NCBI GenBank assembly: GCA_903840415.1
Contig: CAIMFY010000021.1
Coordinates: 1 to 56,657, forward strand
Reading direction: 5' to 3'
From: an uncultured Opitutia bacterium
GTDB lineage: Bacteria > Verrucomicrobiota > Verrucomicrobiia > Opitutales > Opitutaceae
Length of the DNA stretch: 56,657 bases
Shown here one piece after another: positions 1 to 56,657 of this stretch. Each line of letters opens with the position of its first letter. The stretch's first letter is position 1. The translations under genes were made by a program, and so were the position numbers. The notes beneath the pieces were generated by a model, which was given only the letters and a program-made list of their open reading frames with translations, searched no databases and was not told the origin of the DNA.

Positions 1-159
1 GGTCCAAGATTCATTTTTCGGGCCAGAATGACCCGAATCCCCATTTTCCAAACCATATCCGTAACATCTCGCTGGTTGTGTTATTCACGAAGGAGATGCG
101 ACTTAGGAAATCAGTTTTAGCCCTTAGCTGGACAGCCGTGGCTCCAGACCAATTGAACC

Positions 160-3100
160 ATGAACAAATCAAACCTCGATAGGATGCTGTTTACACTTGG
201 CCGCGCTCTTGGCGTTTGGCTGACCGCAGGGCTGGGCGCACTCGCGCTCGCCTTTTCCTCACCTCTTCTTCACGCCCAAAGTGCCAGTGGCACCATCACG
301 GGTAGTGTAGTCGATTTGTCGACTGGCAAGTTCCTCGAGGGCGCCGAAGTCTCCGTCGAAGGCACCGCGCTTCGCACGGCGACCGAGCGGCAGGGAGCGT
401 TCACATTGCGTGGAGTTCCGACTGGTTCTCAAAATGTCGTCGTATCCTATGCTGGCCTCGATCCCAAAACGTCCGCGGTCAATGTGACCGCCGGCCAAGT
501 CAATACTCTCGCCATTCAGCTGAGTAACTCTGGCATCGTTATGCTCACTGAGTTCAAGGTGGCGGGCACGAAGGAAGGCATGGCGCAGGCGATCGCGCTG
601 CAGAAAGTTTCAATCAATACGAAAATCGTCGCGGCCGCCGACCAATACGGAGACGTCGCCGAGGGCAACGCCGCCGAATATCTCAAGTTCCTCCCCGGTG
701 TCGGCGTCGACTTCAACGCCAACGATGCCCGCGCCGTCACGCTTCGCGGCATGAATACCGCGTTCACGAATGTGACGATGAACGGCAACCCCATCGCCAG
801 TGCGACTTCCGGCAATCTCAACCGCCGTTTCGAATTCGAGCAGGTCGCGATCAATAACGTCGAAACTGTCGAGGTGTTCAAAACGCTCACGCCGGAAATG
901 CCTGCGACAAGCACAGGTGGCTCGATTAACCTCGTTTCCAAGAGCGCGTTTGACCGGCAGGGCAGCCTGCTGACCTACCGCACCTACCTGCAGGCCACCG
1001 ACACAGCCCTTACTTTGGGCAAGACCGAGGGCTGGGGGCAGGAGAAGACCCGCAAGATTCTTCCCGGCGTCGATCTCAACTACGCGTCGCGGCTCAGCGA
1101 AAATCTCGGCTACAACATCTCCTACAAGAATTCCCAGCTTTACAACGACTACCGGAAGTCGGCCTATGCTTGGAATTATAGTCCAGCCACCGGCGGCTCG
1201 CCCACCGACCCGTCGCTGACCAGCTATACGGTGGACAACCAACTTAAGATCACCCGTCGCCAGAGTATTTCCGGCCAGGTCGACTACCGGCTGAACGAGA
1301 GCACAAAAGTTTCCGTGCAAGGCTCGTGGAACTATTACGATTTGGACTTCAGCGACCGCGTCCTCATCCTGAACCCCGGTAATCGCCCGGCCCTCGCCAG
1401 CACGTCCACTGTCTCATTTGGACCGAGCGCCGGCTATTTCTTCGGTCTGCCGGGTGCGGGCAACGCCCAACTCCAAGAGGGCTACCGCTGGAAATCCGGC
1501 GTAACCTGGGATGCCAGCGCCGGCCTCACACATGATTTCGAAAATGGCGCCAAACTCGAAGCGAGCACCTACTGGAGTCAGGCCTACAGCAAATATCGCG
1601 ACGCGACCGGAGGCTGGTATTCCGACATTAATTTTCAACGCAGCAACCTGTCCGTCAACCTCGCCAATGTCGGCGCGATCGCCCCAAACTATACGGTGTA
1701 TGACTCTACAGGTGCAGCGATCGACTTGGGTAATATTGCTCCATTCAACCTGAATTTGGTTCGCAGTCGTCCGCAGACGGGCGTTGACACCAAATATGGC
1801 GCCTCCCTCGACTTCAAGAAGCCATTCAAGTCGTCCATCCCCGTGACGGTGAAAGTTGGCACTCGGGTCGACGAAACTACCCGCAACATTGAAAATCATG
1901 TATTTAGCCGCGGCGTCACTCCGTCGGTCACCGGAGCCGCAGCGACCAGCCTCATCGACACCGTGTTCGCCACGCATCCCGTTGGTTATGGTCTCCCCGC
2001 CTACAACTTCCCGAGCGTCTACCGGTCCTTTGAACAGCTCGGCGGCCTCAGCTTCCTGCCGTGGGTTCCCGCCAGCGACACGATCGCCCGCTTTGTCGAC
2101 ACGAGCAAATCCGCCTACACGCGAATCGATGTCACGCCGGTGGCGAAGCTGCTGGTCGTCGCCGGAGTGCGCTACGAGTCCCACGACACTGATATTCAGA
2201 ACCGACTCACGACGCTCCCGTCCATCGTGACGGCGAAGTTTAAGACCGACAAACAATGGTTCCCGTCGATCAACATGAAATACACGGTAACGGACGCCCT
2301 CCTGTTCCGCTTCGGCGCCGCTCAATCCATCGGCCTGCCGGACTACAGCGATCTCCTTCCCACTGGTCTGCCAACCGTCACCGATCCCAACGGCAGCGGC
2401 GGCCGCGGTGCGATCAAGATCTTCAATCCCAACCTGAAGGCCTACAATGTCGACAACTTCGATGCGGGCGTGGAATACTACTTCAGTCATTCCGGCCTGC
2501 TCTCGGCCTCAATCTTCCGGAAAAAATTGACCAACTACATTGTCTCCTCGACGCAGGGGCTAACGACGGCCAGCGCCGCGGAGCTTGGCATCGCGACCAG
2601 TTCGCTGGGCGCCCCGGTCGATCAGTATGATGTCACCTACAATTTCAATGTGCCTGATGCCGGCTACTACAAAGGTATTGAACTGGCCTACTCGCAGAAC
2701 TTCTCCTTCCTGCCCAAACCGTTTAATACGATTGGGCTGCAGGCGAATGCCGCGTTCCTCGGCATCGATCCGATCAATACCAACGCTGTGTTCAGCAACA
2801 GCGCGGCCGATCCCAACCTCAATGCGGCGATCTTAAACACGATCAACAAGAGCTTGGAACTCTCTTCGGTGAAACGGGCCTTCAACGTCACGCTCAACTA
2901 TAGCATCGGCAAGTGGGGCTTTACCGCCACCTCCAACTATACCGGCTACGTGCTGAAGACGGTGAACCGCATTGCGGTAAAATATACCGACGTCCCGGTA
3001 AACCAGTATGCCTTCGAATACCAATATCAGGCGCCGCGCGAGCTCGTTGACGTCCGCATCGATTACAAATGGAATCGGAAATTCACACCCTATTTTGAGG

Positions 3101-3210
3101 CACGGAATATTTTTGGCCGCTCGATCAATACGGTGTCGCAATTGCGGCCGTTGAACCGTTCGGAGTTCGGCGATCCGATCTTCGAGTTTGGCGTTCGCGG
3201 TATCTGGTGA
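160..3210 (+). CDS. TonB-dependent outer-membrane receptor with carboxypeptidase-regulatory-like N-domain
   Basis: This is a 1016-residue outer-membrane receptor that would import a ligand using TonB energy. A signal peptide is visible, with a hydrophobic core at about residues 17-36 and likely cleavage after LHAQ at residue 40. Residues 44-121 form a carboxypeptidase-regulatory-like beta sandwich (GSVVD, GVPTGS). The plug follows at about 143-265 (AEYLKFLPGV, TLRGM) and then a long beta-barrel ending in GVRGIW, an aromatic C-terminus as expected for outer-membrane barrels. Verrucomicrobia of the Opitutaceae type carry many such receptors. The ligand cannot be read from the sequence. The gene stands alone with a terminator behind it, and no ExbB/ExbD is nearby. 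The downstream fucosidase/sugar-importer locus makes a glycan ligand conceivable, but this is only inference. Confidence 0.93.
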   Translation: MNKSNLDRMLFTLGRALGVWLTAGLGALALAFSSPLLHAQSASGTITGSVVDLSTGKFLEGAEVSVEGTALRTATERQGAFTLRGVPTGSQNVVVSYAGLDPKTSAVNVTAGQVNTLAIQLSNSGIVMLTEFKVAGTKEGMAQAIALQKVSINTKIVAAADQYGDVAEGNAAEYLKFLPGVGVDFNANDARAVTLRGMNTAFTNVTMNGNPIASATSGNLNRRFEFEQVAINNVETVEVFKTLTPEMPATSTGGSINLVSKSAFDRQGSLLTYRTYLQATDTALTLGKTEGWGQEKTRKILPGVDLNYASRLSENLGYNISYKNSQLYNDYRKSAYAWNYSPATGGSPTDPSLTSYTVDNQLKITRRQSISGQVDYRLNESTKVSVQGSWNYYDLDFSDRVLILNPGNRPALASTSTVSFGPSAGYFFGLPGAGNAQLQEGYRWKSGVTWDASAGLTHDFENGAKLEASTYWSQAYSKYRDATGGWYSDINFQRSNLSVNLANVGAIAPNYTVYDSTGAAIDLGNIAPFNLNLVRSRPQTGVDTKYGASLDFKKPFKSSIPVTVKVGTRVDETTRNIENHVFSRGVTPSVTGAAATSLIDTVFATHPVGYGLPAYNFPSVYRSFEQLGGLSFLPWVPASDTIARFVDTSKSAYTRIDVTPVAKLLVVAGVRYESHDTDIQNRLTTLPSIVTAKFKTDKQWFPSINMKYTVTDALLFRFGAAQSIGLPDYSDLLPTGLPTVTDPNGSGGRGAIKIFNPNLKAYNVDNFDAGVEYYFSHSGLLSASIFRKKLTNYIVSSTQGLTTASAAELGIATSSLGAPVDQYDVTYNFNVPDAGYYKGIELAYSQNFSFLPKPFNTIGLQANAAFLGIDPINTNAVFSNSAADPNLNAAILNTINKSLELSSVKRAFNVTLNYSIGKWGFTATSNYTGYVLKTVNRIAVKYTDVPVNQYAFEYQYQAPRELVDVRIDYKWNRKFTPYFEARNIFGRSINTVSQLRPLNRSEFGDPIFEFGVRGIW

Positions 3211-3242
3211 GCTTTCACCGCCTCTCCGGTCGCGTGGACCCA

Positions 3243-3272
3243 GGCCTGCCTTTTAGGGTGGGCCTTTTCTTT
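3243..3272 (+). terminator. Probable rho-independent terminator after the TonB receptor
   Basis: GGCCTGCC at 3243-3250 pairs with GGTGGGCC at 3257-3264. The stem has eight pairs, two of them G-T wobbles, with a six-base loop. It is followed by TTTTCTTT. It lies 33 bases after the receptor stop codon. Confidence 0.6.
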
Positions 3273-3438
3273 GCCCGGGCCTCCAGCTCGCGCGCAAGCC
3301 GGTGCAGCGCATAACCCGAGTTTTACGAATTGTCGGTGGCTTTCGAGCCGCCCTTTTCGTCGCCGTCATTGCTCTTGACCAGCCGATCAATTGATTTTGT
3401 TGCACCACTGTCCGCAGTATCAGCAAAGTAGGCCCTCA

Positions 3439-3876
3439 ATGAAGATCATTTACGCAACATCCGAAGTGCAGATCGCGGCTTGCTATCCCATCTTCAAAAT
3501 TTTACGCCCACATCTTCGGGAAGCGGAATTTACCGTGCGTGTCCAGCGCCAGCAATCGGATGGATTCCGTTTGATATTTGTAACTGTAGGAGACGCCGTT
3601 GTAGCCGCAGCAGGCTTCCGGATTCTCGAGTTCCTGGCCTTTGGCAAAGTGCTGTATGTCGACGATCTCATCACCGATCCAGAGAAGCGCGGCGCTGGAT
3701 ATGGCGGTGCGCTCATAGATTGGTTGCACGCTCACGCGAGAGAGAATGGATGCGGTGAATTTCATCTTGATTCCGGATATCAGCGAGAGGACGCGCATCG
3801 GCTGTATCTCAACAAAGGTATGCATCTTTGCTGCCATCATTTTTCGATGAAAATCAATAAAGAGGTCACGGCATAA
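3439..3876 (+). CDS. GNAT family N-acetyltransferase
   Basis: This 145-residue protein has the GNAT fold signature. The central strand VLYVDDLITDP is followed by an acetyl-CoA pyrophosphate-binding loop of the RGAGYGGALIDWL type, and a C-terminal FHLDSGYQREDAHRLYLNKG segment is typical of GNAT motif B. It would transfer an acetyl group from acetyl-CoA to an amine; the substrate is unknown. I chose the ATG at 3439 because it begins a compact GNAT domain; an upstream in-frame start at 3391 adds only non-conserved residues. The gene and its flanks are visibly less GC-rich than the neighbours, with many AT-rich codons, which may point to acquisition. It is not in an operon. Confidence 0.8.
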   Translation: MKIIYATSEVQIAACYPIFKILRPHLREAEFTVRVQRQQSDGFRLIFVTVGDAVVAAAGFRILEFLAFGKVLYVDDLITDPEKRGAGYGGALIDWLHAHARENGCGEFHLDSGYQREDAHRLYLNKGMHLCCHHFSMKINKEVTA

Positions 3877-4036
3877 TAAGTAGTCAGGAACACTACCCGA
3901 AAAATTGTCGCTATTTCAGTAGCCGATTACGGACCAAGAATCAGCACGGGGATAGATTAGACAATCGGAGGTAACGAGCGCCTCCAAGAGGAAACCACGG
4001 TCTCACACGGAGAATATTGTCGGGGACAGAGAGAGA

Positions 4037-4065
4037 TTGACAGGGCTAGAGGCGCTCGCGACATT
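4037..4065 (+). promoter_or_regulatory. Sigma70-type promoter for tRNA-His
   Basis: A perfect TTGACA at 4037-4042 is followed by a 17-base spacer and GACATT at 4060-4065. Transcription would start roughly 10-12 bases before the mature tRNA. The -10 element is weak (three of six consensus bases), but the -35 and the spacing are ideal. Confidence 0.55.
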
Positions 4066-4083
4066 GCGCGTTCCTCATTTTAC

Positions 4084-4161
4084 GGCGGTCATAGCTCAGT
4101 TGGTTAGAGCACAAGATTGTGAATCTTGGGGTCGCGGGTTCGAGTCCCGTTGGCCGCCCCA
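4084..4161 (+). tRNA. tRNA-His (anticodon GTG)
   Basis: The cloverleaf folds fully: acceptor stem 4085-4091 with 4151-4157, D stem GCTC/GAGC, anticodon stem CAAGA/TCTTG, and T stem GCGGG/CCCGT around TTCGAGT. The anticodon GTG is at 4119-4121. The His-specific extra G at position -1 (4084) pairs with the discriminator C at 4158, and CCA is encoded at 4159-4161. The convergent permease gene on the other strand stops only 10 bases beyond, at 4172. Confidence 0.97.
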
Positions 4162-4171
4162 TTTTAAGGAA

Positions 4172-5131
4172 TTAGGTCTGTTTTCCCTGCCGCAAACGGT
4201 CGAGGAATACCGCCACGATGATGACGAGGCCGATGATGATTTCCTGAAAATACGTCTGCCATTCCATCAATTGTGTGCCGTTCCGCAGCACTGCCATGAT
4301 GAGCGCTCCGATCATGGAGCCGAGCACGGTCCCCACCCCACCGTTCAGGCTGGCACCGCCGATGATGACGGCTGCTATGATGTCGAGTTCAAGTCCAACC
4401 GCGACCGTCGGATCGCCCTGCCGCAAGCGGGAAAGTTGGAAGAGCCCGGCGACGCCAAAGAAGCAGCCCGCGAGTGCATAAATCAGGATTTTCAGCCGCG
4501 TGGTGGGAATGCCGCAGAGCCGCGCGGTCTGCTCATTCGAGCCAATCGCGAAAATGTGCCGGCCGAAGACCGTGTTTTTTAACAACAGCGACGTCAGCAC
4601 CGCGAGCACGATCGCCACCCAGACACCGTCGGGTAGCGCGTAACCAAACGGATTCGCCGTGGTCATCCAACTGTTGATGGGCGAGGTGTCGTAGTTGACG
4701 GTCTGGTTGTCCGCGAGCCACTTCGCGCCGCCGCGCGCGACACCGAGCGTGCCGAGTGTGATGATAAACGGTGTCATCCGCAGCCCGGAGATTGCGGTCC
4801 CGTTGAGCAAGCCTATCACGCCGCCAGCGAGCACCACCGCCGCGAGTGTGGAGGCGGTGCCCCAACCTTTCTGAATGAGCAACGCCCCGACGACGCTAGT
4901 CAGCGCTATCGCCGAGCCGACGGAAAGATCGATGCCGCCGCTGACGATGATGAGAGTCATCCCGAGGGCGCCGATGGCGACGATGACGGTCTGGGTGAAG
5001 ATAATTTTGAAATTGTGGTAGCTGAGAAACACGTCCCGCGTTTCAGAATTGAGCGCGAAGAGCGCGATCACGACGACGAGCCCGAGGAACGGGCCGCCCT
5101 TCGCGAGAATTTTTTTGAGCGATGGTTTCAT
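4172..5131 (-). CDS. rbsC: Sugar ABC transporter permease, RbsC type
   Basis: This 319-residue inner-membrane permease belongs to the ribose/xylose/galactose importer family (BPD_transp_2). It contains repeated hydrophobic helices and the family signatures GMTLIIVSGGIDLSVGS near residue 60 and IGGASLNGGVGTVLGSMIGA near the C-terminus. The ATG at 5131 lies 8 bases after the ATPase stop codon; a longer in-frame start at 5224 would overlap that gene and adds no conserved sequence. It is the last gene of the minus-strand set fucosidase, binding protein, ATPase, permease. The sugar is not determined by the sequence. The rbs name reflects the family, not proven ribose transport. Confidence 0.9.
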   Translation of the reverse strand: MKPSLKKILAKGGPFLGLVVVIALFALNSETRDVFLSYHNFKIIFTQTVIVAIGALGMTLIIVSGGIDLSVGSAIALTSVVGALLIQKGWGTASTLAAVVLAGGVIGLLNGTAISGLRMTPFIITLGTLGVARGGAKWLADNQTVNYDTSPINSWMTTANPFGYALPDGVWVAIVLAVLTSLLLKNTVFGRHIFAIGSNEQTARLCGIPTTRLKILIYALAGCFFGVAGLFQLSRLRQGDPTVAVGLELDIIAAVIIGGASLNGGVGTVLGSMIGALIMAVLRNGTQLMEWQTYFQEIIIGLVIIVAVFLDRLRQGKQT

Positions 5132-5139
5132 CGGAGAAC

Positions 5140-6639
5140 TCAGGAGCTGCCAGTTGCCACCCGCATAATCTCGGCTTCCGTCCACTGGGCGCGGGGGCGA
5201 ATGGCGGCCAGCTCTCCACGACACATCACGCCGACAGTGTCACACAAGCCGAGCAACTCAGGCAGGTAGCTGCTGATCACGACGACGGCTTTGCCGGCGG
5301 CTGCGAGTTCGCCAATGAGCTGGTAGATCTGCGCCTTGCTGCCGACGTCAATGCCGCGGGTCGGTTCGTCGAGGAGGAAGATGCGCGCGGGATGCTCGAG
5401 CAGACGCGCAAGCGCCACCTTTTGCTGGTTGCCGCCGGAAAGCTGTCCGACCAGTTGGGAAGCGTCTTGGCATTTCACCCGAAGTTCATCGACCCAATGC
5501 TGCGCCGTCTGGCGCTGACGCCGGCCGCTGATCCACCCGAGCCGGCCGAAAGTCTGCTGCTTGGTCAGCGTGAGATTGTCGGCGATCGACTGCGAAAGCA
5601 TCAGACCTTCCTCCTTGCGATTTTCGCTGAGAAAACCGATGCCCTGCGCCCAGCGCGCCCGCGGTGTCGACCGACCGAGTGGCGCACCCACCACACAGAC
5701 AGCCCCCGATTCGAGTTCGTCGAGCGCGAACACCGTGCGCAGCAAATCCGTGCGTCCCGCGCCAATGAGCCCCGCGAGCCCGAAAATTTCGCCTGCGCGA
5801 ACCTGAAGGCTGGCACGCCGGAGTCGCGGAGCGCTCGCGGCGGCCTTCACCTCCAGCACGATTTCGCCCGGTGCATGCACGGAGCGCGGATAGAGATCCT
5901 TTACCTCGCGGCCCGTCATGAGTGTGACCAAGTGATCGAGTGTGGCGTCCTTCATCGCACCGGTGCCGACGGTCTCGCCATCCTTGAGCACGGTAAAGCG
6001 GTCCGCGATGCGGCGGCACTCTTCGAGAAAATGACTAATGTAGATCACGCTGACACCCTGCGCGCGCAGACGGAGGATGGTCGCAAAAAGCTTTTCAGTG
6101 TCGGCCTGGGTGAGGCTGCTCGTGGGCTCGTCCATGATGAGCACTTGCGGTTTTAGCAGCAGGGCGCGCGCAATCTCGATCACCTGCTGCTCGGCGATGG
6201 TGAACGCCCCGGCCGGCCGATCGAGGTCGAGGCCTTCATGACCCAACTGCGCGAGTGCAGTGCGCGCCCGATCCCGGGAAGTTTTCCGATCGATCCAACC
6301 AGCGTGGGCGGACTCGGTGCCGAGGAGGATATTTTCCTGCGCGGACAGGTGAAGCGCGAGGTTCAGCTCCTGATAAATCATCGACACGCCTTTGAGCCGC
6401 GCATCGTGCGGTCCCGCCGGAGCGTAGGGCTGGCCGCCGAGCTCCATCGTGCCGGTATCGGCGGTGTGGGCACCGCTGAGCACTTTCATCAGCGTGCTCT
6501 TGCCGGCGCCGTTTTCGCCAATAAGCGCATGCACTTCACCGGGCGCGATCTCGAGCGAGACACCACGAAGCGCGCGGGTGGCACCGAAAGTTTTCTGGAT
6601 GCCCGTCAGCCGCAGGGCGGTGGCGGTCGTCGCAGTCAT
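5140..6639 (-). CDS. rbsA: Sugar ABC transporter ATP-binding protein, RbsA type (two ATPase domains)
   Basis: This 499-residue protein has two fused ABC ATPase domains, as in RbsA/MglA/XylG. The N-terminal domain has Walker A GENGAGKST at residues 41-49 and Walker B VLIMDEPTSS. The C-terminal domain has the usual degenerate Walker A (GAGRTDLL), a signature LSGGNQQKV and Walker B IFLLDEPTRGIDVG. It would power sugar uptake together with the adjacent binding protein and permease. The start codon directly abuts the stop codon of the binding-protein gene (6639/6640), so the two are co-transcribed. Length is normal for the family. Confidence 0.93.
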   Translation of the reverse strand: MTATTATALRLTGIQKTFGATRALRGVSLEIAPGEVHALIGENGAGKSTLMKVLSGAHTADTGTMELGGQPYAPAGPHDARLKGVSMIYQELNLALHLSAQENILLGTESAHAGWIDRKTSRDRARTALAQLGHEGLDLDRPAGAFTIAEQQVIEIARALLLKPQVLIMDEPTSSLTQADTEKLFATILRLRAQGVSVIYISHFLEECRRIADRFTVLKDGETVGTGAMKDATLDHLVTLMTGREVKDLYPRSVHAPGEIVLEVKAAASAPRLRRASLQVRAGEIFGLAGLIGAGRTDLLRTVFALDELESGAVCVVGAPLGRSTPRARWAQGIGFLSENRKEEGLMLSQSIADNLTLTKQQTFGRLGWISGRRQRQTAQHWVDELRVKCQDASQLVGQLSGGNQQKVALARLLEHPARIFLLDEPTRGIDVGSKAQIYQLIGELAAAGKAVVVISSYLPELLGLCDTVGVMCRGELAAIRPRAQWTEAEIMRVATGSS

Positions 6640-7620
6640 TCAGTTCAAGTATTTCGCCAGCGGCGGATTGAGGAGTTCCGCCATCGCGGGCTCGTTCATG
6701 TTGGCCTTGGTGACAAAGCCGACACCGGTGTCGATGACGGGCGGGACTTTTTCACCCCGGAGCACGGCCACGGCGGTCTTCACGCCAAGGTAACCCATCG
6801 CCATCGGATTTTGCACCACGAAGCCGGCCACGTCGCCGGCCCGGAGGCCCGCGTTAAGCGTCTCCCCAGCGTCGAAGGCAACGAACTTCACTTTGCCGCC
6901 CGCCAGGCCGGCATCGCGCAACGCGAGCAACATGCCGGAGGCCGACGATTCATTGGACGCAAAAATGCCGTTCACCTGTTGGCCATATTTATTGAGCAGA
7001 TTCTCCGCGACGCGCTTCGCCGAATCGCGCGTGGCCCCGGCATGCTGGTCGGTCGAGAGCAGCTTGATACCGGGAAAATCTTTGCGCATTACCTCTAGGA
7101 AACCTTCCTCGCGGTCCTCGGTGCTGGCCGAACCGACGGCGTAGCGCAGCAATATCGCGTTGCCTTTGCCACCGAGGAGCTGGCCGAGATTGCGGGCGGC
7201 AATGCGACCGCCTTCACGATTATCGGTCGCCACGAAGCTCGACTGCGCCTTTGATTCGAGGCCCGAGTCGATGATGACGACCGGGATTTTCCCCTGCACC
7301 GCGGTTTCGACGGGCGCGACGAGACCCTTTCGGTCGAGCGGAGCAAGCACGATGGCACTCACTTGCTGGCCGATGAAGTTCTCGACGACCTGAATCTGCT
7401 GCTCCCGGTCGTCTTCTTTGAGCGGCCCTTTCCAAACGATGCTGATCGTGACGCCCTGTGCTTCAAACTCGCGCTGCGCCTTCACCGCCCCCGCATGGAT
7501 CGATTTCCAGAATTCATGGGTTGTGCCCTTCGGGATCACGGCGATTTTATAGGTTTCCGCGGCGGACGCTGACGACGCGAACGCAATCAACAGCGAAAGG
7601 AAGGCGAGGGATTTTTTCAT
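6640..7620 (-). CDS. rbsB: Periplasmic sugar-binding protein, RbsB type
   Basis: This 326-residue type I periplasmic binding protein carries a clear signal peptide (MKKSLAFLSLLIAFASSASA, cleavage near residue 20). The mature part begins with YKIAVIPKGTTHEFWKSI, the usual first strand and ligand loop. It continues with VSAIVLAPLDRKGL, PVVIIDSG and VGSASTEDREEGF, all typical of the ribose-binding family. It captures the sugar in the periplasm for the adjacent ABC importer. The gene lies 53 bases downstream of a secreted alpha-L-fucosidase gene on the same strand, so fucose or a fucose-containing product is a reasonable candidate ligand; ribose is also possible. Confidence 0.92.
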   Translation of the reverse strand: MKKSLAFLSLLIAFASSASAAETYKIAVIPKGTTHEFWKSIHAGAVKAQREFEAQGVTISIVWKGPLKEDDREQQIQVVENFIGQQVSAIVLAPLDRKGLVAPVETAVQGKIPVVIIDSGLESKAQSSFVATDNREGGRIAARNLGQLLGGKGNAILLRYAVGSASTEDREEGFLEVMRKDFPGIKLLSTDQHAGATRDSAKRVAENLLNKYGQQVNGIFASNESSASGMLLALRDAGLAGGKVKFVAFDAGETLNAGLRAGDVAGFVVQNPMAMGYLGVKTAVAVLRGEKVPPVIDTGVGFVTKANMNEPAMAELLNPPLAKYLN

Positions 7621-7621
7621 C

Positions 7622-7673
7622 GGGTGCGCTTTTTTTTGACCGCGAATTTTGCGAATGGCACGGATATTTTTCG
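7622..7673 (-). repeat. Intergenic relic resembling a dispersed CCRTTCGY-type repeat
   Basis: Read on the minus strand, the gap between the fucosidase stop and the binding-protein start holds ATCCGTGCCATTCGC followed by AAAATTCGCGGTC, flanked by A-rich runs. It contains the direct subrepeat GCGAAT twice on the plus strand. It resembles the family of dispersed intergenic repeats built on ATTCGTG-like units that I recall from many bacteria. No second full copy is visible in this window. Confidence 0.35.
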
Positions 7674-9101
7674 TTAGCGTTCGACTTTATCGCCTTCAAT
7701 TTCCACGACGATCACAGCGCCCATGGTGTCGAGGACCGCCATGCGTGGGACGTCGATGGTGCGGGCACCGTCCTTAGCCACTTTGACCGCGAGTGCTTTG
7801 CGGCGACCCATCTCGTCAATCTGCGTGACCGACTTGATCGCGTTCTTGAACGCCGGAAGCACAAACCCTTCCCGTCCGATCTTGAAAATTTCAAAGTAGA
7901 GTCTGCCGGGCTTGGTGGTGCAGCGCCAGTCGGTGCGCGCGAGGAAGAGCGGGTTGCCGTCGGCCCCTTTCTGCGTTGCTGCGAAATCACCGAACTCTTC
8001 GCCAAACGGCGAACGGCTCACGCCATAGACGGCCTCGCCGTTCAACTTCAGCCACTGACCCACGGCCCGGAGATTATCCTGGCTCGGCTGTGGCACGACG
8101 CCTTCCGAAGTCGGACCCACGTTGAGCAGGTAGTTGCCACCCTTGCTCACAATGTCGACGAGTTTAAAGACGATGTCACCGGGAGATTTCCAGTCGTGGT
8201 CGTCGCTGCGAAAACCCCAGGTGCGGTTGAGCGTGGCCGGGACTTCCCAGGCACCATCCTTGTGCGTGGTCGGAATCGCGTTGTCACCAGTCGATTCGTA
8301 GTCACCAACGGCGCCAAGACGGCCATCGATGAGCGTGTTGGGCTGGAGCGTGCGCACGATGTCGGTCAGGCGTTTCGGCCGATCACCGGTCATCATCTGC
8401 GGCGTATCGAACCAGATGAGGCACATCGGGCCGTAATTGGTCAGCAGCTCTTTCAACTGCGGCTCGACCTTGGTGCGGAGGTAATTGTCGTAAGAGCCGT
8501 CCTTGTCCTTCACCTCGTTGGGGGGAAAGTCCCAGTTGTTGCCGGTGCCGCCGCGCTCGTGCCAGTCCTGCGACTGCGAGTAGTAAACGCCGAAGCGCAG
8601 GCCGTGGCGGGCGCACGCGGCGGAAAGTTCCTTGATGACGTCGCGGTGAAACGGCGTGGCGTCGTAGACATTGTATTTGCTCAATTCCGACTTGAAGAGC
8701 GCGAAACCGTCATGGTGCTTCGAGGTGATGACGACGTATTTCATGCCGGCGTCGGCGGCCATTTGCGCCCAGGCGTCGGCGTCGAATTTCCACGGGTTGA
8801 AACCGCTCGCCAACTTCTCGTATTCCGTCACCGGAATTTTCATGCGGTTCATAATCCACTCGCCTATGCCGGGCGAGCGTTCGCCTTTCCAATAGCCGGC
8901 GGGAATCGAGTAGAGACCCCAATGGATGAAGAGGCCGAACTTGGCCTCTTTGAACCACGCGAGTCGCGCCTCTTTGGCGGCGGGAGATTCCGTGTCGGAA
9001 GTGGAGGGTGTGGCGGTCTGCGCGAACGACGACACTGCCAGAACAAGGCAAATCAGTGCGCACAGTGCGACATGGCGTGAATGCAGGGCGGGCATATTCA
9101 T
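7674..9101 (-). CDS. Secreted alpha-L-fucosidase, GH29
   Basis: This 475-residue glycoside hydrolase would remove terminal alpha-L-fucose from glycans in the periplasm or outside the cell. A Sec signal peptide is visible (HVALCALICLVLAVSSFAQ). The GH29 barrel follows with FGLFIHWGLYSIP, YVVITSKHHDGFALF, DWHERGGTGNNWDF and LIWFDT; the aspartate of LIWFDT, residue 232, is the expected catalytic nucleophile. The C-terminal part contains GNYLLNVGPTSEG, also typical of the family. I chose the ATG at 9101; a second ATG at 9095 is equally possible, and the longer frame to 9284 would bury the signal peptide. It is the first gene of a minus-strand set with an RbsBAC-type importer. Confidence 0.93.
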   Translation of the reverse strand: MNMPALHSRHVALCALICLVLAVSSFAQTATPSTSDTESPAAKEARLAWFKEAKFGLFIHWGLYSIPAGYWKGERSPGIGEWIMNRMKIPVTEYEKLASGFNPWKFDADAWAQMAADAGMKYVVITSKHHDGFALFKSELSKYNVYDATPFHRDVIKELSAACARHGLRFGVYYSQSQDWHERGGTGNNWDFPPNEVKDKDGSYDNYLRTKVEPQLKELLTNYGPMCLIWFDTPQMMTGDRPKRLTDIVRTLQPNTLIDGRLGAVGDYESTGDNAIPTTHKDGAWEVPATLNRTWGFRSDDHDWKSPGDIVFKLVDIVSKGGNYLLNVGPTSEGVVPQPSQDNLRAVGQWLKLNGEAVYGVSRSPFGEEFGDFAATQKGADGNPLFLARTDWRCTTKPGRLYFEIFKIGREGFVLPAFKNAIKSVTQIDEMGRRKALAVKVAKDGARTIDVPRMAVLDTMGAVIVVEIEGDKVER

Positions 9102-9238
9102 AGGCGGGGTGTGAAGATCGATGGGTAACCTAAACGTTCGGACGGATGCTACTGACAAGCCGACGGTGGTTGAATGGATAATCTTGGCAACCTCATGTTC
9201 ATTCTCGCCCCACGCAGCGCGAGCGCTTTTCTGGCGCG

Positions 9239-10027
9239 ATGCTCTTCTGGCTAAAAAAGGTGGTGACGTTCTGGCTGATGCCATGGCCTGTTTGTCTTAC
9301 GCTGCTCGTCGCCGGGCTGTGGCTGACGCGCAAACCGCGCCGTGCGCGACTCGGCCGCGGACTGTTATTTGCAGCCACCGGATTACTCGTGCTGCTCAGC
9401 AACAAGGTCGTGAGCAAGGCCCTGATCGCCCCGCTCGAGTCGCGCTACGCGGCGATTCCCGAATTACGTGCGGACGCGCCACTGCCACCGGCGCTCGCCG
9501 CGTGCCGCTACGTGGTGGTGCTCGGCTCTGGCCACACGGACACGCCTGGGCTCCCTTCCACGCTGCAACTCTCCAAGTCCGGCCTTGGCCGCATCACCGA
9601 AGGTGTCCGATTGCTGCGCGCGTTGCCCGAGGCGAAGCTCGTCGTCAGTGGCCCGGCTGTCGGCGTCAACCCGAGCCACGCCACCGTGCTCGCTCGCGCC
9701 GCGGCTGCGCTCGGCATCGCGCCGGACCGTGTGGTCTATATCGATCAAGCCCGCGATACCGAGGATGAATCGCTTGCCGTCAAGAAGCTAGTCGGCGACG
9801 CCCCCGTCGCCCTTGTCACCTCCGCCTGGCACTTGCCGCGCGCGGCCGGGCTGTTTCGCCACGCGGCTGTCAACGCACTCCCCTGCCCCGCTGACTTTCT
9901 GGGCAGCCCCAACCGCGACTTCCGCTGGGATGAGCTCAACTGGGATGCCGCCTCGCTCGAACGCAGCACCGCCGCCGTCCACGAATATCTCGGCGTCCTC
10001 TGGAATTGGCTGCGCGGTCGGGGCTGA
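9239..10027 (+). CDS. YdcF/ElyC-type DUF218 membrane protein
   Basis: This 262-residue protein has two N-terminal membrane helices (about residues 9-28 and 40-58) and a DUF218 domain. The latter shows YVVVLGSGHTD, RITEGVRLLRALPEAKLVVSG and VALVTSAWHLPRAAGLFRHA, the usual order of motifs in the SanA/YdcF/ElyC family. E. coli ElyC affects envelope integrity and peptidoglycan or lipid-carrier metabolism, but the exact reaction of the family is uncertain. It is transcribed divergently from the fucosidase gene, with a 137-base gap between the start codons. The next gene follows after 58 bases and is probably unrelated in function. Confidence 0.83.
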   Translation: MLFWLKKVVTFWLMPWPVCLTLLVAGLWLTRKPRRARLGRGLLFAATGLLVLLSNKVVSKALIAPLESRYAAIPELRADAPLPPALAACRYVVVLGSGHTDTPGLPSTLQLSKSGLGRITEGVRLLRALPEAKLVVSGPAVGVNPSHATVLARAAAALGIAPDRVVYIDQARDTEDESLAVKKLVGDAPVALVTSAWHLPRAAGLFRHAAVNALPCPADFLGSPNRDFRWDELNWDAASLERSTAAVHEYLGVLWNWLRGRG

Positions 10028-10085
10028 CCCGGGCCCGGAAAAATTGTTTCGCAATCGTAACGTTCACCGCTACGTCAAACCCATC

Positions 10086-10724
10086 ATGATTTGGCTGAAA
10101 AAACTTCTGGGGCGGGACGACAAATTTTTCGACCTACTTGAGGCGGGCGCCGAGGAGGCCAAGGCCAGCGTCGCGCTTTTCAGCGGCTTCCTCGAAGCCA
10201 TCGCGAGCGGCAGCAGCGCCGCCAAGCTCGATGAGTTCATCACCACCCGCCGCAAAGAAAAGCGCATCCGCCATCTGACGACCGAGGCGCTCAGCAAGAC
10301 CTTCGTCACTCCGCTCGAACGCGAAGACATCGAAGCGCTCTCGTTCGCCCTCTACCGCATCCCCAAGCAGATCGAGAAAATCGTCGAACGCCTCTCGATT
10401 TATCCCGGCCGCGTGCCGCACGAGGCATTCAAGCGCCAGGCTGAGCTAATGCTCCAGGCTGCCGAGGCCGTCGCGTTCATGGTGAAACAGCTCCGCGGCG
10501 GCACGCACATTGAAAAAATTCGCGAAGCCAACGACCGCCTCCAGTTCGCCGAAGGCGAGGCCGACAAAGTCATGCTCGGCCTCCTCAAGGATCTTTATCA
10601 CGGCCCTTACGACGCCAAGGAACTCGTCATTCTCCAAGAGTTGTTTGAGATGGTCGAGCAGGCCGTGGACCGCTGCCGCAACGCCGGCAACATCGTCGTC
10701 CAAATTGTCCTCAAGCATTCCTAA
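10086..10724 (+). CDS. DUF47 / PhoU-like protein, partner of PiT phosphate permease
   Basis: This 212-residue, helix-rich protein starts with MIWLKKLLGRDDKFFDLLEA, the usual opening of DUF47 proteins, which share the PhoU fold. Charged helices with the pattern expected for PhoU-like metal-binding bundles follow, including LYRIPKQIEKIVERL and ELFEMVEQAVDRCRNAGNIV. DUF47 genes commonly sit directly before a pit phosphate permease, as here with a 21-base gap, and are thought to regulate or assist it. The start at 10086 is chosen because upstream in-frame codons lie inside the preceding gene. It is cytoplasmic, with no signal peptide. Confidence 0.88.
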   Translation: MIWLKKLLGRDDKFFDLLEAGAEEAKASVALFSGFLEAIASGSSAAKLDEFITTRRKEKRIRHLTTEALSKTFVTPLEREDIEALSFALYRIPKQIEKIVERLSIYPGRVPHEAFKRQAELMLQAAEAVAFMVKQLRGGTHIEKIREANDRLQFAEGEADKVMLGLLKDLYHGPYDAKELVILQELFEMVEQAVDRCRNAGNIVVQIVLKHS

Positions 10725-10745
10725 CGCAGCGCCCGCCCCGCCGCC

Positions 10746-11813
10746 ATGACGCTGTTCCTGCTCGTTCTGCTGGCCGCGCTCGTCTTCGAATATATCAACG
10801 GCTTTCACGACACCGCCAACGCGATCGCGACCGTCGTCTCGACGAAAGTGCTCACGCCCCGAGCCGCGATCGCCCTGGCCGCGGCCATGAATCTCGTCGG
10901 CGCGCTCGCCGGCACCGCTGTCGCAAAGACGATCAGCAGTGGTCTCGTTGACGCCACCGCCGTCAACATGCTCACCGTCCTCTGCGCACTCCTCAGCGCG
11001 ATCGTATGGGGCCTGTTCACATGGTGGCTGGGGCTGCCCTCTAGCTCCAGCCACGCGCTCATCGGCGGGCTGTGCGGCGCGGCGATCGCGACCGTCAGAG
11101 GCAACTGGGCTGTCCTCATCTGGTCCGCCAACGATGCCAAGGGCGCCTCCGTTGGCCTCTGGCCAAAAGTCGTGCTGCCCATGTTCAGTTCACCCCTGCT
11201 CGGCTTCATCGGCGGCGCACTGCTCATGTGGCTGCTCACGATCATGCTGCGCACCGTCACGCCGCGCATTGTCAATTTGATTTTCGGCAAGGCGCAGCTC
11301 CTTAGCGCCGCCTTCATGGGCTTCGGCCACGGCTCGAACGATGCGCAAAAAACTATGGGCATCATCACGCTCGCGTTGTTCACCGGTACAACATCGGGCG
11401 CGTTCAAGGATCTGCCGGAATGGGCCTCGTTTTTGCGCGTGCCGGAGTTCAAGGGCATCCCGTTGTGGGTGGTCATCACCTGCGCGCTCACGATGGCGGC
11501 CGGCACCGCGGCGGGTGGCTGGAGGATCATTCGCACGATGGGGCACAAGATGGTGAAACTCCAACCCGTGCAGGGCTTCGCCGCCGAGACCACGGCCGCC
11601 ACCATCCTCTACGTCACCGCCTCGATCGGCGTGCCTGTCTCGACCACACACGTCATTTCCACCTCCATCATGGGTGTCGGCGCCTCGAAGCGCCTCAGCG
11701 CCGTGAAATGGGGCGTCGTCGAACGCATCATCTGGGCCTGGGTGCTCACGCTCCCGATCACCGGGCTGCTCGGCTACTCACTGGTGCGGTTGCTCCACGC
11801 GTTTGGCGCCTGA
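10746..11813 (+). CDS. pit: PiT family low-affinity inorganic phosphate permease
   Basis: This 355-residue polytopic membrane protein would move phosphate, probably as a metal-phosphate complex, by cation symport. Both inverted family repeats are visible. The first has FEYINGFHDTANAIATVVSTKVL near residues 15-40 and GLPSSSSHALIGGLCGA near 97-114. The second has AFMGFGHGSNDAQKTMGIITLAL near 184-206 and GVPVSTTHVISTSIMGVG near 300-317. It probably forms an operon with the preceding DUF47 gene. The length is toward the short end for bacterial PiT proteins, but both signature pairs are complete. Confidence 0.94.
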   Translation: MTLFLLVLLAALVFEYINGFHDTANAIATVVSTKVLTPRAAIALAAAMNLVGALAGTAVAKTISSGLVDATAVNMLTVLCALLSAIVWGLFTWWLGLPSSSSHALIGGLCGAAIATVRGNWAVLIWSANDAKGASVGLWPKVVLPMFSSPLLGFIGGALLMWLLTIMLRTVTPRIVNLIFGKAQLLSAAFMGFGHGSNDAQKTMGIITLALFTGTTSGAFKDLPEWASFLRVPEFKGIPLWVVITCALTMAAGTAAGGWRIIRTMGHKMVKLQPVQGFAAETTAATILYVTASIGVPVSTTHVISTSIMGVGASKRLSAVKWGVVERIIWAWVLTLPITGLLGYSLVRLLHAFGA

Positions 11814-11858
11814 CCGTCGCGCGAATGGCGGATCTGACGTTCGCCCCTACGAGAGGAT

Positions 11859-12479
11859 TTAGGTCAACCCAAGTTTCCGGAGCACTTCGGGTGTGGGGCC
11901 GGCAAATTCCGGAAGCGGCATGTTGCCGGTGTAGCCGATGTCCTTCATGCCCTCGGGTGTTGTGTAGAATCCGCTGGCCGTGAGATTGCGGAATTTTTGG
12001 AAAAACTGCGCGGCCTGCTTAAACTCCGTTTTCGCCTTGGGCACGTGACAAATGTCGTCGCAGATGAGGGTTTGCTGCTTGCGCACCAGATCCGCGAAGT
12101 CCACCTGGAATCGTTTCTGCGCCTCCGTGTCGAGCCACGCGAGGCCCTTGATGACGACCGGGCGGTCCTTCTGTTGGTCGGGATACGGCGCGCTGATCCA
12201 TTCGTCGATGAATTCAGGCACATGCAGCGCGGACGCACTCGGCGACTTTGAATCTGCGGGAATAATCACGTCGCACAAAGCAACCGCGGTGCGTCGCTGC
12301 GCATCCGTGAAGGTGAGCGGCCACACGTCACCCGGCCGATACTCCTTCAATAAATCCGGATCGGTGCCGTAGCCTTCGGCATCGGCAGTCGGCGAGGTGG
12401 CTGCGAAACCCGTGCGGTTCAGAACCGCGACAGAGGCCGCGGCGGTGAGCATCCATTTGATCGCGTCGCGACGATCCAT
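11859..12479 (-). CDS. Gluconate 2-dehydrogenase subunit 3-like protein (Tat-exported)
   Basis: This 206-residue protein begins with a twin-arginine signal (MDRRDAIKWMLTAAASV) and continues with FTDAQRRTAVALCDVIIPADSKSPSA, the typical start of the small subunit of membrane-associated GMC dehydrogenases. HVPEFIDEWI and a C-terminal GFYTTPEGMKDIGYTGN segment also fit that family. It would assist the adjacent GMC oxidoreductase, probably by carrying the complex through the Tat pathway and docking it at the membrane. The ATG at 12479 follows the oxidoreductase stop codon by 47 bases. The phosphate permease gene converges on it from the other side. No haem-binding cytochrome subunit is seen beside the pair. 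Confidence 0.85.
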   Translation of the reverse strand: MDRRDAIKWMLTAAASVAVLNRTGFAATSPTADAEGYGTDPDLLKEYRPGDVWPLTFTDAQRRTAVALCDVIIPADSKSPSASALHVPEFIDEWISAPYPDQQKDRPVVIKGLAWLDTEAQKRFQVDFADLVRKQQTLICDDICHVPKAKTEFKQAAQFFQKFRNLTASGFYTTPEGMKDIGYTGNMPLPEFAGPTPEVLRKLGLT

Positions 12480-12526
12480 GCAGTTTGCGCGGTGGGCTGG
12501 TCGCGCGCTGGCCTCTGATTCGCGGT

Positions 12527-14323
12527 TCACAAATTTCCTTTCTTGAGCTCTTCGAGCAGATAATCGCCCGCGCGCCAAGCGAGTGCCATGATGGTGAGCG
12601 TTGGATTTTTGTCGGCGTTGCTCACGAACGGGCCGCCGTCGGTGACGAATAGATTTTTCACGTCCCACGTCTGGCACCACGGATTGACCACCGAGTTTTT
12701 GGCGGTGGATCCCATGATGGTGCCGCCGACTTCGTGAATGATGTTGCCGCCCTGGTGGATCGCTTGTGCGCCGTCGGCCTTGGGCCTCGTGGCGTAGCGG
12801 CCGCCCAATGCCTCAATGAGCGTCGCAAACGTCTGCTCCATATGCGCGGCCTGACGGAGTTCGTGTTCCGACCATTTCCAGTGAAAGCGAAGGACCGGGA
12901 TGCCCCACCTGTCCTTCACCGCCGGATCGATTTCGCAAAACGAATCATCATTGGGAATCATTTCGCCGCGACCCGCAAAGCCGACACGCGAACCATAGTA
13001 ACGTCGTGCATCCTCCTTGAACTGCCGGCCATAGCTGCCTCCGGTCAGCCAATCGAGACCGGCGGCGGTGCCCGCGGACGGCATGTTACGGCCCGTGGCA
13101 AACTCGATGTGATAGCCACGCGCAAAACCAAGCTTGCCCGCGTCCGGGTAAAGCCACCACGGCACATAGACGTGAGCGCCGCCGGCGCCGTCCTCATTGT
13201 GCAGCGGCAGATTTTCAAGCGCAGGGATCTGTCCGCTGAATTCCGCGCCAACTGTATCCATGATGTATTTGCCGACTAGCCCGCTGGAGTTTGCGAGCCC
13301 GTTGGGAAAACGCGCGGACTTGGAATTAAGCAGGAGGCGAACCGATTCGGCCGAACTCGCCGCCAAGGTGATGACGCGTGCCCGCACGCGGTGCTCCTCG
13401 CCCGTGGTCTTATCGACATAGACGACGCCCGTGGCTTTTCCCGCATCGTCGACAAGCATTTCGCGCGCCATCGCGTTCGGCAGAATGTCGAGGTTACCCG
13501 TCGCGAGGGCGGGCGGAAGATGCACGGTGGTCGACTGGTAGTTGGCCTTGATCGCGCAGCCGCGGCCACAGTCCGTGGCCCAAAAACAGGCGGCGCGTTC
13601 GCGCATCGCCTGCGCGAGCACTCGCTGGGCTTTGGGATTTCCTGGATGGAGTTTTTGCGGCAGAGTGTCGGCATCTTGCCGGGTGCTCAGCACAGCGCGG
13701 TGGATGGGAATGACGGGCAGGCCGAGTTTCTTCGCGTGCTTTTGCGTGTAGAGTTCGCCGGCGCGGGCCTTGGGCGGCGGGAGCAGGCAACCCGTCGGCG
13801 AGTCCGGCGTGTTTTCGAGCGCATTATTGTCACCGTAGACGCCGATCAGCATTTCGACCTTGTCGTAATAGGGCGCGACATCCTCGTAGCCGATGGGCCA
13901 GTCGAAGCCGAGGCCATCGCGAGAGTGTGGCTTGAAATCGTAAGGCCCATTGCGCAGCGAAATGCGGCCCCAATGATTCGTCCGACCGCCGAGCATGCGA
14001 GCGCGCCACCAAGTGAACTGCCGCTCCGGATCTTCGGAGGCGTTGGTGTAGGGCTCACCCGGCACCTGCCAGCCGCCGTCGATCGTGGCGTCGTAAAAGC
14101 CGAAAGGTTTCTCCGGTGTGCTCCCACCGCGCAAGGGCGCGGAAACGTTGGTGTGAAACATCGGTGTCTCCTTCACCGGGTCGTAGTTTCGACCTGCTTC
14201 GAGCATCAGCACTTTTGCGCCGCCCATGGTCAGGGTGTAGGCTGTCTGGCCGCCAGCGGCGCCCGAGCCAATCACGATTACATCATAGTCTGGCTGCGTC
14301 TTGCTTGCGGTAATCAGAGGCAT
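12527..14323 (-). CDS. GMC family FAD-dependent oxidoreductase (large subunit of a sugar/alcohol dehydrogenase)
   Basis: This 598-residue flavoenzyme has the N-terminal dinucleotide-binding loop VIVIGSGAAGGQTAYTLTMG and MLEAGR. It also has GRTNHWGRISLR after residue 110 and the C-terminal GGTIMGSTAKNSVVNPWCQT, FVTDGGPFVSNADKNPTLT and the ending ALAWRAGDYLLEELKKGNL. These match GMC dehydrogenases that pair with a gluconate-2-dehydrogenase-type small subunit, which is encoded directly downstream. The substrate (sugar, sugar acid or alcohol) is not resolved. The protein lacks its own signal peptide, consistent with export by hitch-hiking on the Tat-tagged partner. The ATG at 14323 is preferred over a TTG five codons upstream. 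Confidence 0.9.
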   Translation of the reverse strand: MPLITASKTQPDYDVIVIGSGAAGGQTAYTLTMGGAKVLMLEAGRNYDPVKETPMFHTNVSAPLRGGSTPEKPFGFYDATIDGGWQVPGEPYTNASEDPERQFTWWRARMLGGRTNHWGRISLRNGPYDFKPHSRDGLGFDWPIGYEDVAPYYDKVEMLIGVYGDNNALENTPDSPTGCLLPPPKARAGELYTQKHAKKLGLPVIPIHRAVLSTRQDADTLPQKLHPGNPKAQRVLAQAMRERAACFWATDCGRGCAIKANYQSTTVHLPPALATGNLDILPNAMAREMLVDDAGKATGVVYVDKTTGEEHRVRARVITLAASSAESVRLLLNSKSARFPNGLANSSGLVGKYIMDTVGAEFSGQIPALENLPLHNEDGAGGAHVYVPWWLYPDAGKLGFARGYHIEFATGRNMPSAGTAAGLDWLTGGSYGRQFKEDARRYYGSRVGFAGRGEMIPNDDSFCEIDPAVKDRWGIPVLRFHWKWSEHELRQAAHMEQTFATLIEALGGRYATRPKADGAQAIHQGGNIIHEVGGTIMGSTAKNSVVNPWCQTWDVKNLFVTDGGPFVSNADKNPTLTIMALAWRAGDYLLEELKKGNL

Positions 14324-14386
14324 GAAAACGTGGGGCAAACGAAAGTTGGAGCTGGGCCGCGCGCGTGTCCATCTCCCATTGCGGTC

Positions 14387-15157
14387 TCAGTTCGCCAACA
14401 CGGCGGCGACAAATGCCGCCCGCGCCTCCATGTGAGGACTGTGCCCCGACTCCGCGATGACGGTGATGCGAGCCGCCGGAAAATGCCGGCAAATCGCCGC
14501 GTGATCGCGTGGCTCGATGTAGGTCGATTTCCCACCCGAAATGAAATGCGTCGGACCGATAAACCTGTCCGCTTCGCCCAGTGGATTTTGCTCCAGCGTG
14601 GGTAGCGCGGCCGTGAGCACAGGCAGATTGATCTGCCACTGCCACTGGCCGTCGGAGCCTCGCTCAAGATTGGTTGCCAGAAATTTTCGCAGCGGAAAAT
14701 TCGTCACGCGCGCCTCGAACCGCAGCTCCGCGTCGGCGCGCGAGTCAAGAGCGGCGAGATTCAGCTCGTTCATAGCGGCGAAACTCTGCCGGTGTCCCGG
14801 CCAGAAATAATCTCTCGGCGCGATGTCGGCCACGACGAGGCGCTCGACACGCTCCGAGTGCCGGCACGCGAGCAGCATCGCGACTTTCCCACCCATGCTG
14901 TGGCCGACGAATGTCGCACGAGAAATTCCGTTGGTGTCGAGCCATGCCACCGCATCGTCCAGCATCGCCTCATAGGTCATCCCGTCGGCGTGGGGCGAAC
15001 CGCCATGGTTCCGCAGGTCCGGCACCAGCACATGAAAATGCGCCGCGAGCTCCGTGCCCGCCGACTGCCAGTTGCGCGAGGATCCGAGCATCCCATGCAG
15101 CAGCACGATCGGCGGCCGGCCGGCGCCGCCCAAATCACGATGAACGAGGGGAACCAC
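14387..15157 (-). CDS. Alpha/beta hydrolase (YbfF-like esterase)
   Basis: This protein of about 256 residues has the alpha/beta-hydrolase order: the oxyanion region PIVLLHGMLGSSRNW, VLVPDLRNHGGSPHA, the nucleophile elbow GHSMGG, and the catalytic histidine in IAESGHSPHMEA near the C-terminus. The closest family by motif is the YbfF-type esterases (the DLRNHG motif is characteristic). The substrate is unknown. The start is uncertain: no ATG lies before the first strand. I chose GTG at 15157, which gives the usual short N-terminus; a TTG at 15229 would add 24 residues. It lies upstream of the GMC pair on the same strand, 63 bases away. Confidence 0.82.
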   Translation of the reverse strand: MVPLVHRDLGGAGRPPIVLLHGMLGSSRNWQSAGTELAAHFHVLVPDLRNHGGSPHADGMTYEAMLDDAVAWLDTNGISRATFVGHSMGGKVAMLLACRHSERVERLVVADIAPRDYFWPGHRQSFAAMNELNLAALDSRADAELRFEARVTNFPLRKFLATNLERGSDGQWQWQINLPVLTAALPTLEQNPLGEADRFIGPTHFISGGKSTYIEPRDHAAICRHFPAARITVIAESGHSPHMEARAAFVAAVLAN

Positions 15158-15293
15158 GCCGCCACAAAGATACGGAGGAATTGCGACTGACAACGTCTGA
15201 TTTCGGGCAGCTGCAGCCACCTTCCGCAATTCTGCGGTCGGTTGATGGCCGGGCTCGACAGTTTTCCCGAAAGGCCTAGACCTTCGCGACTAC

Positions 15294-16580
15294 ATGAGCC
15301 CAGTCCCTCGGCCGATCGGAGCAAGTGACACTTCCGCATCCTATTCCGACCTCGACCCAAAATCGACGCGCCTGAGCAGCTGGCAAAGTGGATGGATTCT
15401 TTTCGCGAGCGTGGCGGCTGTTTACGTCCTGCTGTTCAGCGCACCTTTCCTGTGGAAAAACGTGCTCTGGTTGCAGGCGATGCCAGCCAAAGCCTACCCT
15501 TTCGTCGACATGCGGGGGCACCTCGCCGCGTCCGAGGCCTATGTCAACGGCAACCTGATGCCAGGCGCACCAGTTCCTGGGGATCCGTTGGGCCGGACCC
15601 ACAACGGCCCAGTCTCGATGCTCTGGCTTGGGTATCTGGGCCTCCGCGTGGAGCATACCCTGATATTCGCTCCGATCTGCCTTTTGCTTTTTCTCGGATC
15701 GGTAGCCTACACGCTGCGCCTCCAAAGCCTTAGGGAAATCTTCGCTGGCTGGCTGGCGCTGACGACCCCGGCCTCCCTATTGCTGGTGGAACGCGGCAAC
15801 ATTGATTTGCTCGTATTTGCGGTGCTGGCGGTGGCCTTTGGGCTGCTGGCCCAAAGCGGGCGCTGGCCGCGCTGGCTGGGTTGGGGACTTATTAGCGGTT
15901 TTATCGGCTTCAAATACTACCCCGCCCTCGCCTACGCGGCGTTGCTGGAGTTGGGTGGCACACCGTCGGTGCGGCGCGCCATGTTGGGCGTCGGTGCCGT
16001 GGTCGTCGTGATTTACGTCACGGCGAACTATGCCGAACTGCGCGCCGTCGCCGCTGCCATGCCAGGTAATTTTCTGTATCCGCAGTTCGGCGCCAGTGAG
16101 CTGTTTCGGGTTGCGGGTTTTTCTCCTGGGATGGCGACCACTCTGGGCGCCTCCGCCTGGCTCGGTGGAGCGAGTCTACTCGCGTGGGGCCTGGGCCCGT
16201 TCACCGCGATCGAAGCCGCGCCCGCAGCTGCGCGACTGCCTTTCGCCGGCGGCGGGGCAATCCTGGCTTTCGCCTTCGTGGCTACGGTTAGTCCTGATTA
16301 CCGAGTGGTCTTTTTTCTTTTCTGCCTGCCGTGGTTGCGGATGCTCGGGCGCGCTTCTCAACCTATGATTCGGCGAGTGGCAGGTTCGGCATTTTTTCTC
16401 TACCTCCTCGTCCCTTGGCTATCGATGCTGCTCGGCCGGCTGGCGGTGGAATCGCGTTCGCTCGACTACTGGTGGATGGTCATGCTGGGCAAGCAAGCTG
16501 GATGGTGGGCGCTGATGCTCTGCGTCGGCGCGTTGCTGATTCGCCAAACTGCCGGAGGCGTGCGCCGGCTGTGGGCGTAG
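15294..16580 (+). CDS. Polytopic membrane protein, probable GT87 (DUF2029) glycosyltransferase
   Basis: This 428-residue protein has about ten predicted membrane helices, the first at residues 35-53. The motifs LLLVERGNIDLLVFAVLAVA and ISGFIGFKYYPALAYAALLEL resemble the DUF2029/GT87 family of polyprenyl-phosphate-sugar-dependent glycosyltransferases. In that family, acidic residues in the first periplasmic loop are catalytic; here PFVDMRGHLAASEAYVNGNL supplies an aspartate in the right place. The function would be addition of a sugar to a lipid or glycan on the outer face of the inner membrane. The assignment rests on motif resemblance only. The mutS start codon follows after 29 bases, so the two may be co-transcribed without a functional link. 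Confidence 0.6.
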   Translation: MSPVPRPIGASDTSASYSDLDPKSTRLSSWQSGWILFASVAAVYVLLFSAPFLWKNVLWLQAMPAKAYPFVDMRGHLAASEAYVNGNLMPGAPVPGDPLGRTHNGPVSMLWLGYLGLRVEHTLIFAPICLLLFLGSVAYTLRLQSLREIFAGWLALTTPASLLLVERGNIDLLVFAVLAVAFGLLAQSGRWPRWLGWGLISGFIGFKYYPALAYAALLELGGTPSVRRAMLGVGAVVVVIYVTANYAELRAVAAAMPGNFLYPQFGASELFRVAGFSPGMATTLGASAWLGGASLLAWGLGPFTAIEAAPAAARLPFAGGGAILAFAFVATVSPDYRVVFFLFCLPWLRMLGRASQPMIRRVAGSAFFLYLLVPWLSMLLGRLAVESRSLDYWWMVMLGKQAGWWALMLCVGALLIRQTAGGVRRLWA

Positions 16581-16609
16581 CGCGGTGCGAAGCGAGTGAA
16601 CTATGCCAG

Positions 16610-19168
16610 ATGAAAGAGACCCCGATGATGCAGCAATACTTTGAGGTGAAACGCGGGCTGCCGCGCGACACGCTGCTGCTGTTCCGGCTGGGCGATTTCT
16701 TCGAGTTCTTCTTCGACGACGCCGTCGTCGCCTCGCGGTTGCTTGGGCTCACGCTCACGAAGCGCCTCGACCACGCGATGGCGGGCATCCCGGCACACGC
16801 GCTCGATCCCTACGTCAACAAGTTGCTCGCCGCCGGGAAAAAGGTCGCGATCTGCGATCAGGCCGGACCGGCCACAGCCGGCAAACTCGTCCGCCGTCAG
16901 CTCACGCGTATCCTGTCGCCCGGCACCACGCTTTCGGCGAGCCAGCTCGACGCCGCCCGCAACCACTACCTCTGCGCCCTCGCCCTCGACAAGGCCGGCC
17001 TCCATGCCGCTTGGCTCGATTTGTCCACGGGCGAGTTTCGCGTCGCGACCGACAAGCACATTGCCAACCTGCTCCCGGTTCTCACCGCGCTCGATCCGGC
17101 GGAGTTGCTGCTGGTCGAAGGCGAGCGCGAACGCTGGCAGGCGGCACCGCACGAGCAGACGGCCCTGCACGCGCTGCATGCGTTCGCCGCCACGCGGCTC
17201 GTCACCGAGTTGTCCGGTTACCATTTTGAGACCGGCACAGGCGCCAAGACGGTCATTGACACGCTCGGTGTCCTCAACCTCCAGGGCTTTGGCCTCGCGC
17301 ATTCTCACCCAGCGCTCGGACCCGCTGGCGCGCTCGTCTATTACGCCACGGAAAACCTTTGCGCGAAACCCGAAAATCTCCGCGGTCTTCAAGAATACCG
17401 CAGCGCGCGGACCCTACTCCTCGATCCGGCGACGCTGCGAAATTTAGAGATTTTCTCCTCCGTCAGCGGCGCCCCCGACAGCACGCTCCTGTGGGCGATT
17501 AACCGCACCGGCACCGCGGCGGGCGCTCGTTTGCTGGAGCGCTGGCTCTCGGCGCCGACCCTTGATCTCGCCGAGTTGCAGCAGCGTCAATCGCTTGTCG
17601 GCGAACTGCTCACACAGCCGTCGCGCCTCGCAGCCCTGCGCGAAACACTCGGCGAGGTGCGCGATATCCCGCGCATTCTCGGCCGCCTCCAAAACCGCCT
17701 GCGCAATCCGCGCGAACTTGGCGGCATCCGCGATACGCTGGCGCAACTCCCCCTCCTCCGCGCCGAGCTCGCCGGCTTCGGCTCCTCGTCCTCTCACCTC
17801 TCAGCGCTCAACGCTCAACTCCAGGAGTTGCCCGCCCTGCGGCAGCTCCTCACCTCCGCCCTCGCCGACAGCCTCCCCAACGACCTTGCCGAGGGAAATT
17901 TCATCCGCGCCGGTTACGACGCGCGCCTCGACAAGCTGCGCGCGCTCACCAGCGGCAACAAGACTTGGCTCTCCGATCTCGAACGCACCGAGCAGGAGCG
18001 CACCGGCATTCGCAGCCTGAAGGTCCGCTTCACGAATAATTTTGGCTACTACATCGAGGTCACCAAGGCCAACCTCCGCCTCGTGCCCGCCGACTACATC
18101 CGCCGGCAGACCACCGTCGGCGGCGAGCGCTACGTGACGGAGGCGCTCAAGCTGAAGGAAAAGGAAATTTTTCACGCCGAGGAAAACGCCCTCGCCCGCG
18201 AACACGAGTTGTTCAACGCCCTGATCACCGACGTGCTCGACGAATCGCTCGCCTTGGCGCACACCGCCGACGCGCTTGCCGAACTCGACGTGCTGGCTGG
18301 CTGGGCGGTGCTGGCCCGCGAGTGGGATTACCGGCAGCCCACGCTCGACGAGAGCGACGTCCTGGAAATTTCCGAGGGCCGCCACCCCGTCGTCGAACAA
18401 ATGCTCCGCGCGCCCGACGCGGCGCTTGCCCGTGGCGCCACCGCCGCGTTTGTGCCGAACGACACGCTACTCGCCTGCGACGACGCGCAGCTCGCGCTCC
18501 TCACCGGCCCGAACATGGCCGGCAAATCCACCTACATCCGGCAGGTCGCGCTCATCACGCTGCTCGCGCAAGTCGGCTGCTGGGTGCCGGCAAAATCGTG
18601 CCGCATCGGACTTGTCGATCGGATTTTTTCGCGTGTCGGCGCGAGCGACGATCTCGCGCGCGGCAACTCGACCTTCATGGTCGAGATGAACGAGACTGCC
18701 AACATTCTCAACAACGCCACCGACCGCTCGCTGATCATCCTCGACGAAATCGGCCGTGGCACCTCGACTTACGATGGCCTTGCGATTGCGTGGGCCGTCG
18801 TCGAACACCTGCATCGCGACGCCGTCCGCGGCCCGCGCACCTTATTTGCCACGCATTACCAGGAACTCACCCAGCTGGAGAAACATCTTCCGCGGCTCCG
18901 CAACTTCTCCGTCGCCGTGAAAGAGTGGAACGACGAGATCGTTTTTGTCCGCCGCGTCGTGCCCGGCCCGGCTGATCGCAGCTACGGCATTCAAGTCGCC
19001 CGTCTCGCGGGCCTCCCGCTCAGCGTGATCGACCGGGCCAAGACCATTCTTGTGAAACTCGAGAGTGAGGACACGAGCATTACACTGCCCTCCGCCGCTC
19101 CGGCCGCGAAGCCGAAGAAAAAAATCTCCGTCGCGCCGACCGACGACTCGCAGCTCAACCTACTCTGA
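16610..19168 (+). CDS. mutS: DNA mismatch repair ATPase MutS
   Basis: This 852-residue MutS1 protein binds DNA mismatches and starts repair. The mismatch-reading F-x-E motif is present in GDFFEFF (F30, E32). The connector, lever and clamp domains follow, and then the ATPase, with Walker A GPNMAGKST at 633-641 and Walker B LIILDEIGRGTSTYDG with D712/E713. FATHYQELTQLE is also typical. The C-terminus ends in SQLNLL after a lysine-rich linker, as in full-length MutS. The ATG at 16610 begins MKETPMMQQYFEVK, matching the usual N-terminus; the open frame extends further upstream into the previous gene. Its 3' end overlaps the convergent DAHP synthase gene by 9 bases. No mutL lies nearby. Confidence 0.97.
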   Translation: MKETPMMQQYFEVKRGLPRDTLLLFRLGDFFEFFFDDAVVASRLLGLTLTKRLDHAMAGIPAHALDPYVNKLLAAGKKVAICDQAGPATAGKLVRRQLTRILSPGTTLSASQLDAARNHYLCALALDKAGLHAAWLDLSTGEFRVATDKHIANLLPVLTALDPAELLLVEGERERWQAAPHEQTALHALHAFAATRLVTELSGYHFETGTGAKTVIDTLGVLNLQGFGLAHSHPALGPAGALVYYATENLCAKPENLRGLQEYRSARTLLLDPATLRNLEIFSSVSGAPDSTLLWAINRTGTAAGARLLERWLSAPTLDLAELQQRQSLVGELLTQPSRLAALRETLGEVRDIPRILGRLQNRLRNPRELGGIRDTLAQLPLLRAELAGFGSSSSHLSALNAQLQELPALRQLLTSALADSLPNDLAEGNFIRAGYDARLDKLRALTSGNKTWLSDLERTEQERTGIRSLKVRFTNNFGYYIEVTKANLRLVPADYIRRQTTVGGERYVTEALKLKEKEIFHAEENALAREHELFNALITDVLDESLALAHTADALAELDVLAGWAVLAREWDYRQPTLDESDVLEISEGRHPVVEQMLRAPDAALARGATAAFVPNDTLLACDDAQLALLTGPNMAGKSTYIRQVALITLLAQVGCWVPAKSCRIGLVDRIFSRVGASDDLARGNSTFMVEMNETANILNNATDRSLIILDEIGRGTSTYDGLAIAWAVVEHLHRDAVRGPRTLFATHYQELTQLEKHLPRLRNFSVAVKEWNDEIVFVRRVVPGPADRSYGIQVARLAGLPLSVIDRAKTILVKLESEDTSITLPSAAPAAKPKKKISVAPTDDSQLNLL

Positions 19169-20194
19169 CCGCCGCAGCGCCCAAATCTGCTTCGCCTGCG
19201 CGATCGTCTTCGCCAGCATATCCGGCGTCAGCGCCTGTTTTGGATCGTCGCCGATGCCGTGGCTCGGGCTGACGTGGGCTTCAATGCAAAGTCCGTCGGC
19301 GCCGTAGGCGACAGCGGCCAAGGCCGCGGCCGCCACGTAGGACGCCTTCCCAACCGAGTGCGACGGATCGACGACCACGGGCGCCCAGGTTTTTTCCTTC
19401 AACAGTGGCGTGATGCTTTCATCGGGATGGTTGCGGTAGCCGTCGAGCGCCGGCGAGGTGCCGCGCGGACACAAGATGATGTTCGGGTTGCCGAACGCTG
19501 CGATGTATTCCGCAGCGGAGATGAACTCGTTGATCGTGCCCATGTGAATGCTGCGCTTGAGCAGCACGCAGGCATCGCGCTCTGCCACCGCGCGGCCGAT
19601 GGCGCGCAGCAGCGAATAATTGAGGGCGTTGCGCGCGCCGACCTGCAACGTGTGAACGCCGGCGTCAAGCGCGAGTGGGATGTGCGCCTCCTCCATCACC
19701 TCGGTGTCAACGGGCAGCCCAGTGCGGCGCGACGCTTCGAGCAAAATATCCAGTGACTTCACGTCGCCTTGGAAAGCGTAGGGATTAGTCCGCGGTTTCC
19801 ACACCCCACCGCGCAAGACGTGGGCGCCGGCCTCTTTCACCGCCGCCGCCGTTTCGTAAAAGTAGTTTGGATTTTTCGGATCGATCGTGCAGGCGCCGGC
19901 GATGACGAGGAGCTGTTCGCCGAGCGTCACACCGCCAAGCGTGATCCGGTGGCTCGCGAGGTCCGATCGCTTGTCCATCAGCTTGAACGGCGACTGGATC
20001 CGGTCGATGCGATCGATGTAGGCGAGTCCCTCAAGCCGGTTGATCATCAGCTCTTCGCGCTCGTCGCCGACGATCGCGTAGATCGTTCGCACGGCACCGA
20101 CGATGGGCTGAATCTTGCAGCCAAACTCCGTCACGATGGCGGTGACTTCGGCGAGCTGCTCGGTCGTGAGGCGGTTAGATTTCGGAAGGATCAT
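19160..20194 (-). CDS. aroF: 3-deoxy-7-phosphoheptulonate (DAHP) synthase, type I-beta with N-terminal ferredoxin-like regulatory domain
   Basis: This 344-residue enzyme condenses phosphoenolpyruvate with erythrose 4-phosphate, the first step to aromatic amino acids. Residues 1-75 form the ACT-like regulatory extension seen in the Thermotoga/Bacillus subtype (a Gly/Val-rich start, then VGAVRTIYAIVGDE). The barrel shows VIAGACTIDP, HVLRGGVWKPRTNPYAFQG, QVGARNALNYSLL, VLLKRSIHMGTINEF, IILCPRG and VVVDPSHSVGK, covering the metal and substrate ligands. The family's usual LLKRG reads LLKRS here. The start at 20194 matches the family N-terminus; an ATG nine codons upstream is an alternative. It is the last gene in a minus-strand run after the pseudouridine synthase. 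Confidence 0.95.
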   Translation of the reverse strand: MILPKSNRLTTEQLAEVTAIVTEFGCKIQPIVGAVRTIYAIVGDEREELMINRLEGLAYIDRIDRIQSPFKLMDKRSDLASHRITLGGVTLGEQLLVIAGACTIDPKNPNYFYETAAAVKEAGAHVLRGGVWKPRTNPYAFQGDVKSLDILLEASRRTGLPVDTEVMEEAHIPLALDAGVHTLQVGARNALNYSLLRAIGRAVAERDACVLLKRSIHMGTINEFISAAEYIAAFGNPNIILCPRGTSPALDGYRNHPDESITPLLKEKTWAPVVVDPSHSVGKASYVAAAALAAVAYGADGLCIEAHVSPSHGIGDDPKQALTPDMLAKTIAQAKQIWALRRSE

Positions 20195-20234
20195 GGCGGG
20201 AACCCGCAGGATTGCGCGCATTCCGCGCCGGCTG

Positions 20235-20996
20235 TCAAAGGAACTTCTCGAACTCCGGCGGCAGCGCGGCTTTGGCGGCACACGAAAAGATTTTCCCTCG
20301 CCACTCGTAGTTGAAGCTCGTCTCAAGCGAGTGGAGGAACAGCCGTTTCGTCCCCGCAAGTTTGGCAAACTCGCGGTTGCGCGCAAAATTTCCGTAGGTC
20401 TGATCGCCGGCGATGGGGACATTGCGCTTGGCGCATTGCACACGGAGCTGGTGGCTGCGACCGGTGCGCGGTTCCAGCCGCACCAGCGTGAGCCGTGGCT
20501 CAGTGAGCCGCGTGCGAATGATGCTCATCAGGCTTTCCGACGGAATGTGACCAGCTCGTGCACCCGTGCGAATTTTTGCCCCGCGCTTCTCGACTGCCAA
20601 CAGATCTCGCCACACATCCACGGCGCGCGGTGGTGTGCCAAATAGCAGCGCTTGGTAGATTTTGTGGACACGTTTTTTCTTAAACTGCGCCCGGACCTCC
20701 TTCGCGAGTTCGCCATCATTCGCCACGAGAATCACTCCGGAGGTGGCCGAATCGAGCCGGTTAAGAAGCCAGAGCTGGCGGGGAGCACCCGCGGCGTCGA
20801 CCCAGCTAAAAACCTCACCTTCCATCGTGTAGCTCGCGGTGAGCAGCGAACGGAGCTCGTCGCCGTGTTTGTTCGGATGGGACAACACCCCGGCGGGCTT
20901 GGCGAAGGCCGCGAGACCATTGGCATCGCGCGTGAGAATTTCCACACCGCGACCGAGCGGCAACGTGGCCCAGAAATTCTCCGCTGACGCGCTCAC
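20235..20996 (-). CDS. RluA-type RNA pseudouridine synthase
   Basis: This 253-residue enzyme would isomerise uridine to pseudouridine in rRNA or tRNA. The catalytic motif is LLNRLDSATSGVI with the active aspartate, and LVRLEPRTGRSHQLRVQCA and VPIAGDQTYG are characteristic RluA-family blocks. No N-terminal S4 domain is present, so it resembles RluA/RluC-like short forms. The GTG start at 20996 overlaps the stop codon of the TonB-like gene as GTGA, which supports this start and translational coupling; an ORF extension to 21062 lies inside that gene. The exact modified position cannot be inferred. Confidence 0.9.
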   Translation of the reverse strand: MSASAENFWATLPLGRGVEILTRDANGLAAFAKPAGVLSHPNKHGDELRSLLTASYTMEGEVFSWVDAAGAPRQLWLLNRLDSATSGVILVANDGELAKEVRAQFKKKRVHKIYQALLFGTPPRAVDVWRDLLAVEKRGAKIRTGARAGHIPSESLMSIIRTRLTEPRLTLVRLEPRTGRSHQLRVQCAKRNVPIAGDQTYGNFARNREFAKLAGTKRLFLHSLETSFNYEWRGKIFSCAAKAALPPEFEKFL

Positions 20997-22114
20997 TGAT
21001 AGTAGAACGTGAACGTCATCTCCTGCTGCTTGCCAAGCATCGCGATCATGTCGTCGGTCCATGGGCCGTAGGGTGCGCGGTCCGTGATGGCGCTGGCGCA
21101 GGCATGGGCGGCTTGCTCGCTAGATTTGTTGTCGACGTTTACGATACGCGCGATCTTGCCGTCGGAATCGAGAATGAACGTCACCGTTACCGTGCTGCCG
21201 GCTGGCGGATAGATTTTCCCGGAGATGAGAATGTTTTCCCATTGCACCTGCACGGTGTCGATCAGGCGCTGCAAATAGGCGCCGTAGTTGCTCCAGCGAG
21301 CGTCGACGGCGGTGGGACCAATGTTACTCGTGCCGGCAGTGCGCTCTGTGAAAATCGCCGGGCGCGTCTTCTGCTGCTTGACCACTTGCGGACGCGGCCG
21401 CGGGTGCGCCGGATCGATGGCGGGCTGCTCGACGGCCTGGGCATCCTGAATCGGCGAGGCGTTTTTCGCGCCCTCGATCCGGTTCGGGATGGGTTTGATG
21501 TTATCAGTGAGCTTGGAGATGTTGCTGGCGAAACCATCCTTATTGTCGCCTTCCTTCTTCTCGAAACCGGTGAGCGGATTCTGCTCCTGCTTTGGCGGGG
21601 TGACGGTCTTCTCGGCTTCGCGAGTCTCGGTCGGGGGCGGCACGGCCTCGATGTTTTCGATCGGCTGCTGGAGCTGACCGGTCACAATTTGTGTCGTCTG
21701 AATATCCTTCTGGCCCGCGAGTGCCGGCATGTCGTTTTTTCCGTCGGGCGTCGGTTTCTCCTGGGCAACCTGCTGGTTGCGCGCGGCAAAATTCGTGGTC
21801 TTGTCCGGCGTGTTTTCCGGTGCATCGGGGTTCGTCTCGACAAACTTGAACGGCTGGGGTTTCGGCGGCGGTTTCACGAACAAGTCCGGCGCAATTTCGA
21901 TGTTGAACTGCCGCGTGGAGGCGTGCGGTCGGACGACAGAGCCAACGTTACTGAATTTCAGCAGATGCGGCGCGATCAGCCAAAGTAGCAGATAGAAAAT
22001 GATGACCCCGACCACCCCAACGATGTTTGAGCGGGCGTCGTCATTCTCCCACAAGCGCGTGACAAAACCGCGCAACGAGGCGGTGGGCGGCGGCTTGGCG
22101 AGAGTGGAATCCAT
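20993..22114 (-). CDS. TonB/TolA-like energy-transducer protein
   Basis: This 373-residue protein has a short cytoplasmic N-terminus, one membrane helix at about residues 31-51 (IVGVVGVIIFYLLLWLIAP) and a long proline/glutamine/charged periplasmic linker. A C-terminal domain (about 280-373) contains WENILISGKIYPPAGSTVTV and FILDSDGKIARIVNV, resembling TonB_C/TolA C-terminal domains. It could transmit proton-motive force to outer-membrane receptors such as the one at the left of the window, or act in TolA-like envelope maintenance. No exbB/exbD or tolQR gene is adjacent. It sits between maf (39-base gap) and the pseudouridine synthase (4-base overlap). Confidence 0.75.
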   Translation of the reverse strand: MDSTLAKPPPTASLRGFVTRLWENDDARSNIVGVVGVIIFYLLLWLIAPHLLKFSNVGSVVRPHASTRQFNIEIAPDLFVKPPPKPQPFKFVETNPDAPENTPDKTTNFAARNQQVAQEKPTPDGKNDMPALAGQKDIQTTQIVTGQLQQPIENIEAVPPPTETREAEKTVTPPKQEQNPLTGFEKKEGDNKDGFASNISKLTDNIKPIPNRIEGAKNASPIQDAQAVEQPAIDPAHPRPRPQVVKQQKTRPAIFTERTAGTSNIGPTAVDARWSNYGAYLQRLIDTVQVQWENILISGKIYPPAGSTVTVTFILDSDGKIARIVNVDNKSSEQAAHACASAITDRAPYGPWTDDMIAMLGKQQEMTFTFYYQ

Positions 22115-22153
22115 GTGGTGGAGCGGAGATAGGACGCGAACGGCGGATAAAAG

Positions 22154-22741
22154 TCATGCCAGCAGACCGCACCGGGTCAAAATTTGTTTCGTGGTTTCGA
22201 GCGGCAGCCCGATGATGTTGGTGAACGACCCGGTATGCCCCGCCACGATGAAGTCGCCGTGCTCCTGAATTGCATAGCCACCAGCCTTGTCGAGCGTGTT
22301 CACCCGACCGAGATAAGAGGTGATCGTGGCTTCATCGAGGAATTTGAAAGTCACCTCGCTCTTGACCACCTCATCAATGCGCTCTCCGTCGCGGCCGCGG
22401 CGCAGCGCGAGTCCCGTGAAAACCCGGTGGGTGCGACCGCTCAGCTGACGGAGCATCGCGCGCGACTCGGCGAGGTCGCGCGGCTTGTTGAGCGCGACGC
22501 CGTCGATCGCCACGGTAGTGTCAGCACCGAGCACAAAGGCTTCCGGCTCACGCGCGGCGACCCAGTCGGCCTTTAGTGCGGCGTTATGCGCGACCATCAC
22601 GCGCGGATCGGTGGCGGGCTCCTCGTGTTCGTCGACAGGGGCAGTGACGACCTCAAAAACCACGCCGAGTTGGGCGAGCAGTTCACGCCGGCGGGGCGAA
22701 GCCGAGGCGAGGATCAGTCGCGGGTGCGACACCACACTCAC
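22154..22741 (-). CDS. maf: Maf family nucleotide pyrophosphatase
   Basis: This 195-residue protein would hydrolyse non-canonical or excess nucleoside triphosphates to monophosphates (Maf/YhdE family). Family blocks are complete: RLILASASPRRRELLAQLG at the N-terminus (phosphate-binding SxSPRR), FVLGADTTVAIDG with the active aspartate, LNKPRDLAESRAMLRQLSG, and DKAGGYAIQEHG with SFTNIIGLPLE at the C-terminus. The GTG start at 22741 overlaps the stop codon of the upstream TolC-like gene as GTGA. Whether it prefers dTTP/UTP or modified nucleotides cannot be settled by eye. Confidence 0.94.
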   Translation of the reverse strand: MSVVSHPRLILASASPRRRELLAQLGVVFEVVTAPVDEHEEPATDPRVMVAHNAALKADWVAAREPEAFVLGADTTVAIDGVALNKPRDLAESRAMLRQLSGRTHRVFTGLALRRGRDGERIDEVVKSEVTFKFLDEATITSYLGRVNTLDKAGGYAIQEHGDFIVAGHTGSFTNIIGLPLETTKQILTRCGLLA

Positions 22742-24054
22742 GGAGCTTTTTCGTTGAGCACGATGCGCACGTCACCCTTGGCGCGCGCCAGTTCGACCCG
22801 ACTCAGATTGTAGAAATAAACGGCTTCGACGTAATTGTCGTCGGCGACGGCCAAACTCGTCTGCGCCTCGACGACTTCGCGGTTGTCGGCCACACCCTGC
22901 CGGTAGCGCTCCTGCGCGAGCGTCAGTTGCTCTCGGGCCAGATTGAGATTCGTATCGGCCACGGCGATTTGCGCGTTGCGCGAGCTGGCGTCCTGGCGGG
23001 CGAACAACAGTTCCGAGGAGATTTGCAGTTCGAGGGCGTGCAGGCGCATTTCCTGCCCGCGCTGGCGAGAAAGAGCGGCGCGGCGATCGGCACCACTGCG
23101 CAGGCCGTCAAAAATCGGCACGCTGACGGTCGCGCCAAAAAACCACTCTTGCTTCTTGCTGCTGTCATCGAAATTCGCCGCCGCCTGGCCATACTCGCCA
23201 CCAAGGGCAAGAGCCGGGAGCCGTTCAAATCGGGCGGTGCGAACGTCCAGCTTTGACTGTTCGACTGCTTTCTGCGCCCGCAGCCAGTCGGCCCGCTGAT
23301 CGAATGTCGATTGATCTGCGCCGACGCCGAGCCGCGTGGGATCGACCCGCTGGACATTGAAATCGGCCAGCTGCACCGGCCGCACCGGATCAAGATCGAG
23401 CAGGCGCTTGAGGGCGAGTTCGCTCTGAAAATCGATAGTCTCCTGCTGCAGTCGGGCCTGCACAGCCAGTTCGAGCTGGCCATGTGCTCGAGTGACGTCG
23501 ATGCGCGTGACGACTCCGGCTGCCAATTGATTTTCCGCCAGCTCGAGCAGGGTGCGAGCGCGGACGATGTTGGCGTCGAGCACGGTCAGGCGCCGGAGAT
23601 TCCGCAGGTGCGTGAAATACGACTGCGCCACGCTCGCCAAGACGAGTTGCACCGTGGCGCGATAGTCGGCTTCGGCCATCGCCACGCCGGTCTTGGCGGA
23701 TTGCAACGCCGAGATGAGCTGGGCGTTGAGAAGGTTGTAGCTGCCGGTGAATTTGCCGTCGAAGCGGTTGCCGACCACGCCAGACAGCGGCAGGCCACCG
23801 GCGATGCTCACGGTATCAGTGCGCCGCTGTTGCCCGGTGAGGGCGACATTCGGCAGGATGCCAACCCGGGTTTGATTGGCAAACTCGACGGCTTGCGCCG
23901 CGGTTTCGCGACTCAGCAGCACCGTGAGATTCACCCCTTCCGTCGAGGCCAGCGCCTGTTCAAGCGTAAGCGCGGCGGGTTGGGCCTTACTGCCGTAGAC
24001 ACCCAGGCCGAAAAAAATGAGACTGCTGAGGAGAGAGCGCTGGAGTCGAAGCAT
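22738..24054 (-). CDS. TolC-like outer-membrane efflux channel
   Basis: This protein of about 438 residues belongs to the outer-membrane efflux family. A signal peptide ([18 protein letters not shown]) precedes the mature start [14 protein letters not shown], the conserved opening of these proteins. The rest consists of two long coiled-coil halves with the repeated pattern [35 protein letters not shown]. It would form the outer-membrane part of a tripartite export system. The inner-membrane partner is not adjacent; the MacA/MacB-like set at 42.9-46.6 kb is one candidate. ATG at 24054 is preferred because it places the signal peptide at the N-terminus; ATG at 24072 is an alternative. Confidence 0.9.
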
Positions 24055-24157
24055 GTTTAGAGGGAAAGTCATGAAATCGCCAGCTAGACGCACAGCGCAA
24101 GCCCGCGTTGCGAGTTGTCAGCTCCGGAAAACGCCTCCACGGTGCCGCTCCCTCTCC

Positions 24158-25831
<1,674 letters not shown>

Positions 25832-25851
25832 ACCGTTCCCTTTATCTACTG

Positions 25852-27126
25852 ATGAATTCAGACCAACTTTTCGCTCGCGCGCTCCAACTCATCCCCGGCG
25901 GCGTGAACTCTCCTGTCCGCGCTTTCCGCTCCGTCGGTGGCACGCCGTTCTTCGTCAAGGCGGCGCACGGCGCCACGCTCGTCACCGCCGACGACCGCGA
26001 ATTGATCGACTTCGTCTGCACGTGGGGCCCGGCGATTCACGGGCACAATCATCCCCGCATCAAGGCCGCCATCGCCACCGCACTTGAAAACGGCACGTCA
26101 TTCGGCACGCCGAATCCCTACGAAGTCGAGATGGCCGAACTCATCGTCAAGTTCGTGCCGTCGATTAAAAAAGTCCGCATGTGCAACAGCGGCACGGAGG
26201 CCACGATGTCGGCCATCCGGCTCGCCCGCGGTTTCACGAAGCGCGACAAAATCATCAAATTTGCCGGCTGCTACCATGGTCACTCCGACGCGCTTCTCAT
26301 CAAGGCCGGCTCCGGCGCGCTCACTCACGGCAACCCCGACAGCGCCGGCGTGCCAGCGTCCGTCGCGCAGGATACCGTCGTCCTGCCCTACAACGATCGC
26401 GCCGCGCTCGAGGCCGGCTTCGCCGCGAATCCCGGTCAAATCGCGTGCGTCATCATTGAGGCGTATTGCGGCAACGTCGGCTTCATCATGCCCGACGCCG
26501 GTTACCTCCAATTTCTTCGCGAGATCACGGCGAAGCACGGCGCGCTGCTCATCTTCGACGAGGTGATGACCGGCTTCCGCCTCGCAAAAGGCGGCGTGCA
26601 GGAGCTGGAAAAAATTACGCCCGACCTCACCTGCCTCGGGAAAATCATCGGCGGCGGCCTGCCCGTCGGCGCATTCGGCGGTCGTGCCGACATTATGGAT
26701 CACCTCGCGCCGCTCGGTCCCGTTTACCAAGCCGGCACGCTCAGCGGCAACCCGCTCGCCATGGCCGCTGGCATCGCCGGCCTCCGTTTGCTCGAAGAAC
26801 AAAATCCTTACACGCGCCTCGACGCCCTCGGCCAAAAACTCCGCGACGCCGTTCTCGCCGCCTGCCGCACGAAGGGTCTCGCCGCTCAGGTGCCGCAGTG
26901 CGGCTCGATGTTCAGCATTTTCTTCACCGCCACGCCCGTCCGCGACTACGCGACCGCACTCACTGGCAACGCGAAACTCTTCGCTCGTTTCTTCCACGCC
27001 TGTCTCACCCGCGGCGTTTACCTCGCGCCGAGCGCCTACGAGGCGGGATTCATCAGCACCGCGCACGAGGGCGCCGTGATCGACCGCGCCTGCGAGATTT
27101 TAACCGCTGTCATCAAGGAACTTTGA
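25852..27126 (+). CDS. hemL: Glutamate-1-semialdehyde 2,1-aminomutase
   Basis: This 424-residue PLP enzyme converts glutamate-1-semialdehyde to 5-aminolevulinate in the C5 route of haem synthesis. Characteristic blocks are [18 protein letters not shown] at the N-terminus, [29 protein letters not shown], and the PLP lysine K264 in [35 protein letters not shown] is also family-typical. The ATG at 25852 gives the standard N-terminus. It follows nadE by 20 bases on the same strand. No hemA or other haem gene is in the window. Confidence 0.97.
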
Positions 27127-27175
27127 TCGTTCGCTCAACACCTACCGGTCTCGATCGTTCGTCCCTCTTCCCGTG

Positions 27176-28918
27176 ATGCTTCGGCTCCAGACTTTCTCCC
27201 CGCTCCTCGCGCTCTGCGTGTTTTCCGTCCTTCGCGCGCAGCCGACCAGTGCCGCAATCATCGCGCTCGAGGAACTCAAGCCCGGCCAGTATGGCGAAGT
27301 CTGGACGGTTTTTCGCGGCACCGAGCCCGAGCCATTTGCCGTCGAGGTTACCGGCATCGTCCGCAACGCCCTCGGCCCCGGCAAGGCGCTCATCCTCTGC
27401 CAGCTCACCGATCCGCGCGTGCAAAACATGGGCGCCGTCGCCGGCATGAGCGGCAGTCCGCTCTACATCGACGGCAAACTCGCCGGCGCGCTCAGCTACC
27501 AGATCCAACGCTTCGAGACGGTGCGCTACGCCGGCTTTACCCCCGCCGCCGATCTCGCCGAGGTGCAGGCGAAATCCAGCACCGATCTGCGAGCCGTGCC
27601 GATCACGGCGATTGCGGACTCGACCTACAAATCACTCCAACCCGCCTTCACGCTCAGCGGCCTCAGTCCGATCGTCGCCGAACTTTTCGCGCCGCAATTC
27701 GCCGCCCTTGGCCTCAGCGCCACGGCCCTCGGAGGTAGCGACAATGGTTCTTCAATCGAAAATCCAAAATCGCAAATCGACAATACACCGCTGCGCCCCG
27801 GCGCCGCTGTCTCCGTCGCCCTCGTTACCGGCGACATCACCCTTGCCGGCACCGGCACCGTCTCAAGCGTGAACGGCAACCGTGTCACGGCCTTCGGTCA
27901 CCCGATGCTCTCGCTCGGTGAGGTTGATCTTCCGATGTGCGCCGCGGAGATTGTCACGATCCTGCCGTCGTCGATGCAGTCGATCAAGGTCGCCAACACC
28001 GGCCCGATCATCGGCACGATTTCGCAGGACCGGCTCTCCGCCGTCACCGGCACGCTCGGCCCCGGACCCGCGATGACCAGTGTAGAAGTCACGGTCAACG
28101 CCCCGCACAGTGCGTCCCGCACGCTTCATTTCTCGGTCGCCCGCCAGCAGCAACTTACGGCGATGCTCGTCGCCGCCGGTGTTACACAGGCGATCCTCGG
28201 CGCCAATGATTCCGGCCTTGCGAATGGCTTCCGGCTCATGAGCGACGTCACCTTCCCCGCCGCGGCGAAGCTCGCCACGAAAACCATCTACTCGGGCCCG
28301 CAGGGTTTCCAGCAAGGCCTGAGCGACTTCGTGCAAAGCCTCGCCGCCAATCTTCAGAATCCCTACGCCAAAACGTTCCCCGATCGCGTTTCGTTTTCCG
28401 TCGAGGCGCTGAGCGAAAATCCCGCCGTCACGATCGATCTTTTCCAACTCTCCCGCACCACGGCGCGCGGCGGTGATATCGTGCAAGCCTCGCTCGCGTG
28501 GCGCGACTTTCAAGGCGACGCCCACCGCGAAACCATCGACCTTCCCATCGACCGAGCATGGGTCGGCAAGAAACTTGAAGTGATCCTCGCGCCGGGTCGC
28601 GCGCTGAACGAACTCACCGGCCGGCCGCGGGTGATCGCGGCGTCCGAACTTCGCAGTTTCGACGCCTATCTCGCCGCGCTGCGCGACGACCGTCCGAACG
28701 ACGGACTCTGTCTCGCCATCGTCGAGCAGACCGAAATGTTCAGCGACCAAAGCGTCACGACCCCCGAGGTGCCCGGCTCGATTTCCCGTATCGCGCGCGC
28801 CGCCGACGAAGCGCGCTACCACAACCGCGATGCCGTCCTGCCGCTCTGGGAGCGCCACGTGCTCGACGGCAAACTTGCTGGCGCCGTCATCCGCCGCCCG
28901 CTGCGGATCGTGGAATGA
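27176..28918 (+). CDS. S55-family (SpoIVB peptidase-like) exported protein
   Basis: This 580-residue protein with an N-terminal signal peptide carries the two halves of a SpoIVB-type S55 domain. A serine motif, AGMSGSPLYIDGKLAGAL, has S92 as the likely nucleophile. A histidine block, GTVSSVNGNRVTAFGHPML, has H242 and is followed by GEVDLPMCAAEIVTILPS. In SpoIVB itself the histidine block comes before the serine block, so the order is inverted here, as in other Gram-negative members of this annotation group that I recall. The biological substrate is unknown. Residues encoded at 27754-27784 come from a short DNA repeat and sit in a linker. The following gene starts 45 bases later and is probably co-transcribed. 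Confidence 0.75.
   Translation: MLRLQTFSPLLALCVFSVLRAQPTSAAIIALEELKPGQYGEVWTVFRGTEPEPFAVEVTGIVRNALGPGKALILCQLTDPRVQNMGAVAGMSGSPLYIDGKLAGALSYQIQRFETVRYAGFTPAADLAEVQAKSSTDLRAVPITAIADSTYKSLQPAFTLSGLSPIVAELFAPQFAALGLSATALGGSDNGSSIENPKSQIDNTPLRPGAAVSVALVTGDITLAGTGTVSSVNGNRVTAFGHPMLSLGEVDLPMCAAEIVTILPSSMQSIKVANTGPIIGTISQDRLSAVTGTLGPGPAMTSVEVTVNAPHSASRTLHFSVARQQQLTAMLVAAGVTQAILGANDSGLANGFRLMSDVTFPAAAKLATKTIYSGPQGFQQGLSDFVQSLAANLQNPYAKTFPDRVSFSVEALSENPAVTIDLFQLSRTTARGGDIVQASLAWRDFQGDAHRETIDLPIDRAWVGKKLEVILAPGRALNELTGRPRVIAASELRSFDAYLAALRDDRPNDGLCLAIVEQTEMFSDQSVTTPEVPGSISRIARAADEARYHNRDAVLPLWERHVLDGKLAGAVIRRPLRIVE
27754..27784 (+). repeat. In-frame AATCSAA heptanucleotide repeat tract (copy A)
   Basis: Four consecutive 7-base units close to AATCSAA, plus a partial fifth, lie inside the S55-family gene. 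The tract is markedly AT-rich against its GC-rich surroundings and encodes ENPKSQIDN in a linker between the serine and histidine blocks. The related tracts are at 49951-49985 and in the inverted pair at 34235-34328. Confidence 0.75.
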
Positions 28919-28925
28919 TTTAGGT

Positions 28926-29030
28926 TCACCACGAAACACACCAAAGACCCGAAAGGAAAACTCATGGCCGCCGTATTTTCGCGCCGAGCGCGCTTGTACC
29001 TTTTCGCGTATTTCTTGTCTTTCGTGGTGA
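28926..29030. repeat. Imperfect inverted repeat spanning a start codon and signal-peptide region
   Basis: TCACCACGAAA at 28926-28936 is the exact reverse complement of TTTCGTGGTGA at 29020-29030. The similarity continues inward for about 20 more bases at roughly 70 percent, giving arms near 28926-28956 and 29000-29030 with a loop of about 43 bases. The loop contains the ribosome-binding site/ATG region of the beta-propeller gene, and the distal arm encodes its hydrophobic signal segment. The pattern resembles dispersed ACCACGAA-type hairpin repeats found between genes in many bacteria. Confidence 0.7.
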
Positions 29031-31249
29031 CGCTCCGGGCCGAGCCGCTCTCGAAAAAAATTGACGTCGATTTTTTTCGCGACGTTCCGAGCCGCAATCT
29101 CAGGGGCCTCGCCACGCGTTCCGACGGCCGTCTCGTCGCGGGGCCGACTCTGAGCGAAATCGCCGTGCGCGCGCCCGCCGACTTGCTCTGGTGTCTCGAA
29201 CCCGGCGCCGACGCCACGCACTGGCTCGTCGGCGCCGGTCCCGATGGTAAAATTCTCGAAATTACATTCAACCCCAACGACGCTACCTACGCTTCGCGCG
29301 ATGTCGTTAAGCTCGACGATCCACAGGTGTTCGCTGTCAAGCGACTGCCCGACGGCGCCATCCTCGCCGGCACTTCGCCTAAAGGCGCACTCTACCTCGT
29401 GCGCGCCGGCAAAGCCACCGCGCGCCTCGCACTGCCAGTCGATTCCATTTTCGATTTTCTGCTGCTCGACGATCGCACGGCGCTGGTCGCGACCGGCAAT
29501 CCTGGTCGCGTTTACCGGATCGACCCCACCAAGTTTGAAGCCGGCGGTGTCGTCGTCGAAAAAATTTCCGACGCCAAGCTCCTCGCCGATCGCGGCGTCA
29601 CGCTCTTTGGCGAGATTCGCGACCGCAACATCCGCCGTCTCGCCCAGCTGGCGAACGGCCGCATCGTGGCCGGTTCCGCGCCGAAAGGCACGCTCTACAC
29701 CTTCGCCCACGATGGCGGCGCGCCGGTCATTCTTCAGGAGAACCGCGAGGCCGAAGTCACCGATCTCCTGCCCCAACCCAACGGCGATCTCCTCGCGACG
29801 ATCGTGTTTGCGAGTTCCACCGGCGAGGCGCGCATCACACCGCCGAAGTCGGCCGGCGATACCAAGCCCGCATTGGAGCTGCCGCCGGTGGCGCAAGCGG
29901 AGAAATTCGGTGGCCGCAGTTCGGTCGTGTTGTTTCCGGCGGACGGATTTGCGGAGACGCTGGTTTCTCGCGCGAACGCCGCGTTCTACCGCGTGCTGCG
30001 GCAAGGCGATTTGCTCATCATCACCGGAGGCGAGCAGGGCGAACTCTTCGGTTTCGATCTCAAGGCAAAGCTGGGCCTCACCTACGCCGGTAGTATTTCC
30101 TCACAGTTAAACGGGCTGGCCCCGATCGCCGGCTCGCCGGGAAAATATTTGGTGCTGCGTAACAACGCTCCCGGCCTCGCGCTACTCGATTTCACCACCG
30201 CCGGAATCCGCGAAGTGGAGACCCGACGCCTCGACCTCGGCACGCCGGCGCTGCTCGGGGCGCTGCGTTTCAACCGCCTGCGCAATCTCGCCGACAGCCA
30301 GCTCGCGCTTGAGGCGCGCACGAGCAACGGCAGTGACGAAGTCGAAGGTTGGGGCCCGTGGACGCCGCTCAAATCCGGCGATACCGGCTCGCCCGCCGGT
30401 GCCGGCTGGCGCTTGAACGGTTTGCGCGGTCGCTACCTGAAGCTCCGACTGCGTCTAACCGGCACCGCTGGCGCGGCGGTCGAGGTTGACAAGGGCACGG
30501 TGTTCATCCTCCCGCAAAATCGCCGGCCCGTGTTGCAGGAATTCCGTTTCATCGCGCCGAACTACGGACTCGTCCCGGCGGTCGATCAACCGCCCGCGCA
30601 GGTCGCGACGCTCAGCCAGCTCCTGTCGCCGAGCCCGCGCGATGACGACGCCAAGCGCCGCGAAAGTTTTCTGCGCAGCCAGATCGTGCCGTCGCCCGGT
30701 ACGCAAATCGTGTTTTGGAATGTCACCGATCCCGACGGCGACAACGTGACCTGCACGTTCTCCATCCGTCGCGACGGGGACACGAACTGGACCGACCTGA
30801 CCATCGACACGCACGAGAGCTTCACGCAATTCGACACCGCGCATCTGCCGGATGGCGTTTACTTCACGCGTCTCGTCGCCACCGAAAGGGCACCCCGGCT
30901 CCCGGCGGATCAGCTGACGGCGACGTTCGAGACGGACGATCTCATCGTCGATCACACGCCGCCGGAAATTCTGGAGGCCACGGCCAAACGCGACAGCGAC
31001 CGCGTGTTGATCGCGGTGCATGGGCGCGATGCGCTTTCGCTCCTGCAAGGCATCGAAGTGAATTTCAACAACGGCCTGCACGAGGAGACCGAGCAGCCGG
31101 ATGACGGTATCCGCGACAGTCGCGACGAACGTTTCACCATCGAAGTGCCGCTCGCCAAGATTTCCAACGCCACTTCGGCGGAGGTGACACTCTACGACGC
31201 GAGCGGTAACAGTGTCTCGAAACGCGTCAGCTGGCCAGCCGCCAAGTAG
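28964..31249 (+). CDS. Exported beta-propeller-like protein of unknown function
   Basis: This 761-residue protein has a signal peptide (LYLFAYFLSFVVTLRAEP region, cleavage near residue 27). Residues about 30-450 hold repeated strands of the type RLPDGAILAGTSPKGALYLV, LANGRIVAGSAPKGTLYTF and LPQPNGDLLATIV, as in six- or seven-bladed propellers. A region with GWGPWTPLKSGDTGS and RYLKLRLRLTGT follows (sheet-rich, possibly carbohydrate-binding-like), and then Ig-like strands (VFWNVTDPDGDNVTCTFSIR). I do not recognise an enzyme. A GAAAGGA ribosome-binding site precedes the ATG by 7 bases. It lies 45 bases after the S55-family gene and may be its substrate or partner; this is inference from position only. 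Confidence 0.7.
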   Translation: MAAVFSRRARLYLFAYFLSFVVTLRAEPLSKKIDVDFFRDVPSRNLRGLATRSDGRLVAGPTLSEIAVRAPADLLWCLEPGADATHWLVGAGPDGKILEITFNPNDATYASRDVVKLDDPQVFAVKRLPDGAILAGTSPKGALYLVRAGKATARLALPVDSIFDFLLLDDRTALVATGNPGRVYRIDPTKFEAGGVVVEKISDAKLLADRGVTLFGEIRDRNIRRLAQLANGRIVAGSAPKGTLYTFAHDGGAPVILQENREAEVTDLLPQPNGDLLATIVFASSTGEARITPPKSAGDTKPALELPPVAQAEKFGGRSSVVLFPADGFAETLVSRANAAFYRVLRQGDLLIITGGEQGELFGFDLKAKLGLTYAGSISSQLNGLAPIAGSPGKYLVLRNNAPGLALLDFTTAGIREVETRRLDLGTPALLGALRFNRLRNLADSQLALEARTSNGSDEVEGWGPWTPLKSGDTGSPAGAGWRLNGLRGRYLKLRLRLTGTAGAAVEVDKGTVFILPQNRRPVLQEFRFIAPNYGLVPAVDQPPAQVATLSQLLSPSPRDDDAKRRESFLRSQIVPSPGTQIVFWNVTDPDGDNVTCTFSIRRDGDTNWTDLTIDTHESFTQFDTAHLPDGVYFTRLVATERAPRLPADQLTATFETDDLIVDHTPPEILEATAKRDSDRVLIAVHGRDALSLLQGIEVNFNNGLHEETEQPDDGIRDSRDERFTIEVPLAKISNATSAEVTLYDASGNSVSKRVSWPAAK

Positions 31250-31295
31250 CGCCGCCTCCGGAACGGCGTTTAACCAACTCAGCATCGACGGTCAC

Positions 31296-31823
31296 TCACG
31301 GCGGCGGCACCGGGGCGAGGTTGCCGTGCCAGAGTTCGCGGTAGATCGGGTTGTCGGGCACCGGCACGCGGCTCACGTCGAACTGCCGCGACTCGACGTA
31401 ATCGAGCCCGTAGTGAAACGCCGCGAGCAGCAGCGGATAGGAAAACGTCACGCCGCGCTGCCGATGCAGGTAGCTGCGCGAGTAGGCGAGATAGTCGACA
31501 CCGGCCGCGAGATTTGCGCGCCAATCCCACACCGCGGTTTCGTAAGGCAACGTCGACACCGTGCGCCATGCGTGCGGCTTCAACTGCATGAGCCCGCGCG
31601 CAGCACCGTTCTGCGCCCGCGGATCACCATTCGATTCGGCGAGTACGAGCGCGTAAACGAACGCCGGTTCTAGTTGATAGCGCGCCGCGATCGGCTGGAT
31701 CTGAGTCCAGATTTCCTGGCGGGTCGGTGGCGTTGCAACCGAAGCATCGGTCGGTGCAGTGCGTCGTGAACACGCGGTGAGCGTCATCGCACCGGCCAGC
31801 ACCACCTGGACCCACTTGCTCAC
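31296..31823 (-). CDS. Lytic transglycosylase lipoprotein (SLT domain)
   Basis: This 175-residue protein has a lipoprotein signal with lipobox LTAC at about residues 15-18, then an SLT domain with YALVLAESNGDPRAQNGAARGLMQLKP. The glutamate in AES is the expected catalytic residue. LAAGVDYLAYSRSYL and LLAAFHYGLDYV complete the fold. It would cleave the glycan strands of peptidoglycan to 1,6-anhydro products at the membrane. The GTG start at 31823 overlaps the fabF stop as GTGA, so it is probably translated from the fab message. It is short for the family but contains the complete minimal domain. Confidence 0.87.
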   Translation of the reverse strand: MSKWVQVVLAGAMTLTACSRRTAPTDASVATPPTRQEIWTQIQPIAARYQLEPAFVYALVLAESNGDPRAQNGAARGLMQLKPHAWRTVSTLPYETAVWDWRANLAAGVDYLAYSRSYLHRQRGVTFSYPLLLAAFHYGLDYVESRQFDVSRVPVPDNPIYRELWHGNLAPVPPP

Positions 31824-33070
31824 ATCGCGCGGAACACCACGGCGGCGTTCTGCCCGCCAAAACCGAGATTATTGCTGAGCACGGTGCGCACCTTCACCTC
31901 CCGCGCGACGTTCGGCACGTAGTCGAGATCGCAGTCGGGATCGGGGTCGTCGAGATTGATGGTGGGTGCGATGCGGCCGGTCTGGATCGTCTTCGCGCAA
32001 ATCACCGATTCGATGCCACCGGCGGCACCGAGCAAATGGCCGGTCATCGATTTCGTCGAACTGATCGCCAGCTTGCGGGCGTGTTCGCCGAAGACTTTCT
32101 TCACCGCGAGCGTCTCGAACTTGTCGTTGTAAGGTGTGCTCGTGCCGTGGGCGTTGATGTAATCGATCTCTTCGGGTGCGACCCGGGCACTGGCAAGTGC
32201 ACGAGTCATTGCGAGCGAAAGCCCCCTGCCCTCGGGATCGGGTGAGGTGATGTGGTAGGCGTCGCTCGTCGCGGCGTAGCCGGCGAGTTCGCAATAGATG
32301 CGGGCGCCGCGGGCTTGGGCGTGCTCTAGCGATTCGAGCACGAGCACGCCGGCGCCTTCACCCATAATGAATCCGTCGCGGCCCCGATCGAAAGGCCGAC
32401 AGGCTTTATCCGGCGCGTCGTTGCGGGTGCTCATCGCCTTCATCGAACAAAAACTCGCGTAGGCAAACGGCGTGATCGCCGCCTCGCTGCCGCCGGCGAC
32501 CATTACGTCGACATCCCCGCGTCTAATGGCGTGCGCCGCTTCCCCGAGGGCGTGCGAGCCCGATGCACAGGCCGAGACTAGGCCGAAGCTCGGCCCGCGC
32601 GCGCCGAGTTCGATCGCGACTAGACCGGCACACATGTTGCCGATCAGCGAAGGGATGGTGAACGGCGAAACTTTTCGTGGGCCGCGCTCGGCCAGCACCT
32701 TGAGTTGCGACTCGTAAGTCCACATGCCACCGATGCCCGAACCGATAATGACACCAATGCGGTCGCCATTCTCGGTGACGGGGTCAAGGCCGGCGTCGCG
32801 CACGGCTTGTTTCGCAGCGACGAAACCGAAGTGAGTGTAGCGATCGTTGCGGCGCACTTCCTTCGGATCCATGTGTTTGGCCGCGTCCCAATCGCGCACT
32901 TCCGCGCCAATCTGGCTGGCAAAGTTCGTCGGATCGAAAAGCGTGATGCGGTGGATGCCACCGCGGCCAGCGATCAGGCTCGACCAGAATGTGTCCACAT
33001 CGTGGCCGAGGGAAGTCACGACTCCGAGTCCGGTGATGACGACGCGGCGTGAAGGCGAGGGAGAATCCAT
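31820..33070 (-). CDS. fabF: 3-oxoacyl-ACP synthase II
   Basis: This 416-residue condensing enzyme extends acyl-ACP with malonyl-ACP. The active-site cysteine is C168 in VSACASGSHALGEA. The histidine blocks are present as INAHGTSTPYNDKFE and STKSMTGHLLGAAGGIE, and the C-terminus has VLSNNLGFGGQNAAVVF. Length is typical of FabF. It is the third fatty-acid gene in the minus-strand order fabG, acpP, fabF, with a structured 105-base gap after acpP. The start MDSPSPSRRVVITGLGVVTS is the usual one. Confidence 0.97.
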   Translation of the reverse strand: MDSPSPSRRVVITGLGVVTSLGHDVDTFWSSLIAGRGGIHRITLFDPTNFASQIGAEVRDWDAAKHMDPKEVRRNDRYTHFGFVAAKQAVRDAGLDPVTENGDRIGVIIGSGIGGMWTYESQLKVLAERGPRKVSPFTIPSLIGNMCAGLVAIELGARGPSFGLVSACASGSHALGEAAHAIRRGDVDVMVAGGSEAAITPFAYASFCSMKAMSTRNDAPDKACRPFDRGRDGFIMGEGAGVLVLESLEHAQARGARIYCELAGYAATSDAYHITSPDPEGRGLSLAMTRALASARVAPEEIDYINAHGTSTPYNDKFETLAVKKVFGEHARKLAISSTKSMTGHLLGAAGGIESVICAKTIQTGRIAPTINLDDPDPDCDLDYVPNVAREVKVRTVLSNNLGFGGQNAAVVFRAM

Positions 33071-33109
33071 GGTCAGGAAAGAGCGAACCCCAATCTCAGA
33101 AAACGGAAA

Positions 33110-33153
33110 GGCGTTCTGCCAGAATTTTCCGCAAGGAAAACTGACAGAACGCC
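33110..33153 (-). promoter_or_regulatory. Stable hairpin between acpP and fabF (attenuator, partial terminator or processing site)
   Basis: GGCGTTCTG at 33110-33118 pairs with CAGAACGCC at 33145-33153. Inside are one mismatch, a CAG/CTG triplet, a two-base bulge and a perfect TTTTCC/GGAAAA stem closing a four-base loop. On the transcribed minus strand the stem is followed by TTTCCGTTTTC, which is T-rich but not a strong terminator tract. Confidence 0.65.
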
Positions 33154-33175
33154 GAAAATTTTACCGGACCGTAAC

Positions 33176-33439
33176 TCAGGCCGCGCCGGCCTTACCCTTA
33201 ATATATTCGATCACCTGCCCGACGGTCTGAAGCTTTTCTGCGTCGGATTCGGGGATTTCACCTTTGATTTCGTCCTTAAATTCTTCTTCGAACGCCATGA
33301 TAAGTTCGACAGTGTCGAGCGAATCGGCGCCGAGGTCGTCAAGAAAAGAGGCGGTCGGCGTAATCTGCTCTTCGTTAACGTTGAGCTGATTGACGATAAT
33401 CTCTTTGACGCGTTGTTCGATGGTTTTTTGGTCAGCCAT
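33176..33439 (-). CDS. acpP: Acyl carrier protein
   Basis: This 87-residue acidic helical protein carries growing acyl chains on phosphopantetheine attached to S40 in [19 protein letters not shown]. The N-terminus [19 protein letters not shown] is standard. It is slightly longer than E. coli ACP at the C-terminus (KGKAGAA). The ATG at 33439 is chosen because upstream codons have no ACP similarity. It sits between fabG (40-base gap) and fabF, and a hairpin follows it that could set its excess over fabF. Confidence 0.97.
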
Positions 33440-33479
33440 TTTCAGTATTTTTTCAGAAGCTTGAAAGCATGCGGAGGGT

Positions 33480-34229
33480 TCACATCGCCATGCCGCCGTC
33501 AACGGTAAAAACTTGTCCGGTGATGTAACTCGCCTCTTCCGAGCAAAGATAGGCGGTCATGTTGGCAATATCGGTCGCTTCGCCGAAACGCTTGAGTGGG
33601 ACAACTTCGAGGATTTTTGCTGAGGCTTCGGGGTTGCTCACAAACTCGGTTGTCATGTCAGTCTTGATGAACCCCGGCGCGACGGCGTTGACCGTCACAT
33701 TGCGGCCAGCAAACTCGCGCGCCAGCGCCTTCGTGAGTCCGATCATGCCGGCCTTCGCGGCGGAATAGTTGGCCTGGCCGGCATTCCCCATGATGCCGCT
33801 GACAGAGGCGATATTGACGATCCGACCCCAGCGGGCGCGCGTCATGGGCCGGGCGATGAGTTTGCTCCAATGGAAACAGCTCGTGAGGTTGGTAGTCAGC
33901 ACGTCGTTCCAATCGGCTTCGCTCATCCGAAACAGCAGTCCATCGCGGGTGATGCCGGCGTTGTTTACCAGAATATCGATCGTTGGAAATTCCTTGAGCA
34001 GTGCCTCGGCTGCCGTCGCAATCGCGGCGCCGTCCGCGACGTCGACCGCGAGTGCTCGGGCCTTCCCGCCGCTGGCTGTGATGGCTGCGGCGACCGCCCC
34101 GCAAGAATCCGCGGACTTGGAAACGCAGATGACGGTGACCCCTTGGCGAGCGAGGGTCTCCGCTATGGCCTTGCCGATGCCGCGGCCGGCGCCGGTCACG
34201 AGGGCGGTGCGATTTTTGAAGGTAAGCAT
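33480..34229 (-). CDS. fabG: 3-oxoacyl-ACP reductase
   Basis: This 249-residue short-chain dehydrogenase would reduce 3-oxoacyl-ACP with NADPH. The cofactor loop [28 protein letters not shown], and the catalytic residues S142, Y155 and K159 (NYSAAKAG) are all present. The C-terminal [16 protein letters not shown] is typical of FabG. ATG at 34229 gives the standard N-terminus. It starts the compact fabG-acpP-fabF set. The CysJ-like gene upstream is separated by about 100 bases dominated by a large inverted repeat, so fabG may have its own promoter. Confidence 0.96.
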
Positions 34230-34234
34230 GAGAA

Positions 34235-34328
34235 GATTTCTGTTTTTGGATTCTCTATCGTGATTTACGAGGCGACAGAGACCGACGCAGGTGTGCAATC
34301 GAAAATCGAGAATTCAAGAATCGAAATC
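34235..34328. repeat. Large inverted repeat built from AATCSAA heptads (copy C)
   Basis: The arm at 34297-34328 consists of four near-AATCSAA units. The arm at 34235-34265 is an imperfect reverse complement of it (shared blocks GATTTC, ATTCTC, GATT). About 31 GC-rich bases form the loop. The element fills the gap between the CysJ-like gene and fabG and reaches the former's stop codon. It could fold in RNA from either strand. It shares its unit with the coding tracts at 27754 and 49951. Confidence 0.65.
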
Positions 34329-35484
34329 AATAGACGTCGCGTTGGTAGCGCCCTTCTTTCTTCAGCCCCTTAACATAGTTTGCCGCTTCGGCGGGCGCGA
34401 ATCCGCCTTGTTCGGCAACGATGGCGAGCAACGCTGCGTCGACATCCTTCGCCATGCGCTTCGCGTCGCCGCATACGTAGAAATATGCGCCATCCCGCAG
34501 CCACGACCAAAGCTCGCCTGCATTTTCGCGCATACGATCCTGCACGTAAATTTTCTGCAACTGGTCGCGCGAAAAGGCCGTGTCGAGCCGCGTGAGCTGA
34601 CCCCGCTCCAAATACCGGTTCCATTCGTCATCGTAGAGAAAGTCCGTGCCGCGCCGTTGGTCGCCGAAAAACAACCAGTTGCGCCCCGTCGCACCTGTCA
34701 CCGCGCGTTCCTGCATAAACCCGCGGAATGGCGCGATGCCTGTCCCGGGTCCGACCATGATGCAATCCCGCGCGCCGTCCGCCGGTGGTCCGAAGTGCGA
34801 TGGCGACACAAATACCGGCACCACTGGCGCACCGATCGGAGCCCGATCGGCGAGATAGGTCGAACAAACCCCGGCGCGGTCGCGCCCATTCGTGTTGTAG
34901 CGCACGACCGCGAGCGTGAGGTGCGCTTCGTCGGGATAAGCGGTGCCGGACGATGCGACCGAATAGAGCCGTGGCATTAATTTCCTCAACTGGTCGACGA
35001 ATTCCTGTGGTGTAATCCGCGCACTCGGAAACTCCGCCAACAAATCCACAAACTCGCGCTGCTCCAGAAACGCTGCCAGCACTTCTTTCGCGTCCGGCGC
35101 GAGCAAACCCGCAAGACGCGACTGTCCGCCGGCGTCTGTCACTTTCGTTACCAGAAAATCCAGCGCCCGTCTCGTCGGCTTCGCGAGCGCAAGTCGCGTT
35201 GCCAACGCCTCTCGCAACGTAATCGGCTCGCCGAGTTTCAGCATCGACGGCGACACCAGTTCGTCTCCCGTCGCGTGGAGCCGCTCTAAAATTTCAGTCA
35301 CCTCGGCCGGACGGTTCGACGGAAACACCGCCAGCGAATCGCCTGTCGTGTAGTGCAGCCCGCTCCCGGCGAGGTCGATGACGAGATGACGCGTTTCCTT
35401 TGTCGAACCGGGCTTATTGAGCAACCGGTTCTCCACGATTTTCGCGAGAAACGGTTGGTCCTTGCAATACACTGTGGCAGCCAT
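34327..35484 (-). CDS. CysJ-like FAD/NADPH oxidoreductase without flavodoxin domain
   Basis: This 385-residue protein resembles the C-terminal two-thirds of sulfite reductase flavoprotein CysJ and related diflavin reductases. Blocks include HLVIDLAGSGLHYTTGDSLAV, MPRLYSVASSG (FAD, RxYS), AGVCSTYLAD, FGPPADGARDCIMVGPGTGIAPFRGF (NADPH) and YFYVCGDAKRMAKDVDAAL. The N-terminal FMN-binding flavodoxin domain is absent, and the ATG at 35484 leaves no room for one. It would pass electrons from NADPH through FAD to an unidentified partner. Sulfite reductase is one possibility, but no hemoprotein subunit is adjacent. It lies upstream of the fatty-acid genes. Confidence 0.85.
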   Translation of the reverse strand: MAATVYCKDQPFLAKIVENRLLNKPGSTKETRHLVIDLAGSGLHYTTGDSLAVFPSNRPAEVTEILERLHATGDELVSPSMLKLGEPITLREALATRLALAKPTRRALDFLVTKVTDAGGQSRLAGLLAPDAKEVLAAFLEQREFVDLLAEFPSARITPQEFVDQLRKLMPRLYSVASSGTAYPDEAHLTLAVVRYNTNGRDRAGVCSTYLADRAPIGAPVVPVFVSPSHFGPPADGARDCIMVGPGTGIAPFRGFMQERAVTGATGRNWLFFGDQRRGTDFLYDDEWNRYLERGQLTRLDTAFSRDQLQKIYVQDRMRENAGELWSWLRDGAYFYVCGDAKRMAKDVDAALLAIVAEQGGFAPAEAANYVKGLKKEGRYQRDVY

Positions 35485-35588
35485 CCCCTCAGAAAGATCG
35501 AAAGCCGGGCGGACGGGAAGACTGAATCTCAAACCCACTCTTGCTTGCCCGCTCCTGTCGTTCACCCTTTCAGTCCTTCACCTTTTTC

Positions 35589-36380
35589 ATGGAACCCATT
35601 CGCCTCCAAAAATACCTCGCCGACGCCGGCCTCTGTTCGCGCCGCGCCGCCGAGATGCTCATCGCGCGAGGCGAAGTCTGGGTCAACGGTTCTCCCGCCA
35701 AACTCGGCCAGAAAGTAGTCCCAGGCGAGGATCGCGTCACCACCGGCGGCAAGGCCGTGCGCGCCACGGCCCAACCGCGCATCACTCTCGCGATGCACAA
35801 GCCTCGCGGTCTCGTCTGCACGAACGACGACCCCCACAATCCCGACACCGTTTTCACCGTCCTGCCGCGCGAGTTCGCCAAGTATCGCTTTTTTTGCGCC
35901 GGCCGCCTCGACAAGGACAGCGACGGCCTCGTCATCCTCACGACCGACGGCGATCTTGCCCAGCGGCTCACGCATCCTTCGAACCTCGTGACGAAACGCT
36001 ATCACGTCGTCCTCGAAAAACCCTTCCCGTCGACTCGCCTCCGCCAACTCGTCAAAGGCATCGTGTTTGAAGGCGAGCACTTGAAAGTGGAGCGCGCCGC
36101 CATCGTCAACGCCGGCGTCGATAAGTCCGGCACGAGTCTCGATGTCCACATGCACCACGGCAAGAAGCGCGAGATTCGCCTCCTGTTCACCACGCTCGGC
36201 TACGACGTGAAACGCCTGACCCGTTACCAAATCGGCGCTTTCCGGCTGAAGGGAATCCCGTTGCGCGCGATGAAACAACTTTCTACGAAGGAGATCGAAT
36301 CGCTTTTCCACTCGCCGAGCACGCCGCACGCTGAGTTGCAGGCGGTCGCCTTCACCGACCATTCTTCCGATGAAAAATAA
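35589..36380 (+). CDS. RsuA/RluB-type rRNA pseudouridine synthase
   Basis: This 263-residue enzyme has an N-terminal S4 RNA-binding domain (IRLQKYLADAGLCSRRAAEMLI, VWVNG) and a pseudouridine synthase domain with the catalytic aspartate in FFCAGRLDKDSDGLVILT. HHGKKREIRLLFTTLGYDVKRL completes the family pattern. It would modify a uridine in rRNA; RluB-, RluE- or RluF-like specificity cannot be separated by eye. ATG at 35589 is chosen because it starts the S4 domain. It is divergent from the CysJ-like gene and overlaps the next gene by 11 bases. Confidence 0.93.
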   Translation: MEPIRLQKYLADAGLCSRRAAEMLIARGEVWVNGSPAKLGQKVVPGEDRVTTGGKAVRATAQPRITLAMHKPRGLVCTNDDPHNPDTVFTVLPREFAKYRFFCAGRLDKDSDGLVILTTDGDLAQRLTHPSNLVTKRYHVVLEKPFPSTRLRQLVKGIVFEGEHLKVERAAIVNAGVDKSGTSLDVHMHHGKKREIRLLFTTLGYDVKRLTRYQIGAFRLKGIPLRAMKQLSTKEIESLFHSPSTPHAELQAVAFTDHSSDEK

Positions 36381-37179
36381 ACTGCTCTTCAACCTCGCGC
36401 TGCTCGCGACCGTTGGCATCGCCTTCTCTGCGCCGCTCCCGTCGACCACAGCCGTCCACACGAAGCCCGACGAGACCTCCGCCTCGATCACGTTTCTCAA
36501 GGCCGGCACCGATCCGATTGCAGCCACCGACTCGCTGGCGAGCACACCCGCCGGGTGGATGGCTGTCGAACTTCCAGGGCCTTTCGAAGCCTACGTGCAG
36601 GACAAGGAAGTCACCAAGGGCCTCGACATGAAGCCCGGCGCGCAAATCTACCTCGGGCCCAAACTCGACAGCGGCGTCCTCGCGGTCGCACAGAAAGACG
36701 ACAAGACCAACATCACCGGCCAACGCGGACGCTGGCTGCAAATCCGCCTTGAGCGAAAAGTCATCGGCTATATCAACCTCGGCGGCACTCCCGGCTACCT
36801 GCCACCGATCGCCACCGCGGTCGTCGGCTCGCCGGCCCCACTCTCCCCCGCGCCCGTCGCGCCCGGCGCCTTTGGCCCCGCCGAAGCCGGCCATGCCGCG
36901 CCGGTGGTCGCCGCCGCCGACTCCACCTCAGCGCTCCCGCGCCAATTCATCGGCCGCCTCGTCTCAACCCGCCGCCCGCTTCGCCCTCGCCGTCCCTACG
37001 ATTGGGCGCTCAACGACGATGCCGACAAACGCTACGCCTACCTCGACGTGAGCAAGCTTATGCTCGCCCAGCCCCTCGAGATTCTCGCCGATCACAACGT
37101 CGTCGTCTTCGGTTCCGCGCGCGCCAGCCTCGACGGCAAGGATCTCGTGATCGAGGCCGAATCGCTGCAGCTGAAGTAA
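36370..37179 (+). CDS. Exported protein with SH3-like domain, function unknown
   Basis: This 269-residue protein has a signal peptide (LLFNLALLATVGIAFSAP). Residues about 40-145 form a beta-rich, SH3-like region (FEAYVQDKEVTKGLDMKPG, RGRWLQIRLERKVIGYINL). A proline/alanine-rich linker follows, then a second small beta-rich domain (FIGRLVSTRRPLRPRRPYDWAL, YAYLDVSKLM, NVVVFGSARASLDGKDLVIEA). The C-terminal domain looks OB- or SH3-like. It may act in the periplasm, for example on peptidoglycan, but no function can be assigned. Its start overlaps the preceding pseudouridine synthase gene by 11 bases, and folD follows after 15 bases. Confidence 0.6.
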   Translation: MKNKLLFNLALLATVGIAFSAPLPSTTAVHTKPDETSASITFLKAGTDPIAATDSLASTPAGWMAVELPGPFEAYVQDKEVTKGLDMKPGAQIYLGPKLDSGVLAVAQKDDKTNITGQRGRWLQIRLERKVIGYINLGGTPGYLPPIATAVVGSPAPLSPAPVAPGAFGPAEAGHAAPVVAAADSTSALPRQFIGRLVSTRRPLRPRRPYDWALNDDADKRYAYLDVSKLMLAQPLEILADHNVVVFGSARASLDGKDLVIEAESLQLK

Positions 37180-37194
37180 TTTCTTCGTCCCTTC

Positions 37195-38070
37195 ATGGAA
37201 CTGATCGACGGCAACCAAATCGCCACCGCCCTTGTCGCTGAACTGAAGGTTGAGGTCGCCACTTTTCCCGGACGCAAGCCTTGCATCGCCCTCGTTCGCG
37301 TCGGCGAAGATCCCGCCTCGGTGTCCTACGTGCGAAAAAAGGAAAAGACCGCAGCCGAGATCGGCGTGACGAGCCGCATCATTCTCCCACCGATCACGAT
37401 CTCGCAGGCGGAGTTGTTCGCGCTGCTCGACTCGCTCAACGCCGACACCTCGGTCGATGGCATCCTCGTGCAATCGCCGGTGCCGAAGCACATCGACGAA
37501 GTGGCGACCTTTCGCCGCGTCGCGCCTGAGAAGGATGTCGACGGATTCAACACGCTCAACCTCGGCAAGGTCGCCCAGGAGGACGACACCGGTTTCGTCT
37601 CCTGCACGCCCGCCGGCATCATGGAACTCCTCGCCCGGAGCGGCGTCGATTTGAAGGGCAAACACGTCGTCGTGCTCGGCCGCTCGCTCATCGTCGGCAA
37701 ACCCGTCGCGCTCCTCGCGCTCCAGAAAAAAGCCGGCGCCAACGGCACTGTCACGATCTGTCACTCGGCCACGACCAATCTTCCCGCTATCACTCGCCAG
37801 GCCGACGTTCTCATCGCTGCGATCGGCCGGGCGGAATTTGTGACGGCCGACATGGTCAAGCCGGGCGCCGTCGTCATCGACGTCGGCATCAACCGCGTGC
37901 CCGATGCCACCAAGAAGACAGGCTACCGCCTCACCGGCGACGTGCATTTTCCGACCGTCGCGCCGCTCTGCGCGAAAATCACGCCCGTCCCCGGTGGCGT
38001 CGGACCGATGACGGTGGCGATGCTGATGAAGAACACCGTCAAAGCGTATCGCCTGAACGCGAGTCGGTGA
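37195..38070 (+). CDS. folD: Bifunctional methylenetetrahydrofolate dehydrogenase / methenyl-THF cyclohydrolase
   Basis: This 291-residue enzyme interconverts 5,10-methylene-, 5,10-methenyl- and 10-formyl-tetrahydrofolate. Family blocks are [21 protein letters not shown] with the catalytic lysine, [47 protein letters not shown] and [20 protein letters not shown]. The family's usual LP in the QLPLP block is replaced by SPVP here. Length is normal. The gene follows the SH3-like gene by 15 bases and converges on an amidohydrolase gene 6 bases away. Confidence 0.96.
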
Positions 38071-38076
38071 GGTGAT

Positions 38077-39390
38077 TCACTTTTCCAACTGCTCGTATTT
38101 CTTCTGGTATTTTTCGTAGAGCCGTGTGTGCCGGTTGGAAAGATCGATGCGCGCGCCGTCGATGTAGGCTTGCTCGACGTGAGTAGTTATTTCGATCGGA
38201 TCGCCGTTGGTCACGATAAGCGTGGCGCGTTTGCCGACTTCGATGGAGCCGAGCTCGCTGCCGACGCCGAGGAGTTGAGCCGGATAAAGCGTGATGGCCT
38301 TGAGTGCCTCGGTGGGCGGCAAACCGTAGGCGGCGGCCTTGCCGGCTTGGTAGGGTAGATTCCGATCGGCCATCGCGCCCATGCCGCCAGTCTCGCCAGC
38401 GATGCAAAAGCGCACCCCGGCGGCGAAGAGTTTCCCGGCATTCGCATAGGTCGCATCGAACGGATCTTCGCGATGGAGCGGGAGCGTGAGCACCGGGCCG
38501 ACGATCACGGCGACATCGTTTGCCTTGAGGAGATCGGCGACTTTCCATGCTTCGAGTCCGCCGACGATGGTGATCTTGAGTTTCTCCGCCTTGCCCCACG
38601 CGACGGCTGATTCGATTTGGTTGCGCTCGTCGGCATGCACGAAAACGGGCAGCGCCCCGCTCAGCACCGGCAGCATCGCCTCCCAGCGCGAGTCGGTGTC
38701 GATCGGGTGGCCGGAGCCGGCTTTCGCTTTTTGATAGGCGCGCGCAGCGGCGAAGGCATCGCGGAGTTTTTTGAGGTTGTCGTTGATGACGCGCTCCTGA
38801 TCGGCGACGGGACGGATCGCTGCGGGATCGCGGTTCACGGTCAGATTCGGCCAGAACACATGCAGTGCCACCGTCGCGCGGAGGGTGAGATCCTCCCACG
38901 TCCAGCCGTCCATTCGGATGAGCGTCGATGTGCCGGCGATGAGTCCGGTCGACATCGGCACGCTGAGCGCGGTGAGAATGCCGTTGGTGCGCGAGACGGG
39001 AATGAGTTCGCTGTCGGGGTTGATCGCGGTTTGGGCGCGGACGTTGGGGTTGAGCGTGCCGGTTTCCGCCATGTCAACCGAGCCGGGCACTGAGCTAATT
39101 TCGACGAGACCGAGCGAAGTCTGCGCCGAAATAAGGCCGGGATAAATCTGCTTCCCGGTCACGTCGACGACGGTGGTATCTTTCGGCGTGGCGAGTTTCG
39201 GACCGAGCGCGGCGATTTTTCCGTCGCGCAGCAAAACATCGGTCGCGGCCAAATCGGCGCCGCTGACAGAGTGAACGGTCGCGCCGCGCAGTAGCACGGG
39301 CTGGCCGGGCTTCGGCGCGGGAATGTTATCGGAGGCGCGGGCAACGAGCGCCACGATCGCGACAAGAAGGGAAAATTTATTGAAGCGCAT
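38077..39390 (-). CDS. Exported amidohydrolase-like protein lacking the HxH metal site
   Basis: This 437-residue protein has a signal peptide ([14 protein letters not shown]) and the amidohydrolase layout: [26 protein letters not shown], then [18 protein letters not shown]. In active enzymes this position reads PGLIDxHxH, so the two first metal-ligand histidines are missing here. [20 protein letters not shown] and the C-terminal [24 protein letters not shown] with [15 protein letters not shown] are retained. It may be a non-catalytic partner. Its start overlaps the upstream fused amidohydrolase gene by 14 bases, so the two are translated together. Confidence 0.85.
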
Positions 39391-42300
39391 GGGTGGAGCA
39401 GTTGGTGGTGTCGGCACCGTCGTGGTAGATGGCTTGGAATTCCCGCGTGTGTTTTTCTTCGAGCGCTTCGAGGGCGCGGAGGACCGACGGCGGTTCGGTC
39501 GGCGCCGCCGCGCCGGCTCCTGCGCCGCCACGTCCACCCGCCGGGGCGCCGCCGCCTGTGGCGAGGGCACGCATGCGTTCGGCGAGGGCTTTTTGCACAA
39601 GGGCTTCGCGTTCGACGTTCGCCGCGGTGCGAAGCGCGGCATCATCATCGAGCGAAAAATAGCGGCGACCATCGATCCAGGTTTGCTCGGCGCGGGCGTA
39701 GGTGGAGAGCGGACTCGCGCTCCAGATGACGAAGTCGGCATCCTTGCCCGGCTCCAGCGAGCCGACGCGATCGTCGATGCGGAGTTGCTTGGCGGGATTG
39801 AGCGTGACGAATTTCAACGCCTCGTCCTCGGGCACGCCGCCGTATTTCACGGCCTTCGCGGCCTCGGTGTTGAGGCGACGGGCGAGTTCGTTGTCGTCGG
39901 AGTTGAACGAGACCACGACACCCGCGGCGCGCATCATCGCGCCGTCGTAGGGAATCGCGTCGATAACCTCCTGTTTGTAGGCCCACCAGTCGGTGAAGCA
40001 CGAACCGCCGGCGCCGAGCTTCGCGATTTCGTCGGCGACCTTGTAGCCTTCGAGGATGTGCTGAAACGTGGCGACGGTGAATTTCTCACGCTGCGCCAGC
40101 CGGATGAATGTGAGGATCTCGTCCTGCCGGTAGGAGTGAATATGGACGATGCGCTCGCCTTTCAAAATTTCGAGCGCCGCCTCGAGTCGGAGATCACGAC
40201 GCGGCGGCAGCGAAGTTATTCCTGCCTTCCAATCTGTCCACTCGCGGTCGTAGTCGCGGGCGCGGGCAAACGTGTCGGCCATGATCTGCTCCACGCCCAT
40301 GCGCGTCTGCGGATAACGCGGCGGCGTGGCCGACTGGGTTCCGACGCGGTAGGATTGCTTCACGTTTTCACCGAGGGCGAATTTCACACCGGGTTTGGCG
40401 CCGGCGAATTTCAGGTCTTCGGGCGACGCACCCCAGCGAAGTTTTATCACTTGGTTTTGGCCGCCCATCGGGTTGGCGGAGCCGTGCAGAATGTTCGCGA
40501 CGGTGAGACCACCGGCGAGTTCGCGATAAATACCCACGTCGGTCGCGTCGAGGACATCGCCGATCCGCACCTCGACAGTGACGGCGCTGCCGCCTTCGTT
40601 GACGCCCCGCGAGATCGCGGTGTGCGAGTGGCAGTCGATCAGCCCGGCGGTGACGTGCTTGCCGGTCGCATCGATGACGGTGGCACCGGCGGGTGCAGTG
40701 AGATTCTTGCCGACTTGTTCAGTTTTTCCATCGTGCACGAGCAAATCACCGCCGACGATGCGGCCGGCGGGACCGCTCGTCCAGATGGTGGCGTTCTTCA
40801 CGACAACCCACTCGGGCTGCGCGGGGATGCCCTTGCGGCCATAGGCGCCGGCAGGCCAGTTATCGGCATTGGCGAAAAACTTTTCGTCGCGCGGCGCGGG
40901 CGCGGCGGGTTTGTCCGCGACCGCAGTGCGCTCGGCACTCCAGCGAAATTCGGTGCCGTCGGGCAGCAGTCCCGTGCCCTCAGCCGAACCGCCGCTAACC
41001 GTGCCGGCAAGCCGCACGGTGCCTTTGGCATCCTTGCCGAGAAACAACTCCGCCGGCGCGAGCAACGTGAGCTGATTGCGCGTCTGCATCAACGTGAGAT
41101 CTTTGTCACCGAGGCGGGCGCGGGGACGGCCACCCGAGCCGCTGGCTGCACTTGTTGCGCCGGAAGGACCGGAGCGCATCTCGATTTTCAATTCGTCCGG
41201 CGCTGTGGCGCCGTGCCACGCCATCTTCCATGTGCCGCGGGCATCGGTTTTTTCCGCCGCCGCAGTTTCAAAATGATCGCCGTCGATCCACACGTCGGTG
41301 ATTTCCGCCGTGCTGTCGGCCGCAAAAAGATCGCCGGTGGCGATGACGACGTTGCCCACCCGATCAGGCGCGATCACGCCGGCGATGTCGTCGACGCCGA
41401 GCATCTTCGCGGGTGCGGTCGTGATGGCGGCGAGGGCGGCTTCGGGCGCGAGGCCGCGTTTTACAGCGAGGCGGAGATTCGTCCAGAATTGCGTCGCCGG
41501 CATAGTCAGGCCGGCCGTCGTGAAGGCCACCGGCACGCCGCGCGCGACGAGCCGGGCGGCATTGGCGGGGGCGAGTTCCCAGTGCTGGAGCGTCGCGAGC
41601 GAGACGTCGGCGGCCTTGTCGGGCGTTTCCACCTCGGGCACGGCGGGGAAATTCAGCGGCACGATCACGGGCGTCTTTGCGGCGGCAAGCGCGCTGGCCA
41701 CGCGGTAGTCGGTGCCGCGGGTGCGGAGGACGAGCTTTAGTTTGAACTCGTCCGCGATTTTTTGAGCGCGCATGACATCGAGTTCATCCTGCGCCTCGAT
41801 CACGACGGGTTTCGCTACGGCGACGTAATCGAACAGCGCGTGCAGCGAAGCGTTCTCCTCGGGACGTTCCGTCGTGGGATTTTTCCGGTAGGCTTCGCTT
41901 GCGGCTTTGAGCCACTGCGCGTCGAGCAGCGTCTGACGAATGAGAGCGATACATCCCATCAAGGAAGCGGGATAGCCGGCTTCGCGAAACGTGCTCAGTT
42001 CAAACGCGACCTGCTGCGCGACATGCGAACGCACCAGCGTGGCGTTCGGCGATCGGCCGCTCAGGTTCACGAGCGCACTCTCGCCCCGGAAAATTCCGCG
42101 GCCCGGCGTGACCGCCGCGGTGGTGAAGCCGAGTTCGCGCAACGCCGTCGCGCCGCGTTCGTCGGCGATGAGAATTTTCGAGACATCGCGCTCCGGCGTG
42201 ACTCGCGGATTCCACGAGCGCGCGACCGCGGCCGGCGCGATCGTTTCCACCACCGCAGGCGTCGGCATCGCTCCGGCCCGGCCGCCTCCGCCACGACCGC

Positions 42301-42694
42301 CACCAACCGCCTGCGTTTCCGTTTTCAGCGCCGCAGGCAAATGCACCTCGGCGAGCGGCTCGATGAAACCCGCGTAGATCGTTTTGCCATCGGCCGCCCA
42401 GAGTCGCGCATCGGCGGGAATTTTCACCTCCGTCTCCGCGCCCACCGCCACGATCAATCCGTCGCGTAGAACGAGCGTGCCGTGCTCAATGACCGCGCCG
42501 GGAGCGGTGACGATACGCGCCCCGGTAATCGCGTGGACGCGCGGGCTGGCGTCGCGAAGGCCTTCGATCGGGGCGCTGGGCACCTGCGCGTGCGCCGGCC
42601 AGACCACGACGAGACTGAGCACAGAACCGAAAGTGAAACGCGTCACCAGCAAGCGGGCGCGGCCAAAAACCATCCAAACGGAGGGAGAGAGCAT
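39377..42694 (-). CDS. Exported tandem-fused amidohydrolase, catalytic site only in the C-terminal unit
   Basis: This 1105-residue protein has a signal peptide ending near WPAHA. The N-terminal amidohydrolase unit (about 50-500) has [22 protein letters not shown] and [18 protein letters not shown] but no HxH metal motif. A beta-rich insert (about 510-620) follows. The C-terminal unit (about 650-1060) keeps [10 protein letters not shown] with H689/H691, VHIHSY with H851/H853, FQHILEG with H879 and SFNSDDNE with D933, matching the imidazolonepropionase/dipeptidase-like metal site. Glycine-rich stretches occur near residue 130 and near 1065. The substrate is unknown, perhaps a cyclic amide or dipeptide. 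A second degenerate amidohydrolase follows with a 14-base overlap. Confidence 0.87.
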
Positions 42695-42756
42695 GGGTAG
42701 GATCGCGCACAGACGCGAACCCGCGGAGGCAACGTCGCCGCCACGCCGCTGGCAAT

Positions 42757-42838
42757 CCTGATTTTCGCGGCACGGCCCGCTGCGGTTTTCGCGTCACCTT
42801 TTGGCGATCCCCGCGTCTTTGCGCACCTCACCACGTTA
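42757..42838. repeat. Intergenic repeat-like stretch between divergent genes
   Basis: The gap between the amidohydrolase and MacA-like starts contains related short blocks ATTTTCGCGG, GGTTTTCGCG and GTCTTTGCGC, ending in CTCACCACG. They resemble decayed units of the dispersed CTTTGCG/TTCGCGG-type intergenic repeats. No intact second copy lies in the window. Confidence 0.3.
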
Positions 42839-42842
42839 GTTT

Positions 42843-42862
42843 CGGACCGCCTCATCGGTCCG
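42843..42862. promoter_or_regulatory. Perfect inverted repeat upstream of the MacA-like gene
   Basis: CGGACCG at 42843-42849 and CGGTCCG at 42856-42862 are exact reverse complements with a six-base spacer. They lie 52 bases before the MacA-like start codon. The element could be an operator for a dimeric regulator or an RNA hairpin. No regulator gene is adjacent. Confidence 0.4.
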
Positions 42863-42914
42863 TCTCGCCCGCGGTCAATTTCTTCTTCCAACGCCTTCGC
42901 TTCCTTATTCCGTC

Positions 42915-44453
42915 ATGGCCAAATCGAAAAACTATAGTGGCATCATCACTCTCGCAATCGTCGTCCTCGCGGCCGCCGGTGGCAGCTGGTATTTCTTTTT
43001 CGGGCGGCCGGAAAAACCGCCGGAATATTCCACGATCAAAGTCACCCGCGGCAATATCGTTCAGACGATCAGCGCCACGGGTAATCTCCAGACTACGTCA
43101 CAAGTTACAATTAGTAGTCAGGTTTCTGGCAACGTTCTCGAAATCAACGCGGACTTCAACGACCAAGTCAAAAAGGGCCAGTGGTTGCTCAAGATCGATC
43201 CATCGACTTACCAGCAAAAGCTCACGCAGGCGAATGCAGATCTCGAGGCCGCGAAGGCGACCACGATCAAGGTCCGGGGCGACACCGCTCGCAACAAGGA
43301 CCTCTTCACTAAAAACCTCATCTCGCAGTCGGACTACGACGCGGCCGTCTCTCTACTCGCGCAAACTGAATCTACCTTAATCAGTCGGCAAGCCGCCTTC
43401 GAAAACGCCCAGACGGATCTCAATCGTTGCGTGATTTACTCTCCCATCGATGGAGTCGTCCTCAACCGCACGATCGACGTGGGTGCGACGGTCAACGTGA
43501 ATCAATCTGCCGTCCCACTCTACACCATCATCAACGACCTGACAAAACTACAGATCAGCGCGGACGTTTCCGAAGCCGACATCGGTAACGTCCAAGAAAA
43601 GCAGATGGTGCGGTTTTCGGTCGATGCTTATCTGAATCGGCCGTTTCAGGGCGTCGTCTCGCAGGTGCGTAATTTCGCCAAAAACTCGAGCGGCGTCGTC
43701 ACGTTCACCGTCATTATCGACGTGGACAACAGCAACCTTCTTCTCAAGCCCGGCATGACCGCGACGGCTAACATCATCGTCGCCGAACGCCCGGATGTTT
43801 TGGTGGTGGCAAACAACGCTCTACGCGTCCGGATTCCGCCTGAATTACTGCCGAAAACGCCCGCCGTCGCTGCTTCCGCGACACCGCCAGCTACCGCAAC
43901 TCCCGCGATCACGGCCAAGTCTACCGCGACGATGACGGACGAAGAACGTTTCGCCGCCACCCGCGAAGTCATCACCAATTCCGGTTTCCAGCGAGGCGCG
44001 CCGCCCACGCCGGATGTGTTGGAGAAAGCCAAGAAACTCGCGCTCGACAAAGGGCTCGATCCCGACGCGATCGTGCAACAACTCACCCGCATGGGCAGCG
44101 GCAAAGGCGGCGGTGGCAGTGGAGGTGGCGGGCGTGGTGGACGTCCTGCAGGATCGGGTGTCGCCACTGGACCGGGTATGAATGTCAGCAATCAACCGCG
44201 CACTGTTTATAAACTGGTAACTGATGCCGTGGGGAAAAAATCTCCCGAGGCTGTGAGCGCGCGTCTGGGCATTTCTGACGGCACAATGACCCAAATTGTC
44301 GAAGGCGTCGCGGAAGGTGATGTCCTCATCACTTACGTCACGATGCCCGGTGCCGCGACCGCGATTAGCGCCGGCCCGCAAGGCCAAAGCGGAAATCCCT
44401 TCCAGCAAGGTCAACGTGGCGGCTTTGGCGGCGGCGGTTTTCGCGACCATTAA
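42915..44453 (+). CDS. MacA/HlyD-type periplasmic adaptor of an ABC export system
   Basis: This 512-residue membrane-fusion protein is anchored by an N-terminal helix (IITLAIVVLAAAGGSWYFFF). The lipoyl-like barrel starts at VTRGNIVQTISATGNLQ. A coiled-coil hairpin (about 95-175) and beta-barrel with TIDVGATVNVNQSAVPLYTI and VDAYLNRPFQGVVSQVRNF follow. An unusual insert of about 130 residues separates the barrel from the C-terminal membrane-proximal domain; it has an Ala/Thr/Pro part, a helical TMTDEERFAATREVI part and a Gly-rich run. It would bridge the MacB-like permease encoded downstream and an outer-membrane TolC-type channel, which is not encoded adjacent to it. Confidence 0.88.
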   Translation: MAKSKNYSGIITLAIVVLAAAGGSWYFFFGRPEKPPEYSTIKVTRGNIVQTISATGNLQTTSQVTISSQVSGNVLEINADFNDQVKKGQWLLKIDPSTYQQKLTQANADLEAAKATTIKVRGDTARNKDLFTKNLISQSDYDAAVSLLAQTESTLISRQAAFENAQTDLNRCVIYSPIDGVVLNRTIDVGATVNVNQSAVPLYTIINDLTKLQISADVSEADIGNVQEKQMVRFSVDAYLNRPFQGVVSQVRNFAKNSSGVVTFTVIIDVDNSNLLLKPGMTATANIIVAERPDVLVVANNALRVRIPPELLPKTPAVAASATPPATATPAITAKSTATMTDEERFAATREVITNSGFQRGAPPTPDVLEKAKKLALDKGLDPDAIVQQLTRMGSGKGGGGSGGGGRGGRPAGSGVATGPGMNVSNQPRTVYKLVTDAVGKKSPEAVSARLGISDGTMTQIVEGVAEGDVLITYVTMPGAATAISAGPQGQSGNPFQQGQRGGFGGGGFRDH

Positions 44454-44504
44454 GGCGAGGATTGGATTCACCACGCTCAGCTTCATCCTCTCTTCGGATT
44501 CATT

Positions 44505-45284
44505 ATGGCCCCGGTCGTCAAAATTGATCAAATCCACAAAATCTACGATTCCGGCGATGTCCCCGTGCATGCGGTGCGCGGAGTCTCGCTTGAGATCCAG
44601 CAAAAGGAATTTGTCGCGCTGATGGGCGCGAGCGGCTCCGGCAAATCGACCTTGATGAACATGCTGGGGTGCCTCGATCGGCCCACGCGCGGCAGCTACC
44701 TCCTCGATGGCGTCGATGTCTCCCTGCTCGATAAGAACGAACTCGCAGATATCCGGAACCAGAAACTCGGTTTCGTCTTTCAGGGTTTTAATCTCCTCGC
44801 CCGCACCACCGCGTTGGAAAATGTCGAGTTGCCATGTCTCTACGGAAAGACCCGCATGTCGTCGAAAAAAATGCGTGAGCGAGCCATGTATTGCCTCGAT
44901 ATCGTCGGACTCTCGAATCGCGCGGATCACATGCCCAATCAACTTTCGGGCGGTCAGCAGCAGCGTGTGGCGATCGCTCGCGCCCTCGTCAACGAGCCGC
45001 AACTCCTCCTCGCCGACGAGCCCACGGGCAATCTCGACAGCCGGACCTCTATAGAGGTGATGGGAGTGTTTCAAAAGCTCAACGAACAGGGTATCACCAT
45101 CGTGATGGTCACGCATGAGCTCGACGTCGCCCGCTACTGCAAACGCTACCTTATCCTGCGCGACGGTATCGTGGTCCGCGATGAACCTACGCAGGATCGC
45201 AGCATCGCCGAAATCGAACTCGCCAAACTCAAGGAGGCGGAAACTGCCGCCAAACTGCTCGCCGCCGGCTCAGCCGCCGCCTGA
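44505..45284 (+). CDS. MacB/LolD-type ABC transporter ATP-binding subunit
   Basis: This 259-residue ATPase has Walker [12 protein letters not shown]-loop [20 protein letters not shown], signature [16 protein letters not shown] and Walker [17 protein letters not shown], followed by [13 protein letters not shown]. These are the hallmarks of the MacB/LolD/FtsE family. It would drive the permease encoded 24 bases downstream. In E. coli MacB the ATPase and permease are one polypeptide; here they are separate, as in many bacteria. The operon order is adaptor, ATPase, permease. Confidence 0.93.
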
Positions 45285-45308
45285 TCGCTCTCGTTCTCCC
45301 TATTTCTC

Positions 45309-46595
45309 ATGCGCTTTTTTATCACTCTGCGGATGGCCCTGCGCGCACTACGCCGCAATGCCATGCGTTCGATCCTCACTGGCCTCGGCATCATAATCGG
45401 CGTGGCTGCGGTCATTGCAATGGTGAGTATCGGCAACGGGGCCAAGGCTCAGGTGCAGGCAGCGATCGCCAGTTTGGGGGACAACCTCGTGCTCGTTTTC
45501 CCCGGGAACCAAGGTCAGGGCGGCGGCGTGCGCAGCGGCTTCGGCGGCGCCACGACTCTGCTTCCGACGGACAGCGATGCGATTATCGCCGGTTTCCAAA
45601 AATCAAAAACAGACAGTGACAACAGTGTGATTGGCGTCAGCCCGTATGTCGTCGCGCGCGGCCAGATTCTGGCCAATGGCTTGAACTGGGGAACCCAAAT
45701 CTACGGTGTCTCGCCCGATTTTCCCACCATCCGCAGCTGGCGCGTGGCGCAGGGCGTGTTCTTCGAGGACCCGGAAGTTGCTTCTTCCGCTAAGGTCGCG
45801 GTGGTCGGCAAGACGATCATCGACAATCTCTTTCCGGACATGGACGCCGCTAGCGTCATCGGCCAGAGCATCCGCATCTTCGGGCAAGGTGGTGGAGGCG
45901 GCGGTGGCGGTGGTGGTGCGGGTAGCGGCGGCACTCCCTTCCGCATTGTTGGTGTGATGGCGACCAAGGGGATCAACGGTACACAGGATCAAGACGACGT
46001 GATCTTCATTCCCTACACGAGCCACATGAAGCGCATTTCGCGCCGCACCTTTCTCTCCCAAATTTATGTGCAGGCGAAGGACGAAGATTCGGTCGCCAAG
46101 GTTAAGGCCGACGTCACCGATCTGCTTACGCAGCGCCACAACGGCACCATCGATTTCACCGTTCAAGATCAGGCGGACATCACTGCTGCCCGCACCGCCT
46201 CCACTGATGCGATGACCTATTTGCTCGGCGCCATCGCCGGCGTCTCGCTCTTGGTCGGTGGCATCGGCATCATGAACATCATGCTTGTCTCCGTGACCGA
46301 GCGGACCCGTGAAATCGGCATTCGCATGGCGCTCGGGGCGCACGGCAAAGACGTCCTCACCCAATTCCTGATCGAGGCGATCACGCTGAGTTCACTCGGT
46401 GGTTTGGTGGGCGTGGCCCTCGGCATCAGCGGTTCGATCTTACTGGGTAATTACAAAGGCTGGCCGGTCGAGCCCTCCACGACCGCGATGGTCATCGCCG
46501 TAGGTTTCAGTGCCGCGGTGGGCGTTTTTTTCGGGTATTACCCCGCGCGTAAGGCCGCCCAGCTCGATCCGATCGACGCGCTTCGCTACGAGTAA
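45309..46595 (+). CDS. MacB-type FtsX-like permease subunit
   Basis: This 428-residue inner-membrane protein has an N-terminal helix (ILTGLGIIIGVAAVIAMVSIG), a large periplasmic domain, and three C-terminal helices starting with YLLGAIAGVSLLVGGIGIMNI. VSVTERTREIGIRMALGAHGKDV and the closing GYYPARKAAQLDPIDALRYE are standard MacB/FtsX signatures. The periplasmic domain contains an unusual run of ten consecutive glycines encoded at 45888-45917. With the adaptor and ATPase it would form a mechanotransmission exporter for a peptide, lipid or drug; the substrate is unknown. Confidence 0.93.
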   Translation: MRFFITLRMALRALRRNAMRSILTGLGIIIGVAAVIAMVSIGNGAKAQVQAAIASLGDNLVLVFPGNQGQGGGVRSGFGGATTLLPTDSDAIIAGFQKSKTDSDNSVIGVSPYVVARGQILANGLNWGTQIYGVSPDFPTIRSWRVAQGVFFEDPEVASSAKVAVVGKTIIDNLFPDMDAASVIGQSIRIFGQGGGGGGGGGGAGSGGTPFRIVGVMATKGINGTQDQDDVIFIPYTSHMKRISRRTFLSQIYVQAKDEDSVAKVKADVTDLLTQRHNGTIDFTVQDQADITAARTASTDAMTYLLGAIAGVSLLVGGIGIMNIMLVSVTERTREIGIRMALGAHGKDVLTQFLIEAITLSSLGGLVGVALGISGSILLGNYKGWPVEPSTTAMVIAVGFSAAVGVFFGYYPARKAAQLDPIDALRYE

Positions 46596-46655
46596 GGCGG
46601 CGCGGCGCATCTCGTCACTTGTCAGCCGGCGAATGTCGCTCCACGTTCGCCGCGC

Positions 46656-47426
46656 ATGCCTGCGACGCCCATCGTTGAATTCCGCGAAGTCACCAAGCGC
46701 TTCGGTGGCGGTCCGCTCGTGCTCGACCGGATCACTCTGGCGGCCGAGGCGGGCGAATTCGTCAGCCTGATTGGTCCGAGCGGCTGCGGAAAATCCACCC
46801 TGCTTCGCCTCATCGCCGGTCTTACCCCGGTGAGCTCGGGTGCGGTAACGGTAGATGGGCTCACCCCCGACGCTGCCGCTGCCGAACTCGCCTTCGTGTT
46901 TCAGGAGCCGACGCTCCTCCCGTGGCTCACCGTTGCCGGCAACGTCGAACTGGCGCCGCACCTGCGCGGAATCTCCGGTGCGGCGCGCGCTGCCACGCGC
47001 CAGCAAGTGCTCGATCTCGTCCGCCTCGGTGATCGCGCCGACGCTTATCCGCGGCAGCTGTCCGGTGGTCAGAGAATGCGCGTGTCGCTTGCCCGCGCCC
47101 TCGCGCTGGAGCCGAAAATTCTCCTCCTCGACGAACCGTTCGGCGCTCTCGATGAGATGACTCGCGAACATCTCAACGAGGAACTGCTCGCGATCCACGC
47201 GCAGGCAGCATGGACGGCATTCTTTGTCACCCACTCTGTCGCCGAGGCGGTCTTTCTCTCGAATCGCATTGTCGTGATGGCCAGCAAACCTGGCCGCATT
47301 CACACCCAGATTCGCGTTGAACTGCCGCATCCTCGCACCGCCGAAACGCGCCTTTCCCGGGCCTACCACGACGTCGTTGCCGATGTCTCGCGCCTGCTCC
47401 GCTCGGTCGAAACGGCCGCCGCCTGA
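46656..47426 (+). CDS. ABC importer ATPase of the nitrate/taurine/thiamine-precursor type
   Basis: This 256-residue ATPase has Walker A GPSGCGKST, Q-loop VFQEPTLLPWLTVAGNVELAP, signature LSGGQRMRVSLARAL and Walker B ILLLDEPFGALDEMTRE, followed by FFVTHSVAEAVFLSNRIVVM. This pattern marks the SsuB/TauB/ThiZ family. It powers uptake with the permease encoded 5 bases downstream and the NMT1/THI5-like binding protein after it. No thiamine-pyrophosphate riboswitch pattern is visible in the 60-base gap upstream, so thiamine control is not supported. Confidence 0.92.
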   Translation: MPATPIVEFREVTKRFGGGPLVLDRITLAAEAGEFVSLIGPSGCGKSTLLRLIAGLTPVSSGAVTVDGLTPDAAAAELAFVFQEPTLLPWLTVAGNVELAPHLRGISGAARAATRQQVLDLVRLGDRADAYPRQLSGGQRMRVSLARALALEPKILLLDEPFGALDEMTREHLNEELLAIHAQAAWTAFFVTHSVAEAVFLSNRIVVMASKPGRIHTQIRVELPHPRTAETRLSRAYHDVVADVSRLLRSVETAAA

Positions 47427-47431
47427 ACGCC

Positions 47432-48223
47432 ATGTCGCCGCGCCTTCTCCGCCTCGCCCTGCCCGCCGCCACCGGTGCGGTCATGATTGCCGCGTGGTAT
47501 GGTCTGCACTTCTGGCTCGATGCAGAAATGCGCTTTCTGCTGCCGACGCCCGGTCAGATCCTCGCGGCGTTTCGCGACAACGGCAGCGATCTCGCGCGGG
47601 CTGCGCTCAACACCACCGAAGGTGCGTTGCTCGGCTTTGGTTTTGCCGCGTCGGTCAGTTTTCTGCTGGCCGTCGGCCTGTCGCTGTCGGCGCCGGTGCG
47701 CGCCAGCCTTTATCCTTACCTGATGATTTTGCAGATGACGCCCGTGATCATCATCGCCCCGATCCTCGTGCTGTGGGTGGGCGCCGGTCTCAAGAGCGTG
47801 ACCGTCATCACGTTTTTGATCTGCTTTTTTCCGCTCGTTGTGAACACCACGCAGGGACTCGTCTCGACTGACCGCAATCTCGTGGAACTCTTTGCGATGT
47901 GGCGGGCGAGCCGCTGGCAACAACTCCGCCACTTGCGCGTGCCGGCGGCGCTGCCGTATTTTTTCACCGGCCTGCGCATCGCCGCCACGCTCGCACCGAT
48001 CGGTGCGCTCGTCGGCGACTACACCGCCGGCAGCTCGGCTGGCGATGGCGGCGGACTCGGTTTTCTCGCGATCATCTATTCCAGCCAAGCCAAGTATCCG
48101 GCGCTCTTTGCCACTGCCGCCACAACTTGTGTGCTCGGATTTATTTTTACCTCCGGCGTGCTCGCGCTGAGCTGGTTCGCCCTGCACCATTGGCACGATT
48201 CGTATGAACGCTCCGACCAATAA
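47432..48223 (+). CDS. ABC importer permease (SsuC/ThiX-like)
   Basis: This 263-residue inner-membrane permease of the binding-protein-dependent type has about six helices. The coupling-loop motif is ELFAMWRASRWQQLRHLRVPAALPYFFTGLRIAATLAPIG, shown here only as its residues 149-188 region; it contains the conserved EAA-like segment and glycine. Helices include LAVGLSLSAPVRASLYPYL and VTVITFLICFFPLVVNTTQG. It pairs with the ATPase before it and the binding protein after it. Its last 20 bases overlap the binding-protein gene. Confidence 0.9.
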   Translation: MSPRLLRLALPAATGAVMIAAWYGLHFWLDAEMRFLLPTPGQILAAFRDNGSDLARAALNTTEGALLGFGFAASVSFLLAVGLSLSAPVRASLYPYLMILQMTPVIIIAPILVLWVGAGLKSVTVITFLICFFPLVVNTTQGLVSTDRNLVELFAMWRASRWQQLRHLRVPAALPYFFTGLRIAATLAPIGALVGDYTAGSSAGDGGGLGFLAIIYSSQAKYPALFATAATTCVLGFIFTSGVLALSWFALHHWHDSYERSDQ

Positions 48224-49199
48224 ATCAGCCGCGCCGAAAGTATTCCGACTCGCTCGGCTCGCGTTTTTCGTCGTCGGCTCACTTCTCGCCGCGGAAAAAT
48301 CACTGTTCAAAATCTCGGTGCAACTCGACTGGATCGCCGAACCGGAGCACGGCGGCATCTACCAGGCGCAGGCTCGCGGATTTTTCCGCGAGGAAGGCCT
48401 CGACGTCACGCTGCTCCCCGGTGGACCAGCCGCCCACGTGAAGGAAGATCTTTTGGCCCGGCGCGTGGACATCATCCAAGCCGACAGCACCAACACGTTG
48501 CTTCAACAGGCCGAAGGCCTGCCCTTCATCCAGTTTGCCGCCGTCTTTCAGGACGATCCTTCCGGCATCCTCGTGGCGGCTGACAGTGCCGTGCAGAAAT
48601 TCGCCGACCTGCAGGGCAAAACGATCATCGCGCGACCCGAATGGGCATTTCTTCGGTTCCTCCAAAAAACCTACCAACTAAAGTTTAATGTCGTGCCGCA
48701 GAATTTTTCCGTGGCGGCTTTTTTGACCGGCAAGGAGGCGCTCCAACAGGGCTACTTCATTGCCGAGCCCTACCACATCGTCCACGCGGGTGGAAAAATG
48801 CCGCGTTTCCTCTCGACATGGGATGCCGGTTTCCGCGCCTACGCTGTGCTTGTCACCAACAAGAAATACGCGCGCGAACACCCGACTGAACTGCGCGCGT
48901 TTGTCCGCGCCTGCGCCCGCGGCTGGCAGGATTACCTCGCCGGTGATCCCGCCCCAGCGCATGCGGCGCTGAAGGCCGCCAATCCCAGCAACACCGACGA
49001 GTTCATGATGTTTTCCCGCCAGCGCATCATCGAGTCCAAGCTCGTGACTGGCCGCGACCGAGAAGGCGGACCGCTCAATATTGTCCGACTCGACCCTGGT
49101 CGCTACACGGTGCAGATCGCGCAACTGGAGGATCTCGGAATCCTCGCCAAGGGCAAGGTCACCGCGGCCAGCGCCATGACCACGGAGTTTCTCCCTTGA
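48204..49199 (+). CDS. ABC substrate-binding protein, NMT1/THI5-like
   Basis: This 331-residue exported protein has a hydrophobic signal segment (LARLAFFVVGSLLAAE). The mature part opens with FKISVQLDWIAEPEHGGIYQ and AQARGFFREEGLDVTLLPGG, the signature of NMT1/THI5-like binding proteins. These include carriers of thiamine-pyrimidine precursors, taurine and sulfonates. DIIQADSTNTLLQQAEGLPF and GKTIIARPEWAFLRFL fit the same fold. The ligand is unresolved; the LDW opening favours the pyrimidine-precursor branch, but no thiamine gene or riboswitch is nearby. Its stop overlaps the next start as TTGA, coupling it to a methyltransferase. Confidence 0.87.
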   Translation: MNAPTNKSAAPKVFRLARLAFFVVGSLLAAEKSLFKISVQLDWIAEPEHGGIYQAQARGFFREEGLDVTLLPGGPAAHVKEDLLARRVDIIQADSTNTLLQQAEGLPFIQFAAVFQDDPSGILVAADSAVQKFADLQGKTIIARPEWAFLRFLQKTYQLKFNVVPQNFSVAAFLTGKEALQQGYFIAEPYHIVHAGGKMPRFLSTWDAGFRAYAVLVTNKKYAREHPTELRAFVRACARGWQDYLAGDPAPAHAALKAANPSNTDEFMMFSRQRIIESKLVTGRDREGGPLNIVRLDPGRYTVQIAQLEDLGILAKGKVTAASAMTTEFLP

Positions 49200-50407
49200 G
49201 TGCCACTACACCGTCGTCCGCCGCCCGCGATCGATTTTTCGAGCTGCTCCGCGCTGCCGTGGAGACGGAAACGTTCGTCAAACTCACGCTTGGGAAGGCG
49301 CGCGGCCCCGATACCACGCTGCGGAATCTTTTGGTTCGCCCTGTGGCGTTGAAAGCCGGCCCGCATCACGCCTTCGTCTGGCGACACGACAAACGCGACG
49401 TCACCAAAAACCTTTCAACCAACGCCGCCGCCACGGAAATCGAAAGACTCCTCGGCACCGATTTTCTCGACGCGCACATCTTCACCACCACGCAAACGGC
49501 GCAACTCGAATGCCAGCCCGACGGCACAGCGCGTCTCAAGGTCAGTCATAACACCGAAACAACTGCCTCGAAACGACCGGCCCACGATCAGCCTAAACAA
49601 CATCTCATCGCCGCCGATTCGTCATGGTTGCGCGCTCTCGGAATTACCAACGATCGTGGCCGCCCGCGCGAGGCCATGGCTGACAAGTTCAACCAGATCC
49701 AAAAATATTCAGAGTTGCTGACGCATCTGGTCAACGAGGCCAAGTTTTCCGCCGACCAGCGTTTGCGCATCGTCGATATGGGCGCCGGCAAAGGCTACCT
49801 CACGTTTGCCGTCGCCGCTCTGCTCGGTGATCGCGCCACGGTCTCTGGTATCGAAGCACGCCCGGAGTTGGTCGCGCTTTGTAACCGTGTCGCTCGAGAA
49901 AATAATTTCGCCAACCTCACTTTCACTGCCGGCCAGATCGATTCGTTTGAAATCGAAAATTCAAAATCGGGAATCCAAAATTCCCTGGATATCCTCATCG
50001 CGCTTCACGCCTGTGACACGGCTACGGACGACGCGCTCGCGAAAGGCATCGCCGCCGGTGCGAAGCTGATCGTCGTCGCGCCGTGTTGCCAAAAGGAACT
50101 TCGTCGCCAGCTCATCGCCCCGCCCGTGCTCACCGACGCACTGCGTCATGGAATTTTTCAGGAGCGCACGGCGGAATTCGTGACCGATGCGCTCCGCGCA
50201 CAGTTGCTCGAATGGACCGGCTACAAAACGAAGGTCATCGAGTTCATCTCGACCGAGCACACCGCGAAAAACCTGATGATCGCGGCCATCAAAACGCACG
50301 AGCGAGGCGATAACGCCGTCGCCGCGCGGGTGCGCGAATTCGCCAAGTTCTACGGCATTCGTCACCAACAGCTCGCGGCCCACCTCGGTTTCTCGCTCGG
50401 CGTATGA
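49196..50407 (+). CDS. SAM-dependent methyltransferase, PF13679 (Methyltransf_32)-like
   Basis: This 403-residue protein has the SAM-binding loop RIVDMGAGKGYLTFAVAALL near residues 196-215, SGIEARPELVALCNRVA, and LIALHACDTATDDALAKGIA followed by IVVAPCCQKELRRQL. The HACD...PCCQ pattern is shared with the TRM13/METTL25/GSTCD-like methyltransferases, suggesting an RNA substrate, but this is inference. The N-terminal 130 residues (LGKARGPDTTLRNLLVRPV) are a family-typical extra domain. The start is TTG at 49196, overlapping the previous stop. An AT-rich repeat tract at 49951-49985 encodes ENSKSGIQN within the Rossmann fold region. The next gene overlaps as ATGA. Confidence 0.85.
   Translation: MSATTPSSAARDRFFELLRAAVETETFVKLTLGKARGPDTTLRNLLVRPVALKAGPHHAFVWRHDKRDVTKNLSTNAAATEIERLLGTDFLDAHIFTTTQTAQLECQPDGTARLKVSHNTETTASKRPAHDQPKQHLIAADSSWLRALGITNDRGRPREAMADKFNQIQKYSELLTHLVNEAKFSADQRLRIVDMGAGKGYLTFAVAALLGDRATVSGIEARPELVALCNRVARENNFANLTFTAGQIDSFEIENSKSGIQNSLDILIALHACDTATDDALAKGIAAGAKLIVVAPCCQKELRRQLIAPPVLTDALRHGIFQERTAEFVTDALRAQLLEWTGYKTKVIEFISTEHTAKNLMIAAIKTHERGDNAVAARVREFAKFYGIRHQQLAAHLGFSLGV
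49951..49985 (+). repeat. In-frame AATCSAA heptanucleotide repeat tract (copy B)
   Basis: Five consecutive 7-base units close to AATCSAA lie inside the methyltransferase gene. The tract encodes ENSKSGIQN between a strand ending in FTAGQIDSF and the next strand LDILIALHACD. It is in the same reading phase as copy A at 27754-27784 in an unrelated gene. Confidence 0.75.
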
Positions 50408-51405
50408 CGTGGGACGAACTCGACTGGCCCGCTCTCGACCGTTTGCGCGGGAAATTTTTATCCGCTGCTGCAAGTGATGGCCCTTACTGGACCTCACCCG
50501 CTGATCTCGCGAGCTACGACTTCACCTACGGCGAACGGATTGGCTGGAAATGGGACCATGTCATTCGTGAGCTGAAACTGCGTGGCTGGCGGCCGGCGGC
50601 ACGGTCCGTCCTCGACTGGGGCTGTGGCAGCGGCATTGCAGCGCGGCGGATGATTCAGGCTTTGGGGCCGGAAAACTTCGAGACCCTCACCGTCTGGGAT
50701 CACTCGCCGGTCGCGTGCGATTTCGCAACGGCGGCTGCGGAGGCGTCCTTTCCGTCACTACGCATATCGCAAGCGACGCCCAGCTACCTTGCCGGTGAGT
50801 CGCCCATCGGCCTTTTGCTCGTCAGTCATGTGCTCAACGAACTGCCCCCGGATGCACTTACTGGCCTGCGCCAGATCGCCGCACGCGCCGAAGAGATCAT
50901 CTGGGTGGAGCCAGGCACCCACGTGGTCAGCCGCCAATTGGGCGCGTTGCGCGAGGAATTGGGGAGACGTTTTCGCGTCGTCGCCCCCTGCACGCACACC
51001 CAGGCCTGCCCGATCCTGCAACCGGGCAACGAACGCCACTGGTGTCACCATTTCGCGCCGCCGCCTTCGGAGATTTTCGCCGATTCGAATTGGGTGAAAT
51101 TCGGCCAGCGTGCCGGCATCGATCTGCGCAGCCTGCCCTACTCCTTTCTCGCGCTGGATCGGCGATCGGACCGCCCTGCGCCGAATGGCCTCTCTCGTGT
51201 CATCGGCCGCCCGGAGCATTTTAAACCCTACGCGCGCGTTTTGAACTGCGACGCATCCGGGTTAGCGGAACTCGAATTGCCGAAGCGCTCCGCCCCCGCG
51301 CTCTTCAAGCAACTCGATCGAACCAAGGCTCCGCTCGTCTACCGCTGGCAGCGCGCCGGCAAAAAGATCAACAGCGGCGAGGCTGTTTCAGCTCCTGAAT
51401 CTTGA
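50404..51405 (+). CDS. Rsm22-family methyltransferase-like protein with Fe-S-type cysteines
   Basis: This 333-residue protein has a SAM-binding region SVLDWGCGSGIAARRMIQAL near residues 68-87, SHVLNELPPDAL, and IIWVEPGTHVVSRQL. A cysteine-rich block reads APCTHTQACPI and HWCHHF (C196, C202, C214). A further cysteine, C282 in ARVLNCD, completes a four-cysteine set like the [4Fe-4S] ligands of mitochondrial Rsm22/METTL17, which helps small-subunit ribosome assembly. A role in 30S assembly is likely by family. The ATG overlaps the previous stop as ATGA, making it the fifth gene of the ABC-methyltransferase set. Confidence 0.88.
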   Translation: MTWDELDWPALDRLRGKFLSAAASDGPYWTSPADLASYDFTYGERIGWKWDHVIRELKLRGWRPAARSVLDWGCGSGIAARRMIQALGPENFETLTVWDHSPVACDFATAAAEASFPSLRISQATPSYLAGESPIGLLLVSHVLNELPPDALTGLRQIAARAEEIIWVEPGTHVVSRQLGALREELGRRFRVVAPCTHTQACPILQPGNERHWCHHFAPPPSEIFADSNWVKFGQRAGIDLRSLPYSFLALDRRSDRPAPNGLSRVIGRPEHFKPYARVLNCDASGLAELELPKRSAPALFKQLDRTKAPLVYRWQRAGKKINSGEAVSAPES

Positions 51406-51469
51406 TGCTCCTGTAGCCGACAACGCTGCCGCGAACTTGTGACGCTATCCTGCCTGCAAGCCCGGCGCT

Positions 51470-51497
51470 TGACTCGGCAGCGGCGCTATGGAACATC
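51470..51497 (+). promoter_or_regulatory. Probable promoter for the small basic protein gene
   Basis: TTGACT at 51470-51475 is followed by a 16-base spacer and GAACAT at 51492-51497. It resembles the tRNA-His promoter in this window (TTGACA, 17 bases, GACATT). It lies 23 bases before the small gene's start codon. The -10 element is weak. Confidence 0.4.
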
Positions 51498-51519
51498 GCG
51501 CACTTACCTTCCAAACACC

Positions 51520-51624
51520 ATGGGCCAACAACTGAACAAGTATATCAAACGCAAACGTCGCGCCGCCTATTTGAAGCGCAAAAAGGTCAAAGCCAAGCTG
51601 ACGACTAGCGCCAAAAAGAAGTAG
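51520..51624 (+). CDS. 34-residue highly basic protein, possible ribosome-associated factor
   Basis: ATG at 51520 opens a 34-residue protein, MGQQLNKYIKRKRRAAYLKR followed by KKVKAKLTTSAKKK. It has 11 lysines and 4 arginines, no acidic residues and no cysteine. The middle is likely helical. It lies between an Rsm22-family gene and rimO, both ribosome-related, and has its own probable promoter and a strong terminator, which suggests high expression as a single gene. It is unlike bTHX in sequence. I do not recognise a named family with certainty; binding to RNA or the ribosome is inferred from charge and context. Confidence 0.75.
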   Translation: MGQQLNKYIKRKRRAAYLKRKKVKAKLTTSAKKK

Positions 51625-51648
51625 CCCGCGCCGAGCCTTCTCCTCTAG

Positions 51649-51678
51649 CGGCGGTCTATGACCGCCGTTTTTTATTTT
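51649..51678 (+). terminator. Strong rho-independent terminator
   Basis: CGGCGGTC at 51649-51656 and GACCGCCG at 51660-51667 form a perfect eight-pair stem with a TAT loop, followed directly by TTTTTTATTTT. It ends transcription of the small basic protein gene before rimO. Confidence 0.9.
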
Positions 51679-51704
51679 ACCACCGCGCGCACCCGCTGCT
51701 TCGC

Positions 51705-53120
51705 ATGATCACGGTTAGTCTCATCTCCCTCGGTTGCGCGAAAAATCTCGTCGATTCCGAGATTATGGTCGGCCATCTGCATCAAGCGGGCATGAGGGTC
51801 ATTCCCGAGGCGGAGAACGCCGACGTCGTCATCGTCAATACCTGCTCCTTCATCGATTCGTCGAAGGAGGAATCGATCGGTCACATTCTCGAAGTGCATC
51901 AGCACCGTGGCATGACGAAGCGCCGCAAGGAGCAGAAACTCATCGTGGCCGGCTGCATGGCGCAGCGTTTCTCGAAAGATCTAACAACCTCGCTGCACGA
52001 CGAGGTGGATGCCTTTATCGGCCTCGACCAAGTCACGAAAGTGGCGCCGATCATCGAGGAACTGTTCGCCAAGGCCCGCGAGAAGAACGCGGCCCCGGTT
52101 TCCTTTGTCGCGGGTCGGTCGACTTATATCCCGGACTACGACACCCCGCGTTTCCGGCTCACACCGAAACATTTTGCCTACGTCAAAATCGCCGAAGGCT
52201 GCAACCACCCGTGCACGTTCTGCATCATCCCGCAGATCCGGGGTCGCCATCGCAGCCGCACCGTCGCGAGTGTGGTCGCCGAGGCGCGCCAGCTCGTCGC
52301 GGAAGGCGTGAAGGAACTCAATCTGATTTCCCAGGACACGACATTTTTCGGCATGGACACGTGGGACGAGCGCCCGAATCCACGCTCGCCGGTTAACTCC
52401 GCGCGCGGCACCGCGCTCACCACCCTGCTGCGCGAACTCAACGCGATCCCCGGCGATTTCTGGATTCGCCTGCTCTACACGCACCCGGCGCATTGGAGCG
52501 ATGAACTCATCCGCACTATCGCCGAATGCCCGAAGGTGGCGCGCTACATTGATATTCCGCTCCAGCACATCAGCGATCGCATGCTCGAGAAAATGCAACG
52601 CGAGACCAGCGGCGCCTACATCCGCGATCTTATCGGCCGCATCCGGACCGGGATTCCGGGCATCGCGGTGCGCACTACGTTTATCGTAGGCTTTCCCGGT
52701 GAAACCGATGCTGACGTCGATGAACTGTGCGAATTCATTCGCGAAGCGAAGTTCGATCGGCTCGGCGTGTTTCGCTACTCGCAAGAAGAAGGCACCCGGG
52801 CCGCGAGAATGGAGGAGCAGCTTTCGTCCAAAACTAAGGAAGCTCGGTGGCATCGCACGATGTCGCTCCAAAAAGAAATCGCTTCCCAAGTCAGTCAAGC
52901 CGCCGTCGGTCGCACTCTGCGCGTGCTGGTGGAGGAGCCGGGAGTCGCCCGCGGCGAGGCCGACGCACCCGATATCGACGGCCGCGTTTACGTGCCCCGC
53001 GAATTAGCCGTCGGTGAATTCGCCGACGTGAAGATCACCGGATTCCACGACTATGACTTGCTGGCGCTACCCGCCGGCGCAAAGCCGGACGAGTGGAAGA
53101 TCGCGCGCCCAGCGCAGTGA
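51705..53120 (+). CDS. rimO: Ribosomal protein uS12 methylthiotransferase
   Basis: This 471-residue radical-SAM enzyme adds a methylthio group to an aspartate of ribosomal protein uS12. The N-terminal cluster domain starts SLISLGCAKNLVDSE (C11) with VNTCSFID and VAGCMAQR. The radical-SAM motif CxxxCxxC is in AEGCNHPCTFCIIPQIRG. RLLYTHPAHW, YIDIPLQHISDRML and FIVGFPGETDADVDEL follow, and the C-terminal TRAM domain closes the protein. LGCAKNLVDSE separates RimO from MiaB. It lies behind a strong terminator, so it must have its own promoter in the short gap before it. Confidence 0.96.
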   Translation: MITVSLISLGCAKNLVDSEIMVGHLHQAGMRVIPEAENADVVIVNTCSFIDSSKEESIGHILEVHQHRGMTKRRKEQKLIVAGCMAQRFSKDLTTSLHDEVDAFIGLDQVTKVAPIIEELFAKAREKNAAPVSFVAGRSTYIPDYDTPRFRLTPKHFAYVKIAEGCNHPCTFCIIPQIRGRHRSRTVASVVAEARQLVAEGVKELNLISQDTTFFGMDTWDERPNPRSPVNSARGTALTTLLRELNAIPGDFWIRLLYTHPAHWSDELIRTIAECPKVARYIDIPLQHISDRMLEKMQRETSGAYIRDLIGRIRTGIPGIAVRTTFIVGFPGETDADVDELCEFIREAKFDRLGVFRYSQEEGTRAARMEEQLSSKTKEARWHRTMSLQKEIASQVSQAAVGRTLRVLVEEPGVARGEADAPDIDGRVYVPRELAVGEFADVKITGFHDYDLLALPAGAKPDEWKIARPAQ

Positions 53121-53242
53121 GGGTTGGCTTTCTCGATGGTAGCAACACTTAGCAGCGAGACCGGCGCTGATAAGTAACGAATAAGTAAATCCTCATTTTG
53201 CCCGCGGTGGGTGGATCCTCAGCGTTGCGGAAATCCCGCAAG

Positions 53243-54820
53243 ATGAACCCTGCCATTCCCGCGCTTGCTCCGGTGCTGCACTATCGACTCGATGCGCTCG
53301 CCATCGCATCATTGACGATCGCGGTGTGTGGTGTGTTGCGGCTACGCATGAAATGGCGACTGGGCGACCCGTTCCCACTTCAAGTATGCGCGCTGGCTTT
53401 GATTGTAGCACTGGGCGGCGGACTTCTTGCCGAATGGGCGACCAACCTCGCTGGTACTGCCGCGGCCAACACTTCGCTGCCATCCCTGATGGCCCTACGC
53501 GCCTCTCTGCTCGGCGTCAGCGGCGCGATCATCGCCACCGTCCTGATTCACTCCACGAAGGTCGCGCTCATTCGCGCCGAACTCCATGAGCGCTCTGGCG
53601 TTGAACGTCAGCTCGTCGCCGCCAAGGTCGCCGCCGACGCGGCGAACCACGCCAAGGGCGAGTTTCTTGCCGTGATGAGCCATGAGATCCGCACTCCCCT
53701 CAATGCCGTGATTGGTTTTGCCAACCTGCTCGACGAATCGGATCTCGATGAAGTTCAGCGTGGCTATGTCGCGACGATCACTAACGAGGGCGCAAAACTC
53801 AGCTCACTGGTAAATGACATTCTCGATCTCACCAAGATTGAGGAGGGTCGACTTGCACTCGAACGCCTGCCGTTCGCTCCCGCCGAGACAGCGCATGAAG
53901 TGCTGCGCTTACTCGGCGCCCGCGCATTGCAGAATAAAATCGAATTGCGATTCGAGGCGCAGCTCGCCGGACCGTTACTCGTCATCGGCGATCCGCTGCG
54001 TTTCCGCCAGATTCTCCTCAACCTGGTCGACAATGCGATCAAGTTTACTTCGCAGGGCTCCGTTACGCTGTTCTTGCACTGGTCACTGCCTGAGAACGAT
54101 CCCACACATGGCCAGCTTGCGATGAAAGTGCGCGACACCGGCATTGGCATCTCTCCCGAAAAGCAAAAAAATCTTTTTCAAATGTTCATGCAGGCCGACA
54201 CCTCCACCACCCGTCGTTATGGTGGCACCGGACTCGGTCTCGCGATTTGCCAGCGGCTCGTGACGCTCATGGGCGGCGAGATTTCCGTGGCCAGCACGAC
54301 CGGCGAAGGCACCGAGTTTTCGTTTGTTATCCCGGTAACCCCAGTCGGGCTGCCGGAAGCAACATTTACCGGAGCGCCAATTCCAGCCGCATTCGCAGCG
54401 CGACGACCGCATGTTCTCGTGGTCGACGATATGGAGACCAACCGCTTCCTCTTGGAGGTTTATCTGACGCGTAACGGGTTCAGCCCCACGCTCGCCGCCA
54501 GTGGTAAGGAAGCCTATCGTCTCGCGACGACGGAACACTTCGATGCCATTCTGATGGATCTACACATGCCAGATCTGGACGGCTACGCCACCACGCAACG
54601 CATCCGGGCTGCTGAACCCGCGGACCGTCATGTCCCGATTATAGCACTTACGGCATCCGTGGCGAAAGGCACGCGCGAGAAGTGCCTCGCAGCCGGCATG
54701 GACGAATATCTCACGAAACCCCTCGATCTGGTGAGATTCCGAACCTTGCTCGCGAATTATGTGGCGTTCGATGCCACGCCGTCGGTCAGGCAGTCTCTAA
54801 TCCAAGCTGCCCACGCCTGA
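53243..54820 (+). CDS. Hybrid sensor histidine kinase with C-terminal receiver domain
   Basis: This 525-residue membrane kinase has about three N-terminal helices (residues 12-120) without an obvious sensor domain. A HisKA domain follows with H147 in [19 protein letters not shown], and an HATPase domain with [32 protein letters not shown] and [12 protein letters not shown]. The receiver domain (about 390-510) has [18 protein letters not shown] and D439 in [16 protein letters not shown], and ends with the conserved lysine region [12 protein letters not shown]. No separate response regulator or HPt gene is adjacent, so the output is unknown. ATG at 53243 is preferred over a TTG at 53198. It converges on mpl with a 5-base gap. 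Confidence 0.93.
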
Positions 54821-54825
54821 TGCTG

Positions 54826-56250
54826 TCAACCGACAGCGGCCACATAACGGCCGATGATGCCATCAAACGATCCGTTGGTGAAAAACACGACGACCCGTGG
54901 CAGCTTTGCCGTCGCCGTCGGCAGCGTCCGGGCGATGAGCATTTCGAGCAGCGCGACGTTAGACGTCGCGAAATGCGCTTCCAGCCCCTGCGTTTCGAGC
55001 TGCTGCGTCACCGCTTCCGGGTCAAAGCGATCCTGCGCGCTAAATCGCTCGGGCCGGTTCAGCGCACCGATGTAAACTTCGTCGGCCTGACTCAGTGCCC
55101 GCATATACGCGTCTTGCATCGAACGCCGGGTCGATGTGTTCGACCGTGGCTCAAACACCGCCGTCAATAGCGCGCCTTTGAACCGCGCTCGAAATGAAAG
55201 CAGCGTTTCGGCTAGCGCGGTCGGGTGATGTCCGAAATCTTCGATCACCGTCAACTGCGGAGTGGTCGCGACGATTTCCTGGCGCCGCTTCACGCCCCGA
55301 AAACGCTCCAGCGATTCAAGCGCTAGTTCCGTCGGTCTCGCCGGATTGAGAGCCAGTCCGGCGGCCGTCGCCGCCATGGCGGCGTTGCGCGCATTGAACA
55401 ATCCCGGCAGCGACCAACGCACGTTCGCCCAAAGTTCACCTTTCCACCACAGTTGAAAAGTGGCGCCCGAATTAGAGTCCGCGAATTCTGCGATGCGCGC
55501 ATCACAGTGCGCCCCCATTCCCACCCGCACCACCCGCGTCCACGGCGCGTTACCGAGCCCGCGCAAGTTCTCGTCGTCCCCGTTCATCACGATGCAACCA
55601 TTGCGCGGCACGATTCGTGTCAGATGGAGGAAAGTCCGCTGCACATCGGCTAGGTCGCGGAAAATATCGGCGTGGTCAAATTCGACATTGTTCATCACCG
55701 CGATGTGCGGCGCATAGTGGATGAACTTACTACGCTTGTCGAAGAACGCGCTGTCATATTCGTCGCCTTCGATGACAAACGGATCCGCCGCAACGCCGAG
55801 GTGCGCTCCCACCGGTGGATCTTGCGGCACGCCGCCAATGAGGAATCCAGGATCGCGACCATTGGCCCGCAACAAAAACGCGGCCAGCGCCGTCGTTGTA
55901 GTTTTTCCGTGGGTGCCGCTAACAACGATATTCTTTCGTCGTGCGAGCACGAGGTCGTGCAGCATCGCGGGCAGCGAGGTGAACGCGAACGCGCGTGATT
56001 CGAGCAACCATTCTACTTCCGGATTTCCGCGCGACATCGCGTTGCCGATCACCACCAGGTCCGGCGCGAGTTTCTCCAACCGCACCGGATCATAACCTTC
56101 ATGCAAAATGATCCCCGCGGTGATTAGTACGTGGCTCATCGGCGGATACACTCCAGCATCGGCGCCGAGCACCTCATGCCCAGCCGCGCGTGCCAGCAAG
56201 GCCGCGTTACCCATCGCGGTTCCACAGATGCCCATGAAGTAAATTTTCAT
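54826..56250 (-). CDS. mpl: UDP-N-acetylmuramate:L-alanyl-gamma-D-glutamyl-meso-diaminopimelate ligase
   Basis: This 474-residue Mur-ligase-family enzyme reattaches recycled murein tripeptide to UDP-MurNAc. The N-terminal domain starts MKIYFMGICGTAMGNAALLA. The ATP loop is VVSGTHGKTTTTALAAFLL, and GDEYDSAFFDKRSKFIHY and NNVEFDHADIFRDL are characteristic of Mpl rather than MurC. EDFGHHPTALAETLLSFRAR opens the C-terminal domain, which ends with VVFFTNGSFDGI. ATG at 56250 gives the standard start; an in-frame extension to 56337 has no similarity. It implies peptidoglycan with diaminopimelate and recycling. Confidence 0.95.
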   Translation of the reverse strand: MKIYFMGICGTAMGNAALLARAAGHEVLGADAGVYPPMSHVLITAGIILHEGYDPVRLEKLAPDLVVIGNAMSRGNPEVEWLLESRAFAFTSLPAMLHDLVLARRKNIVVSGTHGKTTTTALAAFLLRANGRDPGFLIGGVPQDPPVGAHLGVAADPFVIEGDEYDSAFFDKRSKFIHYAPHIAVMNNVEFDHADIFRDLADVQRTFLHLTRIVPRNGCIVMNGDDENLRGLGNAPWTRVVRVGMGAHCDARIAEFADSNSGATFQLWWKGELWANVRWSLPGLFNARNAAMAATAAGLALNPARPTELALESLERFRGVKRRQEIVATTPQLTVIEDFGHHPTALAETLLSFRARFKGALLTAVFEPRSNTSTRRSMQDAYMRALSQADEVYIGALNRPERFSAQDRFDPEAVTQQLETQGLEAHFATSNVALLEMLIARTLPTATAKLPRVVVFFTNGSFDGIIGRYVAAVG

Positions 56251-56553
56251 TTCAGGAGTGCGATAAACAGTCTGACACACCCCGTTGGGAGAAAGTCGAG
56301 ACTGTCGCGATCGGAAACTCATCCTGAGTAGTGCCACGATCTCAAATTCCCGATCATTTCCCGGAAATCTTTGTCCAGCTTTTATCGAAAGTTACATAAG
56401 CTACTTAAGGATAACCAGAAGCGGCCGTTTTCACTGAAAAGATTCAGGGGGTAGAATTACGTAGTCGGCTTGGGTGTTAGCCGCGCGCAATCCGAGTGGT
56501 AAAGCTCCGTAATTTAGCGCACTTTCTACCCATCGATTAACGCCACTTCTGCG
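56251..56553. other. Intergenic region upstream of mpl and a divergent gene
   Basis: These 303 bases separate two divergent start codons and are clearly more AT-rich than the genes, especially 56370-56470. They should hold promoters for both directions, but I could not identify a convincing -35/-10 pair, riboswitch or repeat. No reading frame with protein-like character is seen. Confidence 0.5.
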
Positions 56554-56657
56554 ATGTCATTTTCCGCCCAGCCCCAAATTTGCCTCCTGACCGCCGCCCT
56601 TGGTGTGGCCGTCGTGCTGGCGATGTGGGTGCAGCAGGCCATGGCGATGGCGCTGAA
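56554..56657 (+). CDS. Start of an unidentified membrane or exported protein (truncated by window end)
   Basis: ATG at 56554 opens a frame that runs off the right edge after 34 complete codons. It begins MSFSAQPQICLLTAALGVAV and continues into a hydrophobic stretch (LAMWVQQAMAMAL), which looks like a first membrane helix or signal anchor. The GC-rich codon use differs from the AT-rich upstream region, which supports the start. Too little is present to name the product. Confidence 0.5.
   Translation, partial: MSFSAQPQICLLTAALGVAVVLAMWVQQAMAMAL

Follow-up and report, generated by a model that had tools for sequence, protein, structure and literature searches.

A conserved, very basic mini-protein of Verrucomicrobiota is a candidate rRNA-binding component of the ribosome

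Some ribosomal proteins are small and very basic. Thx (bTHX) is among the tiniest, with about 26 residues, a basic composition and a start with MG, and bS22 is a protein which we take to belong with the Pfam family PF08213. According to passages of one report, bS22 in solved ribosomes is helical, occupies a pocket of the 16S rRNA and touches the 23S rRNA as well (PMC10618245). The same passages describe bS22 of Borrelia, in which Lys and Arg make up 61% of the residues, and bL38 as proteins that had been left unannotated and were recognized through cryo-EM density, an example of how late small basic ribosomal proteins are recognized (PMC10618245).

The window, by which we mean the whole stretch of 56,657 nucleotides analysed from an uncultured Opitutia bacterium, contains a short gene whose product, MGQQLNKYIKRKRRAAYLKRKKVKAKLTTSAKKK, is called the MGQQ protein here. 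The first-pass annotation of this DNA had pointed to a lysine-rich ORF of 34 residues with 15 basic and no acidic residues, and translation of the ORF confirmed it: 11 Lys and 4 Arg account for 15 of the 34 residues, and Asp and Glu number 0. The longest ORF in this frame has 61 codons and an alternative GTG start at position 51439, which is an unlikely start because conservation begins at the ATG at 51520 (Table 1). The locus had no match in Rfam (E<=1), and a search of plasmids and phages for a mobile origin gave no match at E<=10.

Table 1. Coordinates of the MGQQ gene, its putative expression signals and its neighbours in the window.
Feature	Position	Strand	Basis
Rsm22-type methyltransferase-like gene	50404..51405	+	PF09243, 57.6 bits (cut-off 23)
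-35-like promoter box CTTGACTC	51468..51475 (TTGACT 51469-51474)	+	conserved in relatives
Weak -10-like hexamer GAACAT	51491..51496	+	position logo; inferred
CDS of MGQQ protein	51520..51624	+	ATG start, TAG stop; ORF translation and conservation
Intrinsic terminator	51647..51679 (hairpin 51647-51669, T-rich tail)	+	hairpin scan and relatives
rimO, ribosomal protein S12 methylthiotransferase	51705..53120	+	NCBIfam TIGR01125, 466.8 bits (cut-off 356.95)

Relatives of the MGQQ protein occur across Verrucomicrobiota, and this speaks in favour of the gene, whose status as a protein had been made to depend on conservation in related genomes. With the 34-residue sequence as query, a match (E<=0.01) was obtained in 47 of the 61 genomes searched from the window's family, one per genome. 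Profile A1 matched 147 of 240 Verrucomicrobiota genomes (E<=0.01), and profile A2 matched 260 of 387 (E<=0.05 per genome, a threshold at which up to about 19 matches among the 387 genomes are possibly due to chance; the weakest were partly inspected). The matches with profile A2 were single except in five genomes (G142, G154, G216, G309 and G384). A scan of contigs confirmed 305 stretches, and the best 80 of these 305 all bear verrucomicrobial names, among them Opitutus, Opitutaceae, Akkermansiaceae, Verrucomicrobiaceae, Prosthecobacter, Luteolibacter and Pedosphaera. In being short, very basic and, in all but five of the 260 genomes, present as one match, the gene resembles ribosomal proteins in general.

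The core common to the relatives reads MGQQxNKxIKRxRRxxYLKRK. All 30 of the best loci in the window's family start at an ATG with M[GS][QK]Q, and M1, Q4, N6, K7, K10, R13, R14, Y17, K19 and R20 are invariant among these 30 members while the C terminus varies; seven residues are still invariant in the 43 sequences of profile A2. A further 40 loci from 27 family labels, hand-picked among the matches for the study of gene neighbours (38 from other families and two from genomes of the window's own family that lack RimO), begin without exception with M/V-[GS]-x-[QP] at the start codon, which is ATG in 38 and GTG in 2. Across 110 distinct cores of 22 codons, mean pS was 0.59 and mean pN 0.17 (pN/pS 0.28), and third codon positions held 54% of the differences; between the window and a relative of the same genus, pN was 0.02 and pS 0.59. 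Judged by these substitution patterns, the core is under purifying selection as a protein, and the ORF is a genuine gene.

With profile A2, 127 of the 387 genomes yielded no recognized MGQQ gene, and when 23 non-matching genomes (all at least 94% complete) were searched again at E<=10, the best match had an E-value of 0.17. By sequence search, then, some lineages would either be without the gene or carry a form of it that lies beyond detection, and these misses make the gene look dispensable in some lineages. At one locus (L194, G200:C1:1741819-1741898) the frame breaks within the basic core and the sister genomes are intact, which points to a pseudogene or a sequencing error.

The suspicion that standard annotation misses this gene was borne out by the family libraries that we searched, as none of the 30 family members matches any Pfam or NCBIfam family (E<=10). 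Among PDB chains, profile A1 found no match (E<=10), and the sole match of profile A2 was CCDC124, a ribosome-hibernation factor, with an E-value of 0.37 that is not significant; kinship with CCDC124 was dropped on this value. The structure predicted for the MGQQ protein is one continuous helix over residues 3-33 (mean pLDDT 87.5), a prediction that would be expected for many basic sequences of this kind, and Foldseek returned 0 matches for it in the PDB, which may be no surprise when the query is one helix. Members of the window's family are 30-40 residues long. In Akkermansiaceae-type relatives the core is followed by a tail rich in Ala, Lys and Pro, giving proteins of about 65-184 residues.

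The gene had also been credited with a promoter-like TTGACT element of its own. The box is indeed conserved, but a generic sigma-70 scan called no promoter at TTGACT, the -10 region being poor. TTGACT starts 51 nt upstream of the ATG, and the hexamer GAACAT, for which the consensus in relatives is approximately AAACAT, sits 16 nt after the -35 box. CTTGACT is present in all 29 family loci whose upstream sequence is long enough (L027, the remaining one of the 30, offers just 35 nt) and in 81 of 118 distinct upstream regions, where it lies 47-65 nt before the ATG. The invariance of CTTGACT in these 81 regions is the selection criterion itself; the base that follows it is C in 80 of the 81, the positions on either side carry less than 1 bit, and positions 34-40 and 43-47 past the box, directly before the ATG, hardly ever hold a G.

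Other lineages have other arrangements upstream of the gene. Most of 27 other loci, chiefly of Akkermansiaceae type, carry CTTGAT, a spacing of 17 nt and TAGCCA, with the ATG about 13 nt further on, and in four loci of other families (L205, L207, L209 and L219) the -10 of a promoter-like site ends 11-13 nt upstream of the ATG. Because the promoter-like -10 lies so near the ATG in several lineages, these may produce transcripts that have a very short leader and lack a Shine-Dalgarno sequence; an SD-like motif is present in 21 of the 40 lineage loci. In the window's own genome of 4.9 Mb, the 9-mer GCTTGACTC has two copies, the second of which is inside the ORF of a long coding gene, and a longer pattern that includes the -10 occurs once. 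No regulon sharing the box was found with the exact words CTTGACTC and GCTTGACTC across the genome. The letters of GCTTGACTC read backwards occur 34 times in the whole assembly, compared with the 2 copies of GCTTGACTC itself, and strong -35-like words may be avoided in this genome (G000).

The terminator that had been proposed downstream of the gene was confirmed. Its hairpin has 10 pairs (7 of them G-C), starts 23 nt past the stop codon and runs into a T tail, and it recurs in relatives: a hairpin ending at a T-run no more than 110 nt after the stop was found at 117 of 132 testable related loci, against 13 of 132 when the same stretches were shuffled once and 5 of 131 in stretches 600 nt further on, so that the terminator stands far above chance. 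The hairpin is itself a copy of a palindrome, TAGCGGCGGTCTATGACCGCCG (window positions 51646-51667), that has two further copies in the genome and a third, 88% alike (G000:C109:24951, C82:16487 and C47:9912; L002-L004). These copies are without a long T-run, and the terminator may have arisen by recruitment of a repeat.

The position of the gene between an Rsm22-type gene and rimO, as first described, is supported by the matches to PF09243 and TIGR01125. In 29 of the 30 family loci the adjacent gene downstream, in the same orientation, is rimO; L033 alone departs from this. Rsm22 is found no more than 1.5 kb upstream at 12 of the 30. RimO is not the neighbour at any of 12 loci that carry other family labels, nor at any of the 40 lineage loci, of which 38 belong to other families; adjacency to rimO goes with one family, most likely Opitutaceae. 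As an argument, Rsm22 and rimO consequently carry less weight than they first seemed to, being the neighbours of one family.

Different translation genes flank the MGQQ gene elsewhere. EF-Ts (tsf) is encoded 26-41 nt upstream in four genomes of family f21 (L186, L187, L188 and L200; identified at one locus by Pfam scan and at three by eye), and a class-I release factor is encoded downstream in one f21 genome. LeuS is encoded upstream at two f39 loci, at distances of about 28 and 43 nt and with a family scan of one of the two, and Obg lies upstream in f25. YacP is a ribosome-associated nuclease, and NYN_YacP genes are found downstream in f8, f9, f64 and f68. An ABC-F ATPase follows the gene in f31; it is nearest to Uup, scores below the Uup cut-off and passes the cut-off of a ribosomal-protection-like ABC-F model. 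Neighbours outside translation comprise IspF and a ComF-like protein (f14), pyruvate phosphate dikinase (f30 and f50; one of these, cut by the locus end, falls just below the main-model cut-off), LpxA (f42 and f19), MutL (f20), Lnt (f31) and an FAD oxidoreductase-like protein (f33), and the ComF-like and FAD oxidoreductase-like neighbours are below all cut-offs. The upstream neighbour at L211 had no match in the family scan.

Of the 14 recognized types of co-oriented neighbour no further than 400 nt away, 7 take part in translation (RimO, EF-Ts, release factor, LeuS, Obg, YacP and ABC-F, with the window's Rsm22 excluded). The count comes from loci and proteins hand-picked after inspection and lends support, short of proof, to a role in translation; as a rough background, translation genes make up about 5-8%. 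The association with EF-Ts, LeuS, Obg, YacP and ABC-F is a better argument for a role in translation than Rsm22 and rimO, and other lineages have unrelated neighbours. At L201 (G074:C219), a region approximately 0.7-2.2 kb upstream has repetitive ORF translations (VAPHAGARIET and PPTRGRGLK) that look like a CRISPR array by eye.

We consider it probable, with moderate confidence, that the tiny MGQQ protein binds rRNA in the ribosome of Verrucomicrobiota, whether as a small ribosomal protein or as a factor tightly associated with the ribosome. The constant helix, the MGQQxNK start, the single copy, the gene's own signals and the translation neighbours all fit a protein of this kind, and we infer the link to the ribosome, and any binding to RNA, from composition, predicted helix and neighbours. 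The sequence establishes the gene, its conservation and its conserved expression signals, whereas transcription and translation, the place on the ribosome and the stoichiometry are matters of inference. The ribosomal or RNA-associated role that the first-pass annotation had proposed stands as the most economical reading, with its argument from Rsm22 and rimO weakened. Mechanistically, the helix would lodge in a groove of the rRNA by its Gly-Gln-Gln end and its Lys/Arg faces and stabilize local rRNA structure, in the manner of bS22 and similar small helical ribosomal proteins, and further, unspecific contacts to rRNA would come from the variable Lys-rich tail. Having its own transcription unit would give the gene its own production rate wherever it has moved. 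Against the ribosomal reading, half of the recognized neighbour types lie outside translation, and basic helical peptides this small can also bind DNA or membranes.

A more specific version, to which we give somewhat less than even credence, is that the MGQQ protein is a constitutive and previously undescribed ribosomal protein of Verrucomicrobiota that fills an otherwise empty rRNA groove and, in Akkermansiaceae, lays an H1-like tail across the subunit surface. The bTHX site is named as an example of such a groove because bTHX was not found in any of the 19 relatives searched (PF17070 in 0 of 19); the control search found PF17070 in Thermus.

The neighbours also bear on an explanation in which the protein is not a constitutive part of the ribosome but a translation factor that visits it in some states, such as hibernation, assembly or rescue. 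A YacP-type nuclease adjoins the gene in four family labels, and Obg, RimO or an ABC-F ATPase does so elsewhere; the only PDB match is a factor of ribosome hibernation, and absence of the gene from whole lineages fits a non-essential role. The match to CCDC124 is not significant, however, there is no sign of growth-phase control, and a promoter box unchanged across one family argues mildly for steady expression; we regard a visiting factor as unlikely.

The long tails raise the question of a nucleoid protein, a miniature DNA binder resembling histone H1. In this scenario the ancestral protein would have bound DNA through the tail, and the short forms would be what is left of it. Tails of the H1-like AKKAPAKK type occur in L085, L088, L095, L102 and L125 among the relatives, and the tail of L125 resembles the Hc2 family (21.6 bits), Rv3852 (25.5 bits) and H1-like proteins (24.5 bits). 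None of these scores, however, reaches its curated cut-off (40, 100 and 80 bits, respectively), the 10 invariant columns fall within residues 1-20 and hence in the N-terminal core rather than in the tail, and many relatives are tail-less, with the 30 family-level members matching nothing in Pfam or NCBIfam. A function in the nucleoid consequently seems improbable to us. Some of the tails end in acidic repeats, for example VETVEAVE in L102.

The constancy of rimO behind the gene within one family suggested two further roles, namely a leader peptide, in which the Lys/Arg-rich ORF would control read-through of the terminator into rimO, and a cofactor of RimO. The two genes occur together to some extent. 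A first sample had RimO in 11 of 15 peptide-bearing and in 1 of 18 peptide-lacking genomes, and the 387 genomes divide into 219 with both, 41 with the peptide only, 78 with RimO only and 49 with neither, a co-occurrence above expectation (Fisher p 1.5e-6, with phylogeny ignored and many genomes incomplete). Some of the genomes with RimO only belong to families where the MGQQ profile may be too weak. In the window's family within this sample, the peptide is present in all 26 genomes that bear RimO, and in 8 of the 11 RimO-less genomes it is kept. In the family loci described above, the ORF is co-oriented before rimO, in most of them with a terminator-like hairpin between the two.

Dependence of the peptide on RimO is ruled out by the same table of 387 genomes, in which the association remains. 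RimO is absent beside all 40 lineage loci as well as the 12 loci labelled with other families, the 41 carriers of the peptide have no RimO over cut-off (some of these genomes being incomplete), and genome G020 (locus L033) has a conserved peptide with no rimO downstream and no RimO over cut-off anywhere; these observations argue against both a leader peptide and a cofactor. A leader peptide would, moreover, have no need of the conserved MGQQxNK start. The ORF does not always precede rimO, attenuation of rimO is largely refuted, and we hold either role to be very improbable. RimO itself is over cut-off in 297 of the 387 verrucomicrobial genomes and in 0 of 8 in family f2, and S12 methylthiolation may have been lost repeatedly.

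That the ORF arose by chance in a terminator-bearing untranslated region or a small RNA has next to no probability, for although it is very short, matches no family and lies in a longest in-frame ORF with a GTG start, its start and core are conserved in the inspected loci across the phylum, Rfam had no match, and the substitution pattern in both comparisons refutes the idea.

If the MGQQ protein is ribosomal, then a large phylum, to which the gut commensal Akkermansia belongs, has a ribosomal component that is missing from the family libraries tested. The predicted sequence would allow immediate assignment of density in a future map of a verrucomicrobial ribosome. The gene also offers a short marker that is present in most of the sampled genomes of Verrucomicrobiota, and a case of a mini-gene that, in several lineages, has retained its own expression signals despite altered surroundings.

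Comparison with described proteins places the MGQQ protein near several of them and within none. The window's genome contains a second tiny basic gene (L140, G000:C110:102173-102259), of COX24_C/bS22 type and over the Pfam cut-off, and its product, like the MGQQ protein, is extremely basic and starts with MG, at about 33 residues. Genes of this type (PF08213), which in style come closest to the MGQQ gene, were found in 13 of 19 genomes, that is in 12 of 18 relatives, and scored over cut-off in 12 of 19. The MGQQ protein and the 30 members of profile A1, by contrast, gave 0 matches to PF08213 (cut-off 23 bits), and pairwise hhalign gave a probability of 1.4%; homology with bS22/COX24 is rejected on these profile and pairwise comparisons, and the genome has its separate PF08213 gene. 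The likeness to bTHX lies in the tiny size, the basic composition and the MG start, but neither the MGQQ protein nor the A1 members match PF17070 (cut-off 29.7 bits). With the Hc1/Hc2 proteins (PF07382) the Akkermansiaceae-type relatives share a tail rich in Lys, Ala and Pro; the similarity is confined to this tail, where it reaches 21.6 bits in the best of the tailed relatives scanned against a cut-off of 40, and the tail-less protein of the window has 0 matches. A description of the MGQQ protein was not found in the full-text literature, as judged by titles and the start of abstracts in a collection that mostly leaves subscription journals uncovered. The proteins bL37 and bL38, described in passages of one report as small ribosomal proteins restricted to some lineages (PMC10618245), offer a parallel in kind, although profile searches of the PDB, which cover these and other solved small ribosomal proteins, gave no ribosomal-protein match. 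Tiny, lineage-specific, basic ribosomal proteins are thus a known kind, and the MGQQ family appears to be new.
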